Shown here in pieces: positions 1 to 47,169 of a stretch of DNA of 47,169 nucleotides. This stretch comes from Acidobacteriota bacterium (GTDB lineage Bacteria > Acidobacteriota > Terriglobia > Acidiferrales > UBA7541): positions 1 through 47,169 of the forward strand of contig QHYI01000133.1 of assembly GCA_003223245.1 (NCBI GenBank), in the 5' to 3' direction. The first letter of the stretch is position 1. Every line of letters starts with the position of its first letter. The translations under genes were made by a program, and so were the position numbers. The notes beneath the pieces were generated by a model that saw only the letters and a program-made list of their open reading frames with translations, was not told where the DNA came from and made no database searches.

Positions 1-454
1 TTTCCCCCTGGACGAGAATGTCGCCGGTGTCCATTCCTGCGTCGATGCGCATGGTGGTGAGCCCCGTGCGCGTTTCGCCGTTGGCGATCGCCCAATTAAT
101 GGGAGCAGCGCCTCGATATTTCGGGAGCAGGGAAGCGTGAAGATTGATCCAACCGTATCTGGGGATGGCAAGGAGTCGAGCAGGAATAATTTGACCGTAA
201 GCAATGATGACGATGACCTCGGGCGCAAGCTTTTCGAGGAGTGTCTGGACTTCGGGCGCGCGAATTTTTTCTGGCTGAAGCACGGGAAGATTGGCGGCGA
301 GCGCGACTTCCTTCACCGCGGAGAGCGAGACTTGCTGGCCCCGGCCGCGCGGACGGTCCGGTTGCGTGATGACGGCGAGAATCTCGAAATCAGAATTGCC
401 AAGGAGATGTTTCAGCGTCGGGACAGCGAATTGTGGCGTGCCGCAGAAGATCAT
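1..454 (-). CDS. fmt: Methionyl-tRNA formyltransferase (5' part, cut by window edge)
   Basis: Formylates Met-tRNAfMet with 10-formyl-THF for translation initiation in the cytoplasm. About 151 N-terminal residues are visible; the rest lies left of position 1. The start MIFCGTPQFAVPTL matches the family's usual opening, and the motif HASLLPKYRGAAP plus AGMDTGD carry the expected catalytic Asn, His and Asp. I chose the ATG at 454 because homologs begin almost exactly there; an in-frame ATG at 505 would add 17 residues that are partly encoded by a repeat-like sequence (504-528). It follows def on the same strand, the common def-fmt order, and aroC precedes both. Confidence 0.93.
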   Translation of the reverse strand, partial: MIFCGTPQFAVPTLKHLLGNSDFEILAVITQPDRPRGRGQQVSLSAVKEVALAANLPVLQPEKIRAPEVQTLLEKLAPEVIVIIAYGQIIPARLLAIPRYGWINLHASLLPKYRGAAPINWAIANGETRTGLTTMRIDAGMDTGDILVQGE

Positions 455-503
455 TCGCAGCGCCGACGTTGCTCGCGTGTGCGCAGCTCGATTCACGGTT
501 GCC

Positions 504-528
504 ATTCTTCGCTGCGCTCAGGATGACA
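504..528. repeat. Interspersed-repeat-like motif (CCTGAGCGCAGCGAAG type)
   Basis: On the minus strand this stretch reads TGTCATCCTGAGCGCAGCGA followed by AGAAT. It resembles a short dispersed sequence I recall as common in intergenic DNA of several bacterial phyla. Only one copy was noticed in this window, so calling it a repeat rests on recall and not on internal evidence. It sits between def and fmt and supplies the upstream alternative ATG of fmt. Confidence 0.4.
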
Positions 529-580
529 CGAATCTGAGGCCGACTCTAATAAGAAATACGCAAACGGCGAAAAGAATGGA

Positions 581-1168
581 TTACCATTGCCCTTCTTTGC
601 GGAGTTTTTTGATCTTGCGTTTAATCATGTCGCGCTTCAGCATGCCGAGGTGTTGTAAGAAGAGGATGCCATTGAGGTGGTCGATTTCATGGCAGAAGGC
701 GCGCGCCAGGAGGTTCTCGCCGCGAATTTCAAACACTTCGCCTTTGACATTTTGGGCCTTGACGGTGACGAATTGCGGACGGACGACATAGCCGCGGAAG
801 CCGGGGATCGACAGGCAGCCTTCTTCTTCGCGGACTTCACCTTCAGCGTGCGTGACTTCCGGATTGGCAAGGACGATTTTGGCCTCGGGATTTTTCCCGC
901 CGGTGACGTCGACGACCGCGAAGCGCATCCCTTTTCCAATTTGCGGAGCAGCCAAGCCCACGCCTTGCGCAGCGTACATCGAGGCGAACATGTCTTCGGC
1001 AAGCTCTTCGAGTTCGGCGTCAAATTTTGTGACTGGTGCGCCGGGCTTTTCGAGGATGGGATCGCCGTACTTGATGATGGGATAGATTTTTCGCGGCGGC
1101 GCCGACACCTGGGGCGTCTCGGTGGCTGTGCCTACAGGTAGTTTAGAACTCTTCGATTTGTCGGACAT
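581..1168 (-). CDS. def: Peptide deformylase
   Basis: Metalloenzyme that removes the N-formyl group from new proteins. All three signature motifs are present in the 195-residue product: GVGLAAPQIG (69-78), EEGCLSIPG (115-123, metal-ligand Cys118) and HEIDH (160-164, two His ligands and the catalytic Glu). A basic tail rich in Lys/Arg ends the protein. The ATG at 1168 lies 26 bp inside the 3' end of aroC, which suggests coupled translation; a TTG at 1213 would lengthen it by 15 unconvincing residues. Residues 1-25 are a low-complexity Ser/Thr/Pro extension before the catalytic core. It is followed by fmt, its functional partner. Confidence 0.96.
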   Translation of the reverse strand: MSDKSKSSKLPVGTATETPQVSAPPRKIYPIIKYGDPILEKPGAPVTKFDAELEELAEDMFASMYAAQGVGLAAPQIGKGMRFAVVDVTGGKNPEAKIVLANPEVTHAEGEVREEEGCLSIPGFRGYVVRPQFVTVKAQNVKGEVFEIRGENLLARAFCHEIDHLNGILFLQHLGMLKRDMIKRKIKKLRKEGQW

Positions 1169-2312
1169 AATTATCGAAATTCCGCCGCATCTCTTCGAGG
1201 GAGTCTCCCCCAAATTTTTGCAGAAAACTATCTGCTAACACAAGAGCAACCATGGCTTCGCCCGCGACCGCGCCAGCAGGCACTACACACCAATCCGAAC
1301 GCTCGTATGCGGCCTCGACGGGCTCTTTGGTGACAAGATTGGCCGTGTGCAACGGTTTGCGCAAGGTAGAAATGGGCTTCAAGTAGCCGCGAATGACGAT
1401 GTCTTCGCCATTGGTGATGCCTCCTTCGAGGCCGCCGGCCCGGTTGGTGAAGCGCCGAAAGCGGTGTGCCCCTTTGTCGTACGAGATTTCATCCTGGACC
1501 TCGCTGCCGTGAGCGCCAGCAATGGAAACGCCGTCCCCAATTTCGACAGCTTTCACGGCTTGGACGCTCATAAGCGCCTGCGCCAAGCGGCCATCAAGCT
1601 TTTCGTCCCACTGAGCGTGGCTGCCCAGGCCGGGCGGAACAGTGTGCGCGACGATTTCGAAGATGCCGCCAACCGTGTCGTTGGCTTTGAGAACCGCGTC
1701 CACTTCCGCTTTCATTTTCTCCTGCGTGGCGGCGTCGGTGCATCGCAGCGGCGAATCCAGGTCCGCGCTAACGGCATGAATCTTCTTCCAGGTTGCGGGG
1801 CGCTCCAGGCGGACGTGGCCTACCCGAATCGTGTGGCTGGCGATTTCCGTGCCGAGTTCCTTCAAGAGAAGTTTCGCGAATGCGCCGGCAGCGACGCGCG
1901 CAGCGGTTTCCCGGGCAGAAGCGCGCTCGAGGACGTAACGCGCATCGTGATAGTTGAATTTCAGCGAGCCGGCAAGGTCGGCATGCCCGGGACGAGGCGC
2001 GAGTAGTTTTTTGGCGCCGGGATCGTCTTCGGTAGGTTCGACCGGCAGAATTTTTTCCCAATTGGCCCAATCGCGGTTCTCGATGCGAAGGGCAATCGGA
2101 GCGCCGATGGTTTTGCCGTGACGAACGCCAGCAAAAATCTCCGCGCGATCTTTTTCGATTTTCTGGCGGCCGCCGCGTCCGTAGCCCTGCTGGCGGCGGT
2201 GCAATTCGTTGTTGATGAACTTGATGTCAATGGGGAGTTGCGCAGGAAGACCAGAGATATAGGCAAAGAGCGCTTGTCCGTGCGATTCACCGGCAGTATA
2301 GAATTTCAGCAT
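1143..2312 (-). CDS. aroC: Chorismate synthase
   Basis: Last step of the shikimate pathway: converts 5-enolpyruvylshikimate-3-phosphate to chorismate using reduced FMN. The 389-residue product starts MLKFYTAGESHG, and has the family patches RRQQGYGRGGRQ near the N-terminus and RASARETAARVA in the middle (FMN/substrate site). Length is as expected. The 3' end overlaps def by 26 bp, making aroC-def-fmt one minus-strand unit. Upstream is a short gap of about 90 bp and then an insertion sequence, so the native promoter region may have been partly displaced by the transposition. Confidence 0.97.
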   Translation of the reverse strand: MLKFYTAGESHGQALFAYISGLPAQLPIDIKFINNELHRRQQGYGRGGRQKIEKDRAEIFAGVRHGKTIGAPIALRIENRDWANWEKILPVEPTEDDPGAKKLLAPRPGHADLAGSLKFNYHDARYVLERASARETAARVAAGAFAKLLLKELGTEIASHTIRVGHVRLERPATWKKIHAVSADLDSPLRCTDAATQEKMKAEVDAVLKANDTVGGIFEIVAHTVPPGLGSHAQWDEKLDGRLAQALMSVQAVKAVEIGDGVSIAGAHGSEVQDEISYDKGAHRFRRFTNRAGGLEGGITNGEDIVIRGYLKPISTLRKPLHTANLVTKEPVEAAYERSDWCVVPAGAVAGEAMVALVLADSFLQKFGGDSLEEMRRNFDNYVRQIEEF

Positions 2313-2400
2313 CCGCGCCTCTGGCCTCGCGTGTCCTGCGGCAATGCATTCAGGAGGAAGAGACAGTGTAGCGGGGGTCGCGTGTGCCGTCCAGCCGTCG

Positions 2401-2409
2401 AGGTGCGTC
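2401..2409. repeat. Target-site duplication, left copy
   Basis: AGGTGCGTC, identical to 4267-4275 immediately after the right end of the insertion sequence. A 9-bp duplication fits the ISKra4 family. Confidence 0.9.
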
Positions 2410-2435
2410 GGGTGGGCGACATGCAGGTGCCATGT
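2410..2435 (+). repeat. Left terminal inverted repeat of the IS
   Basis: GGGTGGGCGACATGCAGGTG pairs with the reverse complement of the right end, GGGTGCGCGACTTACAAGTG (mismatches at positions 6, 12, 14 and 17). The GGG opening is usual for this family. Confidence 0.88.
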
Positions 2436-2515
2436 TGCGGGATTCCTTTTTTTGTGGCATTGTTCTGAACGTCTATATACGTACAGACAATCTGCGGTAC
2501 AGAAAGGAAACCCTT

Positions 2516-2923
2516 ATGCCTGACGATGTCGATACTTTGGAGACCAAAAGATCCAAGCTCCTGGAGGAGTTCCTCCGTTTGGGTGATCTGCGACCTGGTT
2601 CCATTACCGCCGTGACCCGACGCTGCGGCAAGTCGTCCTGCCACTGCGCCAAACGCAACGACCCGGGACATGACCCGCAATTCCGTCTCACTCGCCGCGT
2701 GGCCGGCAAGACCGTGACGGAGACCTTTCCCAATCCCACCGCCCTGCGCAAAGCCCAGCAGGAGGTCACCGAGTTTCACCGCTTCCAGAAGCTCAGCCAG
2801 GACCTGGTGACCGTCAACGAAAAGATCTGTCGACTCCGCCCGGTCGAGCAGCAACGGGGCGGCTGGACAGAGCAGGAAAAAAAAACGCTGCTGCGATCCA
2901 TCAGGAAGTCACGCGAGAAGTAA
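2516..2923 (+). CDS. IS ORF A, DUF6788-like zinc-ribbon protein
   Basis: A 135-residue protein with the pattern RRCGKSSCHCA (Cys-rich, likely metal-binding) followed by GHDPQFRLTRRVAGKT and a helical tail around HRFQKLSQDLVTVNEKI. This arrangement matches small proteins I recall as DUF6788, which frequently accompany transposases. The ATG at 2516 is preceded by AAAGGAAA, a good ribosome site; an earlier in-frame start at 2384 would lie outside the element. The frame ends at TAA 2921 just after an A9 run, and the transposase frame is open through the same run, so this protein is probably both made alone and as the N-terminal part of a fused transposase of about 575 residues. Confidence 0.85.
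   Translation: MPDDVDTLETKRSKLLEEFLRLGDLRPGSITAVTRRCGKSSCHCAKRNDPGHDPQFRLTRRVAGKTVTETFPNPTALRKAQQEVTEFHRFQKLSQDLVTVNEKICRLRPVEQQRGGWTEQEKKTLLRSIRKSREK
2877..2885 (+). promoter_or_regulatory. A9 slippery site, probable -1 frameshift (or transcriptional slippage)
   Basis: In frame A the codons are GAA AAA AAA ACG, giving an A-AAA-AAA heptamer. A -1 shift continues as AAC GCT GCT GCG into the transposase frame, which has no stop between here and its first candidate start (GTG 2986). A-rich slippery heptamers are a known way for two-ORF insertion sequences to make their transposase. Confidence 0.72.
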
Positions 2924-2985
2924 ACCGATTCCTCGGCCTTGTTTTTGCACAACGCCATAAGGACGGTCGGACCGATCTGGAAGCC

Positions 2986-4242
2986 GTGGAATCGGCCTTG
3001 CGCGCCGCTCTGCACCAAGCGGGGGCCGCGGCCTTAACCGAATTGCTGAAGTTCGAGGCCCCGGCGGCCGAGCAGCGCCAGTTGCCGTGTCCGTGTGGCC
3101 ATCACGCTCAATACCAGGAACTCCGCTCCAAACCCGTCGTGACGATCGTCGGCCCGGCAAGCGTTTCCCGTCCTTACTTTTTGTGCGCGCAATGTGGCGT
3201 CGGCCAGTTTCCGGTGGATGTCGAACTGGATATCGAGAACACGGAGTTTTCTCCCGGAGTGCGCCGCATGCACGCCTTGGTGGGCCAGGAGGCGCCCTTC
3301 GATCACGGCCGCCAACAGATGAAAGTTCTGGCCGGCCTGGAGGTGACCACCAAATCGGTGGAGCGCACAGCGGAGGCCATCGGAGCCGATATCGCTCAGC
3401 GCGAACAAGCCGAGATCAAGAAAGCCCTGCAGTTGGACCTGCCCGTCGTTGCCGGCGAGCCGATTCCTTTCCTGTATGTGCAGATGGACGGGACGGGAGT
3501 TCCGGTGGTGAAGAAAGAGACGGTCGGTCGGCAGGGCAAGACCGAAGGTCAACCGGCCCATACTCGGGAAGTCAAACTGGGATGCGTCTTCACCCAGACG
3601 ACGTGGGATCAGGAAGGCTATGCAATCCGCGATCCCGATTCCACCACGTATACCGGAGCCATCGAGGATGCCGAAGAGTTTGGCCGACGAATCTATGCGG
3701 AAGCCTACGGACGTGGCTGGAGCCGTGCACTCAAGAAGGTCGTGATCGGCGACGGCGCCGAATGGATTTGGAATCTGGTGGCCCTGCATTTTTCCGACGC
3801 CATTCAAATTGTCGATCTCTACCACGCCCGCCAGCATCTTTGGGAGGTCGCGCGCAAGCTGTATCCGCATGACGAAGGGGAACAAAAAGCCTGGATGAAG
3901 ATTCACCAGAAGCACCTGCTGGATCGGGGGAAAATCGAAAAGCTGGTTGGTGCACTCCGCTCCATCGAATCCGATAACTCCGAAGTAATGAAGAAGATTC
4001 GCACCGAGGCAGACTATTTTGAACGGAATGCAGAGCGCATGCGATATCCCAAGTTTCGCGGGCAACACCTATTTGTTGGTTCGGGCGTCATTGAAGCTGG
4101 TTGTAAGACGGTGGTCGCTTTCCGCCTCAAAAGGTCAGGAATGTTCTGGACCGTTCGAGGAGCCAACGCGATCCTGACTCTCCGCTGCTGCCATCTGAAT
4201 GGCGAGTTTGAAGACTACTGGGAGAAACGCAGGGCGGCGTGA
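2986..4242 (+). CDS. ISKra4-family DDE transposase (ORF B)
   Basis: Catalyses cut/paste or copy/paste movement of the element. The 418 residues from GTG 2986 contain an N-terminal zinc ribbon (CPCGHH...CAQCG), then YVQMDGTGVP (first Asp), VIGDGAEWIWN (second Asp) and GSGVIEAGCK (catalytic Glu), the family's DDE layout. The frame stays open upstream to the A9 run; the extra residues there (EVTREVNRFLGLVFAQRH, then DLEAVESALRAAL) look like the helical N-terminus of related transposases, so translation likely enters by -1 frameshift from ORF A rather than at the GTG. No internal damage is visible. Confidence 0.92.
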   Translation: MESALRAALHQAGAAALTELLKFEAPAAEQRQLPCPCGHHAQYQELRSKPVVTIVGPASVSRPYFLCAQCGVGQFPVDVELDIENTEFSPGVRRMHALVGQEAPFDHGRQQMKVLAGLEVTTKSVERTAEAIGADIAQREQAEIKKALQLDLPVVAGEPIPFLYVQMDGTGVPVVKKETVGRQGKTEGQPAHTREVKLGCVFTQTTWDQEGYAIRDPDSTTYTGAIEDAEEFGRRIYAEAYGRGWSRALKKVVIGDGAEWIWNLVALHFSDAIQIVDLYHARQHLWEVARKLYPHDEGEQKAWMKIHQKHLLDRGKIEKLVGALRSIESDNSEVMKKIRTEADYFERNAERMRYPKFRGQHLFVGSGVIEAGCKTVVAFRLKRSGMFWTVRGANAILTLRCCHLNGEFEDYWEKRRAA

Positions 4243-4266
4243 CTTCCACTTGTAAGTCGCGCACCC
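4241..4266 (-). repeat. Right terminal inverted repeat of the IS
   Basis: Reverse complement begins GGGTGCGCGACTTACAAGTG, matching the left end. It overlaps the last bases of the transposase gene. Confidence 0.88.
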
Positions 4267-4275
4267 AGGTGCGTC
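4267..4275. repeat. Target-site duplication, right copy
   Basis: AGGTGCGTC, identical to 2401-2409. Confidence 0.9.
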
Positions 4276-4348
4276 GATGGTGCGTCGAGGCCGTTGAAGG
4301 CGTGAACTTTCAGGATGGCCAATTTGCATTTGAAGCTAAGATGAGGCC

Positions 4349-5104
4349 ATGCCCAAAGTGATTGTGGCCATCGGCGGCGGGGATATAAGAACTAGAGGAA
4401 CGGCACCCATTGACCGGGAGATCATCCGGCTCTCGAAAAAGAAGCATCCGAAGCTTCTTTTTATCCCTACGGCAAGTTCGGACTCCGAGAGATACTGGAA
4501 GCACGTCCAAGAATATTTTGGGAAATTCCTTGGATGCAAAACTGGGGTTCTCTTCCTCATCAAAGAGCAGCTAACCATTCACGACATCAAGCGAAAGATT
4601 TTGGGCGCCGACATCATCTATGTTGGTGGTGGAAACACCTTGCTCATGATGCGCTTATGGGGTCGGTTGGGCGTTGATAAGTTTCTGAAGCTGGCCTACG
4701 AGAATGGGACGGTGCTGTCCGGCATTAGCGCGGGGGCGATCTGCTGGTTTGATTCCGGACATTCTGACGCAATGTCTTTTTACAACCCGCGAAAATGGAA
4801 GTACATCAAGGTGAAGGGCCTTGGATTGATTCCGGGAGTCCATTGCCCTCATTACAACAGCAGGACTCTCGGGATTCCTCGTAGAAAACACTTCCGGGCG
4901 ATGATCAAGAAAGCGGGCGGCGTCGGAATCGCGATTGAGAACAACTGCGCTATCGAGTTCTTAGACGGCCGCTTTTATAGAGTAATTCGCTCCAAGACCT
5001 ACCCGCGAGCTTATAAGGTGTATAAGCGCGGTGCCGACGTGATTGCCGAGCAGATTCGCAAGCAGCAGCAATTTTCCCCGATCACCTGGGTTGGGGGAAA
5101 GTAA
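4349..5104 (+). CDS. Peptidase S51 family protein (dipeptidase E / cyanophycinase-like)
   Basis: Serine hydrolase with a class I glutamine-amidotransferase-like fold. The 251-residue product has YVGGGNTLLMM (96-) and the nucleophile elbow GISAGA with Ser127, followed by WFDSG and a GVHCPHYN patch likely to supply the His. PepE cleaves Asp-X dipeptides; the length and motifs fit, but cyanophycinase-type relatives share them, so the substrate is uncertain. There is no signal peptide, so it should be cytoplasmic. It starts 73 bp after the insertion sequence duplication and is not obviously part of an operon; about 280 bp without a recognisable gene follow it. Confidence 0.83.
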   Translation: MPKVIVAIGGGDIRTRGTAPIDREIIRLSKKKHPKLLFIPTASSDSERYWKHVQEYFGKFLGCKTGVLFLIKEQLTIHDIKRKILGADIIYVGGGNTLLMMRLWGRLGVDKFLKLAYENGTVLSGISAGAICWFDSGHSDAMSFYNPRKWKYIKVKGLGLIPGVHCPHYNSRTLGIPRRKHFRAMIKKAGGVGIAIENNCAIEFLDGRFYRVIRSKTYPRAYKVYKRGADVIAEQIRKQQQFSPITWVGGK

Positions 5105-5388
5105 CTTCCCCCGAGCAGTTCAGCGTACGGTTTCTTTGCCGCCGACGTAGAGCGGCATAGTCTCCTAAGTTGCTCAGTCAGCAAAGGCTTACAGGCGCCC
5201 GATGGGCCATGCCGGCAGCCGAGATATTCCTTAGACTCAACCCGCAGAACTTGGGCCGAGGACCAGCGCAAAGTTAGGAAACTTGAGCAAAATCACTTAC
5301 TTGACGCACGGTTGGCGCGCAGTTACGCTTCCGAATAGGTTGTTTCGGCGAGAGGTCCAACGCAGAAGACGGGTGTGAACAGGAACTT

Positions 5389-6231
5389 GTGGCCGACACT
5401 CCGCTCCAGATAACAGGCAACCGTGCAAAGGCGGAAGAGCTACCTTCGGTGGTCGAAGTGCTCGAAGGCGCGACGAAACGGGCAATCGCTGCCGTTCAGG
5501 ACTACTCGCAGCTTTCCTTCCGTGCGCTGGGCAATCTCGCGACTCCCCCGCATTATATTCAAGACACGCTTGTGCAGATGGATGATGTAGGTGTTGGCTC
5601 GCTGCCGATCATCCTGCTCTCCGGATTCTTCATCGGTGGCGTGATGGTGTTACAGACCGGCGCGCAATTCGTGCGGTTTGGCCAGACATCGCTGACCGGA
5701 GACGTGGTGTCGCTGGCGCTGGTGCGCGAGCTGGCCCCGGCGATCACGGGCCTGCTCACTGCTGGGCGCTGCTCTTCGGGAATGGCTTCCGAACTGGGTT
5801 CCATGCTGGTGACCGAGCAAGTGGACGCTATGCGGGCGATGGGCACCGACCCCAGTCGCAAGCTGGTCACCCCGCGAGTGCTGGCAAGCTTAGCGATGGT
5901 CCCATTGTTGACCGCCTTGATGGTGTTCGTTGGCCTGTTGGGTGGGTGCGTCGCATCGGTCTTTTCACTGCAACTGAGCGCCGTGGAGTTTTGGCGGCGC
6001 GCGATCGACATCCTTGAATTCTCCGACCTAATGCAAGGCCTTATTAAAGCTCTGGTGTTTGGGTTCCTTCTCGCCACCGTGGGGTGCTACAAAGGACTAA
6101 CCGTACGCGGCGGAACCCAGGGTGTTGGGCGGGCCACCACGCAAGCGGTGGTGATTTCCTCCGTGCTTATCATTGTCGCGGACCTTTTCCTGACCAAGCT
6201 CGCTCTCTATCTTGCCAACCGAGTTTTCTAA
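5389..6231 (+). CDS. mlaE: MlaE-family ABC transporter permease
   Basis: Inner-membrane permease of a lipid transporter that moves phospholipids between the inner and outer membrane with MlaF (ATPase) and an Mce/MlaD protein. The 280-residue product has the family's LARELAPAITGLLTAGRCSS-type core (here VRELAPAITGLLTAGR) with the conserved GSMLVTEQVDAMRAMG segment, and about five hydrophobic helices (e.g. around IILLSGFFIGGVMVL and the C-terminal VVISSVLIIVADLFL). The GTG start follows AGGAA; no ATG exists upstream in frame before a stop. Unusually its partners mlaF and mlaD lie 2.3 kb downstream beyond an opposite-strand peptidase gene. Confidence 0.92.
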   Translation: MADTPLQITGNRAKAEELPSVVEVLEGATKRAIAAVQDYSQLSFRALGNLATPPHYIQDTLVQMDDVGVGSLPIILLSGFFIGGVMVLQTGAQFVRFGQTSLTGDVVSLALVRELAPAITGLLTAGRCSSGMASELGSMLVTEQVDAMRAMGTDPSRKLVTPRVLASLAMVPLLTALMVFVGLLGGCVASVFSLQLSAVEFWRRAIDILEFSDLMQGLIKALVFGFLLATVGCYKGLTVRGGTQGVGRATTQAVVISSVLIIVADLFLTKLALYLANRVF

Positions 6232-6255
6232 GCTCCTGCCGCTCGACGTGGGAGC

Positions 6256-8424
6256 CTAGTTCCCGGGGGCAATCGATTCACCTTTGATGAGCGCGCGGTC
6301 GAAGAAATCGGCCGTCGCCTTATAGCCGCGCACCCAAGAACGCCATAATAGAAAGTCGTGGATTTCGTCGGGGAAGACAATCTGCTCGAAAGGAACTTTT
6401 TGTTCGCGCAGGCGTTGGACAAGGTCCACCATCTGGCTGAAGTCCACGTTGCGGTCATCATCGCCTTGAATCAGCAGGACTGGCGATTTCCACGTTTTTA
6501 TGGAGGCATCGGGCGAAGATTCGAAAGCCAGGCGCATGGCTTCGGCGCGGTCGGGAGGCCCACCGCCCTCCTGTCCACCCGGACCTCCACGGAAGATGCC
6601 GCGCGCGGACCAGTCATGCACGCCGTGGAAGTCCACGCCCGCTTTGAAGATATCGGAATTGCGCGCCAGGCCCATGGCGGTCAGGAAGCCGCCGTAAGAG
6701 CCGCCCCAAAGGCCAATCTTTTTCGGATCCACGATCGGAAGCGTTTCTAGATACTTCGCGGCCGCAACGATGTCCTGATATTCCTCAGCACCGCGCGGTC
6801 CGCCCTTCTCGCGCTCGCGGAAAGCGCGCCCGTACATGATGCCGGTGCGATAGTTGACCGAGAGAACCACGAAACCGCGCGAGACGAGATACTCATTTTC
6901 GGCGTATGCGTTGTGATAGTACTGCAGGTAATGAAAGCCGAGCATCATTTGGCGACGCGAGCCGCCGTGCATAAACAGCAGCGCGGGACCGGGCGCAGTG
7001 CGACCGCGCGGAACGAAGAGTTGGCCGTGAATCTCTAAGCCGTCCTCCGAGGGGAAAATCACTTGCTTGGGAACGACCATCTGCCCCGAGGGAAAGTCCG
7101 AAGGAAGCTGCGTGCTCGCGATCAACTCGCGCCCGGAAGCCGTCAGACGGTATGGCATTGCCGGAGAGACGGCGGTTGAGCCCAGGCACGCGATGGTGTG
7201 CCCATCGGCGAGTTCGACCGGAGACCATTCGATCGTCTCGCCCTTCGTGAGCGGCTCAGGCTTGCCGCCCTCGATGCGAACGCGCCACAGATGACGCCGG
7301 TCGATGTCATCCTGGTTTGAAGAGTAAATCACAGAATGTGCATCGCGCGACGCGGTGACATCTTCCACTTCAAATTCGCCGGGAGTGAGCAGCGTCGCCG
7401 TGCCGCCTGTGGCAGGAATGGAATAAAGATGGTTCCACCCATCCTGCTCGGAAGCGAAGAGAATGCGGTTACCCACGAAGTGGAAGGATTTGTCTTCCGT
7501 GAGATTCGGAAGTGAGCCGTTGAGCTCTTCGTTGCTGTGCCAGATCGCGCGTGCTTCACCGGTGGCCGCGTCCGCGACGTAGATAGCCCAAGGATTCGGG
7601 CGAATCTGAAGCAGCGGGGAACGCTCTTCGAGGCCGTGGATACGCACGAAGGCGATCTGCCTGCCGTCAGCCGACCAGCGGGGCATTCCGTCGCGGTCGA
7701 CCGAAGGAGCGAGGTAGCGGACCGATTCCCGACCGAAATTATAAACGCCAATGAAACTGTGGTCGCCCCGATGCGAGACGAAGGCGATTTCCGTCCCGTC
7801 AGGCGACCATTTCGGTGAGTCATTTTCGCCGCGCACGAACGCGAGTTGATGCGCGGGAACAGCGCCGGACACCGGTGCAACCCAAAGTTGTCCTCGTGCC
7901 GCCCAAACGGCCGTGGTGCCGTCCGGTGAAATCTCAATATCCTCGCAGCCTTCGCGAGTGCAATCCAAATCGCCGAGATAACGCGGCTCACCCTTGTCCA
8001 CGTCGACGGCCCACACTTGCTGGTTGGGCCGCGTGACGTTGCTGGTCGGGTCAGCCACCTCGCCGAGGGAGTTGAGTTCGCTTCCGCGCGAATATACAAC
8101 CGTGCCTCCATCGGGAGTGAGCCGAAGGCTGGCGAGCGCCAGGCCGTCGTCTTCGGAGTAGTGCGTCACCTGGCGAGCGGAGAAAGCCGGAGCGTCTGCA
8201 ATCCAGACGTTGCGCACGCCCTTCGCGTCGAACGCCCAAGCAATTCGCGGTGCTCGCGCCGCGCCCGTCAGATTGTCAGGGAACGGCGAACTCATGACCT
8301 GCTCGACGGTGAGGCTTTGTGCCAGGGCAGCATGCGGAACGAGCAACATGCGCACGCAGCAAACCAAGAGTGCGGAAAGATGCGCGAGGGATGGCAATTG
8401 AGACGTGCGGAAAATTGTTTTCAC
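6256..8424 (-). CDS. S9 family peptidase (prolyl oligopeptidase / acylaminoacyl-peptidase type), exported
   Basis: Serine peptidase acting on short peptides. The 722-residue product begins with a signal peptide (hydrophobic stretch to about residue 35, cleavage near ALAQ), followed by a beta-propeller of WD40/PD40-type repeats (SPDGT, SADGRQIAF and similar, roughly 60-430) and a C-terminal alpha/beta hydrolase. The nucleophile elbow GLWGGSYGG gives Ser576, with Asp in QGDDDRN (655-657) and His689 in DEIHDF. It is convergent with mlaE (25 bp apart) and divergent from mlaF, so it splits the Mla set. Location is probably periplasmic. Confidence 0.94.
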   Translation of the reverse strand: MKTIFRTSQLPSLAHLSALLVCCVRMLLVPHAALAQSLTVEQVMSSPFPDNLTGAARAPRIAWAFDAKGVRNVWIADAPAFSARQVTHYSEDDGLALASLRLTPDGGTVVYSRGSELNSLGEVADPTSNVTRPNQQVWAVDVDKGEPRYLGDLDCTREGCEDIEISPDGTTAVWAARGQLWVAPVSGAVPAHQLAFVRGENDSPKWSPDGTEIAFVSHRGDHSFIGVYNFGRESVRYLAPSVDRDGMPRWSADGRQIAFVRIHGLEERSPLLQIRPNPWAIYVADAATGEARAIWHSNEELNGSLPNLTEDKSFHFVGNRILFASEQDGWNHLYSIPATGGTATLLTPGEFEVEDVTASRDAHSVIYSSNQDDIDRRHLWRVRIEGGKPEPLTKGETIEWSPVELADGHTIACLGSTAVSPAMPYRLTASGRELIASTQLPSDFPSGQMVVPKQVIFPSEDGLEIHGQLFVPRGRTAPGPALLFMHGGSRRQMMLGFHYLQYYHNAYAENEYLVSRGFVVLSVNYRTGIMYGRAFREREKGGPRGAEEYQDIVAAAKYLETLPIVDPKKIGLWGGSYGGFLTAMGLARNSDIFKAGVDFHGVHDWSARGIFRGGPGGQEGGGPPDRAEAMRLAFESSPDASIKTWKSPVLLIQGDDDRNVDFSQMVDLVQRLREQKVPFEQIVFPDEIHDFLLWRSWVRGYKATADFFDRALIKGESIAPGN

Positions 8425-8573
8425 GGAGAATCACCTCTTTTTTCGGCTTCAAAATCGGCAGTATTGTACGCCCGACTCGCCCCCTCGGCGTATGTACCCA
8501 CGCTCCGCAGAACGATTACGCTTTGCACGCTCTTTCCGAAAACCGGAAGCGAATTGCCGCTATAATCGCAGGT
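8425..8573. promoter_or_regulatory. Divergent promoter region between S9 peptidase and mlaF
   Basis: A perfect TATAAT lies at 8561-8566 but has no convincing -35 at the usual spacing, and it ends only 7 bases before the ATG at 8574. If used, the transcript would be leaderless or start at a later codon. The remainder must also hold the minus-strand peptidase promoter. Confidence 0.4.
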
Positions 8574-9410
8574 ATGATGGAAAATGGGTCTTTTCCCTAT
8601 GGAGGAGTACGATCTGCCATTGCGTTTGAAAACGTGCGCATCGGCTTCGATGAAGGGGAAATTCTGCGTGGGGTGTCATTTCGCGTGCGCGAGCGGGAAA
8701 CCCTGGTCTTACTGGGGGAAACTGGCACGGGGAAAACGCTTACGTTGAAAATGGCAGCGGGTTTGCTGCGACCCGATAGCGGTACGGTCAACGTGCTGGG
8801 CCAAAGTGTTTCGGAAATGGAGGAGAAAGAGCTTCTGGCATTTCGCCGCAAGATCGGCTTCATGTTTCAGGAAGGAGCTCTGTTCGACTCCATGACCGTG
8901 GCCGACAACGTGGCATACCGGTTGCACGAAGATCATATGAGGGCAGAAGAGATCGAGCCGCGCGTAAGAGAAGTGCTGCGGTTTGTGGAACTGGAACACA
9001 CCATGGGCTTGCTTCCTTCCGAGTTGTCCGGTGGCATGAGGCGCCGCGTTTCCATCGCGCGAGCATTAGCGAATCGGCCCCCCATCGTGCTGTGCGATTC
9101 CCCAACGGCGGGTTTGGATCCCATGACCTCGCAGACGATCATCACGCTGATTTTGCGCCTGCGGGATATGTATGGAGTGACGGCGCTGCTCGCCACACAC
9201 CGGCTGCAGGATGGATTCGCGCTGGCGAACTTCCACTTTGACCCGCGAACCGAACGCGTTGTGGCTAACTCACAAAACGGGAGCGGACCAGCTGCAAATG
9301 CCGCCCACACGCGGTTTCTGGTCTATCGCGAGGGAGAGATTTATTTCGAAGGGGAGCCTGAGGAAATCGCGAATTCGAAAGACCCTTATCTGAAGCGTTT
9401 CTTGGTCTGA
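8574..9410 (+). CDS. mlaF: MlaF-like ABC transporter ATP-binding protein
   Basis: ATPase of the Mla lipid transporter. In the 278-residue product the Walker A is GETGTGKT (48-55), Q-loop Gln99, signature LSGGM (151-155) and H-loop His209 (ATHR). The Walker B region reads VLCDSPTAGLDP: the usual catalytic Glu after the Asp is Ser176, which may slow hydrolysis or mean another residue substitutes. The start is ATG 8574 or 8577; an upstream open extension to 8319 overlaps the divergent peptidase gene and has no family similarity. GGAGG at 8601-8605 lies inside the gene and is followed in frame only by an ATT. The gene is followed after 42 bp by mlaD. Confidence 0.92.
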   Translation: MMENGSFPYGGVRSAIAFENVRIGFDEGEILRGVSFRVRERETLVLLGETGTGKTLTLKMAAGLLRPDSGTVNVLGQSVSEMEEKELLAFRRKIGFMFQEGALFDSMTVADNVAYRLHEDHMRAEEIEPRVREVLRFVELEHTMGLLPSELSGGMRRRVSIARALANRPPIVLCDSPTAGLDPMTSQTIITLILRLRDMYGVTALLATHRLQDGFALANFHFDPRTERVVANSQNGSGPAANAAHTRFLVYREGEIYFEGEPEEIANSKDPYLKRFLV

Positions 9411-9452
9411 ATTTGCCGTAGCCTTTTTCTTGGTATCAGGAGGAAAGAACAA

Positions 9453-10544
9453 ATGCCACAACGAAGACAACTTACCTGGACGGAATTGCGGGTGGGGCTG
9501 TTTGTGCTGGTGGGCTTGTCCGTGCTGGCCGCGGGAATATTTTACGTAACCTCTGTGGGCGGAGGACCCCTGTCGCCGAAATACCGGTTGAAGACTTATC
9601 TGCCCGAGGTTTCGGGGTTAGTCGACGGAGCGGGTGTGAAGGTGGACGGCGTGGAAGTGGGCAACGTCGAATCCATCCGATTTATGCCTCGAACTGCGGG
9701 AAAGCCGGTAGATCGAAACAAGAATATCGAAGTGCTGATGCGCGTTAGCCGCAACTACCAAAGCGATATTTTGACCGATTCGGTGGCGAGTCTCAGGACC
9801 GAAGGCCTGTTAGGGAACCGCTATGTCACCATTTCGCGCGGACTGACGGGAACACAGGTCCCCGATAACGGAGTCATTCCCGGGACGGAAGAAAAGGCCA
9901 TGTCGGAAGTGGTGGAGCGAAGTGCCGATGTTCTGGGCAATCTTCAAGCATTGTCCACGGATGTGCGGGACATGATTGCCGGGGTGCAGCAAGGGCGCGG
10001 CTCGCTCGGAAAAATGCTGACCGACGACCAGGCCTATAATCACATGCGGGACATGCTCGCGAAGGGCGACGCGATGATGACCAGCATCCGCGACGGGCAA
10101 GGAACGCTCGGAAGGCTCGTTGCTTCCGATGAGCTGTATTCGAAAATCGATAAAGGGGCGGATAACATGAACGTGATGCTGGCGGACGTGCGGGCAGGAA
10201 AAGGAACACTGGGCAAATTGATCTACGACCCTACGCTCTACGACCAAGCCAAAGAAGCGATGACCAATGGCAACACCATGATCAAGGACGCGCGCGAGGG
10301 CAAAGGTTCGTTGGGCAAATTCATAACCGATGACACGCTTTATGACAAGCTGCGCGAAACCAGCGCGAACTTTGCGTCGGCCTCCGCAAAGTTGAATGAC
10401 AACACCACGACCGCGGGAAAAATGTTCACAGACCCGAAACTTTACGACAACCTTGCGGGACTGACCGGAGACATGCGACTGTTGATCGGAGATTTCCGGC
10501 AAAATCCGAAGAAATTCCTGCGCATCAAAGTCGCGATGTTCTGA
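9453..10544 (+). CDS. mlaD: MlaD/Mce-domain lipid-binding protein with 34-residue repeats
   Basis: Periplasmic, membrane-anchored substrate-binding part of the Mla transporter. The 363-residue product has one N-terminal transmembrane helix (about 12-31, ELRVGLFVLVGLSVLAAGIF), an MCE domain (about 40-140, with VSGLVDGAGVKVDGVEVGNV) and a C-terminal half built of five tandem 34-residue repeats. AGGAGGAAAG precedes the ATG, an excellent ribosome site. E. coli MlaD is only about 180 residues, so the repeat tail roughly doubles the size. It could form an extended helical shaft toward the outer membrane, but that is inference. Confidence 0.93.
   Translation: MPQRRQLTWTELRVGLFVLVGLSVLAAGIFYVTSVGGGPLSPKYRLKTYLPEVSGLVDGAGVKVDGVEVGNVESIRFMPRTAGKPVDRNKNIEVLMRVSRNYQSDILTDSVASLRTEGLLGNRYVTISRGLTGTQVPDNGVIPGTEEKAMSEVVERSADVLGNLQALSTDVRDMIAGVQQGRGSLGKMLTDDQAYNHMRDMLAKGDAMMTSIRDGQGTLGRLVASDELYSKIDKGADNMNVMLADVRAGKGTLGKLIYDPTLYDQAKEAMTNGNTMIKDAREGKGSLGKFITDDTLYDKLRETSANFASASAKLNDNTTTAGKMFTDPKLYDNLAGLTGDMRLLIGDFRQNPKKFLRIKVAMF
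9990..10499 (+). repeat. Five tandem 102-bp (34-residue) coding repeats in mlaD
   Basis: Units start at 9990, 10092, 10194, 10296 and 10398, each exactly 102 bp apart. They open QGRGSLGKMLTDDQAY, DGQGTLGRLVASDELY, AGKGTLGKLIYDPTLY, EGKGSLGKFITDDTLY and DNTTTAGKMFTDPKLY. Consensus: xGxG(S/T)LG(K/R)xxxDxxLY then about 18 variable helical residues. Confidence 0.88.
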
Positions 10545-10645
10545 AAGCCCAGGGCCTTTGCCGGAATGGCCGCAATTGTGCTGTAATGCGGCTGTAACAT
10601 TCGGCACCTACTCTTGCCCTTTGATCCGCTTCTCGTTCGAGGCCC

Positions 10646-11413
10646 ATGGAAACTCAAGATGTTGTACAAAAACCGGCGCGGACCGAGCCGTCAAAATCCA
10701 CTCTTCCGCAGCCGGGGCGGCCGGTTCCCAGCCGTGCCTATCCCGGCGCGTTGATCGTGGTCGAGGGAACCGACGGCTCCGGAAAAAGCACGCAATTGTA
10801 TTTGCTCAAGCGCTGGCTGGAAATCGGCGGTTACCGGCTGCACTTCACGGAATGGAATTCTTCGCCGCTGGTAAAATCGGCGACCCGGCGCGGCAAGCAG
10901 CGGCGCTTGCTTACACCCACCACCTTTTCGCTCTTGCACGCCGCCGATTTTGCCGACCGCTGCGAGCGGCAAATCATGCCCTTGCTCCAAGGAGATTATC
11001 TGGTTCTGGCCGACCGCTACATCTACACCGCGTTCGCGCGCGATACGGCCAGGGGCTGTTCGACCCGCTGGCTGCGAAATCTCTATCGTTTCGCGCCGAT
11101 TCCAGACATTACCTTTTATTTCCGCGCGCCGCTCGATGTAGCGGTGAACCGTATTCTCAGTGGCCGTCCCAGGCTCAAATACTATGAAGCAGGCATGGAC
11201 CTGGGGCTGTCGTACGACCGCGCCGAGAGTTTTCGTTTATTCCAGGCGCGGATCCTCGAGGAATACGACAAGATGGTGGAAACCGACAATTTCGTAGTGC
11301 TTGACGGAACCATGCCGGTCAACAAATTGCAAAAACAGATGCGCGAAATCGTTGCGTCGAAGATCGATCTCAAGCGCTTCGCCCCTCGCGCGGAGGAAGC
11401 GGAGAAGGCATGA
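10646..11413 (+). CDS. Thymidylate-kinase-like P-loop kinase, copy 1
   Basis: A 255-residue protein of the dTMP kinase superfamily: Walker A GTDGSGKST (41-49), DRY-type motif LADRYIYT (121-128) and a C-terminal LILDG-like strand (FVVLDG). Classical Tmk phosphorylates dTMP to dTDP; this one has a 33-residue Pro-rich leader and lacks the usual neighbour holB, and sits beside a second diverged copy and phosphate-linked genes. It may therefore be the housekeeping Tmk or a kinase for another phosphate substrate. Its stop overlaps the start of the next gene (ATGA), so the two are translationally coupled and could form a heterodimer. Confidence 0.82.
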   Translation: METQDVVQKPARTEPSKSTLPQPGRPVPSRAYPGALIVVEGTDGSGKSTQLYLLKRWLEIGGYRLHFTEWNSSPLVKSATRRGKQRRLLTPTTFSLLHAADFADRCERQIMPLLQGDYLVLADRYIYTAFARDTARGCSTRWLRNLYRFAPIPDITFYFRAPLDVAVNRILSGRPRLKYYEAGMDLGLSYDRAESFRLFQARILEEYDKMVETDNFVVLDGTMPVNKLQKQMREIVASKIDLKRFAPRAEEAEKA

Positions 11414-12258
11414 CGGACCCGGAAAAAGAGAAGCCCGCGGCCGCGGTTACTGCGACAGACATGCCTGCGTCTCCGTCCGCGGCTCCGGCGTCGCCAAAAA
11501 CGGCTTCAGCTCCCGAAGATTCCGGCTCGCAAAAGTTTTTCGGCGAGCCCCTGGTTGGCTTTGATCCCAGCGAAATTACCGGCAGCCTGATCGTGATTGA
11601 AGGCATGGACGGCTCGGGACGCTCTACGCAAATCACTCTTTTGCAGGAATGGCTGGAGTCGGAAGGCTTCGCCGTACAAACCAGCGGCCTGCGGCGTTCG
11701 AATCTCGTAGGGCGAGATATTGATGAACTCCTCGCCAAAAACGCGGTGACCCGCCTCACGCTCGTCCTGATGTACGCCACAGATTTCTTTGACCAGGTCG
11801 AGCACCGCATCCTGCCGGCGCTGCGCTCCGGCACGATCGTGCTCGCGGACCGTTATATCTTCACCTTGATTGGCCGCGGTGTGGTGCGCGGCATCAACCG
11901 CGAATACATGAGCGGGCTCTACGCCATGGCGCTGCGCCCGCATCTGACTTTCTGGCTGAACGTGCGCCCGGAAACCGCCTTCGGCCGCGAGTTCCGCAAA
12001 GCGCAGGCCATCAGCTACTGGGAGGCGGGCCGCGACATGTCGCTTTCCCACGATCTCTACTGGTCCTTTATCCGCTACCAGACTATGATTAAGCGCGAAT
12101 TCGAAGTGATGGCGAAAAAGCACAACTTCATCGAACTGGACGGCGAAGCCACCGTGCCCGCCGTCAACAAGCTGCTGCGTCAGCGCATTGCCGAGCAACT
12201 CGGCATCCGCTCCACGAAGTACACTCCCTCCTCCGCCCTGGCTCACCTCTGGCGGTAA
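11410..12258 (+). CDS. Thymidylate-kinase-like protein, copy 2, altered Walker A
   Basis: A 282-residue paralog of the preceding gene: IVIEGMDGSGRST (61-73) and LADRYIFT (146-153) align with its motifs. The P-loop Lys is Arg71, a change that often weakens or abolishes nucleotide phosphoryl transfer, so this copy may be catalytically impaired or regulatory. The first 57 residues are Ala/Pro/Ser-rich and probably disordered. It starts inside the stop of copy 1 and ends 8 bp before the Ppx/GppA gene, placing all three in one operon. Function is not established from sequence. Confidence 0.8.
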   Translation: MTDPEKEKPAAAVTATDMPASPSAAPASPKTASAPEDSGSQKFFGEPLVGFDPSEITGSLIVIEGMDGSGRSTQITLLQEWLESEGFAVQTSGLRRSNLVGRDIDELLAKNAVTRLTLVLMYATDFFDQVEHRILPALRSGTIVLADRYIFTLIGRGVVRGINREYMSGLYAMALRPHLTFWLNVRPETAFGREFRKAQAISYWEAGRDMSLSHDLYWSFIRYQTMIKREFEVMAKKHNFIELDGEATVPAVNKLLRQRIAEQLGIRSTKYTPSSALAHLWR

Positions 12259-12266
12259 CTTCGCCG

Positions 12267-13862
12267 ATGCCCGACCCGGTTCACATCGCGGCCATCGATG
12301 CCGGCACCAACGCCGTACGCCTTTCCATAGCGCGCGCTCACTCCGCCTTGGATATCGAGCCCCTGCAGAATGAACGATACCCCTTGCGTCTGGGCGAAAG
12401 CGTGTTTGTACGGCCCCGCTTTACCGAGGACGTTTTCAAGAAAGCTGCCAAAGCCTTCCGCTATTTCCGTGAAGTCATGGACGATTTCGGGGTGGCGCGC
12501 TACCGTGCCGTGGCCACCAGCGCCACGCGAGAGGCGGAAAACCGCGATGCCTTCGTCCGCTCCGTGAAGAGAAAATCCGGAATCCTTCTGGAAGTGATCA
12601 GCGCGGCGGAAGAATCCCGCCTAGGCAGGGAGGCGGTGCTTACGGCGGTGGGGCCGGAAGCTGTGCCCCGTTGCATTGTGGACCTGGGTGGCGGAAGCTT
12701 GGAGATTAGCATTCTCCGTGACCACGCCGTGGAACAAAGTGCTCAACTGCCCGTGGGCTGTGTTCGGCTTATGACCACGTTGAATCTTCCCGGAGTGATC
12801 CGGCCCGCAGAGCGCGAACAGGTGCGTAAGTACCTGCGCGCCCTGTTGGAGTCAAAACTGTCGCCTAGGCCCAACCTTGGCGAGGGAATCGCCGTGGCTC
12901 TCGGCGGCAATGCGGAAGCCCTGGCCGACATCGCTCCAGGAGAGCGAGTTCACGGCTTGCCGACCATCGAACTCTCCCTGTTGAGGGAACGCTTGCCCGA
13001 CATTCTCAGCCGCGACGTGCGTGAACGTATGAAGATTTATGGAGTGCGCCGCGACCGCGCCGACGTGATAGGCATCGCCGCGATTATTTTTGTCACCCTC
13101 GGGCGCTACCTGAATCTTCGCCTCTTTGCCGTTCCAGGCGTCGGCGTGCGCGAAGGGCTTCTGCAGCAAATCGCCCACGAAACGTTTTCTCGCAAGGAAC
13201 CTCATCGCTACAACAGCGCTGCCCGCCAGTTACTCCTGGGGACACGCAGTTTTGCGCGCAGGCTCGAATATGACCAGCGACACGCGGAACACGTGCGCGA
13301 ACTGAGTCTCCAGCTTTTTGACCAGCTGCAGCCGGTGCACCGTTTGCCGCCGCAGACCCGCGTGCTTCTCGAGGCGGGAGCTTTGTTGCACGATACCGGG
13401 CACATGATCAGTCACCGCGGACACCACAAACATGGCGAGTATCTGGTGTTGAGTGGCGACATTCCCGGGCTCGAAGGGCGCGAACGTGGCATCGTCGCAG
13501 GCTTGGTGCGGTATCACAATCGCAAGTCGGAACCTGCCGCCCATCATCCTGCCTATTCAGCTTTGGACGATGCCGATAAACCCGTACTGCGAAGATTGGC
13601 GGCTATTTTGCGGATTGCCGAGAGCCTCGACCATTCCCACCGCCAGCGCGTTGTGAAAATTCACACCTCCTTCCACCGCGGGGCCGTGAGTTTGGAAGTG
13701 CAGGCTCGCGGTGACGCAGCGGAAGATTTGCGCGACGCAGGCCGCAGCACAGAATGGTTCGAAAAAGAGTGTCACGTGAAAGTGTATACGCGACGAGCTC
13801 CCAGTTTTATGAACCGGCTCCGGCGGTTGTTCCGCCCGTCGTCGGCCTTGAGAGATTCGTGA
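12267..13862 (+). CDS. Ppx/GppA phosphatase with C-terminal HD domain
   Basis: Exopolyphosphatase / guanosine pentaphosphate phosphatase family. The 531-residue product has the actin-fold phosphate motifs AIDAGTNAVRL (9-19), AAEESRLGRE (113-122, catalytic Glu and Arg) and VDLGGGSLEI (138-147). From about 320 an HD domain follows: His342, LLHDTGH (His375, Asp376), HHKHGEYL (386-393) and a final Asp in AESLD. The two-domain layout is like E. coli Ppx, which degrades polyphosphate processively. It is packed against the two kinase-like genes and sixA, supporting a role in phosphate/polyphosphate turnover; ppGpp hydrolysis is the alternative. Confidence 0.93.
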   Translation: MPDPVHIAAIDAGTNAVRLSIARAHSALDIEPLQNERYPLRLGESVFVRPRFTEDVFKKAAKAFRYFREVMDDFGVARYRAVATSATREAENRDAFVRSVKRKSGILLEVISAAEESRLGREAVLTAVGPEAVPRCIVDLGGGSLEISILRDHAVEQSAQLPVGCVRLMTTLNLPGVIRPAEREQVRKYLRALLESKLSPRPNLGEGIAVALGGNAEALADIAPGERVHGLPTIELSLLRERLPDILSRDVRERMKIYGVRRDRADVIGIAAIIFVTLGRYLNLRLFAVPGVGVREGLLQQIAHETFSRKEPHRYNSAARQLLLGTRSFARRLEYDQRHAEHVRELSLQLFDQLQPVHRLPPQTRVLLEAGALLHDTGHMISHRGHHKHGEYLVLSGDIPGLEGRERGIVAGLVRYHNRKSEPAAHHPAYSALDDADKPVLRRLAAILRIAESLDHSHRQRVVKIHTSFHRGAVSLEVQARGDAAEDLRDAGRSTEWFEKECHVKVYTRRAPSFMNRLRRLFRPSSALRDS

Positions 13863-13899
13863 ACGATCCGCGAGTCCAGCAGAAGGTTAGGAGAAGAAG

Positions 13900-14403
13900 A
13901 TGGAGCTCTACATCGTCCGGCACGGCATCGCGATCGATCGCGAAGACCCGAAATGCCCTGCGGATCCGGAAAGGTATTTGACCGAAGAGGGCGTCGAGAA
14001 AACGAAGGGAGTCGCGAAGGGCTTGGCTGCGCTTGGCGTAGCTCCCGGCCTGTTCCTGACCAGCCCGTACACGCGGGCGCTGCAAACAGCAGAGATTTTC
14101 GCCGATGCCCTGGATTACGCAAGGCAGAAAATCCGGCGAAGCGAATTGCTGTTGCCCGGCGCCGAGCCAACGTTGCTCTTTCGCGAGCTCGCTCGCGAGA
14201 AACAAGCCTCTTCAATTTTTCTGTTTGGTCATGCGCCGCATCTCGACGACGTCGTTGCCACCGTGCTCGGCTCCAAAAAGCATGGGACGGCTTTGAAAAA
14301 AGCCGGAGTAGCTCTGCTTGACATGAAACGCATTTCCCCGCCGACGGGCTCGCTGGCATGGCTGGCAACCCCAAAGTTACTGCGCAAAGCAGCGCAGGAC
14401 TAG
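13900..14403 (+). CDS. sixA: SixA-type phosphohistidine phosphatase
   Basis: Histidine-phosphatase superfamily protein of 167 residues. The RHG motif (7-9, nucleophile His8), TSPYTRALQTAE and FGHAPHLD (second catalytic His) are all present. SixA removes phosphate from His of phosphotransfer domains; relatives are often found beside ppk, ppx and CHAD genes. AGGAGAAG precedes the ATG. It lies 37 bp after the Ppx/GppA gene and ends the plus-strand run begun at 10646. Confidence 0.9.
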   Translation: MELYIVRHGIAIDREDPKCPADPERYLTEEGVEKTKGVAKGLAALGVAPGLFLTSPYTRALQTAEIFADALDYARQKIRRSELLLPGAEPTLLFRELAREKQASSIFLFGHAPHLDDVVATVLGSKKHGTALKKAGVALLDMKRISPPTGSLAWLATPKLLRKAAQD

Positions 14404-14776
14404 TAGCCACGTAGGAGGGCGTAACCCCTCGGCAGATTTTCAAGAGCAACCGCAATGAGCGTATGCGTTGAGATTCCTTGCCGGAGCAACGGAGGAGCAT
14501 CGTAGTTCTAGAACCTAGTTGGGGTCCATTCTTGCCAGCGAGCCAAGCGGTGCAAGAAACCGTTCATCGGACTCTGCGGCTCTCATTACGATGTTTTAAA
14601 CGTAACCGCTTGCGGCGCTGCCGCTCGGCGCGAGTACGGCTTTTGTAAGCCTCACTGCTTGAAGATTTTATTAACAAGTTCGCGTTATTACTCATACGGG
14701 CTATTTTATATCACGGTGTATATCATGGCGTTGACATTGCCGGTACTTTCGTTCTATGTTTGTTATCAGGTGGTAT
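14404..14776. other. Intergenic stretch without a recognised gene
   Basis: No coding signal was found. The right part is AT-rich, with an imperfect palindrome around ATATCACGGTGTATAT near 14709-14724 and a promoter-like pair (14731-14760) serving the small ORF. No clear terminator for sixA was identified. Confidence 0.5.
14731..14760 (+). promoter_or_regulatory. Sigma70-like promoter for the small ORF
   Basis: TTGACA at 14731-14736 is a perfect -35; 18 bases later TATGTT (14755-14760) matches 4 of 6 -10 positions. Transcription would begin near 14767, just before the AGGTGG ribosome site at 14768-14773. This would exclude the ATG at 14756 as a start. Confidence 0.55.
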
Positions 14777-14977
14777 ATGAGTTTACAGCCACAGCAGCAT
14801 AATGAAGCGCTGTTGCAGCAAAGTAGCGAGGATGAGTTTCGCGACTTGCGATTTAAGGCCGTAGCGGAAGCCTTCCTGGAACTTTCGGACCTTCTCGACG
14901 ACTACGCTCCGGTTTGGTACCCCGAGCGAAGCCGCAATCGCGTTTTGGCGGCGCGCCAGCTTCTGCAAAAGGGCTAA
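14777..14977 (+). CDS. Small hypothetical acidic protein, 66 aa
   Basis: MSLQPQQHNEALLQQ... with an acidic helix (FRDLRFKAVAEAFLELSDLL) and a tail DDYAPVWYPERSRNRV. I do not recognise a named family, though small proteins with an EYAPxWY-like motif occur in related genomes by recollection. A good AGGTGG ribosome site and a promoter-like sequence support it as real. It has no signal peptide or membrane segment. It is convergent with the CHAD gene and follows the phosphate-linked operon. Confidence 0.6.
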   Translation: MSLQPQQHNEALLQQSSEDEFRDLRFKAVAEAFLELSDLLDDYAPVWYPERSRNRVLAARQLLQKG

Positions 14978-15089
14978 GGTTGTGCCTTGCTTACGGGCCG
15001 AGACTTCCTCACCTAGGCCGCGTACCTGAAGGGCCGTCCCGCAGGCGTTCCCCGAACCTTCCGGGAGTAAGTCTTGCCCTTTGCCTAAT

Positions 15090-16613
15090 TTAATCTGAGG
15101 AAGCCACCGGCTGAATCTCGACGTTTTGGCGGGCAGCCAATTCCACCACTTTTGCTTGTTTCACCACGGCCTTCAAAATCACCGGAATCCCCAGATATTC
15201 TTCAATCAAATGCTTCCCGGCGGCAAGGCGCGCGGCAGTCTCCACATCGTCCACCAGCCCGCGCACACGAACAACAATTGTCTCAGCGGACTTTTCTGCT
15301 CGCAAGCCCGCGCCGCTTTCCACGCCGCATTTGCGAAGCGCAATGGCCAATCGCAATACCCCTGCTAATGCGCGAACGTGATTCTGCTTCTCCACAGACA
15401 ATTTCGAAAACGCCCCCTTCTTCTTGGAGGGCTCGGCGCCACGGTGATAGCGGGCCACGGTGCCGAGCAATTCCCATTCTTCGTTGGTCCATCCGGGGGC
15501 CAGGGGAAGACCAAGAATAAATTTGCGCGCAGCCTTGTGCGGAGCCTTATGAGCATTCGTCTTTCCGGCCGCATGCAACCGCGCCGCGGCCAGTAGGATG
15601 TGCTTCAGCCTTGGTTCGCGAAATGCCGGGGCAGCGTCCGCGCGTTTCAATGCCTCGTATACCGCCACAGCAATGCGCGAGATCTGCGAGGTGCGGCTGG
15701 GGTCTGGGTCGACAGCACGGGCGGTAGCCCGCAACCGCGCTTCGGCGGCTGCCTCCGCACGACCGTTGGTAGGCAGGCCAGCGCGCCACAAGCTCCAAAG
15801 GCTCGTTTTGCCGAGCGTGAGCTGCCGGTACGTGCGGATGAATTTTTGGCGTTCCCGGCCAATGATTTCCACCCACAAATTCAACGAATCTTCCGTTTCC
15901 ACGAAATCCGATTTCTTCACGACCTCCAACAGCACATCCAGGTCGTGAATTTCTCCGAGTAAATCCTGGACCCGCTTCAGGTTGTCGGTCCAAATCGCGT
16001 AATGCTCCGGCAGCAGGCTCTCAACCGTATACCGAAACCGCTTTAGCCCAATGCGCAGTGCATGCCAAGGTTTAGGCCTCTCCGTGCGCAAAGCTTTTGC
16101 ATGAAGTTCTTTTGCGCTTTCGAACCGCTCGAGCGCCAGGCATTCTGCCGCCAAACTCCCTGCCGGGACCAGCCGGATGCGTTTCCGCAGTGCCCGCTCA
16201 AGTCGCTTCCACAATTTTTCATCGAATCGGGCGACGCTGCGTAATGCCGCATCGCGCAGTTCTGGTTCCTTGGAATCAAAGGATGCTAGCAATTGCGCGC
16301 GCACCAGGTCGTTTTCCGGCCCGAGCTTCTTGACCCACTCGTTCATCACTTGCGCATCCCGCAGCGCGCCTAGCGCGCGGAAAAGTTTGCGTGCGGCTTT
16401 ACGCATCTCGGGCCAGGCTGGATCAGGATCGATCTCTTCCATGGCAGCTGCTACCGAACGGCACCGCCGAATCGCCACGCGCAGGTCATGCACCGCTTCC
16501 ATGTCGGGAGATGAGCGGACCGAGTCCAGCTCCTTTAGGACTTGGTCCATCCAGAACGACAGGTCGCGATGCTCACCGTGAGCACCCGCAGAAAGCGGAG
16601 TTACAGTAGACAC
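15090..16613 (-). CDS. CHAD domain protein with degenerate HD-like C-terminus
   Basis: The 507-residue product has a CHAD domain: VHDLRVAIRRCRS (around 41-53), LRDAQVMNEW, WHALRIGLKRFRYTVE and LLGEIHDLDVL, the conserved His/Arg/Lys helices that bind polyphosphate or other polyanions. Its last ~170 residues (ARLHAAGKT, APHKAARKFILGLPL, TVARYHRGAEPSKK, LAGVLRLAIAL) parallel the HD domain of the nearby Ppx/GppA protein but the HD pair is HA, so it is likely a non-catalytic copy. I chose GTG 16613 because TCGAGG lies 6 bases upstream; the frame stays open to 17024 but those residues resemble nothing in the family. Confidence 0.85.
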   Translation of the reverse strand: MSTVTPLSAGAHGEHRDLSFWMDQVLKELDSVRSSPDMEAVHDLRVAIRRCRSVAAAMEEIDPDPAWPEMRKAARKLFRALGALRDAQVMNEWVKKLGPENDLVRAQLLASFDSKEPELRDAALRSVARFDEKLWKRLERALRKRIRLVPAGSLAAECLALERFESAKELHAKALRTERPKPWHALRIGLKRFRYTVESLLPEHYAIWTDNLKRVQDLLGEIHDLDVLLEVVKKSDFVETEDSLNLWVEIIGRERQKFIRTYRQLTLGKTSLWSLWRAGLPTNGRAEAAAEARLRATARAVDPDPSRTSQISRIAVAVYEALKRADAAPAFREPRLKHILLAAARLHAAGKTNAHKAPHKAARKFILGLPLAPGWTNEEWELLGTVARYHRGAEPSKKKGAFSKLSVEKQNHVRALAGVLRLAIALRKCGVESGAGLRAEKSAETIVVRVRGLVDDVETAARLAAGKHLIEEYLGIPVILKAVVKQAKVVELAARQNVEIQPVASSD

Positions 16614-17426
16614 GAATCGCCTCGATGTAACCGCCCGGATGTTTCCGTTGGTGGTGGAGAAACCCCTGCCGGGCGGGGATTCTAGCCTACCTCTATGGGC
16701 CGCAGGCGTCCAGTCGTCGCTGTGGAAACTGCCAGCATCGCTATGCTCTCCCGCGTGACCGTCAGCAAGGACGCAGTGACGTTCTTCGCAAATGCCCGGC
16801 TCCCTCAGCGAGTCCGCCAAGCTCCGAATCTGCTTGGTAATCATGCGCCGGAGTATAAGCGGGACAGGCAGTCGTTCGACTATCTCCGCCGCCCGTCCCA
16901 ATCCCTGGAACTGACCGAGGCACTTCCCGTGCTCGAATGCGTCATCGCTCAGGTGCTTGTCGAAGGCAGCACCGTCGCGCCAACCCTCGTTCTCAGCGCG
17001 CGCAGCCAAGCCAGCCACAAGCAACGCCAGAACCTAAACTCCGGCCGCTTCCAGCCAGTTTGGTTCGCGGTGCTGTGCCGCAGAAAACGGCACGAGAAAT
17101 CTCGAGAAATCTCCGGTCACAAGACCGACTACATGTTCTCGCGGTACAAGATTGTCTCTGAGGCAGACAATCGCAGACGCGCCGGGCCCAAAATCCAGTG
17201 GTACTTACTAGCGTGTGGGTTCTTTTCAAGGGATTTTGCAGATTTTTATTTTCGTCAGATGTAGCAACGTGTGTCATCGTATCGTGTAGCGGGTTTTCGC
17301 CTGTATTGGCAACAACAACTGGTGACCATAGGAATCGGCGAGAAAGGTCGAAGGACCGTGCCGAAACCTTCATCTTTACTGGTGATTCGGCAAAGTGGAT
17401 TAGGAAGGGTGATCTGAAAATAATTT
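16614..17426. other. Intergenic stretch of about 0.8 kb, no gene recognised
   Basis: Open frames exist on both strands (plus 16695-17264; minus in frame with CHAD to 17024) but neither has a recognisable motif, ribosome site or plausible composition. An 8-bp inverted repeat GATTGTCT...AGACAATC lies at 17150-17172 without a following T run. The promoter of the CHAD gene should lie at the left end. Confidence 0.45.
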
Positions 17427-17513
17427 TGGTGCCGGAGAAAGGAATTGAACCTTCACGGCCTTGCGGCCACCGGATTTTGAGTCCGGCGCGTCTGCCAGTT
17501 CCGCCACTCCGGC
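17427..17513 (-). tRNA. tRNA-Leu (anticodon CAA)
   Basis: The minus strand folds as a class II tRNA: acceptor GCCGGAG pairs with CTCCGGC, followed by A and an encoded CCA at 17427-17429. The anticodon arm CCGGA-CTCAAAA-TCCGG gives anticodon CAA, reading UUG. A long variable arm (GGCCGCAAGGCC) and the T loop GGTTCAATTCC are present. Length is 87 nt including CCA. Confidence 0.96.
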
Positions 17514-17982
17514 CTTTATTGAAAAGCTTACGGCCTAAGTTTACTATAGGCTTGCAGTTGTTTGCGAGGCTCCCGGCGGGACTGGGCGCACGTCAGAGGA
17601 GGCGTGAGCCTAGTGCTGGTTAGTCCAATGAAAATCCATCCTGAAGTGCCTCGGTCCGTACAGGAGCTCGCGAAAGCCTCGAAAATCACTGCGCTTTCGC
17701 TTGGCTGGGTTGACGGTTGGGTGGTTCGATCCGATAGCCGAGGGTCCGGAGCTGCCGGATCATTCTCGCAGTGCGCTTTTTGCTTGGATGGTTTGGTCAC
17801 GGCTGGGCCTCGTTCTTCGTAACGGACTCCCTGGTGCAGAATCGGTTCCCCGCTGTACTTCCTGCCCCGCAAAAATAAATCCGAGAACTCTTCATTGAAA
17901 CGGTTTAATATGCTCGACGCAGTTAGTCCGGCCGCGGTGCTGGACCATCTAGATACAACTTTTGGTTCCCAGGAGAAATCTT
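17514..17982. other. Intergenic region between tRNA-Leu and GH2 gene
   Basis: About 470 bp with no supported gene. It must hold the promoter of tRNA-Leu (a TATAGT is seen on the minus strand about 25-30 bases upstream of the tRNA) and that of the GH2 gene. A minus-strand open frame (17528-18049) overlaps the GH2 start and has an implausible composition. Confidence 0.45.
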
Positions 17983-20637
17983 GTGCGACGATCGAGATAC
18001 GCTTTCTTTTGCTTGATTTGTTCTGTGGTCGTCTGTCTTGTGGTTCCAAATCTTGTCACTGCCGCCGATGGCCCCACGAAGCGAACCTATCTCCACAAGA
18101 ACTGGCATCTTCAGTCTTCCTGTGAAGTGAAGGCCACTGGCGATCAAATTTCCGTGGCGGGATTCGACACGTCCAGTTGGCACCAGGCCGATATTCCCGC
18201 AACGGTCATCGGCGCGCTGGTCACAGACAAAACGTATCCTGACCCCGATTACGGAATGAACCTGGACTCTTTCCCGGGAATGAGCCATTCGAGAAAATCG
18301 GTTTTTGCCAATGAGGACATGCCCGAAGACAGTCCTTTCCGTTGCTCCTGGTGGTATCGCACGGAGTTTTCGTCAGCCGTTAGCGCGGAGAAGAATGTGT
18401 GGCTCAATTTTCTCGGAATCAACTACCGCGCCAACATTTGGGTGAACGGCCAGAAAATCGCCGATACCCATGACGTTGCCGGAACCTACCGCTCCTATGA
18501 ATTCAACGTCAGCAAGTTTTTGAAGCGCGATGCAAAAAACGCCCTGGCCCTCGAGATCTCCGCGCCCGACAAATACGATCTCGGCATCACTTGGGTGGAC
18601 TGGAATCCCACTCCGCCCGACAAAAACATGGGGATCTGGAAGGAAGTGTTCCTCACCTCGAACGGACCGGTTGCCGTGAGAAATCCTTTCGTCTCCTCAA
18701 AACTCGATGCGCGGTACAAGTCTGCCGAACTGACCATCAGCGCAGAGGTTCGCAACGCTTCGAAAGACGCCGTCAAAGGCGTGCTTCACGCTGAATTGGA
18801 AGGAATCTTTTTGCAACAGCCAGTGGAATTAGCCAGCGGCGAATCCAAGATCGTCAAATTCTCTCCGGATCAATTCCCAAAGCTCAAGCTTGCTCATCCC
18901 CGAATCTGGTGGCCCTATCAAATGGGCACGCCGAATCTCTACACCGCGAAACTGCGCTTCGAAATCGGCAAGCAGGTTTCCGATACGGCCGACGTGACCT
19001 TCGGCATCCGCGAAGTCAGTTCTGAGCTCACTGACAAGGGGCATCGTCTGTTCAAAGTTAATGGCCGGAAAGTCTTGATTCGCGGCGCCGCTTGGGCTCC
19101 CGATCTGCTCCTTCGTTGGTTTTCGGCAAAACTCGATGCCGATCTCGCTTATGTCCGCGACATGCACTTGAACACCATTCGCCTCGAAGGCCGACTCGAT
19201 CGCGATGAATTGTTCGAAAAAACCGACAAACTGGGCATTCTGGTCATGCCCGGCTGGACCTGTTGCGATGCCTGGGAACGCTGGCGATATTGGACCGGCG
19301 ACCAGGATCGCGTCGCTGCCGCCTCCTTGCGCGATCAAATCACGCGCTTGCGCAACCATCCGAGCGTTTTTGTGTTCCTAAATGGCAGCGACAATCCCCC
19401 ACCTGCCGACGTCGAGCAAATGTATTTGGGCATCGAGAAAGAATTGGAGTGGCCCAATCCCATTGTTTCCTCGGCTTCCGCGCAGAAAACGACGGTGACG
19501 GGCGAATCCGGAGTCAAGATGACCGGCCCCTACGAATATGTCCCGCCGGATTACTGGATTGAAGACACAGAAGCAGGCGGCGCCTACGGCTACAACACCG
19601 AAACAAGTCCCGGCCCGGCCATTCCGCCGCGCGAGTCCCTCGAGAAGTTCATTCCTCGGGATCATCTCTGGCCGATCGATGACTTCTGGAACTACCACGC
19701 GGGCGGCGAGCGCTTTACCAACGTAAATATTTTCACTGACGGCTTGAGCCGCCGCTACGGCGAAGCCACTTCGTTAGAAGACTACGAGCGCAAAGCCCAG
19801 GCCATGACCTACGACGGCGAACGCGCCATGTTCGAAGCCTACGGCCGCAACAAATACACGGCCACCGGCGTCATTCAATGGATGCTCAACAACGCCTGGC
19901 CTTCTTTAATCTGGCATCTTTACGACTACTACCTCGTTCCCGCAGGCGGCTATTTCGGAACGAGGAAAGCGTGCGAGCCCGTCCACGTGCAGTACTCCTA
20001 CGACGACAATGCGGTTTACGTCGTTAACAGCACCTACGAGTCTTTGAAAGGCATGAACGTGGCGGCGGGAATTTACAACCTCGATGCCAAAGAAAAAGCT
20101 TCGCGAAACGCCACGTTGGATTTTGCGGAAGACAGCAGCACCAAAGCCTTCGAACTGCCCGCCGCCGATGGTCTCTCGACGACTTATTTCTTGAAGCTCC
20201 AGCTTCACGACACTGCGGGAAAACTGATCAGCGACAATTTCTATTGGCTCTCCACCAAAGCGGACACCCTCGACTGGGCTGGAAGAGAGGGCACCGACTA
20301 CACGCCACAAAAAGATTTCGGGGACCTGACCGGCTTGAACAACCTGCCAAAAGCAAAAGTGGCGATCACCAAAGCAACGCGCGTGACCGGATCAGAGCAT
20401 CGAATGACCGTTTCCGTGGTCAACCACGGCAACAGCGTCGCCTTCATGATTCACCCGCGCCTCACGCGCGACAAGGGTGGCGAAGACGTCGTGCCCGTTT
20501 TCTGGAGCGACAATTATTTTTCGTTACTGCCGGGCGAGAAGAAATCCGTCACGGTGCGCTTTGACAGCTCTTCGCTTCGAGGGGCGACGCCGGAACTTGT
20601 TGTGGACGGCTGGAACCTCGAACCGGTGTCGCCATAA
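17983..20637 (+). CDS. Glycoside hydrolase family 2, exo-beta-D-glucosaminidase-like, exported
   Basis: An 884-residue secreted enzyme. A signal peptide (to about residue 28, cleavage near VTAADG) is followed by GH2 sugar-binding jelly roll, Ig-like and TIM-barrel domains. In place of the usual Asn-Glu of GH2 acid/bases it has LNGSD with Asp470, and YNTETSPGP with Glu540, the Asp/Glu pair and spacing I recall for the CsxA exo-chitosanase subfamily. It probably releases glucosamine from chitosan oligomers; beta-mannosidase is the main alternative. The GTG at 17983 follows AGGAGA by 6 bases. Its 3' end overlaps a convergent winged-helix gene by 89 bp. Confidence 0.88.
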   Translation: MRRSRYAFFCLICSVVVCLVVPNLVTAADGPTKRTYLHKNWHLQSSCEVKATGDQISVAGFDTSSWHQADIPATVIGALVTDKTYPDPDYGMNLDSFPGMSHSRKSVFANEDMPEDSPFRCSWWYRTEFSSAVSAEKNVWLNFLGINYRANIWVNGQKIADTHDVAGTYRSYEFNVSKFLKRDAKNALALEISAPDKYDLGITWVDWNPTPPDKNMGIWKEVFLTSNGPVAVRNPFVSSKLDARYKSAELTISAEVRNASKDAVKGVLHAELEGIFLQQPVELASGESKIVKFSPDQFPKLKLAHPRIWWPYQMGTPNLYTAKLRFEIGKQVSDTADVTFGIREVSSELTDKGHRLFKVNGRKVLIRGAAWAPDLLLRWFSAKLDADLAYVRDMHLNTIRLEGRLDRDELFEKTDKLGILVMPGWTCCDAWERWRYWTGDQDRVAAASLRDQITRLRNHPSVFVFLNGSDNPPPADVEQMYLGIEKELEWPNPIVSSASAQKTTVTGESGVKMTGPYEYVPPDYWIEDTEAGGAYGYNTETSPGPAIPPRESLEKFIPRDHLWPIDDFWNYHAGGERFTNVNIFTDGLSRRYGEATSLEDYERKAQAMTYDGERAMFEAYGRNKYTATGVIQWMLNNAWPSLIWHLYDYYLVPAGGYFGTRKACEPVHVQYSYDDNAVYVVNSTYESLKGMNVAAGIYNLDAKEKASRNATLDFAEDSSTKAFELPAADGLSTTYFLKLQLHDTAGKLISDNFYWLSTKADTLDWAGREGTDYTPQKDFGDLTGLNNLPKAKVAITKATRVTGSEHRMTVSVVNHGNSVAFMIHPRLTRDKGGEDVVPVFWSDNYFSLLPGEKKSVTVRFDSSSLRGATPELVVDGWNLEPVSP

Positions 20638-21064
20638 CCAGTTGGCGATTCTGCCGCTCTGAGGCATGGACCTTCTGGTCGGCCTGCGCAATCGTGGCCC
20701 GGGCGCCAGCGGCAGCCCGATGCTCATTCACGTACTCCACCGGAGCCACAAAGCAGTAGCCCAAGCGTGGCCGCGTTTCAATGAATCGCGGGCTTTGCGC
20801 CAAATCTCCGAGCACGCTGCGAAGCTTGTTGACCGCCGTATTCAAGTTATGGTCGAAGGCCACATAGGTATCCGGCCAGAGCTTTTCGCAAAGCGTCTTC
20901 CGCCTTACCACCTGTCCGGCGCTCTCAATCAGCGCCTCCAGAATTTGGAAGGGCTTTTCTTCTAACTGGATGCGCATGCCGTGCTTGCGTAGTTCGCGCG
21001 ACTCGAAGGACACTTCAAATGCCCCGAACCGCACGACCGAGGGCAAGTTCTTCACACTATCCAT
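20549..21064 (-). CDS. OmpR/PhoB-type winged-helix (CadC-like) protein, short
   Basis: Contains a complete C-terminal-type DNA-binding domain placed at the N-terminus: FGAFEVSFESRELRKHG, QLEEKPFQILEALIE, VVRRKTLCEKLWPDTYV, FDHNLNTAVNKLRSVLGD and the wing RPRLGYCFVA. In acidobacterial relatives this domain is usually followed by a membrane segment and TPR or beta-propeller sensors; here only about 60 unstructured residues follow, so the protein looks truncated. I chose ATG 21064; a GTG at 21109 is also in frame. Its 3' part runs antisense into the end of the GH2 gene, which it may regulate, but this is inference. Confidence 0.75.
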   Translation of the reverse strand: MDSVKNLPSVVRFGAFEVSFESRELRKHGMRIQLEEKPFQILEALIESAGQVVRRKTLCEKLWPDTYVAFDHNLNTAVNKLRSVLGDLAQSPRFIETRPRLGYCFVAPVEYVNEHRAAAGARATIAQADQKVHASERQNRQLVMATPVRGSSRPQQVPASPLEAKSCQSAP

Positions 21065-21413
21065 AGGCTTCACCCGGGGTTTCCCTGGCCTCGACCCCAG
21101 GTTGCCCACCGATCCTTTCTTTCGCGATTTAGCTTTCGACGTAAGTCTCTATTTCCCAAAGGCCACGACGCTGATAAAGACTTGTTCTTTCGCTGATTTA
21201 TTCCCACCAACCCAACGCATCTAAGCCAAAAGCGTTTCTCGGAGGTGCGCCGTCACGGCTCGTGGCCGTAAGTCGATCGAGTTTCCGCCTGCCGTGTTGG
21301 CGTGGGTGCTCAACGAAGTGAGCCCGGACCCGGCGTCGAGGCCGTTCCGCCGAAATCGCCAGGCCACATTTGCTGTTCAAATTCCAAACCCGCATCGCAG
21401 AAAGGAACAAAAG
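21065..21413. other. Divergent intergenic region
   Basis: About 350 bp between the winged-helix gene and the ferritin-like gene. No gene is supported. AAAGGAAC just before 21414 is the ribosome site of the latter. A winged-helix binding site would be expected here but no obvious tandem repeat was found. Confidence 0.45.
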
Positions 21414-22628
21414 ATGAAAAAGAAAGGAAATGTTTTCAATCGCAGTTCGAATCGACGCGCATTCTTTAAGAACAGCGCGGTAGTGGCAGGCGCGGCGACT
21501 TTAGGAGGCGGCCTCCTAACCGACACGGTCTCCGCGTTTGCGCAGGACGATGGCGGTTTCCCCGTCACCCGCGGCGACATTGCCATCCTGCGATTCCTTA
21601 GTGCCCTCGAGCAGGTCGAAGCCGACTTGTGGATTCAGTACGCCGAACTCGGCGGCGCCACCGATCAGGGCCTTTCCGCCATTGACCTGGTCGAGAGCGG
21701 TAGAAAGATCAGCACCGGTCTCGCGCCAAACTATGTCACCGCGCTTCAGGTCCTCGATGGCGACATGCCGCAATACATTGTGGACAACACCGATGATGAG
21801 ATCAGCCACCACGCATTTCTCAATAACTACGTCGCCTTCCTTGGAGCGAAGCCCGTTGACCTAAGTGCATTTGCGATTCTGCCGCCAAGCCAGGTCACCG
21901 GAGTTCCTCAAAACGGCCGGCTGACCAACCTGAAGCAGCTCACGGTAGACACCTCTTGGTGGACCCGCTACCGCAGCGCGGTTCAAAACCCCGATTTGGG
22001 CGGCACCTTCGAAAATGCTGTCCCCGATCTCGCTTCGCATCCCCACACGGCCATTCCCCTCAATGATGGCGATTTGGTCCTTAATCCCGACGGCTCCATC
22101 CCCAATCACCTCCAGGCGATAGCGAGCACCGCGGGATTCCACTTTGGCTTTATCGAGCAGGGCGGTACCAGCCTGTATCCCAGCCTGGCCCAGAAAGTGA
22201 CCAACCTTCAGGTGCTCCGCGTCTTGCTCAGCATCGGCCCCAGCGAAACCATGCATTTCCAGGTCTGGCACGACAAAGCCGGCAACGCTCCCAACATCTC
22301 CGACGGCAACCTTACCTTTCCCAACCTCAATGCCAATGCCGACCCGAATACCGGTTTGACCACCGTTCAGCAGGGAAACACTCAGACTCCCGCCCCCGAC
22401 CTATTTCAAACGAACCTGATCATGCCCGAGCCGACCATCTTCTTGAATTCCAGGTTCGGGCCCGTTTCGATCATTCGACCGACCCATCCGAATTTGGCTG
22501 CCCAAGGCGCGGTCCAATCTTTCGTCGATGACGGCCTCTTCCTGCAGCCGAATGGCCAGAACAGCCCCATCGTCGCAGCGCTCATGCAGCTTGCCGAAGA
22601 AGCGGACCATGCGCGCCGCGGCTTCTAG
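21414..22628 (+). CDS. Ferritin-like domain protein with Tat signal
   Basis: A 404-residue exported protein. The N-terminus SNRRAFFKNSAVVAGAATLG is a twin-arginine signal ending near SAFAQ, implying export in folded form, consistent with a metal cofactor. Segments SALEQVEADLWIQYAEL, DDEISHHAFLNNYVAF, SETMHFQVWHD and LAEEADHARRGF supply Glu and His spaced as in four-helix ferritin-like di-iron folds. The activity is unknown. The ATG at 21414 follows AAAGGAAC; the open frame upstream to 21294 has no signal. A strong terminator follows 26 bp after the stop, so it is monocistronic. Confidence 0.85.
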   Translation: MKKKGNVFNRSSNRRAFFKNSAVVAGAATLGGGLLTDTVSAFAQDDGGFPVTRGDIAILRFLSALEQVEADLWIQYAELGGATDQGLSAIDLVESGRKISTGLAPNYVTALQVLDGDMPQYIVDNTDDEISHHAFLNNYVAFLGAKPVDLSAFAILPPSQVTGVPQNGRLTNLKQLTVDTSWWTRYRSAVQNPDLGGTFENAVPDLASHPHTAIPLNDGDLVLNPDGSIPNHLQAIASTAGFHFGFIEQGGTSLYPSLAQKVTNLQVLRVLLSIGPSETMHFQVWHDKAGNAPNISDGNLTFPNLNANADPNTGLTTVQQGNTQTPAPDLFQTNLIMPEPTIFLNSRFGPVSIIRPTHPNLAAQGAVQSFVDDGLFLQPNGQNSPIVAALMQLAEEADHARRGF

Positions 22629-22654
22629 AGCAAGGTCGCTATCTTAGGACCAAA

Positions 22655-22697
22655 CGAAGGCAAGGGCCGAGGCTCGAGCTTCGGCCCTTTTCCTTCG
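22655..22697 (+). terminator. Rho-independent terminator after ferritin-like gene
   Basis: CGAAGG, then AAGGGCCGA (22662-22670), a 10-base loop, TCGGCCCTT (22681-22689), TT and CCTTCG: two stacked stems separated by small internal loops with T residues on the 3' side. Confidence 0.75.
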
Positions 22698-22848
22698 CGT
22701 CTTGTCTTTTCCCCCAGGGTGCCCTCCTGTTTCCCAAAAGGTCATTCCGAAAAGGTGATCTCAAACCTTAGTTTCAGGAGGGCGAATCCACTGAAAGAGG
22801 CTGAATCACGGCCCAAGCCCACAGGGTTCCCTGTGTCACTGCCATCCG

Positions 22849-22882
22849 TGATTCCGCGCAACCATTGCGGGATACGGAATCA
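22849..22882. other. Structured hairpin in the leader of the glycine-zipper gene
   Basis: TGATTCCG (22849-22856) pairs with CGGAATCA (22875-22882), and inside it CGCAA (22857-22861) with TTGCG (22865-22869), leaving a 5-base bulge. A smaller ACAGGG-TT-CCCTGT hairpin lies just upstream (around 22821-22834). Apart from these structures and the terminator, the 350 bp between 22629 and 22978 holds no gene. Confidence 0.5.
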
Positions 22883-22978
22883 TCCAATGCAGTAGAATGG
22901 GAGAAGGGAACTCCGCAGGGAAAACGCGGAGACCATAAGCTTTTGAAAATGGGATGCATGGGCATGAAAGAGGGGGGT

Positions 22979-23809
22979 ATGCGTAACGTGAAACGTTTTG
23001 TCGCTGCCATGGCAGCGTGTCTGTTTTTTGTGGGTGTGGCTGCCGCCGACACTTTGGAACTAAAAAGCGGCAAGGTGATCCAGGGAAAGTATCTCGGTGG
23101 CACGCAGCACATCCTTCGTTTTGAAGTGAACGGCGAAGTTCAAACTTTCAACACCAACGACATTGTGGCTCTGACCTTTACGGGACGCTCTTCGGGCCCG
23201 CCGCCGGCGCCCGCTCCGGCTCCTGTCGCTGCTCCAGCGCCTGCGCCACCGCCTGTCGCTGCAGCCACTCCTGCGCCAGCTCCGGGCGGGGCGATCACTA
23301 TTCCTGCGGGACAATCCATTCTCGTGCGCATGATTGATGGCGTAGACTCCTCCAAAAACCATGTCGGCGACATCTTCCACGCCAGCCTGGAGACAGACCT
23401 CACTGTCAACGACACCCTTGTTGCCCGCAAGGGGACTGACGTTTACGGCCGGCTGGCGAATGCTGAGGAAGCAGGCCACATGAAGGGCAGTTCCGAACTG
23501 CAGCTGGAGCTGACGCGCATGGTGATTGACGGCAAGGACTACCCGCTCGTCAGCAGCGACTACACCCTCCAGGGCAAGGGCCGCGGCAAGAACACGGCTG
23601 AAAAGGTCGGCGGTGGCGCGATTCTCGGCGCGATCATCGGCGGACTTGCCGCCGGCGGCAAAGGTGCCGCGGTTGGCGCGGCGGCTGGTGCGGGAGCAGG
23701 AGGCGCCGTTCAAGTCCTAACTAAGGGGCAGCAGGTGAAGATTCCCAGCGAAACCTTGCTGGAATTCCGCCTGCAGCAACCCGTAACCGTGACGCCCACC
23801 CAAAGCTAA
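22979..23809 (+). CDS. Exported glycine-zipper protein with Pro/Ala linker
   Basis: A 276-residue protein: signal peptide (MRNVKRFVAAMAACLFFVGV, cleavage near AAAD), a small domain (TLELKSGKVIQGKYLGG..., about 24-68) like those that bind cell-envelope material, a Pro/Ala-rich linker (about 73-105), a beta-rich domain with ITIPAGQSILVRMIDGVDSS, and a glycine zipper (GGGAILGAIIGGLAAGGKG, then GAAAGAGAGG) that could insert in a membrane. The ATG at 22979 follows GAGGGGGG. Likely periplasmic or outer-membrane associated; specific function unknown. Confidence 0.78.
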   Translation: MRNVKRFVAAMAACLFFVGVAAADTLELKSGKVIQGKYLGGTQHILRFEVNGEVQTFNTNDIVALTFTGRSSGPPPAPAPAPVAAPAPAPPPVAAATPAPAPGGAITIPAGQSILVRMIDGVDSSKNHVGDIFHASLETDLTVNDTLVARKGTDVYGRLANAEEAGHMKGSSELQLELTRMVIDGKDYPLVSSDYTLQGKGRGKNTAEKVGGGAILGAIIGGLAAGGKGAAVGAAAGAGAGGAVQVLTKGQQVKIPSETLLEFRLQQPVTVTPTQS

Positions 23810-24165
23810 AGTTGCTGCACACATACCTGTATTCCGACCAAGGGCGCGCCGCGTGCCCGCCCTTGGGCATCCGACGAGGATGCCCGTAGAATCTCGATCA
23901 ATCTCAAAGCGGCAACGGTCGTCTCGTTCAAGATTGCCCGTCAGCCTTCGCAAGGCGGGCACGGTCGCCCTCGCTCGGCAACCTGGGCCATCCCGGTGCT
24001 CTTCGCCATTTCCGCGCCACTTCCCGCGCTTCAGAACGTTGTCGGATTGGAACCATTCTCCGTACTTTCTCTCTTGCCCTTCCTACTGTTAGCCACTAAG
24101 ATAACACCCTCAGTAGGGGTGGGCGTCTCAAGTGGAGTGACCCTTTCAACTCAAGCGGAGTAACC
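23810..24165. other. Intergenic region with paired hairpins
   Basis: CCAAGGGCG/CGCCCTTGG (23838-23846 with 23858-23866) is followed directly by GGGCATCC/GGATGCCC (23865-23872 with 23878-23885), the two stems sharing two G. There is no T tract, so they are not a typical terminator. No gene was recognised in this stretch; its right end carries the direct repeat upstream of the XRE gene. Confidence 0.5.
24127..24165 (+). repeat. Direct repeat ahead of the XRE regulator gene
   Basis: CTCAAGTGGAGTGACC (24127-24142) and CTCAAGCGGAGTAACC (24150-24165) differ at two positions and are spaced 23 bp start to start, about two helical turns. The second copy contains the ribosome site (GCGGAG) and ends at the ATG, so a bound regulator could block translation or transcription. 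Confidence 0.6.
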
Positions 24166-24591
24166 ATGCCTAAAGAAAAGCCTCGGGTGAACATCGGCGA
24201 AGTCATCAAAACCTATCGCAGCCAGCGCGGCTTGTCGCAGGGCGACATCGAGCGCCGCACCGGGCTGCTGCGCTGCTACCTTTCCCGCGTGGAGAACGGC
24301 CACACTGTGCCGTCTCTTGAAACGCTCGCCAAAATCGCCGAGGCCATGGACATTTCGCTTGCCGACTTTTTCCCCGGCACCGAAACGCCCCGCGACCGGG
24401 AGACGCAAAAAGCCCTGGGTGAGCTTTCTCAGGACGAAATTCGCTTCCTCGCCGAAATCAAAAAGTACAGCAACACGCTTTCCGACGGCGACAAACGCTT
24501 GGTTCTCGCCATGATCCGCAAAATGGCCACCCTGATTCCCGCTCAGGCAGCCGCCGCCAAAAAAATCATCGCCCGCCGCCCCACCGCTTAG
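24166..24591 (+). CDS. XRE-family helix-turn-helix regulator
   Basis: A 141-residue transcription factor. The HTH covers about 9-65: IGEVIKTYRSQRGLSQGDIE, RTGLLRCYLSRVENGHTVPS, LETLAKIAEAMDISLADFF. The C-terminal half (FLAEIKKYSNTLSDGDKRL, VLAMIRKMA) is helical and probably dimerises. No peptidase or cupin domain is present. The duplicated sequence immediately upstream suggests autoregulation. It is not in an operon with the next gene, which is on the other strand. Confidence 0.88.
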   Translation: MPKEKPRVNIGEVIKTYRSQRGLSQGDIERRTGLLRCYLSRVENGHTVPSLETLAKIAEAMDISLADFFPGTETPRDRETQKALGELSQDEIRFLAEIKKYSNTLSDGDKRLVLAMIRKMATLIPAQAAAAKKIIARRPTA

Positions 24592-24830
24592 CGGATCCGC
24601 CTTGGCTTCGTGGTGATCCCGAACCCGGTCACGCCGTTGGCGAGCGGCGGTGAGGGATCTGTCTTTCTCTCCGCCTTTCCTAGCACCGGGGCTTTAGGCC
24701 CGGCATCTTCTCTTCCGCCTCCAAATCCCAGCGGGCTGCGCGCGGCCATTCCCTCTATTCCTGCCGTTCCCGGGAACTACTTGCGTTCTTCGAAGAGCGT
24801 CAAGCGCCTCCATCCAATTGCCGTCTTCGG

Positions 24831-26825
24831 CTAGCTGCTTTGGCCGCGGAGGATGCGGACCGCGGCGGGGAGACCGGCGCCATCGCGGCCAGAGCCGTCG
24901 CGGCCGGTGGCGTTGGCGGACTCGGCGGCGGCTTCATCGAGCGCGGTGCTTTCGCCGGGGGCGAGGAAGAGATTGGTCTCGACGGCATGCTGCTTGGTGT
25001 AGAGGTCGTAGTAGCGGCCCCCAAGCGCGTAGAGGCTTTCGTGCGTGCCGCGCTCGATGATGCGCCCCGCCTCGACGACCAGGATCTGATCGGCGCGCCG
25101 AATCGTCGACAAGCGGTGGGCGATGACAAACGTGGTGCGCCCGCGCATCAGATAGCGCAAGCCTTCTTGAATCAGCGCCTCCGATTCGGAGTCCAGGCTC
25201 GAAGTAGCTTCGTCCAGAATGAGGATGCGCGGATCGGCAAGAATTGCGCGCGCGATGGACACGCGCTGCTTCTGTCCGCCGGAAAGCTTCACGCCGCGCT
25301 CGCCGACCACCGTGTCGTACTTTTGCTCGAACGCTTCCGCGAACTCGTCGACGCGCGCGATGCGGCACGCGGCGAGGATTTCTTCCTCCGTGGCGTTGGG
25401 TTTCGAGAATGCCACGTTCTCGCGAATCGTTCCGTCGAACAAAAAAGTTTCCTGCAGCACGACGCCAAGCTGCGTGCGGTAGGAGCCCAGCTTCACGGCA
25501 GAAAGGTCCACGCCATCGACGAGCATTTTTCCGCTGCAAGGCGCATAGAAGGCGGCGATCAAGCCGATGATGGTGGATTTTCCCGCGCCGGAAGGGCCGA
25601 CCAGCGCGGTCACGGTCCCGGGCTCGGAGGTGAAGCTGACGTCGTGCAGCACTTCCTTGTGCTCTTCGTACGCGAAGCTGACGTGCTGCGCTTCGACGCG
25701 GCCGTTGATGCGGTCCATCGTGGTGCTGCGGCCGGGAGCTTCGTCTTCCGGCTTTTCGTTGAGGATTTCACGCGTGCGTTCGAGGCCGGTGATGGCTTCG
25801 GTGATTTGCGTGCCGATGGCTACGATTTGGAAAACGGGCGCGATGAGAAATGCCAGGAAAGCGCTGTAAGCGAACCACTGGCCGGGAGTCATGGTGCCGG
25901 CGAGCATTTTGCGGCCGCCTAACTCCATCATGAGCACGCTGACGATGCCGAGCAACATGGCGCCGGAGAGGCTCATCAGCGAAGTCGCGGTGAGCGTCTT
26001 GAGCACGTTATCGAGCAAACGGTGCACGCCCGAGGCGAAAACGCGCTCTTCGCGGTCTTCGGCGTGATAGCCCTTCACCACGCGCACGCCGCTGAGTGAT
26101 TCGGTGAGCCGCCCCGTGACTTCCGCATTGATTTTGGGGCGCGCGCGGAAAATCGGGCGGATCGTTTTGAAGGCTTGGCTGATGCCAACCCCAAAGGCGA
26201 CGAGAATGCTAAACGCGACGGCAGTCATCTCAACGCTGGTGTGAATCAAGTAGACCAGCGCGATGGCCGCGGTCATCAGTCCGCCGACAAACTCGATCAG
26301 TCCGGTGCCGATGAGATTGCGCACGCCCTCCACGTCGCTCATGATGCGCGAAACGAGCACGCCGGTTTTGTTGGCGTCATAGAACATAATCGGCAAGCGG
26401 CCGATGTGCGCCTGCACCTGCTTGCGCAGCTCGGTGATCATTTTTTGCGCGGATTTGGAGAGCAACTGGGTCAGGCTGAAGGAGGTAAGGCCCTGAATGA
26501 TCGTGGCCACGAGAACAGCAAGAGCCAGCGGCGTGAGCAGGCGAATCTGGCGGTGGAGGACGACGTTGTCCACGAAATATTTGGTGGAGGCCGGCAGGAC
26601 CAAGCCGCAGACGCGGTTGATGGCCATGAGGATGAAACCGAAGACCAGCAGGCCGCGGCGCGGCTTCATCAAGGCCCAAACGTCGGGAAGATTCTTCCAG
26701 GCGGTCTTGCGCTGCTTCTCCTTGGAAGCATTCGCGTCGCTCGACGGAGACGCGAGCTTCGTTCCTCTGGGTAAACTAAAGCGCGCCCCTACAATTTTTC
26801 GCTTGTTGTTGGCGTCGGTGGTCAT
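24831..26825 (-). CDS. ABC exporter, fused permease and ATPase (MsbA-like)
   Basis: A 664-residue half-transporter that would work as a homodimer in the inner membrane. The N-terminal region has about six membrane helices (roughly 55-345); the ATPase has Walker A GPSGAGKST (410-418), signature LSGGQ (514-518), Walker B ILILDEAT (Asp-Glu 538-539) and the H-loop IAHRLST. MsbA-type proteins flip lipid A or other lipids; drug exporters look alike, so the cargo is uncertain. The N-terminal 45 residues and C-terminal 50 residues (Ala/Gly-rich) are extensions. It stands alone on the minus strand. Confidence 0.93.
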   Translation of the reverse strand: MTTDANNKRKIVGARFSLPRGTKLASPSSDANASKEKQRKTAWKNLPDVWALMKPRRGLLVFGFILMAINRVCGLVLPASTKYFVDNVVLHRQIRLLTPLALAVLVATIIQGLTSFSLTQLLSKSAQKMITELRKQVQAHIGRLPIMFYDANKTGVLVSRIMSDVEGVRNLIGTGLIEFVGGLMTAAIALVYLIHTSVEMTAVAFSILVAFGVGISQAFKTIRPIFRARPKINAEVTGRLTESLSGVRVVKGYHAEDREERVFASGVHRLLDNVLKTLTATSLMSLSGAMLLGIVSVLMMELGGRKMLAGTMTPGQWFAYSAFLAFLIAPVFQIVAIGTQITEAITGLERTREILNEKPEDEAPGRSTTMDRINGRVEAQHVSFAYEEHKEVLHDVSFTSEPGTVTALVGPSGAGKSTIIGLIAAFYAPCSGKMLVDGVDLSAVKLGSYRTQLGVVLQETFLFDGTIRENVAFSKPNATEEEILAACRIARVDEFAEAFEQKYDTVVGERGVKLSGGQKQRVSIARAILADPRILILDEATSSLDSESEALIQEGLRYLMRGRTTFVIAHRLSTIRRADQILVVEAGRIIERGTHESLYALGGRYYDLYTKQHAVETNLFLAPGESTALDEAAAESANATGRDGSGRDGAGLPAAVRILRGQSS

Positions 26826-26946
26826 GATGCGGGGCGGTTCACCCCTCGCTGTTCGATGCGGGACGGGCTAGCACAACTACATAGGAACATCATAGCGGAG
26901 ATGGGCGGTCCCCAAAGGCTAAAAAAAGCTGTAGCAAACAGAAGAA

Positions 26947-26965
26947 GCGGCAGCAGGGCTGCCGC
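26947..26965 (-). terminator. Probable terminator of the flavoprotein gene
   Basis: On the minus strand GCGGCAG-CCCTG-CTGCCGC is followed by TTCTTCTGTTT, shortly after the stop codon at 26975. Confidence 0.65.
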
Positions 26966-26974
26966 ACTCCAGAA

Positions 26975-28165
26975 CTAGTCGCCGGAGACGCCGGTGTTGC
27001 CCGCAGGGACGCTCGCGTGACGTTCGAGGTTCAGCACGCTGGCAACGAAGTCGCTAATCGTGACGCCTAAGTGGCCCCAGAGACGGCGCTTCAGGCTCGT
27101 GTAGTCCTGTGTGCCGCTGAAGAGATCGGCTATCAACTGGCGGAACACCGGGTTGCGGCGAATGAATTGGACCATGCGCGTGGTCACGGCGCTTCCGAGG
27201 AACGAGCCGCGGTAGAAACGCCTCACGATGCGCGCAGCAAATTCCAGTTCGCTCGAGAACGCGGCTTTGATCCAGGCTGGATATTTTTCGGGGCAGCCTT
27301 GCGCGAGCGAACGGCCGAGCAGTTCGCCGGAACGGATGGCGTAGAAGAGCCCTTCGCCGGTGAGCGGGTCGACCCACGCGGCGGCGTCGCCGACCAGCGC
27401 CCAGTTCTTGCCGACCACGTTGCGTTGCGAAAGCGTGCGCTCTTGCGGCGAGGGCAGGACGTGGCTGTAAAACTTTGCGTTGTCTGTGGGGATGTTTTGT
27501 CTTTCCACGAACGTCTGCAAGTGAGCGCGAAGTTCCGCGCTGGTATGTACGGACATGCTGCCACAGATTCCGACCGAGAGGTGGTCACAGCGAGGAAAGG
27601 ACCAGATGTAACCTTCAAACTGCGGGAGGAACTTGATGGTGATGGCGTCGGCGTTCTGCGGGACGAAATAGCCCTGGGTCATTTCGAGTTCGTCGCGCTG
27701 CAGTGCGCGGCTGCCGGGAACGAGTTGATTGCGCGCGCCCGCCGCGAGAACGAGAAAATCGGCTTCCTGCCATTCGCCTTCGACCGAGAAGCGCGGCTTG
27801 GTTTTGTCGATGTCCACGGCCATCACTCGGGACTGTTGGACTTTGCAACCTGCGCTTTGCGCGCGATCGAGCAGCAGTCCATTCAGGACTTTGCGCGAAT
27901 AAATCACGATGGGATGCGGCATTTCGAGCGTCGCGTGATGTTCCTCGCTGCTGATCAGCTCGACGGAATGAACAAGTTTTTTCGCGTAAGAATTGTCGAG
28001 AAGGAAAGGGAAGCACTGGATGGCTTTGTGAGTGAGGGCGCCGCCGCAGGGCTTTTCCCAAGCCAGGTGTTCGTCAAAAAGATTGACTTTGTGCCCCGCG
28101 CGAGCGAGCTGCTCACCGCACATTGCGCCGGACGGCCCGCCGCCAATGATCGCGATCTTTGCCAT
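26975..28165 (-). CDS. FAD-dependent oxidoreductase, geranylgeranyl reductase family
   Basis: A 396-residue flavoprotein with the FAD-binding Rossmann motif IIGGGPSGAMCGEQLARAG at the N-terminus, EKPCGGALTHKA (typical KxCGG motif of the geranylgeranyl reductase / PHBH group) and the second FAD motif WALVGDAAAWVDPLTGEG in the middle. Family members saturate isoprenoid chains (lipids, quinones) or hydroxylate aromatics; the substrate here cannot be told. No signal peptide. A terminator-like hairpin follows. The gene is about 100 bp downstream of the alpha/beta hydrolase gene on the same strand, with a terminator between. Confidence 0.88.
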   Translation of the reverse strand: MAKIAIIGGGPSGAMCGEQLARAGHKVNLFDEHLAWEKPCGGALTHKAIQCFPFLLDNSYAKKLVHSVELISSEEHHATLEMPHPIVIYSRKVLNGLLLDRAQSAGCKVQQSRVMAVDIDKTKPRFSVEGEWQEADFLVLAAGARNQLVPGSRALQRDELEMTQGYFVPQNADAITIKFLPQFEGYIWSFPRCDHLSVGICGSMSVHTSAELRAHLQTFVERQNIPTDNAKFYSHVLPSPQERTLSQRNVVGKNWALVGDAAAWVDPLTGEGLFYAIRSGELLGRSLAQGCPEKYPAWIKAAFSSELEFAARIVRRFYRGSFLGSAVTTRMVQFIRRNPVFRQLIADLFSGTQDYTSLKRRLWGHLGVTISDFVASVLNLERHASVPAGNTGVSGD

Positions 28166-28245
28166 TCTGTTCTTTCGTTACACCCTGCGCATCCCCGGTG
28201 ATGCGCAATATGCCTCGGGACCGGTGATGAAAAATTAGAGATAAA

Positions 28246-28262
28246 GGCGTTCGAAGAACGCC
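28246..28262 (-). terminator. Terminator of the alpha/beta hydrolase gene
   Basis: Minus strand: GGCGTTC-TTC-GAACGCC followed by TTTATC, starting 6 bases after the stop codon at 28269. Confidence 0.75.
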
Positions 28263-28268
28263 ACACCT

Positions 28269-29789
28269 TTAGGTGACGGGGAAGATCACCAGGCAAAAAC
28301 CAGTAAAGAGTATAGCACCGAATACGGCTGCCGCCGCAGCGGAACCGGTTTCTTGTCGCGTAATGTCCATCCCCCGGCGTTCCAGGACGTGCAACAGTAC
28401 AAAAGAAGGCAAAAGCAGGACCATGAGGATTTCTCCGCTGTGCAAATACAAGAGGCCGACAGCGAGGGCGCCCCAGGCGACAGCGCGGAGCGACAATCCG
28501 GCGACGAAGCGGCGCGCTGCCCTGGTGTTGGTCGAAGGGCCGAGGCAGATTTCTTCCGCGATATGGTAAGGGAGGAGTGCAAGAAAGAGCAAAGGGAAGC
28601 GCGCCCACTTTGCGGGAGGGATCCAAGCTTCGTAGATGGACAACTCCAACCACGCGCTAAACAAGAGAAACAAGATGAACGCGCCGATGGACGCGCCGAG
28701 CAATCCGGATTTCCAGCCAGAAAATTGTTTGCGCAAGGATTTCCAATGAAGAGGAACGAGCACGATCCCGGTGAGGCCGAGAAAGGCTGCAAGGTAATCG
28801 CCCTGGTAAAGACGGATCGCGCGCAAGGGATTCCAGAAATGCAACAGGGCAACGACGAGCGTGGAGGCGACGGCAAATTCGAGGAGGAGTCGGCCCCAGG
28901 GGACGGAATTGCCGGTCTCCACTTCCGGTAATTCTTGTTTGCTGCCTTTTTTCCTTCCGGTGATTTCGCGAAGGAAAGGACTCGCCAGCAAGAGCAAACC
29001 AACGAATCCTGCAATCGCACCGCAAAGTTGGCGCAGCGAGGGCATTCCGGGCACTCCGCTGAGCTGAAGCGTCTTGGCCGTCCAATTTTGAAACGCGCGG
29101 ACGGCGGCGCGGTCGAAGATCAGGCTGGCGTGGGTGGCACCGGGGATGACAATCAACTGCGCCGCGTCGTTCTTCGAAGAGGTAACCAGATCGGCGGCAT
29201 TGTCGCACATGGACTCTGGCTCCAGAGACCCGCTGATGACCACGAAGCGCTGCGGCATGAGTCCGGGATTGGTATAGAGCAGCATTTCGGGTCGCACGCC
29301 GTGGGCCGCTCGCATGGGCGCTGGCGAAATGGCAACAACTCCGGCAACGGGAACGTTTGCGCCGACGTGAAGCGCGATGGCGGCGCCCATCGAATGACCG
29401 GCAAGAATGGTTCGATCGGGGTTCGCCATGCCGCGGGACACCAAGCCGGAGACCAGCGCTTCGGCACAGTCTTCGGCGCGCTGCGGCGAAAAGGGACCCG
29501 GGCTGTGGCCGTGCCCGGGTAAGTCGGGAACATAGACGCGGAGATTCTGCTCGGCGAAGCCGCCGGCAAGAAAGGCCATCACTTTTTTGTTCGCGACAAG
29601 CCCGGGGAAGAGCACTACGGCGCCTTGCGGCGAGGCGCCTTTCTTGTCGAAGACGGTAGTTTCCAGGCGGCAGCCGCCGGCGGGAACGAGGTAGGTCTTC
29701 TCCCTGTAGGTCTTGGGAAGTGCCAGCCAGAAACCTACACCGACAAGAAGAATTCCGGCGGTAGCGAGCGCAGTTTTTCCTGTTTTCAT
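28269..29789 (-). CDS. Membrane-bound alpha/beta hydrolase
   Basis: A 506-residue protein: an N-terminal membrane anchor (about 7-24), an alpha/beta hydrolase domain (about 55-235; oxyanion region LFPGLV, nucleophile elbow AGHSMGAA with Ser133, likely His220 in GATHAS) and a C-terminal half with about six membrane helices (from around 265). The combination of a serine hydrolase with a polytopic tail is less common than either alone. The substrate is unknown; esterase or lipid hydrolase are plausible. It is divergent from the heptose adenylyltransferase gene. Confidence 0.85.
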   Translation of the reverse strand: MKTGKTALATAGILLVGVGFWLALPKTYREKTYLVPAGGCRLETTVFDKKGASPQGAVVLFPGLVANKKVMAFLAGGFAEQNLRVYVPDLPGHGHSPGPFSPQRAEDCAEALVSGLVSRGMANPDRTILAGHSMGAAIALHVGANVPVAGVVAISPAPMRAAHGVRPEMLLYTNPGLMPQRFVVISGSLEPESMCDNAADLVTSSKNDAAQLIVIPGATHASLIFDRAAVRAFQNWTAKTLQLSGVPGMPSLRQLCGAIAGFVGLLLLASPFLREITGRKKGSKQELPEVETGNSVPWGRLLLEFAVASTLVVALLHFWNPLRAIRLYQGDYLAAFLGLTGIVLVPLHWKSLRKQFSGWKSGLLGASIGAFILFLLFSAWLELSIYEAWIPPAKWARFPLLFLALLPYHIAEEICLGPSTNTRAARRFVAGLSLRAVAWGALAVGLLYLHSGEILMVLLLPSFVLLHVLERRGMDITRQETGSAAAAAVFGAILFTGFCLVIFPVT

Positions 29790-29888
29790 TGTGAAATGTG
29801 GGCTCCCGAGCGGCGAGTCTCGCGCACGTGATAAAATACAAGTTTAGGCGTGGTCTCGATTTCTCTTCTGTGGGTGCATGGAGATCCC

Positions 29889-30413
29889 TTGGCATCGAAA
29901 GTCATGACCGTGGAGGAGGCGATTGTGCGGTTTGGCCGCGAGAAACGCAATGGGCGCCGCGTTGTCTTCACCAACGGATGTTTTGACCTGCTGCATCCCG
30001 GGCATATTCGCGGCTTCGAGTTGGCGCGGCAGATGGGCGAGGCGCTGGTTGTTGGATTGAACAGCGATCGAAGCGTGCGGAAATTGAAAGGACCAACGCG
30101 GCCGGTGATTCCCGAGCAGGAGCGCGCGGAAATGCTCGCCGCCCTGGAATCGGTGGATGCGATCGTCATTTTCGATGAGCCGACGCCGCGGGAAGTGATT
30201 TCCCGGCTGCTTCCCGATGTTCTGGTGAAAGGCGGCGACTGGCCCGGCGATCAAATTGTGGGCCGCGAAGAAGTCCAAGCGGCGGGCGGGCGGGTCGTTT
30301 CCCTGCCCGTGGTGCCGGGCTATTCGACTACCGCGATTCTGCGAAAGATTCGAGAAGGCTGCGAGAAAGAGCCTCAGCTGAAACAGCAGCGCGCGTCCCG
30401 CGCAGATTCCTGA
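29889..30413 (+). CDS. rfaE2: D-glycero-beta-D-manno-heptose 1-phosphate adenylyltransferase
   Basis: Activates heptose-1-phosphate with ATP to ADP-heptose for lipopolysaccharide core synthesis. The nucleotidyltransferase motif [31 protein letters not shown] and the [15 protein letters not shown] region are characteristic. At about 174 residues it is the stand-alone HldE C-terminal domain; the kinase half is not in the window. I chose TTG 29889, preceded by GGAG at 5 bases; ATG 29904 is a fair alternative. It is followed by mfd after 12 bp. Confidence 0.92.
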
Positions 30414-30425
30414 CTGTCCATACAC

Positions 30426-33400
30426 ATGATACTTCCGGCGGTCCGCGAGAGATTGGAGGCTTTGCTGCGCCATCGGTCGATGGAGGGCGCACTGGCCGAG
30501 CTGCGCGCAAACGCAAGCCTCGTCTCGATTACCGGGCTGCACGACGTGGCGAAGGCGCTGGTGGCGGTTTATTTCACGCACGAGTTGCGGCGCCCCGCGT
30601 TTTTCGTGACCGATTCGAACCGCCGCGCGGAAGCGCTTGCGGAGACGCTCCGTTTCTTTGCGGCCATTTTTCCCGGGGCGACAGGCAGTGTCGCGACGCT
30701 GCCTTGCTTTGACCGGCTGCCTCGGGAATCGCAGAGCCCGCATGCGGATATTCTCGAACGGCGCGCCACAACGCTGTTTCGCTTGGCAGACGGGCAAATT
30801 TCGCTGGTGATTGCGCCCATGGCGGCGGCGCTTTGGCGGTATCAAGATCCGGCCGCCTACCTGTATCTGACGAAAACTTTGGCGAAGGACACCGAGATTG
30901 GCCACGAAGAGTTGATCACCCATCTCGGCTCGGTGGGTTACACGCGAACGGAAATGGTGGAGCTGCCCGGGCAATTCGCGGCCCGCGGCGGAATCATTGA
31001 TGTGTTTTCGCCGGAGGCGCCGCGTCCCGTGCGCATCGAACTGCTGGGGGACACGGTGGAATCGGTGCGCGAATTCGATGCGCGGACACAGCGCTCGATT
31101 GCGCCGGTGGTTCGAACAACGCTGCTGCCGCTGACGGAATGGGCCGTGCCGCCCCCGGAAAAGTTTGTTGAGCAGGATTCCGTGAATTGGGAATCCGCTT
31201 CCGCGTTTGGACCTCCCGGAGAGGCGGGAACGGCCTCTCTTTTCGAATTGGCGGAAAGTTCGCTGCGGCCGATTGTGTTTCTCGACGAGCCGCAAAATTT
31301 GCGGGAAGCCGCGCAACAACACCTCCGGGCGGCGACGGAAGTTTACGAACGTTACGGCCGCGCGAACTCGCCGCCCGCTTCGCACTATTTTTGGGGCGAA
31401 GAGCAAATTGCCGCGGCGCTCGCGAAGACATCGCAAATTCATCTTGAACAACTGGCGCTGGGAATCGGTTCGACGCCACAATTCGAAATCTCTTCCCGGC
31501 CGAGTACGCGGTTTCACGGCGACGTGGTTGCCTGCATGGGCGATGTGAAATCACAACTGGCCGCAGGTGGCCGCGTGTTTCTGACAGCGGCGAGCATCGG
31601 CGAAATCGAACGCTTTGCCGACATCTGCCGGGAATACGAAGTTCCCTATGTGCTTGGAGAGTCAGAGGAAGCGGCTGCCGGCTACACGGCCGAAGGCGCG
31701 CAAGAATCCGCGGGCCTCCTGCTAATCCGCGCGCCATTCGCGGAAGGGGTGACGTTTCCCGAAGCGAATCTAACCATCCACGGCCACGCGGATCTGTTCG
31801 ACGTCACCCCCACGGTCGAGCGGCCCAGCCACAAAATTCGCACTTCGGGTTTCTTCAGCGATTTTGCAGAGCTCAAGCCCGGCGATTTTGTGGTTCACGT
31901 GGACCATGGCATCGGGCAGTTCGAAGGGCTGCGCCAGATCGAATCGGACGGGCATCGCGGCGAATTCATGCTGCTGCGGTATGCGGAAGATGCGCGGCTG
32001 TACGTTCCACTGGAGCGCATGGACCTGGTGCAAAGCTATCGCGTGCTCGAAGGGGCGCATCCCGCGCTGGACAAACTCGGAAGCACCGCGTGGAACACGC
32101 GCAAGACGCGCGTGCGCAAATCGCTGGAAGACATGGCCGACCAGCTTCTGGCGCTGTACGCACAGCGGAAAACCACGCCGGGCTTTGCGTTTTCTCCCGA
32201 TGGCAATTTCCAGCACGAATTCGAAGATGCGTTCGAATTCGAGGAGACACCGGACCAGCTGGCGGCGATCACCGACATCAAGAAAGACATGGAGCGCGGC
32301 GAGCCGATGGACCGGCTGCTCTGCGGCGACGTGGGCTACGGGAAAACCGAAGTGGCGATGCGCGCAGCGTTCAAAGTAGTGATGGACAACAAGCAGGTGG
32401 CCCTGCTCGCGCCAACGACCGTGTTGACGTTTCAGCATTTCGAAACGTTCAAAAAACGGTTTGCCGCGTTTCCCGCGCGCATCGAATTGCTCAGCCGTTT
32501 TCGCAGTACCGCGGAGCAAAGGAAAGTTCTGGCTGATCTTGAAGCTGGGAAAGTAGACATCGTGATTGGCACACACCGGCTGCTTTCGAAAGACGTGAAA
32601 TTTGCTGACCTCGGGCTGCTGATCGTAGATGAAGAGCAGCGCTTCGGCGTGGCGCACAAAGAGCGGCTGAAGGAGATGCGCAAGAACGTGGATGCGCTCG
32701 CGCTTTCCGCCACGCCGATTCCCCGCACGCTGCACATGTCGCTGGTGGGGCTGCGCGACATGTCGCTGATCGAGACGCCGCCGCGCGACCGGCTGGCGAT
32801 TCAAACGGTGGTCGCACCATTTAAGGAAGAACTGCTACGGAGCGCCATCGAGAATGAGCTGGCGCGCGAGGGGCAAGTCTACTTCGTTCACAACCGCGTG
32901 GAGTCCATCTACTCGCTCGCGGCGATGGTGCAGAAGCTCGTGCCCAGGGCGCGCGTGGTGGTCGGCCACGGACAAATGAGCGAGAAAGAGCTGGAAAGTG
33001 TGATGCTCAAATTCATCCGAGAAGAGGCGGACATTTTGGTGGCCACCACAATCGTGGAAAACGGTCTGGACATTCCCCGCGCCAACACGATTCTGATCAA
33101 TCGCGCGGACCGCCTAGGACTGGCGGAGCTTTATCAACTGCGAGGGCGTGTCGGGCGCTCCAGCCAGCGCGCGTATGCGTATTTGCTGGTTCCGCCGGAG
33201 ACCACGCTTTCCGATATTGCCCGCAAACGGCTTGCGGCGATGAAAGAATTCAGCGAGCTCGGCGCCGGCTTCCGCATCGCGGCGCTGGACCTCGAACTGC
33301 GCGGCGCGGGGAATATGCTTGGACGGCAGCAGCACGGCCACATCGAAGCCATCGGCTTCGACATGTATTGCCAGATGTTGGAACGCGCGGTGGCCAAGCT

Positions 33401-33860
33401 CAAAGGCGAGGAAGCTGCTCCGGACTTGCGCACGACGCTCAGTCTGGGCCTGGATGTGCGCATCCCGCAGGACTACATCCCCAGCGAAAACCTGCGCTTG
33501 CGCACGTACAAGCGCATCTCGACGATTGGCAGGGAAGAGGAAAAGCAGGATGTTCGCAAGGAGCTGGAAGACCGCTTTGGCGCTCCGCCTGCTTCCGTGG
33601 AAAACCTTTTGGACTATGCGGTCCTCAAATCCATGTGCGAGCGGCTGCGGGTTTCTTCGGTCGAGCGGCAGGGGACGCGAATTGCCGTTCGCTTCCATCC
33701 GGAAACCACACTCGACCCGGCGCGGCTGGTGAGCGTGGTGCGCTCGAGGTCGGGAATTAAGCCCGATCCGAGCGGCGTGCTGTGGATTGAATTGAAGCGC
33801 GGGGAAGCCGTCGTTGGGGTGTTGAGAAACGTATTGCTCGGTCTTCAAGGGCAGGGCTAA
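30426..33860 (+). CDS. mfd: Transcription-repair coupling factor
   Basis: Removes RNA polymerase stalled at DNA lesions and recruits UvrA. The 1144-residue product has the UvrB-homology N-terminus, an RNA-polymerase-interacting CarD-like domain (LKPGDFVVHVDHGIGQFEGL), superfamily 2 translocase motifs LLCGDVGYGKTEVAMRAAF (Walker A), LLIVDEEQRFGV (DEEQ box) and LSATPIPRTLHMSL, a TRG motif region, and the C-terminal D7 domain. Length is normal for the family. It is closely spaced with rfaE2 upstream and the PPIase gene downstream (21 bp). Confidence 0.97.
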   Translation: MILPAVRERLEALLRHRSMEGALAELRANASLVSITGLHDVAKALVAVYFTHELRRPAFFVTDSNRRAEALAETLRFFAAIFPGATGSVATLPCFDRLPRESQSPHADILERRATTLFRLADGQISLVIAPMAAALWRYQDPAAYLYLTKTLAKDTEIGHEELITHLGSVGYTRTEMVELPGQFAARGGIIDVFSPEAPRPVRIELLGDTVESVREFDARTQRSIAPVVRTTLLPLTEWAVPPPEKFVEQDSVNWESASAFGPPGEAGTASLFELAESSLRPIVFLDEPQNLREAAQQHLRAATEVYERYGRANSPPASHYFWGEEQIAAALAKTSQIHLEQLALGIGSTPQFEISSRPSTRFHGDVVACMGDVKSQLAAGGRVFLTAASIGEIERFADICREYEVPYVLGESEEAAAGYTAEGAQESAGLLLIRAPFAEGVTFPEANLTIHGHADLFDVTPTVERPSHKIRTSGFFSDFAELKPGDFVVHVDHGIGQFEGLRQIESDGHRGEFMLLRYAEDARLYVPLERMDLVQSYRVLEGAHPALDKLGSTAWNTRKTRVRKSLEDMADQLLALYAQRKTTPGFAFSPDGNFQHEFEDAFEFEETPDQLAAITDIKKDMERGEPMDRLLCGDVGYGKTEVAMRAAFKVVMDNKQVALLAPTTVLTFQHFETFKKRFAAFPARIELLSRFRSTAEQRKVLADLEAGKVDIVIGTHRLLSKDVKFADLGLLIVDEEQRFGVAHKERLKEMRKNVDALALSATPIPRTLHMSLVGLRDMSLIETPPRDRLAIQTVVAPFKEELLRSAIENELAREGQVYFVHNRVESIYSLAAMVQKLVPRARVVVGHGQMSEKELESVMLKFIREEADILVATTIVENGLDIPRANTILINRADRLGLAELYQLRGRVGRSSQRAYAYLLVPPETTLSDIARKRLAAMKEFSELGAGFRIAALDLELRGAGNMLGRQQHGHIEAIGFDMYCQMLERAVAKLKGEEAAPDLRTTLSLGLDVRIPQDYIPSENLRLRTYKRISTIGREEEKQDVRKELEDRFGAPPASVENLLDYAVLKSMCERLRVSSVERQGTRIAVRFHPETTLDPARLVSVVRSRSGIKPDPSGVLWIELKRGEAVVGVLRNVLLGLQGQG

Positions 33861-33881
33861 ACTCATCGGGTGAGGATATTG

Positions 33882-35177
33882 ATGCGAAAACTAGTTCTAC
33901 TCGTAGCCTTCTGTACGGCGCTCCCGCTGTTGGCAGAAGACCAGCAGGAATCGAGTTCCGAGGCTCCTCCGCCCCCAGCAACTCAGGCAAAGCCGGAATC
34001 CAGTTCCCAGGCGCCCCCGCCTGCTGCATCTCAGACGAAGCCAGCGCCTCCGACAGCGCCGAAACTGAAGGGATTGGCCGCAGCGCAGCCCGTTGACCCG
34101 GACGCCGCCGGCAAGACCATCGAAGAGATCATCGCGCGAGTGAACAATGAAATCATCACACTTTCCGAATACGAGAAGGCGCGAGAGACTGCTGTAGATG
34201 ACGCCAAGCAGGAATGCCAAGGCCGCTGCACTCCCGAACAGCTGCAAACCGACATTGCGGACCGCCAGAAAAATACGCTGCGCGAGCTGATTGACCAGTC
34301 GCTGCTTGTCCAGCGCGGCAAGGACATGGGCCTCAACGTCGAGGCCGACGTGATCAAGCAGCTCGACCAGATTCGCATCCAAAACAAGCTGGACAGCATG
34401 GAAGCCCTGGAGAAGGCGGTCACTTCCGAAGGGATGAACTGGGAAGACTTCAAGAACAACATCCGCAACCGCATTCTGACGCAGCGAGTGATCAGCCAGG
34501 AAGTCGGGTCGCACATCAGTATCGGCGAAGATGAAATCCAGAAGTATTACGAAGCGCACAAGTCCGAGTTTGTGCGCCCGGAGGAAGTGGCCCTGCGCGA
34601 GATTGAAGTGAGCACGCAGGGCAAGAGCCCCGATGAGCTGCCGGCGTTGAAGAAAAAAGCGGAGACAGCGCTGAAGCGCGTGCAGGACGGAGAAGATTTT
34701 GGCGGAATTGCCAAACGCTACTCCGACAGCAGCACCAAAGATCAGGGCGGGTTTCTGGGTATTTACAAACGCGGGGAACTCGCCAAAGAGCTCGAAGACA
34801 AAGTGTTCAATATGAAGAGGAATGAGCTTACCGACGTACTGGAGACCAAGCAGGGCTATCTGATTCTTCAGGTCCTGGAACACTACAGCGAAGGCGTGCA
34901 GCCGCTCGACAAAGTGAGAAACGAAATCACGGAGAAGCTGTACAACGAACGCTTGGAGCCGGCCGTGCGCGATTACCTCAAGACGCTGCGCGAGCAGAGC
35001 TACGTGATTATCAAGCCGGGTTACCAGGACCTTGCGGGCGGAGGAGGTTCGGAGATTCAGGAAGTGAGCGCAACTCCGGAAGCGAGCAAACAGAAGAAGG
35101 GTCACAAGAGATTCCTGCTGTTCGGCAAGCGATCGGGATCGAATTCCGGAAAGTCCGGCGGGGATACCGGCAAGTGA
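33882..35177 (+). CDS. SurA-like periplasmic peptidyl-prolyl isomerase
   Basis: A 431-residue exported chaperone. Signal peptide MRKLVLLVAFCTALPLLAED, a Pro/Ser-rich linker (about 22-70), a SurA N-terminal helical domain (IIARVNNEIITLSEYEKARE, then LIDQSLLVQRGKDMGLNVEA) and a parvulin domain (about 220-325; FGGIAKRYSDSSTKDQGGFL, LAKELEDKVFNMKRNE). It helps outer-membrane proteins fold. A basic low-complexity C-terminus (KGHKRFLLFGKRSGSNSG) is unusual for SurA. ATG 33882 follows GAGG by 6 bases; GTG 33870 would add four residues ahead of the signal peptide. Confidence 0.88.
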   Translation: MRKLVLLVAFCTALPLLAEDQQESSSEAPPPPATQAKPESSSQAPPPAASQTKPAPPTAPKLKGLAAAQPVDPDAAGKTIEEIIARVNNEIITLSEYEKARETAVDDAKQECQGRCTPEQLQTDIADRQKNTLRELIDQSLLVQRGKDMGLNVEADVIKQLDQIRIQNKLDSMEALEKAVTSEGMNWEDFKNNIRNRILTQRVISQEVGSHISIGEDEIQKYYEAHKSEFVRPEEVALREIEVSTQGKSPDELPALKKKAETALKRVQDGEDFGGIAKRYSDSSTKDQGGFLGIYKRGELAKELEDKVFNMKRNELTDVLETKQGYLILQVLEHYSEGVQPLDKVRNEITEKLYNERLEPAVRDYLKTLREQSYVIIKPGYQDLAGGGGSEIQEVSATPEASKQKKGHKRFLLFGKRSGSNSGKSGGDTGK

Positions 35178-35236
35178 GCGGGCCGTCCACGGCTGAATAT
35201 GTCCTTCATGAATAAACTGAGCTAGAATACGGGCGA

Positions 35237-36223
35237 ATGAAAACGCCATTCGTGACCGACCTAAATTCCGAGCAAAACATCACGACCTTTTTCCTCGTTT
35301 GCGAAAAGGAGATTCGCAACACCCGCGAGGGCAAGCCGTATCTGCGCCTGGAGCTGGGCGACCGCAGCGGGACGATTGAAGCGCGCATGTGGGACCAGTT
35401 CGAAGCGGCTGCGAAGGGAATTAACCGCGACGATTTCGTAAAAGTCCAGGCGCGCGTCGAGATTTATAAGAACCGGCCGCAGCTTTCCCTAATGCAGGTG
35501 CGACTAGCGAAGCCGGAAGAAATTGACCTCGCTGATTTTATGCCGCAGACGAAAGCTGACGTCGCCAAGCTGTACGCGCAGTTGCTGGAATACGCGGGTT
35601 CGATTTCGAATCCCTGGCTGAAGAAACTCGCTGCCGGGATCCTCAATGATCCTTCTATCGCGGCGCGTTACAAGCGCGCGCCAGCGGCAAAGGTCATGCA
35701 CCACGCCTATCTCGGGGGATTGTTGGAGCATGTTGTCAGCCTGTGTGGGCTCGCGAAACAGGTGGCCGAGCATTATCCGGAGCTGGATCTTGACTTGCTT
35801 TTGACCACGGCGATTTTGCATGACGTCGGGAAGCTGGACGAGTTGTGCTACGAGCGCGCGATCGGCTACACGGTGGAAGGTCATCTGCTTGGGCATATCG
35901 TGATGGAAGTGCAGACGGTCTCGAAAGCCATGGACGGGATTGACGGCTTCCCCCCGAATTTGAAGGCGGTCGTCCAGCACCTGCTCATCAGCCATCATGG
36001 CGAGTATGAGTTTGGCTCGCCGAAACTGCCGATGATTCGCGAAGCGCTGGTGTTTCACTATTTGGATGATCTTGATTCGAAACTCGCGGCGGTAGGAGCT
36101 GCCATGGCCGGGGATTCGGGTGAGCCGGAATGGTCGGCGTACTCGGATGCGCTGGGACGCAAATTCCTCCGTCTCGAGGAATTCTTGAAAGATTTCGCGC
36201 TAGCGCCCCCTGAAAGAAAATGA
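35237..36223 (+). CDS. YhaM-like 3'-5' exoribonuclease (OB fold plus HD)
   Basis: A 328-residue protein with an N-terminal OB-fold nucleic-acid-binding domain (TREGKPYLRLELGDRSGTIE to about residue 95) and an HD-type hydrolase: HHAYLGGLLEHV, LTTAILHDVGKLDEL, LISHHGEYEFGSPKLPMIRE and YLDDLDSK supply the expected metal ligands. The arrangement and length equal Bacillus YhaM, which degrades RNA and single-stranded DNA 3' to 5'. It is cytoplasmic. It follows the PPIase gene after 59 bp and precedes the broken dus gene. Confidence 0.92.
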   Translation: MKTPFVTDLNSEQNITTFFLVCEKEIRNTREGKPYLRLELGDRSGTIEARMWDQFEAAAKGINRDDFVKVQARVEIYKNRPQLSLMQVRLAKPEEIDLADFMPQTKADVAKLYAQLLEYAGSISNPWLKKLAAGILNDPSIAARYKRAPAAKVMHHAYLGGLLEHVVSLCGLAKQVAEHYPELDLDLLLTTAILHDVGKLDELCYERAIGYTVEGHLLGHIVMEVQTVSKAMDGIDGFPPNLKAVVQHLLISHHGEYEFGSPKLPMIREALVFHYLDDLDSKLAAVGAAMAGDSGEPEWSAYSDALGRKFLRLEEFLKDFALAPPERK

Positions 36224-36293
36224 GGCAGTTCCCCTCGCTGCTCAACCGCATTCTGCCTTGCCCGAAGGCTTCCCTGCCACTACACTGAACTGG

Positions 36294-37288
36294 ATGTTTC
36301 CTGCGGAATACAAAATTCGGAATTTGACGATTCGTCCGGCGGCGGTGCTGGCGCCGATGGCGGGCGTGACGGATACGCTGTTCCGCCGCGTGATTCGCGG
36401 GCTAGGCGGGTGCGGTCTCCTGATGACGCCATCACGGCGCAGCTTTTTGGGGCGAACCCGGCAGTCATGGCGGCGGCTGCGAAAATGGTCGAAGACCTCG
36501 GCTACGACGCGGTGGACATTAACCTGGGCTGTCCGGCCAAGAAAGTAGTGAAATGCGGCGGCTCAGGGCTGTTGCGCGACTTGCCGCTGCTCGAGCGCAT
36601 CTTTCGCGCGGTGCGCACGGCAGTCAAGATTCCACTGACCATCAAGCTGCGTGCCGGCTGGGATGAGAAATCGATCGTTGCGGTGGATGTCGCCAAAATG
36701 GCGGAGAGCTTGGGTGTTGAAGCGGTCGCCGTGCATCCGCGCACGCGGGTGCAAGGCTACAGCGGCGCGGCGGACTGGTCCATCATTGCGGCTGTCAAAC
36801 AAGCGGTAAAGATTCCCGTGATTGGCAACGGCGATATCAACCGGCCCGAAGATGCGGAGCGTATGTTCCGCGAAACCGGGTGCGACGCGGTAATGATCGG
36901 GCGCGCAGCGGCCACCAATCCATGGATTTTCCGGCAGATGCAGGAGTTCGCCGAGACCGGGCGCTACGCCATCCCGACCGAAGGCGACCGCTTCCGGTTA
37001 CTCATTGACTACTATGGACAAATTTGCGCTGCGAACCTGCCTGACGGTGTGGGCAAAATGAAGCAGTTCGCTTGCTGGTTTACTCATAGCGTGGGGAACG
37101 GCAGCGAGCTTCGCAGAATCGTACACACGGCGCGAACGCCCGGCGAAATCCTTTCGAGTGTGGAGAGGTTTTTCGAGGGCCGAGCAGCCGCTTTGGCTGG
37201 CCCCAGCCCGGTGGGAGCCGGCAGAAGTGAGGACCCAGGCCATGGTCCCAGTCAGCACCTCGGTTACGAGGCAACGCTCGGAACGTAG
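36294..37288 (+). pseudogene. dusB: tRNA-dihydrouridine synthase with internal frame-breaking deletion
   Basis: Dus enzymes reduce uridines in tRNA D-loops using FMN and NADPH. The frame from ATG 36294 gives the normal start (IRNLTIRPAAVLAPMAGVTD, FRRVIRGLGGCGLL) but then reads nonsense and stops at 36546-36548. From about 36410 another frame resumes the family sequence: DDAITAQLFGANPAVMAAAA, NLGCPAKKVVKCGGSG with the catalytic Cys, PVIGNGDI and MIGRAAATNP. Compared with family members roughly 25-30 residues between these parts (around the TEFTS-like segment) are missing. The join lies near GATGAC at 36421-36430. Either a true deletion/pseudogene or an assembly error; the second frame could start at GTG 36410 but would lack the FMN-binding first strand. 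Confidence 0.78.
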
Positions 37289-37604
37289 GATTTCCGTGCA
37301 CCTGCCTATGCGCGTGCGCGGTCGTGATGCCCGCGGCGTGGCTTTCGAAGAAGATACCTCCAGCGAAAATCTTTGCCGCAGCGGAGCGGCATTTTTTACG
37401 CGTTTCGATGTGGCCATCGGCTCGAATCTCGAGATCCGTATTCCGTTCTCGAATTACGCCTCACGGCGAGGCGAAGCGGACTTCTCCACGCATGGACGCG
37501 TGATCCACGTTCGCGATGTCGCCTCGTTAGGTGAAAAGTTTGTGGGGGTGCAGTTTATTGGCCCGCGGTTTCAGCGGGTGTTCCGGTCGGAATCGGCCGC
37601 CTAG
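37242..37604 (+). CDS. PilZ domain protein
   Basis: A 120-residue single-domain protein. The RxxxR cyclic-di-GMP motif is visible in TRQRSERRISVHLPMRV, and the second motif (usually NxSxxG) reads ENLCRSGAAFF with Cys replacing Ser, so ligand binding may be altered. The end VGVQFIGPRF fits the domain's last strand. The ATG at 37242 follows GTGAGGACC and overlaps the dus frame by 47 bp. It probably links c-di-GMP to an output, but no partner is adjacent. Confidence 0.82.
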   Translation: MVPVSTSVTRQRSERRISVHLPMRVRGRDARGVAFEEDTSSENLCRSGAAFFTRFDVAIGSNLEIRIPFSNYASRRGEADFSTHGRVIHVRDVASLGEKFVGVQFIGPRFQRVFRSESAA

Positions 37605-37678
37605 TTTATTTTCTTCACCCAAACAAAGAAACTCGCCGAGTCGGCGGGTAAACCTGGCTACTCCGTCCGAAGCTTTCT

Positions 37679-38704
37679 CTACCTCCCAAGAAATGTGTTG
37701 AGGTACCAGGTATTGCCGAAGGGATCCTTCACGCCTGCGGAGCGGTCGCCGTAGGGCTTGTCGGTTGGCGGTTCCACGGAAGTTGCTCCCGCTCCGAGGG
37801 CTTGCGCATATGTGGCGTCGGCGTCCGGCACAAAAATGTGCAGGTGGCAAGGCTTCGGCTGATACTCGCCGTGGGCCTCGTCAATCTCAAGGGTGGCGTT
37901 GCCAATGCGCATGGTTGCGTGCACTACCCTTCCTTCCGGCGACTTGTGCACGCCCATCTCTTCCGCTCCAAACGCCGCTTCCATGAACAGAATCATCTTG
38001 TGGGCTTCACGAAGATGCAGGTACGGTTGGACGCTGCGCAGTCCTTCCGGCCCGGGAGTCCATCCTTTCGGCGTAGCAATATACCAACGGTTGCCAAATA
38101 GGTCTGTGAGAGCGCCCCAGCGGTCGCCAGAAGGATGCTCGTCGGTTGGCCGGTAGATCGAAGCAGCGCCAGCCGCCAGCGCACGGTCAAAAGTGGCGTC
38201 AGCATCGTTGACGTACAGATGGATGTCTGTGGGCGCAGGCGGGATCTGCTCGTTGGCGTCGGCGGTTTCAATCACCCCGTTGCCGATGGCGACTTCCGCG
38301 TGCATCAATTTCCCGTCGGGCAATGGCACACGTATCCGCTCCTGGCCATCAAAAGCCCTCCTCAGGAAATCGATGAACTGCGACGCACCGCTCACGACGA
38401 TGTAGGGCGTAATGGACGTGAACCCGGGCCGCATGTAGTGGATGGCTCTCGCTGCGGGGGCTGCTGCGGACGATTCGGTTCCTTTGTTTATAGACACGGA
38501 TGCTCTCCTTTGCAGATCGGATTTGAGTGCTGCTCGAAACTCCTGGCGCGGCAAGTAGCGAAGTTCCCGCACAATCGCCAAAAGTGGCCCGAGGTCGCGG
38601 TGTGGCGCTGGCTCTGGACGCGGCTGCAGCGACACGAGCATAGCTTGCACCACTTCTTCCACTTGCTCGGCAAGCGTGCGGCGCTTGGGCAGGCGCTTAG
38701 GCAT
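37679..38704 (-). CDS. Double VOC-domain protein with N-terminal helical segment
   Basis: A 341-residue protein. Residues 1-75 (PKRRTLAEQVEEVVQAMLVS, PLLAIVRELRYLPRQEFRAA) are basic and helical; two vicinal-oxygen-chelate (glyoxalase/PhnB-like) domains follow, each ending in a DxFGNxWY motif (DLFGNRWYIAT, DPFGNTWYLNT). It starts ATG 38704, preceded by GGGAGGTG, and overlaps the stop of the ECF sigma gene by 8 bp, so translation is coupled. The VOC halves could bind a small ligand or carry out glyoxalase-type chemistry; the N-terminal part may contact the sigma factor, which is inference. Confidence 0.85.
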   Translation of the reverse strand: MPKRLPKRRTLAEQVEEVVQAMLVSLQPRPEPAPHRDLGPLLAIVRELRYLPRQEFRAALKSDLQRRASVSINKGTESSAAAPAARAIHYMRPGFTSITPYIVVSGASQFIDFLRRAFDGQERIRVPLPDGKLMHAEVAIGNGVIETADANEQIPPAPTDIHLYVNDADATFDRALAAGAASIYRPTDEHPSGDRWGALTDLFGNRWYIATPKGWTPGPEGLRSVQPYLHLREAHKMILFMEAAFGAEEMGVHKSPEGRVVHATMRIGNATLEIDEAHGEYQPKPCHLHIFVPDADATYAQALGAGATSVEPPTDKPYGDRSAGVKDPFGNTWYLNTFLGR

Positions 38705-39299
38705 GGGCACCTCCCATTTGCGCGCGAAGGCGCTCGAGCGCGCGCAGTTGCAATTGCTTGATGGCCCCTTCGCTTTTGCCCAGCCGCTGGGCGATTTCGC
38801 GGGTGCGTCGTTGGTCCACGAAGCGCTCGTGAACAACGCGGCGTTGCGTTTCAGGAAGCTGCCCGACAAGCCGGAACAAGCGCGCGCGATGTTCGATGGC
38901 GCGAATGTCGAGATGCACGGCAGGATCGGGAGGATCGTCCGTCAGGGAATGTTCGCGAGACCTGCGCTGCGAGCGATCAATGATGGCGTTTGCCGCGATT
39001 CGCAGCAGCCATGCTGCGAACGGCGTTCCGCGCCACTCATAGTTCTTCAAATTGGCGAGCGCTTTGTAAAACACTTCGGAGGTCAGGTCTTCGGCGGCTG
39101 CGCGGTCAGGCACGCGGCCAGCAATGAAGCCGTAGACGCGCTCGAAATGCAATTCGTAGAGCGCAGCGAACTTTGCCGGGTCGGCCTGTGCCGCTTCGAC
39201 AAGCAAACGCTCCTCCGCCCGTCGAGCAGCGCCCGCCTTGTTAGGCGCAGCGCTTCTGGGCAGAGCCTTTTTCCTTCCGGGGCGTCCGGTGGGCTTCAT
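38697..39299 (-). CDS. ECF-type RNA polymerase sigma factor
   Basis: A 200-residue sigma-70 family factor. Region 2 is seen as FAALYELHFERVYGFIAGRV with DLTSEVFYKALANLKNYEWR and PFAAWLLRIAANAIID; region 4 as LPETQRRVVHERFVDQRRTR and IAQRLGKSEGAIKQLQLRAL. A 35-residue basic, Pro/Ala-rich N-terminal extension precedes region 2. No classical anti-sigma gene is adjacent; instead the next gene, overlapping by 8 bp, is a double VOC protein with a helical N-terminus. Confidence 0.92.
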   Translation of the reverse strand: MKPTGRPGRKKALPRSAAPNKAGAARRAEERLLVEAAQADPAKFAALYELHFERVYGFIAGRVPDRAAAEDLTSEVFYKALANLKNYEWRGTPFAAWLLRIAANAIIDRSQRRSREHSLTDDPPDPAVHLDIRAIEHRARLFRLVGQLPETQRRVVHERFVDQRRTREIAQRLGKSEGAIKQLQLRALERLRAQMGGAHA

Positions 39300-39373
39300 G
39301 GCTCTGGAATAATAACTGCCGGAGGCAAAAAGGTTACGCGGCTATTCCTTCTGTGGATAGGCCCAGAAAACAC

Positions 39374-39410
39374 GAAAACCGGGCCCCGTGCCAGTCGGAG
39401 CCCGGTTTTC
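39374..39410 (-). terminator. Terminator of the BNR-type gene
   Basis: GAAAACCGGGC (39374-39384) pairs with GCCCGGTTTTC (39400-39410). On the minus strand it is followed by GTGTTTTCT and lies 16 bases after the stop at 39426. It can also act on the plus strand because both sides are A/T-rich. Confidence 0.8.
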
Positions 39411-39425
39411 CCTTTGCGGTTGGGT

Positions 39426-41144
39426 TTATCTAGCGCACAGGCCCGCGGTTACGACTTTCTTGTTGGGTTTGAGTTGATAGGTGAAATAGGGCACGCCAAC
39501 GCGGAAGGATTGAGGGTCATTGTTGGCACAATGCCCAGGGCTCTGTTGCGTGCAAAGCGGGCTGGCGATATGGTCATCGGCAAAAGCAATGTTGGCGCGG
39601 TGCTGGGGGTCGAGAGATACCTGAAAGAAGTCCGCAAGAGAGCGGCTATCCGCGTTAGAGCATCCGGTGCCATTGGTGCACACCGTTCCCGCATGAATGA
39701 CGTGGTCGCTGGCCGCGTGCTGTGTGAAGCTGGGGACCGTGGCGTTGCCGTTGACGCTCTCTGCGGCGTAGACATTCCACTGCGCCCAGCAATCCGTGGT
39801 TCCGTCGGCGCAGGCGGGTTGCATCACGGCAGGATCGTTGGAATTACCCGCCAAGTTGGCGCCGAGCCAAGTCACCACGACGTGGCCATAAGCATCCGCT
39901 GCGACCCAGGGAAACACATTGGTTTTTCCCACTGTTGAGCCGCTATTCACGCGCACGGGAGCGGTCCAGGTATTGCCCAAATCTGAGGACGACGAGAGGA
40001 ATATGTTCTGGTTGTCCGACCAAACGGTGTAGAGGTTGCTGAAATTATCGACAGCCAGGGCCGGGAAGATGTTGTTGTTCCCGTTTGTGGCCCCTAGCGA
40101 CCCCAAGGGACTGGTGAAGACTTTATGGTCCGTGAACGTGAAAGTGGCGGCTCCCAGGCCCGCATCTGTGGAGACGCCGACGTATACGGTGCGCTGAGGC
40201 TGGCCATGGGTATTTTCGATGGCGTTATCCGGAGCCGTGAAGGCAACGTAGAGGTTTCCCTTACTTGGGCAAGCGCTGTTGTCCACTTTGATCTGCGCCG
40301 CCGTGTTGGCGCTGTCTGTAGGCGACAAGCTGCCTGCCGCGGGGAGTGTCGCTGTGTCAATCCCTTCGCCGGCGCCCGCAGTGTAGGTCAGGCCGCCGTT
40401 ATTGGAGCGTTGCACATCGATGTTGAACGTTGCCAAGTCGTGGTACGCGACATAGGCCGTGGAAGGGTCATTGACCGCGTCGTTCCACATGCGGTCATCG
40501 CCCGGAATTAGCGAGGCGACGACATTGGGCGGCGTGAAAAACGTATCGCCGCGATTTTTGGAATTCGTAGCGGTCACACCGGGAGCGAGTGTCAGGCTGG
40601 TCAGCGCGAGATTCGGAATCGCGGAATTGTTGGGATCCGGCGCGTTTACGGCAATGTCGCCATCCCCGCCGCCCGGAGCGATACCGAGATTTGTCGAACT
40701 CCCCACGTTATTCACGCAGCCGCCGCCATTAATCCCGTAGATGCCGCAGTTGTCTGGCTGGCCCTCATACTTGAACGGCAAAGTGCCATTGCTGTTCGGT
40801 GCGCCGTCAATGGGCTGGCTCCAGCGCCAAAGATCCAGGCCGCCAGGCACTCCCCGAATCGATTGCACATAAATTGTTCCTTGGGAATCGACGCGGTCTG
40901 ACGGCTCGACTCCCTTAACGATGAACGCCAATATGCTGTAACTCGTGGGAACAGGGGCTAACTGGGGCAGGCACAGGCTTTGATTGGGGCTGAAGCCGTC
41001 AGTCCCGCTGCCAACGTAGGCAGGAATGGCTTCGGCACCGCCGCCTGCGCCCGTTTGGCTGGGACAGGCGTGCTCGTTGGCGGGATCGGGAAACGAGCTC
41101 TGGGCTATGACGTTGCGATCGAGGTCTCCTTTGGACACGAACAC
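39426..41144 (-). CDS. BNR/sialidase-like beta-propeller protein, 5' end abnormal
   Basis: About 572 residues of Asn/Gly/Thr-rich beta-propeller sequence with BNR-type turns (SSSSDLGNTWTAPVRV, SNNGGLTYTAG, STDAGLGAATFTF). Such proteins are normally secreted, yet the frame has no Met or signal peptide: it begins at GTG 41144 (FVSKGDLDRNVIAQ, which looks like the middle of a mature domain) and is open only to 41210. No ribosome site is evident. Either the N-terminus was lost by frameshift or deletion, or it lies in another frame upstream. Catalytic sialidase residues were not identified. Confidence 0.68.
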   Translation of the reverse strand: MFVSKGDLDRNVIAQSSFPDPANEHACPSQTGAGGGAEAIPAYVGSGTDGFSPNQSLCLPQLAPVPTSYSILAFIVKGVEPSDRVDSQGTIYVQSIRGVPGGLDLWRWSQPIDGAPNSNGTLPFKYEGQPDNCGIYGINGGGCVNNVGSSTNLGIAPGGGDGDIAVNAPDPNNSAIPNLALTSLTLAPGVTATNSKNRGDTFFTPPNVVASLIPGDDRMWNDAVNDPSTAYVAYHDLATFNIDVQRSNNGGLTYTAGAGEGIDTATLPAAGSLSPTDSANTAAQIKVDNSACPSKGNLYVAFTAPDNAIENTHGQPQRTVYVGVSTDAGLGAATFTFTDHKVFTSPLGSLGATNGNNNIFPALAVDNFSNLYTVWSDNQNIFLSSSSDLGNTWTAPVRVNSGSTVGKTNVFPWVAADAYGHVVVTWLGANLAGNSNDPAVMQPACADGTTDCWAQWNVYAAESVNGNATVPSFTQHAASDHVIHAGTVCTNGTGCSNADSRSLADFFQVSLDPQHRANIAFADDHIASPLCTQQSPGHCANNDPQSFRVGVPYFTYQLKPNKKVVTAGLCAR

Positions 41145-41706
41145 TTGTGAGGCTGAGGAGGGCCTCTGGGCGAGCCACTTGGTTCTCGCGCGTTTGGTCG
41201 AGGCGGGTGGTCATCCACTGTTCAAGGAGGCACGGACCCGAAGGACAGCTCTCAGCCACCCGCCTCTTGAGGCACGGGTAAGCTATAAACGGAGAAGGCG
41301 ACTGGGGCAATCAGGTTGTTACCGGAAACATGGCGGGCTTAAACACCTTACTGCGTCCGGTGAGAGTTGTCTTGGGCAAACGCCGGAATCGCCAGATGGG
41401 GCTTAGCGAGCCCTGTTCGGACAAAAACTTTTCAAGAAAATTTAGAACGACGCGAACTTTTTGGCCGGCCCGGCGTCAGTATACTTGCCAGCCAAAAACA
41501 GCGTAGTGGTCCGAGGAATCCGCAACGCATTGCGCAATCGGGGAGCAAGTTTGCCTCATCGGTAAGCTCCAAGATGTGGCAGCTCCGGGTCAAGTCTTTT
41601 CGTTGTGCGGTTCGCCGTGTTCCGAGTGTCTTCTGGCTCTCGACGAGTGGTCCCGTCGGAGATGCGCCGCAACGCAGGCTCGTATTTGTCCCCCAGGAGG
41701 ACCACC
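41145..41706. other. Intergenic stretch between BNR-type and Sel1 genes
   Basis: No intact gene was found in 560 bp. On the minus strand around 41390-41345 one frame reads IPAFAQDNSHRTQ and then stops, which looks like the end of a signal peptide and may be the lost start of the BNR-type protein. AGGAGG at 41695-41700 is the ribosome site of the Sel1 gene. Confidence 0.45.
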
Positions 41707-42672
41707 ATGCACTCGCCTGTTCGGCCTGCGATCACCCTTCTCAGCCCGATCTTGCTCTCGGCTGCTTTTTTTGCCGCTCATCCCTGCGCCCTTAGCGCGC
41801 AGTTTCCCGAGAACCCGCCTCCCTCTTCGCCATTCTCCGGCCTGCACTCCAGGGCGGAGGGAGGCAACGCCGCCGCGCAATATGAGCTTGCGTTAATCTA
41901 TCTGCGCAGCAATCCGGCCGACCCGGATTACAGCTCCGTCCTGAAATGGCTGCGCGCTTCGGCCACGCAAGGAAACCGCGATGCGCAATTTCTCCTCGGC
42001 TATCTGTACGAACACGGCGAAGGGATTGACAGGGACTATGTGAAGGCTGCCGAAAACTACAATGCGGCGGCGGTACAAGGCCTTGCCGGTGCGGCGAACA
42101 ATCTCGCCTTTCTCTTTCACCATGGTCTTGGCGTTTCGAAAGATTGCCGGAAAGCCGTGGAATTGTACCAAACAGCCGCCCAGGCAGGAGACCCTGTGGC
42201 CCAAGGCAATCTGGCCATCCTGTACTTTCACGGCGACGGCACTCCGCGCGACTATGTCCTGGCGGCGAAATGGTTTCGTGCCGCTGCCGAACAAGGCGAC
42301 GCCCACGCTCAGCACAGTCTCGGTTGGCTCTATTTCGAGGGCTTAGGCGTCCCTTCCGATTACGCGGAATCGGCGCGCTGGGAACGCCGCAGTGCTGAAC
42401 AAGGTGACCCTCAGGCGCAGACCGACCTAGGATACCTTTACGAATCAGGTAGGAGCGTTCCGCTCGATTACATTGCGGCTTATACCTGGTATTCGCGCGC
42501 CATTGCCGGCGGAGAAAAGAACAGTCGCGAGCGCCGCAAAAGCCTGTTTCACATCATGACGAAAAAGCAACTCAACGAAGCGCAAGCTCTCATTGCCTCC
42601 GAGCCGTCGCAACCACGGCCGCGGTCCAGAATGCCAAAGACGGCTGCCATGACCCTGTTCGAAACTCATTGA
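41707..42672 (+). CDS. Exported Sel1-repeat protein
   Basis: A 321-residue protein with a signal peptide (RPAITLLSPILLSAAFFAAH, ending near LSAQ) and six Sel1-like helical repeats of about 36 residues (patterns such as NRDAQFLLGYLYEHGEGIDR and DAHAQHSLGWLYFEGLGVPS). Sel1 proteins act as scaffolds in envelope or signalling complexes. The tail (about 290-321) is unstructured. AGGAGG lies 6 bases before the ATG. It is convergent with the oxalate decarboxylase gene. Confidence 0.9.
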   Translation: MHSPVRPAITLLSPILLSAAFFAAHPCALSAQFPENPPPSSPFSGLHSRAEGGNAAAQYELALIYLRSNPADPDYSSVLKWLRASATQGNRDAQFLLGYLYEHGEGIDRDYVKAAENYNAAAVQGLAGAANNLAFLFHHGLGVSKDCRKAVELYQTAAQAGDPVAQGNLAILYFHGDGTPRDYVLAAKWFRAAAEQGDAHAQHSLGWLYFEGLGVPSDYAESARWERRSAEQGDPQAQTDLGYLYESGRSVPLDYIAAYTWYSRAIAGGEKNSRERRKSLFHIMTKKQLNEAQALIASEPSQPRPRSRMPKTAAMTLFETH

Positions 42673-42681
42673 TTTGCGGCG

Positions 42682-43935
42682 TCACTCCGGCAAGATCACC
42701 GCTTTTCCTCGCGGCAGCGCGTCGAGCGTAGCTTGATCCAAGTTCAGGTGAGCCGTAACAAGCTCCGGCGGCGTGTGCGTCAGCCATTCCGAGAGCGCCA
42801 GGTCCTGGTAATAGCTGCTTTTGAACATTTCCAGGAACTTCAAGTCGGTGTTCCCCGTGTTTTCGATGTAGTGCGGCAGCGTTTTGAGCACATAACCCAC
42901 GTCACCGGTCTCAAAGTCCATGGTGCGCGCGCGGCCTCCCGTGGCAAACACCGTCATGCGCGCCTTGCCGCTGATATAGAACTGCCATTCGTCCGCATTG
43001 GGATGCCAGTGTAGTTCGCGCAAACCGCCGGGCTTCAGCGTGACCAGGGGGGCGGCGATGTTCTGCGCGATTTTGAAGGTGCTCGAGTCGATGATGCGCA
43101 CTTCGCCGCCCTTCGTGCGCTTGTTTGGCGGCTGCTGCATCGTGCGAAAAGCGAAATCAATCGGCGAAGGTCCGAGCGCTCCTGCGGCTCTCTTTTGGTC
43201 CTCGCCAAGCGGCCCGGGCACCTCCGCCTGGAAAATAAACAGCTCTTTTTTAGGCATCACTTCCACAGCTGCCTGCGGCACCACAAAATTCTTCGCCACA
43301 ACATCGCGCGGCGTGTGCGCCATCCAGTCCGACAGCAGCACCGTCTCATACTCCGAAAAATTTCCATCGTCAAAGACGAGCAGAAATTCCGTGCCGTCCG
43401 GCGGAAGCCCTTGAATGGAATGCGGGATTCCCGGCGGGAAGTACCACAGATCGCCTTCCTTTACGTCGGTGACGAAACTTTTGCCGTCCGCGTCAATGCA
43501 GGTAATTCGCGCCGTTCCATACAGCATGTAAGCCCATTCCGCCGCAGTGTGCCAGTGCAATTCGCGCACGCCGCCGGCGGTGAGCCGCATGTTCACGCCC
43601 GCAAGCGTTTTCGAGACCGCCAGTTCGCGCACGGTCACCTCGCGCGACCATCCGCCTTCATGCAGGCGCTTGTGCGCGAGGGAAAAGGGATACTTGAACG
43701 TTTGCACGCCCCCTGCATCGGTCGGAGGCGGGTTGACGGAATCCACATTTTCGGCATCCAGCGCGGAGTTTTTCGGGACCGGTTCGCTTCGGCTTCTGTC
43801 GCTTTTCGCTTTTGGCGAATCCTGACCTTGCCCGACGGCGTTGTTGGAGGCCATCATGCCGGCAGCCAAAGCGGCCGAGCTTGCGCCAAGAAACCCACGC
43901 CGCGTCCAACGCTCCTTTTCCAGCTCGTCACTCAT
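42682..43935 (-). CDS. oxdC: Oxalate decarboxylase, bicupin, Tat-exported
   Basis: Mn-dependent enzyme converting oxalate to formate and CO2. The 417-residue product begins with a twin-arginine signal (RWTRRGFLGASSAALAAGMM, Arg12-Arg13). Two cupin domains carry the metal motifs RELHWHTAAEWAYMLYG and RELHWHPNADEWQFYISG. The lid segment DDGNFSEYET keeps the Glu corresponding to Glu162 of Bacillus OxdC (SENS), favouring decarboxylase over oxidase. ATG 43935 follows GGGAGG; the frame upstream to 44004 lacks family similarity. Export implies extracytoplasmic oxalate breakdown, possibly acid protection. Confidence 0.93.
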   Translation of the reverse strand: MSDELEKERWTRRGFLGASSAALAAGMMASNNAVGQGQDSPKAKSDRSRSEPVPKNSALDAENVDSVNPPPTDAGGVQTFKYPFSLAHKRLHEGGWSREVTVRELAVSKTLAGVNMRLTAGGVRELHWHTAAEWAYMLYGTARITCIDADGKSFVTDVKEGDLWYFPPGIPHSIQGLPPDGTEFLLVFDDGNFSEYETVLLSDWMAHTPRDVVAKNFVVPQAAVEVMPKKELFIFQAEVPGPLGEDQKRAAGALGPSPIDFAFRTMQQPPNKRTKGGEVRIIDSSTFKIAQNIAAPLVTLKPGGLRELHWHPNADEWQFYISGKARMTVFATGGRARTMDFETGDVGYVLKTLPHYIENTGNTDLKFLEMFKSSYYQDLALSEWLTHTPPELVTAHLNLDQATLDALPRGKAVILPE

Positions 43936-44224
43936 GTGCACTGCCTCCCGCTTGGTTTGCCCCCCGCTGCCCGATACCCTACCTTGATAATTCCTGTGAT
44001 ACAACCCAAGATTTCCGCTGTACTGCAGGGCGCATGGAAATCGTCACCACGTTCCGTCCCGCAAAGCCTTCTTGCCCGACACCCCGCCGCACTACGTGAT
44101 CCACTTGCCGAAGAACACGGAAACGGTTTGCTGGCACTTCTTCCACCAGAGAGATGGTGTCCTCTTCGGTCGACTTCTCGTTCTCCCAGGTAGGCTATAC
44201 TCGAGCGAACTCCGGAGGCCTGCC

Positions 44225-44515
44225 TTGCCGGTCCACACCTTTGTTCGCTTCGAGCCGCAACCTGGCAAAGGGCAGCAGCTTCGCGAAGAACTGCAGCTTC
44301 TCCTGGAGCCGACGCGCGGCGAGCCCGGCTGCATTCGCATCCACCTGTACGAAGCGTTCGGCGATCCCCTGGTTTTCTACATTCACTCCGAGTGGGTCGA
44401 CGAAGCCGCCTTCGACGCCCACGCCAAATTACCGCATATGGTGCGCTTTCTGGGTTTAGCGAGCGGACTTACAACGCATCCCGTGAAGGGCATCCGCACA
44501 AAGCAAATCGGCTAG
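44225..44515 (+). CDS. Antibiotic biosynthesis monooxygenase (ABM) domain protein
   Basis: A 96-residue dimeric alpha/beta barrel type. HTFVRFEPQPGKGQQLREEL, TRGEPGCIRIHLYEAFGDPL and YIHSEWVDEAAFDAHAKLPH match the family; members act as heme-degrading or quinol monooxygenases, or are uncharacterised. TTG 44225 was chosen because GGAGG lies 6 bases upstream and the domain begins two residues later; the frame extends to 44072 with unrelated residues. Substrate unknown. Confidence 0.8.
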   Translation: MPVHTFVRFEPQPGKGQQLREELQLLLEPTRGEPGCIRIHLYEAFGDPLVFYIHSEWVDEAAFDAHAKLPHMVRFLGLASGLTTHPVKGIRTKQIG

Positions 44516-44597
44516 AACTGGTCTCATCAATCCGAGCGTCCGGGCACGGGCTTCCGCCGTGCCGAAAAGTTGCCACGTCTTCCCTTGCTGTTTTTGG

Positions 44598-45503
44598 TCA
44601 TCCGTCGTCGCCTCCGCTTGCCTCCCTGGCCTGGTTACTGATCATCTGGTTGTATGCCGCACGGCGCGTTAGACCACGTTCCCTGGCGGCCAGCTTGAGC
44701 GCTTCTTTGCGATCCAGCTTGGCCTGGTGCATTAATTCCTCAACGCGTGCAGCCAACGACTGTGCCGAGTCGCCTTGCGCAAGTGCGTCAGCCACGTCGG
44801 GTGGGCCGAGAATAAGCGTGATCTCTCCGCGCGCCGGGCGCTCCCCCAGCGCTCGGGCAATTTCCGAGAGCTTTCCACGCAAAAACTCTTCATGGAGCTT
44901 GGTGACCTCCCGCGCGAGACAGGCGGGCCGGTCGCCGAGGATTTCCAGAGCTTGCGCTACACCTTCGGCAACGCGGTGCGGCGCTTCGTAAAGAATGATG
45001 GTGCGCTCTTCGATGCGCAGGCGCTCCAGGGCGCGGCGGCGTTCGCCGCTTCGCGCGGGCAAGAAACCCACGAAGAGAAACTCTTCGGCTGGCAGACCGG
45101 AAGCGGAAAGGGAAGCGAGCAGGGCCGATGGTCCCGGAATCGGCACGACGGGAATGCGATGCCGCAGGCACAGCGTCACCAACCGGTGACCGGGATCGGA
45201 TACCAGCGGCATTCCGGCATCGCTGACCAGCGCGATCTTCGAGCCTTGCTCCATGGCCATGACCAATTCCGGCGCGCGCGTCAGCTCATTGTGTTCATGA
45301 TAGCTGACCAGCGGCTTATGAATGTCGTAGTGGGTGAGCAGCTTCTGCGTGTGGCGCGTGTCTTCGCAGGCGATTTGATCTGCTTCTTTGAGAATGCGCA
45401 GGGCGCGCAAGGTGATGTCCTCGAGGTTACCAATCGGCGTCCCCACAAGGTACAAACATCCCGCAGGAATCTGCTGGTCATCCGCTCGATTCTTGCCGGT
45501 CAT
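44598..45503 (-). CDS. rsmI: 16S rRNA (cytidine-1402-2'-O)-methyltransferase
   Basis: Methylates C1402 in the decoding centre of 16S rRNA using SAM. The 301-residue product has YLVGTPIGNLEDITLRAL, ACEDTRHTQKLL, SDAGMPLVSDPGHRLV, PIPGPSALLASLSASGLP and ILYEAPHR, all diagnostic of the tetrapyrrole-methylase-like RsmI family. ATG 45503 places the family's start correctly; the open frame to 45719 has no similarity, and no strong ribosome site is seen. It stands alone on the minus strand. Confidence 0.94.
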   Translation of the reverse strand: MTGKNRADDQQIPAGCLYLVGTPIGNLEDITLRALRILKEADQIACEDTRHTQKLLTHYDIHKPLVSYHEHNELTRAPELVMAMEQGSKIALVSDAGMPLVSDPGHRLVTLCLRHRIPVVPIPGPSALLASLSASGLPAEEFLFVGFLPARSGERRRALERLRIEERTIILYEAPHRVAEGVAQALEILGDRPACLAREVTKLHEEFLRGKLSEIARALGERPARGEITLILGPPDVADALAQGDSAQSLAARVEELMHQAKLDRKEALKLAARERGLTRRAAYNQMISNQAREASGGDDG

Positions 45504-45761
45504 GGCGACCAGTCTAGCATGCGCTTTAGGTGACCAATCCATCGCCAATTCACTAAGTCCCGTTGAATCAGTTGCGCTTACACTCCGCGAAGACCTTATT
45601 GGCGCATAAAAAAGGGGGCTGCACGCAACCTGCGCCCAAACTTTCCCACCAGCCGTTGATGAACCCTTTCGGTGGTCTTTTTTTAGATCAACCTTAATGC
45701 GGCCGGAAGGGCGGCGCATTGCACCAAAAGCAGCCTCCCTCCCTACCTCCGCCGCTGCAGG

Positions 45762-47169
45762 TCAGAAGAAGTCGGCCATGGGCACGCACCTGGCGGCTCC
45801 GCCCAGACCGGAGGTGTTCAATCCTAGAGCCCCAGCCATGGTGCGCAGGATGTTTGCGTGGTCGTACGTATTGTTGTAGTTAGCGGGGTCGCCGGCCGTG
45901 GATTTGTAGGCCAGCTTGCTGACTGCGCTGATCACCACGGTTTCGACTTGACCGCCGCAGCCTTGGCCGACTGTTGTGGTACTGCAATTGGGAGTGCCGC
46001 TGCCGTCATCTTCGTCGAAAGTGATGATCAGCAGCCCGTCGCCTCCCGGTTGAAAATAGCTGCTTGCTAGCAGCGGCCCGATTTCCGTCTTCAGCCAGTT
46101 GTCAAACGTGCCGAGCCCGCAGTCGTGCGCGTCATCGCACCCGTTCGGCGACAGCCAGGAAAGATTCGGCAGCGTATTATTGGCCAAGTCTGTGGCGAAT
46201 TGGCTGAAGCAAACGATGTTGGCCTTGTTGATGTTGGTGAAATACTGGAGCGGGTCATGGCGCACGTAGTAAGTCCCGCTGTTCAGGGCGCCGCAGCCCT
46301 GCACGCTCGCGTCTGAACCCCCTGTCTCCACGTAGTCTTTCCAGGTCTTGCCGGCCTTCTCCACTTCCGCGGCAATGTTGTCCGAGGAGAGGGGCAAACT
46401 GAAGGGCGTGTCGCTGTCGTTGTTGCTAAAGATTTGTCCGGCCGTGAAGACCTCGTAGTTGCCGATCGAAGGATGGGTATCCGCCCAATACATGGTGGAC
46501 AGCCCGTACTGATCGGCGAGCGAGGTCAAGTACGGCATATTGCTGCTGTTATAGGTGGAGCTATAGGGAGAGTTTTCTCCGATGACGATGAAGACATGCC
46601 CGAACTGCGGCATCGTGCCCGCCGCGTTCACCGTAAGCGTAGCCGCATTGCTGGTCACGTTCCCCGCTACATTGCTGACCACAACTCTAAACTGCGCACC
46701 GTTATCCGTCGAGGTTGTCGCAGGCGTGGTGTAGCTGGCGGAAGTTGCTCCTCTGATGGCAGTACCGTTCTTCTGCCATTGGTAACCGAGCGGCGTGGTA
46801 CCCGTGGCCACAACGGTGAACGTGGCCGTCTGTCCCACCGTCACAGTCTGATTGGCCGGCTGCGTGGTGATCGTGGGCGCCACCGCTGTCGCACTGACCG
46901 TGAGTGTGGCCGCGTTGCTGGTCACGCTCCCCGCGGAGTTGCTGACTACCACAACGAACTGCGCGCCACTATCCGCGGAGGTCGTCGTGGGCGTGGTGTA
47001 GCTGGCCGAAGTGGCCCGGCTGATGGCCGTGCCGTTCTTCTGCCACTGGTAACCCAGCGGCGCCGTGCCCGCAGCGACTACCGTGAACGTGGCCGTCTGC
47101 CCCACGGTCACCGTCTGGTTGGCCGGCTGCGTGGTGATCGAGGGCGCTGTCGCCGCCGCATTCACCGTG
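45762..47169 (-). CDS. Ig-repeat / phosphoesterase protein (N-terminus beyond window)
   Basis: The visible 468 residues hold two Ig-like domains (46610-47138) and a C-terminal phosphoesterase domain of the phospholipase C / acid phosphatase type: GHVFIVIGENSPYSS (metal-binding start with Glu-Asn), TMYWADTHPSIGNYEVFTAG, LPNLSWLSPNGCDDAHDCG and LLIITFDEDDGSG, ending TYDHANILRTM. The frame is open at the right edge, so further Ig repeats and a signal peptide are probably encoded beyond 47169. Likely secreted; it would hydrolyse phosphomonoesters or phospholipids. Confidence 0.87.
   Translation of the reverse strand, partial: TVNAAATAPSITTQPANQTVTVGQTATFTVVAAGTAPLGYQWQKNGTAISRATSASYTTPTTTSADSGAQFVVVVSNSAGSVTSNAATLTVSATAVAPTITTQPANQTVTVGQTATFTVVATGTTPLGYQWQKNGTAIRGATSASYTTPATTSTDNGAQFRVVVSNVAGNVTSNAATLTVNAAGTMPQFGHVFIVIGENSPYSSTYNSSNMPYLTSLADQYGLSTMYWADTHPSIGNYEVFTAGQIFSNNDSDTPFSLPLSSDNIAAEVEKAGKTWKDYVETGGSDASVQGCGALNSGTYYVRHDPLQYFTNINKANIVCFSQFATDLANNTLPNLSWLSPNGCDDAHDCGLGTFDNWLKTEIGPLLASSYFQPGGDGLLIITFDEDDGSGTPNCSTTTVGQGCGGQVETVVISAVSKLAYKSTAGDPANYNNTYDHANILRTMAGALGLNTSGLGGAARCVPMADFF
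46610..47138 (-). repeat. Two near-identical Ig-like coding repeats
   Basis: Units begin at 47138 and 46871 (267 bp, 89 residues apart). Both read ITTQPANQTVTVGQTATFTV, then PLGYQWQKNGTAI, SASYTTP and SNAATLTV with few changes, implying recent duplication or gene conversion. Confidence 0.88.

Follow-up and report, generated by a model that had tools for sequence, protein, structure and literature searches.

Polyphosphate kinase 1 (PPK1) is the main synthase of polyphosphate (polyP), PPK2 mostly spends the polymer, and operons of the E. coli type pair PPK1 with the phosphatase PPX. Proteins of the PPX family hydrolyse polyP chain ends and CHAD proteins dock on the polymer. Among 89 PPK2-bearing genomes of the phylum Acidobacteriota, 28 are without PPK1. 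Crenarchaeota are reported to contain polyP and to have no homologue of PPK1 or PPK2 (PMC6864096; PMC7831078). A distinct PPK-type enzyme has been ascribed to Sulfolobus (PMC13318637, citing Hofmann 2026), and the crenarchaeal 'family 3' of PPKs is the subject of Hofmann et al. (2026, JBC; PMC12995831), as cited in PMC13318637 and as given by a preprint title in PMC11677633. PPK2 enzymes are described as having a thymidylate-kinase-like architecture (PMC8776046), CHAD domains as binding polyP (PMC6537752), and an archaeal gene cluster as joining SixA, PPX, dTMP kinase and CHAD (PMC10892726, Fig. 2).

In this study, we analysed a stretch of 47,169 nucleotides (the window; contig QHYI01000133.1, assembly GCA_003223245.1) from an Acidobacteriota bacterium, the host, in which two adjacent kinase-fold genes, K1 and K2, are followed by PPX, SixA and a convergent CHAD gene (Table 1). 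The locus is probably a Pho-controlled operon for polyP turnover whose polyphosphate kinase has two subunits and is a relative of the crenarchaeal family-3 PPK, and the pair would most likely make or use polyP as a substitute for the enzyme usual in bacteria. An earlier note on this DNA had described the gene set and its close packing, with which the open reading frames and the Pfam and NCBIfam matches agree. The Lys-to-Arg change in the Walker A motif of K2, the Pho-box-like promoter (10581-10614) and the Ppx-GppA_III domain of the CHAD protein were absent from that note.

Table 1. Features of the K1-K2 locus (positions in the window).
Feature	Position	Strand	Description
Pho-box-like 7-4-7 direct repeat CTGTAAT-GCGG-CTGTAAC	10581-10598	+	upstream of K1
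Putative -10 element TACTCT	10609-10614	+	10 bases past the box; weak TATAAT match; inferred
K1	10646-11413	+	thymidylate-kinase-fold P-loop kinase; intact Walker A GTDGSGKST
K2	11410-12258	+	kinase-fold sister of K1; Walker A GMDGSGRST (Lys to Arg); 4-base overlap with K1
PPX	12267-13862	+	Ppx/GppA phosphatase, C-terminal domain III/HD; gap of 8 after K2
SixA	13900-14403	+	SixA-type histidine phosphatase; gap of 37 after PPX
Small ORF	14777-14977		
CHAD protein	15090-16613	-	convergent; C-terminal Ppx-GppA_III domain; start codon uncertain

The small ORF, which the earlier note had placed after the four packed genes, is present but not conserved: a tblastn search of 83 loci, including 80 pair loci, left it unmatched at E <= 1 and did match SixA, the positive control, and the ORF was therefore rejected as a cluster member. 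Repeats were looked for in 14404-15089 and none was found; a tRNA was the only match of the Rfam search.

K1 has the fold and the P-loop of the Pfam family Thymidylate_kin (72.0 bits; cut-off 27) and scores 85.0 against the NCBIfam dTMP kinase equivalog TIGR00041, above its cut-off of 83.25. Its nearest relative in sequence and fold is ST1543 of Sulfolobus tokodaii (2plr), with an identity of 45-47% (47% across 208 columns; phmmer E 9.1e-60). All 25 K1 rows have Asn at residue 71 and Phe at residue 102 (K1 numbering), positions at which 15 of 15 canonical thymidylate kinases (Tmks) have Pro and Arg. The Walker-A lysine is kept in all 80 K1 loci (the best 80 of 531 relatives confirmed in one scan). 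K1 and K2 form separate clades, both holding archaeal and bacterial rows, and K1 also stands apart from canonical Tmk; in the tree and in the scan of relatives it groups with K1 of a Sulfolobus MAG, the support for its clade being moderate (82/89) with long-branch warnings. Neither K1 nor K2 matched PF02503 (the PPK1 domain), Thymidylate_kin being the sole Pfam match of both, and K1 had no match at E <= 0.01 to PF03976 or any other PPK2 model of Pfam and NCBIfam. The possibility that K1 is the only Tmk of the host was rejected, since a separate Tmk-like gene, scoring under its NCBIfam cut-offs, lies on contig C219, and another Thymidylate_kin protein accompanies the pair in 18 of the 19 other pair genomes. 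We propose that K1 would be the catalytic subunit of the pair; it may be identical with the enzyme of Hofmann 2026.

K2 also belongs to Thymidylate_kin (68.5 bits; cut-off 27) and, at 80.0, lies below the TIGR00041 cut-off. The residue at its Walker-A position is Arg in 73 and Lys in 7 of the best 80 of 531 loci, and Arg in all 27 pairs of the phylum Acidobacteriota. It forms a clade of its own (support 99/95). Its predicted structure (mean pLDDT 88.7) best matches 2plr, and ST1543 (36-37% identity) is the nearest solved structure to K2 as to K1; no K2-type structure is among the PDB matches listed. PF03976 gave no match to K2 at E <= 0.01, and one NCBIfam polyP:AMP model was matched at 15.7 bits (cut-off 547.65). 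K1 and K2 are not equivalent kinases, and K2 appears to be an inactive, non-catalytic partner subunit. The earlier note's polyP or phospho-signalling unit is supported and needs to be drawn more sharply, as K1 and K2 differ in kind and the K1 family has kin in the crenarchaeal PPK literature.

Gene neighbourhoods were surveyed in the 80 K1 loci (21 archaeal and 59 bacterial, from 20 named phyla); these were selected for K1, and lower-ranked single-copy members were possibly missed. K2 adjoins K1 downstream on the same strand in every one of these best 80 of 531, with no more than 285 bases between the matched parts, and the whole order K1-K2-PPX-SixA with a convergent CHAD gene is collinear in L078, L129 and L146. 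The gene order is therefore conserved beyond chance. The locus of the Sulfolobus MAG (L067) reads SixA-PPX-K1-K2, the second copy again having Lys replaced by Arg, and CHAD was not found in the 11.4 kb that this locus covers. The earlier note would have taken the link to phosphate signalling as accidental had K1 been the sole tmk and the order not been conserved in relatives; the C219 gene and the 18 of 19 genomes speak against the former, and the order recurs in both Bacteria and Archaea.

The PPX protein matches Ppx-GppA (163 bits), domain III (94.4) and HD (27.5) in Pfam, scores 201.6 against an NCBIfam exopolyphosphatase model with a cut-off of 307, and is probably an exopolyphosphatase. 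SixA exceeds the cut-off of TIGR00249 (78.2 versus 74.5 bits), possesses the motifs RHG and GHAPH and is annotated in NCBIfam as a phosphohistidine phosphatase. The CHAD protein (CHAD, 116.3 bits; Ppx-GppA_III, 47.2 bits; Pfam) is probably polyphosphate-binding. All three genes stand beside the pair in the window, a linkage like that of the archaeal cluster in PMC10892726, where they are joined with dTMP kinase. Of 56 pair loci, 35 have at least one of PPX, CHAD and SixA no further than 3 kb away and the other 21 have none of them, versus 0 of 16 canonical-tmk neighbourhoods with such a neighbour; the 56 are the fully flanked loci among the best 80 of 531, the others being too short, and the HMMs were partly built from these loci.

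PPK1 (PF02503) has no match in the 6.31 Mb assembly of the host, and its presence elsewhere in that assembly was thus rejected. PPK2 is encoded on contig C4, separate from the pair, so that the absence of ppk claimed in the earlier note is true of PPK1 and not of PPK2. The 89 PPK2-bearing genomes of the phylum comprise 20 with the pair and without PPK1, 59 with PPK1 and without the pair, two with both and eight with neither (Fisher 1.4e-11), PPK2 matches being weak in two of the last (G093 and G146). Exactly one of the two is found in 79 of the 89; in these genomes the pair and PPK1 hardly ever occur together. Counted by family, the exclusion has a p of 9e-4 in the 37 PPK2-bearing families and is not significant over all 64 (p 0.52), a test dropped as support. 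PPK2 is present in 22 of the 27 pair genomes and absent from five; the 27 are strong matches only, and counting the divergent kinase carriers G062, G107 and G131 raises the genomes with both from 2/27 to 4/30. Behind the 80 loci (best 80 of 531), PPK1 was found in one of the 19 genomes searched, and the genome of the Sulfolobus MAG (G149) gave no PPK1 match. Many of the genomes are drafts, and absences may therefore be gaps.

The box upstream of K1 is the one exact match to CTGTMAY-N4-CTGTMAY in the whole assembly, where the reversed pattern, as control, has none, and it is kept in 28 of 29 congeneric K1 loci (obtained for 29 of 31 strong congeneric matches), L225 being without it. The pstS promoters of the genus share this box, with the same spacing to the putative -10 element. 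Thirty genomes were searched for them and 23 relatives used, L242 (coding motif absent) and L259-L264 (partial or paralogous) being left out. The sites were chosen by the half-site word CTGTAAC, which came from the K1 box; each of the 24 rows (23 relatives and the host) reached 13 or 14, while shuffled upstreams reached 12 in 1.2%. A matrix from the 23 relatives ranks the K1 box first of 94,272 window positions (19.5 bits versus 2.5 for the next). The host also encodes PhoB-like, PhoR/PnpS-like, PstS and PstB proteins. The operon thus looks like a phosphate-starvation operon under Pho control, in which PhoB would bind and low phosphate induce. The promoter claim is limited to this genus, since across 79 pair loci of many phyla the box pattern is not clearly over-represented ahead of K1 (from the best 80 of 531; best scores of at least 11 in 16 loci, where shuffled sequences would give about 7.7). 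By eye, L110 and L120, from other Acidobacteriota, have 7-4-7 repeats 10 bases before TATAAT.

Several other readings have been weighed. The pair may be linked to polyP and mainly consume it to phosphorylate nucleotides, in the manner of PPK2, another enzyme making the polymer. We consider this unlikely, as PPK2 is already present in the host and in most pair genomes and as the pair excludes the main synthase PPK1 rather than PPK2, a pattern that a second consumer leaves unexplained. In its favour, the direction of the reaction is unreadable from sequence, K1 has a nucleotide kinase fold, and PPK2 is reported to share the thymidylate-kinase architecture (PMC8776046). It is still less probable that the pair phosphorylates some other acceptor (a protein, a lipid head group or a signalling molecule) with PPX, SixA and CHAD reversing or reading the mark: the SixA annotation and the 21 of 56 loci (from the best 80 of 531) missing all three neighbours would suit such a role, but complementarity with PPK1 and the polyP binding reported for CHAD domains (PMC6537752) point to polyP.

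That K1 serves as one more kinase for dTMP, or for another nucleoside monophosphate, and is incidentally placed beside PPX, SixA and CHAD, seems the most improbable reading. The Pfam match, the equivalog score and the PDB title of ST1543, dTMP kinase, speak for it; against it stand the additional Thymidylate_kin proteins, the loss of the Pro and Arg of canonical Tmks, the neighbours found near the pair and in none of the 16 tmk neighbourhoods, and the promoter box common to pstS.

The preferred reading, a Pho-controlled polyP operon with a two-subunit kinase, draws on the proximity of K1 to ST1543, the two lost Tmk residues, the separate Tmk-like gene, the tandem in 80 of the best 80 of 531, the neighbours, the PPK1/pair exclusion, the box shared with pstS, the host Pho proteins and the literature as cited. 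It is weakened by K1 passing TIGR00041 while the host Tmk falls short, by the deposition of ST1543 as dTMP kinase, by the loci without neighbours, the CHAD-free L067 and the family test over all 64, by the pair genomes that lack PPK2 or, counting the divergent carriers, that also have PPK1, by the seven Lys second copies and by the support of the K1 clade. At low phosphate, PhoB would bind the 7-4-7 box and activate K1-K2-PPX-SixA. K1 would transfer phosphate to or from polyP chain ends, with ATP/ADP as the counterpart, substituting for the absent PPK1, and K2, its constant partner, would bind the polymer or make up the second half of the dimer without catalysis; PPX would hydrolyse chain ends and CHAD would dock on the polymer. 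The earlier note's polyP or phospho-signalling unit, with the kinase pair in place of ppk, gains support from the near-exclusion of PPK1 and the shared box.

More broadly, and with somewhat less assurance, we favour the view that a widespread two-subunit PPK, composed of an active kinase and a Walker-Arg pseudokinase, replaces PPK1 in about 20 bacterial and archaeal phyla, is Pho-wired in one Acidobacteriota genus and is liable to be annotated as dTMP kinase. If so, the pair would account for 20 of the 28 genomes without PPK1, its first member scoring as dTMP kinase in NCBIfam, and surveys that judge polyP capacity by ppk1 only would overlook a system spread over both domains. The active/pseudokinase pair would offer a simple system for the role of a dead kinase subunit in a polymer-making enzyme, and the promoter yields a directly testable prediction of induction.

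Compared with known systems, K1 shares its fold, Walker A and DR motif with canonical Tmk, from which its two replaced residues (invariant in 15 Tmks) and separate clade distinguish it. As in PPK1-PPX operons of the E. coli type, the proposed polymer kinase adjoins PPX, but the fold of K1 differs from that of PPK1, which the host lacks. PPK2 is reported to have the thymidylate-kinase-like architecture seen in K1 (PMC8776046), whereas K1 matches no PPK2 model at E <= 0.01 and the host PPK2 is a separate gene. ST1543 (PDB entries 2plr, 4nzy, 4rzx and 5h70, deposited as dTMP kinase) shares TEWNSS with K1 and, unlike the host pair, is a single chain of the K1 type. The pair would belong to the crenarchaeal family-3 PPK or be its neighbour; the Sulfolobus MAG and the host both carry the pair and have no PPK1 match. 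The host pair differs in being bacterial, in its Pho-box-like promoter and in the convergent CHAD gene.

The five clustered genes described in the earlier note, encoding the tandem thymidylate-kinase-fold proteins K1 and K2 ('the pair'), PPX, SixA and CHAD, were confirmed by ORFs and domain models at the positions tabulated below. The K1 and K2 reading frames share four bases, and spacers of 8 and 37 bases separate K2 from PPX and PPX from SixA. The CHAD gene is convergent to these four, and its protein carries a C-terminal Ppx-GppA_III domain, the HD motif of which appears by eye to be degenerate (HA for HD). In relatives, the SixA and CHAD matches lie just 135 (L078), 88 (L146) and 42 (L129) bases apart; the small ORF, with no tblastn match at E<=1 in 83 loci, 80 of them pair loci, lacks conservation and was not retained as a cluster member. 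An MlaF-like ATPase and an MlaD/Mce protein lie directly upstream of the cluster, and an Mce match is found just upstream of K1 in L146.

Features of the window and of related loci (L numbers)
Feature	Location	Positions	Strand
MlaF-like ATPase and MlaD/Mce protein	window	8319-10544	
K1	window	10646-11413	+
K2	window	11410-12258	+
PPX	window	12267-13862	+
SixA	window	13900-14403	+
Small ORF	window	14777-14977	
CHAD	window	15090-16613	-
Mce match	L146	5712-6794	
Divergent kinase and partner	L063	8740-9800	
Divergent kinase and partner	L064	7567-8698	
Divergent kinase and partner	L066	7904-9099	
Lys-keeping second copy	L086, L096, L100, L101, L107, L108, L143		

K1 and K2 share the thymidylate-kinase fold, and the closest solved structure for both is Sulfolobus tokodaii ST1543 (2plr), matched in a sequence search of structures with E values of 9.1e-60 (K1) and 4.4e-38 (K2), against 2.8e-13 and 1.2e-12 for the best other thymidylate kinase (Tmk). 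Foldseek searches with predicted models (mean pLDDT 88.5 and 88.7) concur, at identities of 45-47% for K1 and 36-37% for K2. When 25 K1, 25 K2 and 15 canonical Tmk sequences were aligned, residue 71 of K1 was Pro in all 15 Tmks and Asn in all 25 K1 rows, residue 102 was correspondingly Arg and Phe, and K1 has TEWNSS where most of the Tmks have a TREPGG-type stretch. Because K1 exceeds the TIGR00041 (NCBIfam) cut-off (85.0; cut-off 83.25), automatic annotation may call it a dTMP kinase. The earlier note's check for another tmk in the host yielded a separate Tmk-like gene on contig C219, which forms a long branch in the tree and falls under the NCBIfam cut-offs (77.4 vs 83.25 for TIGR00041). A further Thymidylate_kin protein accompanies the pair in 18 of 19 other pair genomes, the sole exception being G155.

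A single scan with a K1 alignment gave at least 531 relatives, the best 80 of which (21 archaeal and 59 bacterial loci, from 20 named phyla, four loci having no named phylum) all possess a second kinase directly downstream and keep the Walker lysine of K1. The second copy carries Arg in 73 of these 80 (72 from the survey of loci plus the Sulfolobus locus L067, read separately) and Lys in seven, from five Melainabacteria, one Cyanobacteriota and one unassigned bacterium; since the lysine is kept, both subunits may be active in these seven. All 27 pairs in the phylum sample combine K1 Lys with K2 Arg. K2 would, on this substitution, be catalytically dead. The tree splits K1 (82/89), K2 (99/95) and Tmk (100/100), and the K1 and K2 clades each hold archaeal and bacterial rows, a topology compatible with an old duplication followed by joint spread. 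A divergent type, in which the partner that follows a K1-like kinase lacks any recognisable Walker A, occurs in three loci, and a single copy of this kinase was seen in L062; PPK1 is also present in two of the four genomes of this type (G062 and G107).

Among 149 phylum genomes, 27 encode the pair, 69 PPK1 and 89 PPK2, and the pair and PPK1 co-occur in only two. Within the 89 PPK2-positive genomes, 20 have the pair only, 59 PPK1 only, two both and eight neither (Fisher 1.4e-11), while the 60 genomes without PPK2 give no signal (PPK1 in 0/5 pair genomes and 8/55 others). Exclusion holds at the family level in the 37 PPK2-positive families (p 9e-4) but fails over all 64 (p 0.52), and shared ancestry therefore explains part of it. 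Counting three divergent kinase carriers as pair genomes raises co-occurrence to 4/30. PPK1 was found in one of 19 pair genomes reached from the best 80 loci of the scan; the host assembly lacks PPK1 and has one PPK2-family protein.

Flanks of at least 3 kb both upstream and downstream were available for 56 loci, and in 35 of them PPX, CHAD or SixA lies within 3 kb of the pair (PPX 30, CHAD 23, SixA 20). The 16 neighbourhoods of canonical tmk genes, one set drawn from the host together with 15 pair genomes, contain none of the three; 15 of these neighbourhoods are at least 6 kb long (35/56 vs 0/15, Fisher 1e-5). At least one of the three occurs in the fetched stretch of 22 of the 27 phylum-sample pair loci. 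L067 contains SixA and PPX; CHAD was not found there. CHAD domains bind polyphosphate (polyP), according to PMC6537752.

The repeat CTGTAAT-GCGG-CTGTAAC, which we take to resemble a Pho box with a -10 element about 10 bases further on, ends 47 bases 5' of the K1 ATG and is the sole exact match to CTGTMAY-N4-CTGTMAY in the host assembly. Promoters of pstS, which in the host belongs to a pstSCAB-phoU operon, carry [TC]TGTAAC-N4-[CT][TC]GTAAC in nearly all rows from the host and 23 congeners, with a -10-like hexamer 10 bases after the repeat. When the window was scored with a matrix from the 23 congener pstS sites, the K1 site came top among 94,272 positions, at 19.5 bits vs 2.5 for the next best. 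Strong K1 matches occur in 31 of 35 other genomes of the genus, and 28 of 29 congeneric K1 loci have a same-place site of at least 9.5 bits, L225 being the lone exception; stretches within the gene reach at most -6.0 bits. The host PhoB-like regulator (275.6 bits) falls under its cut-off of 296.2, and the adjoining PnpS/PhoR-like kinase scores 412.5 with PnpS (cut-off 400).

The polyP or phospho-signalling role proposed in the earlier note is thus supported and sharpened: the cluster is probably a Pho-controlled polyP operon, its kinase being an active/pseudo pair related to a crenarchaeal polyP kinase, with activity predicted from sequence. No paper on bacterial members was found by title or abstract start in the part of the literature covered. 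Crenarchaeota are described as storing polyP, yet reportedly yielded neither a PPK1 nor a PPK2 homologue (PMC6864096, PMC7831078); the Fig. 2 legend of PMC10892726 depicts archaeal clusters of SixA, PPX, dTMP kinase and CHAD, and PMC13318637 credits a 'distinct PPK-type enzyme' in Sulfolobus to Hofmann 2026.
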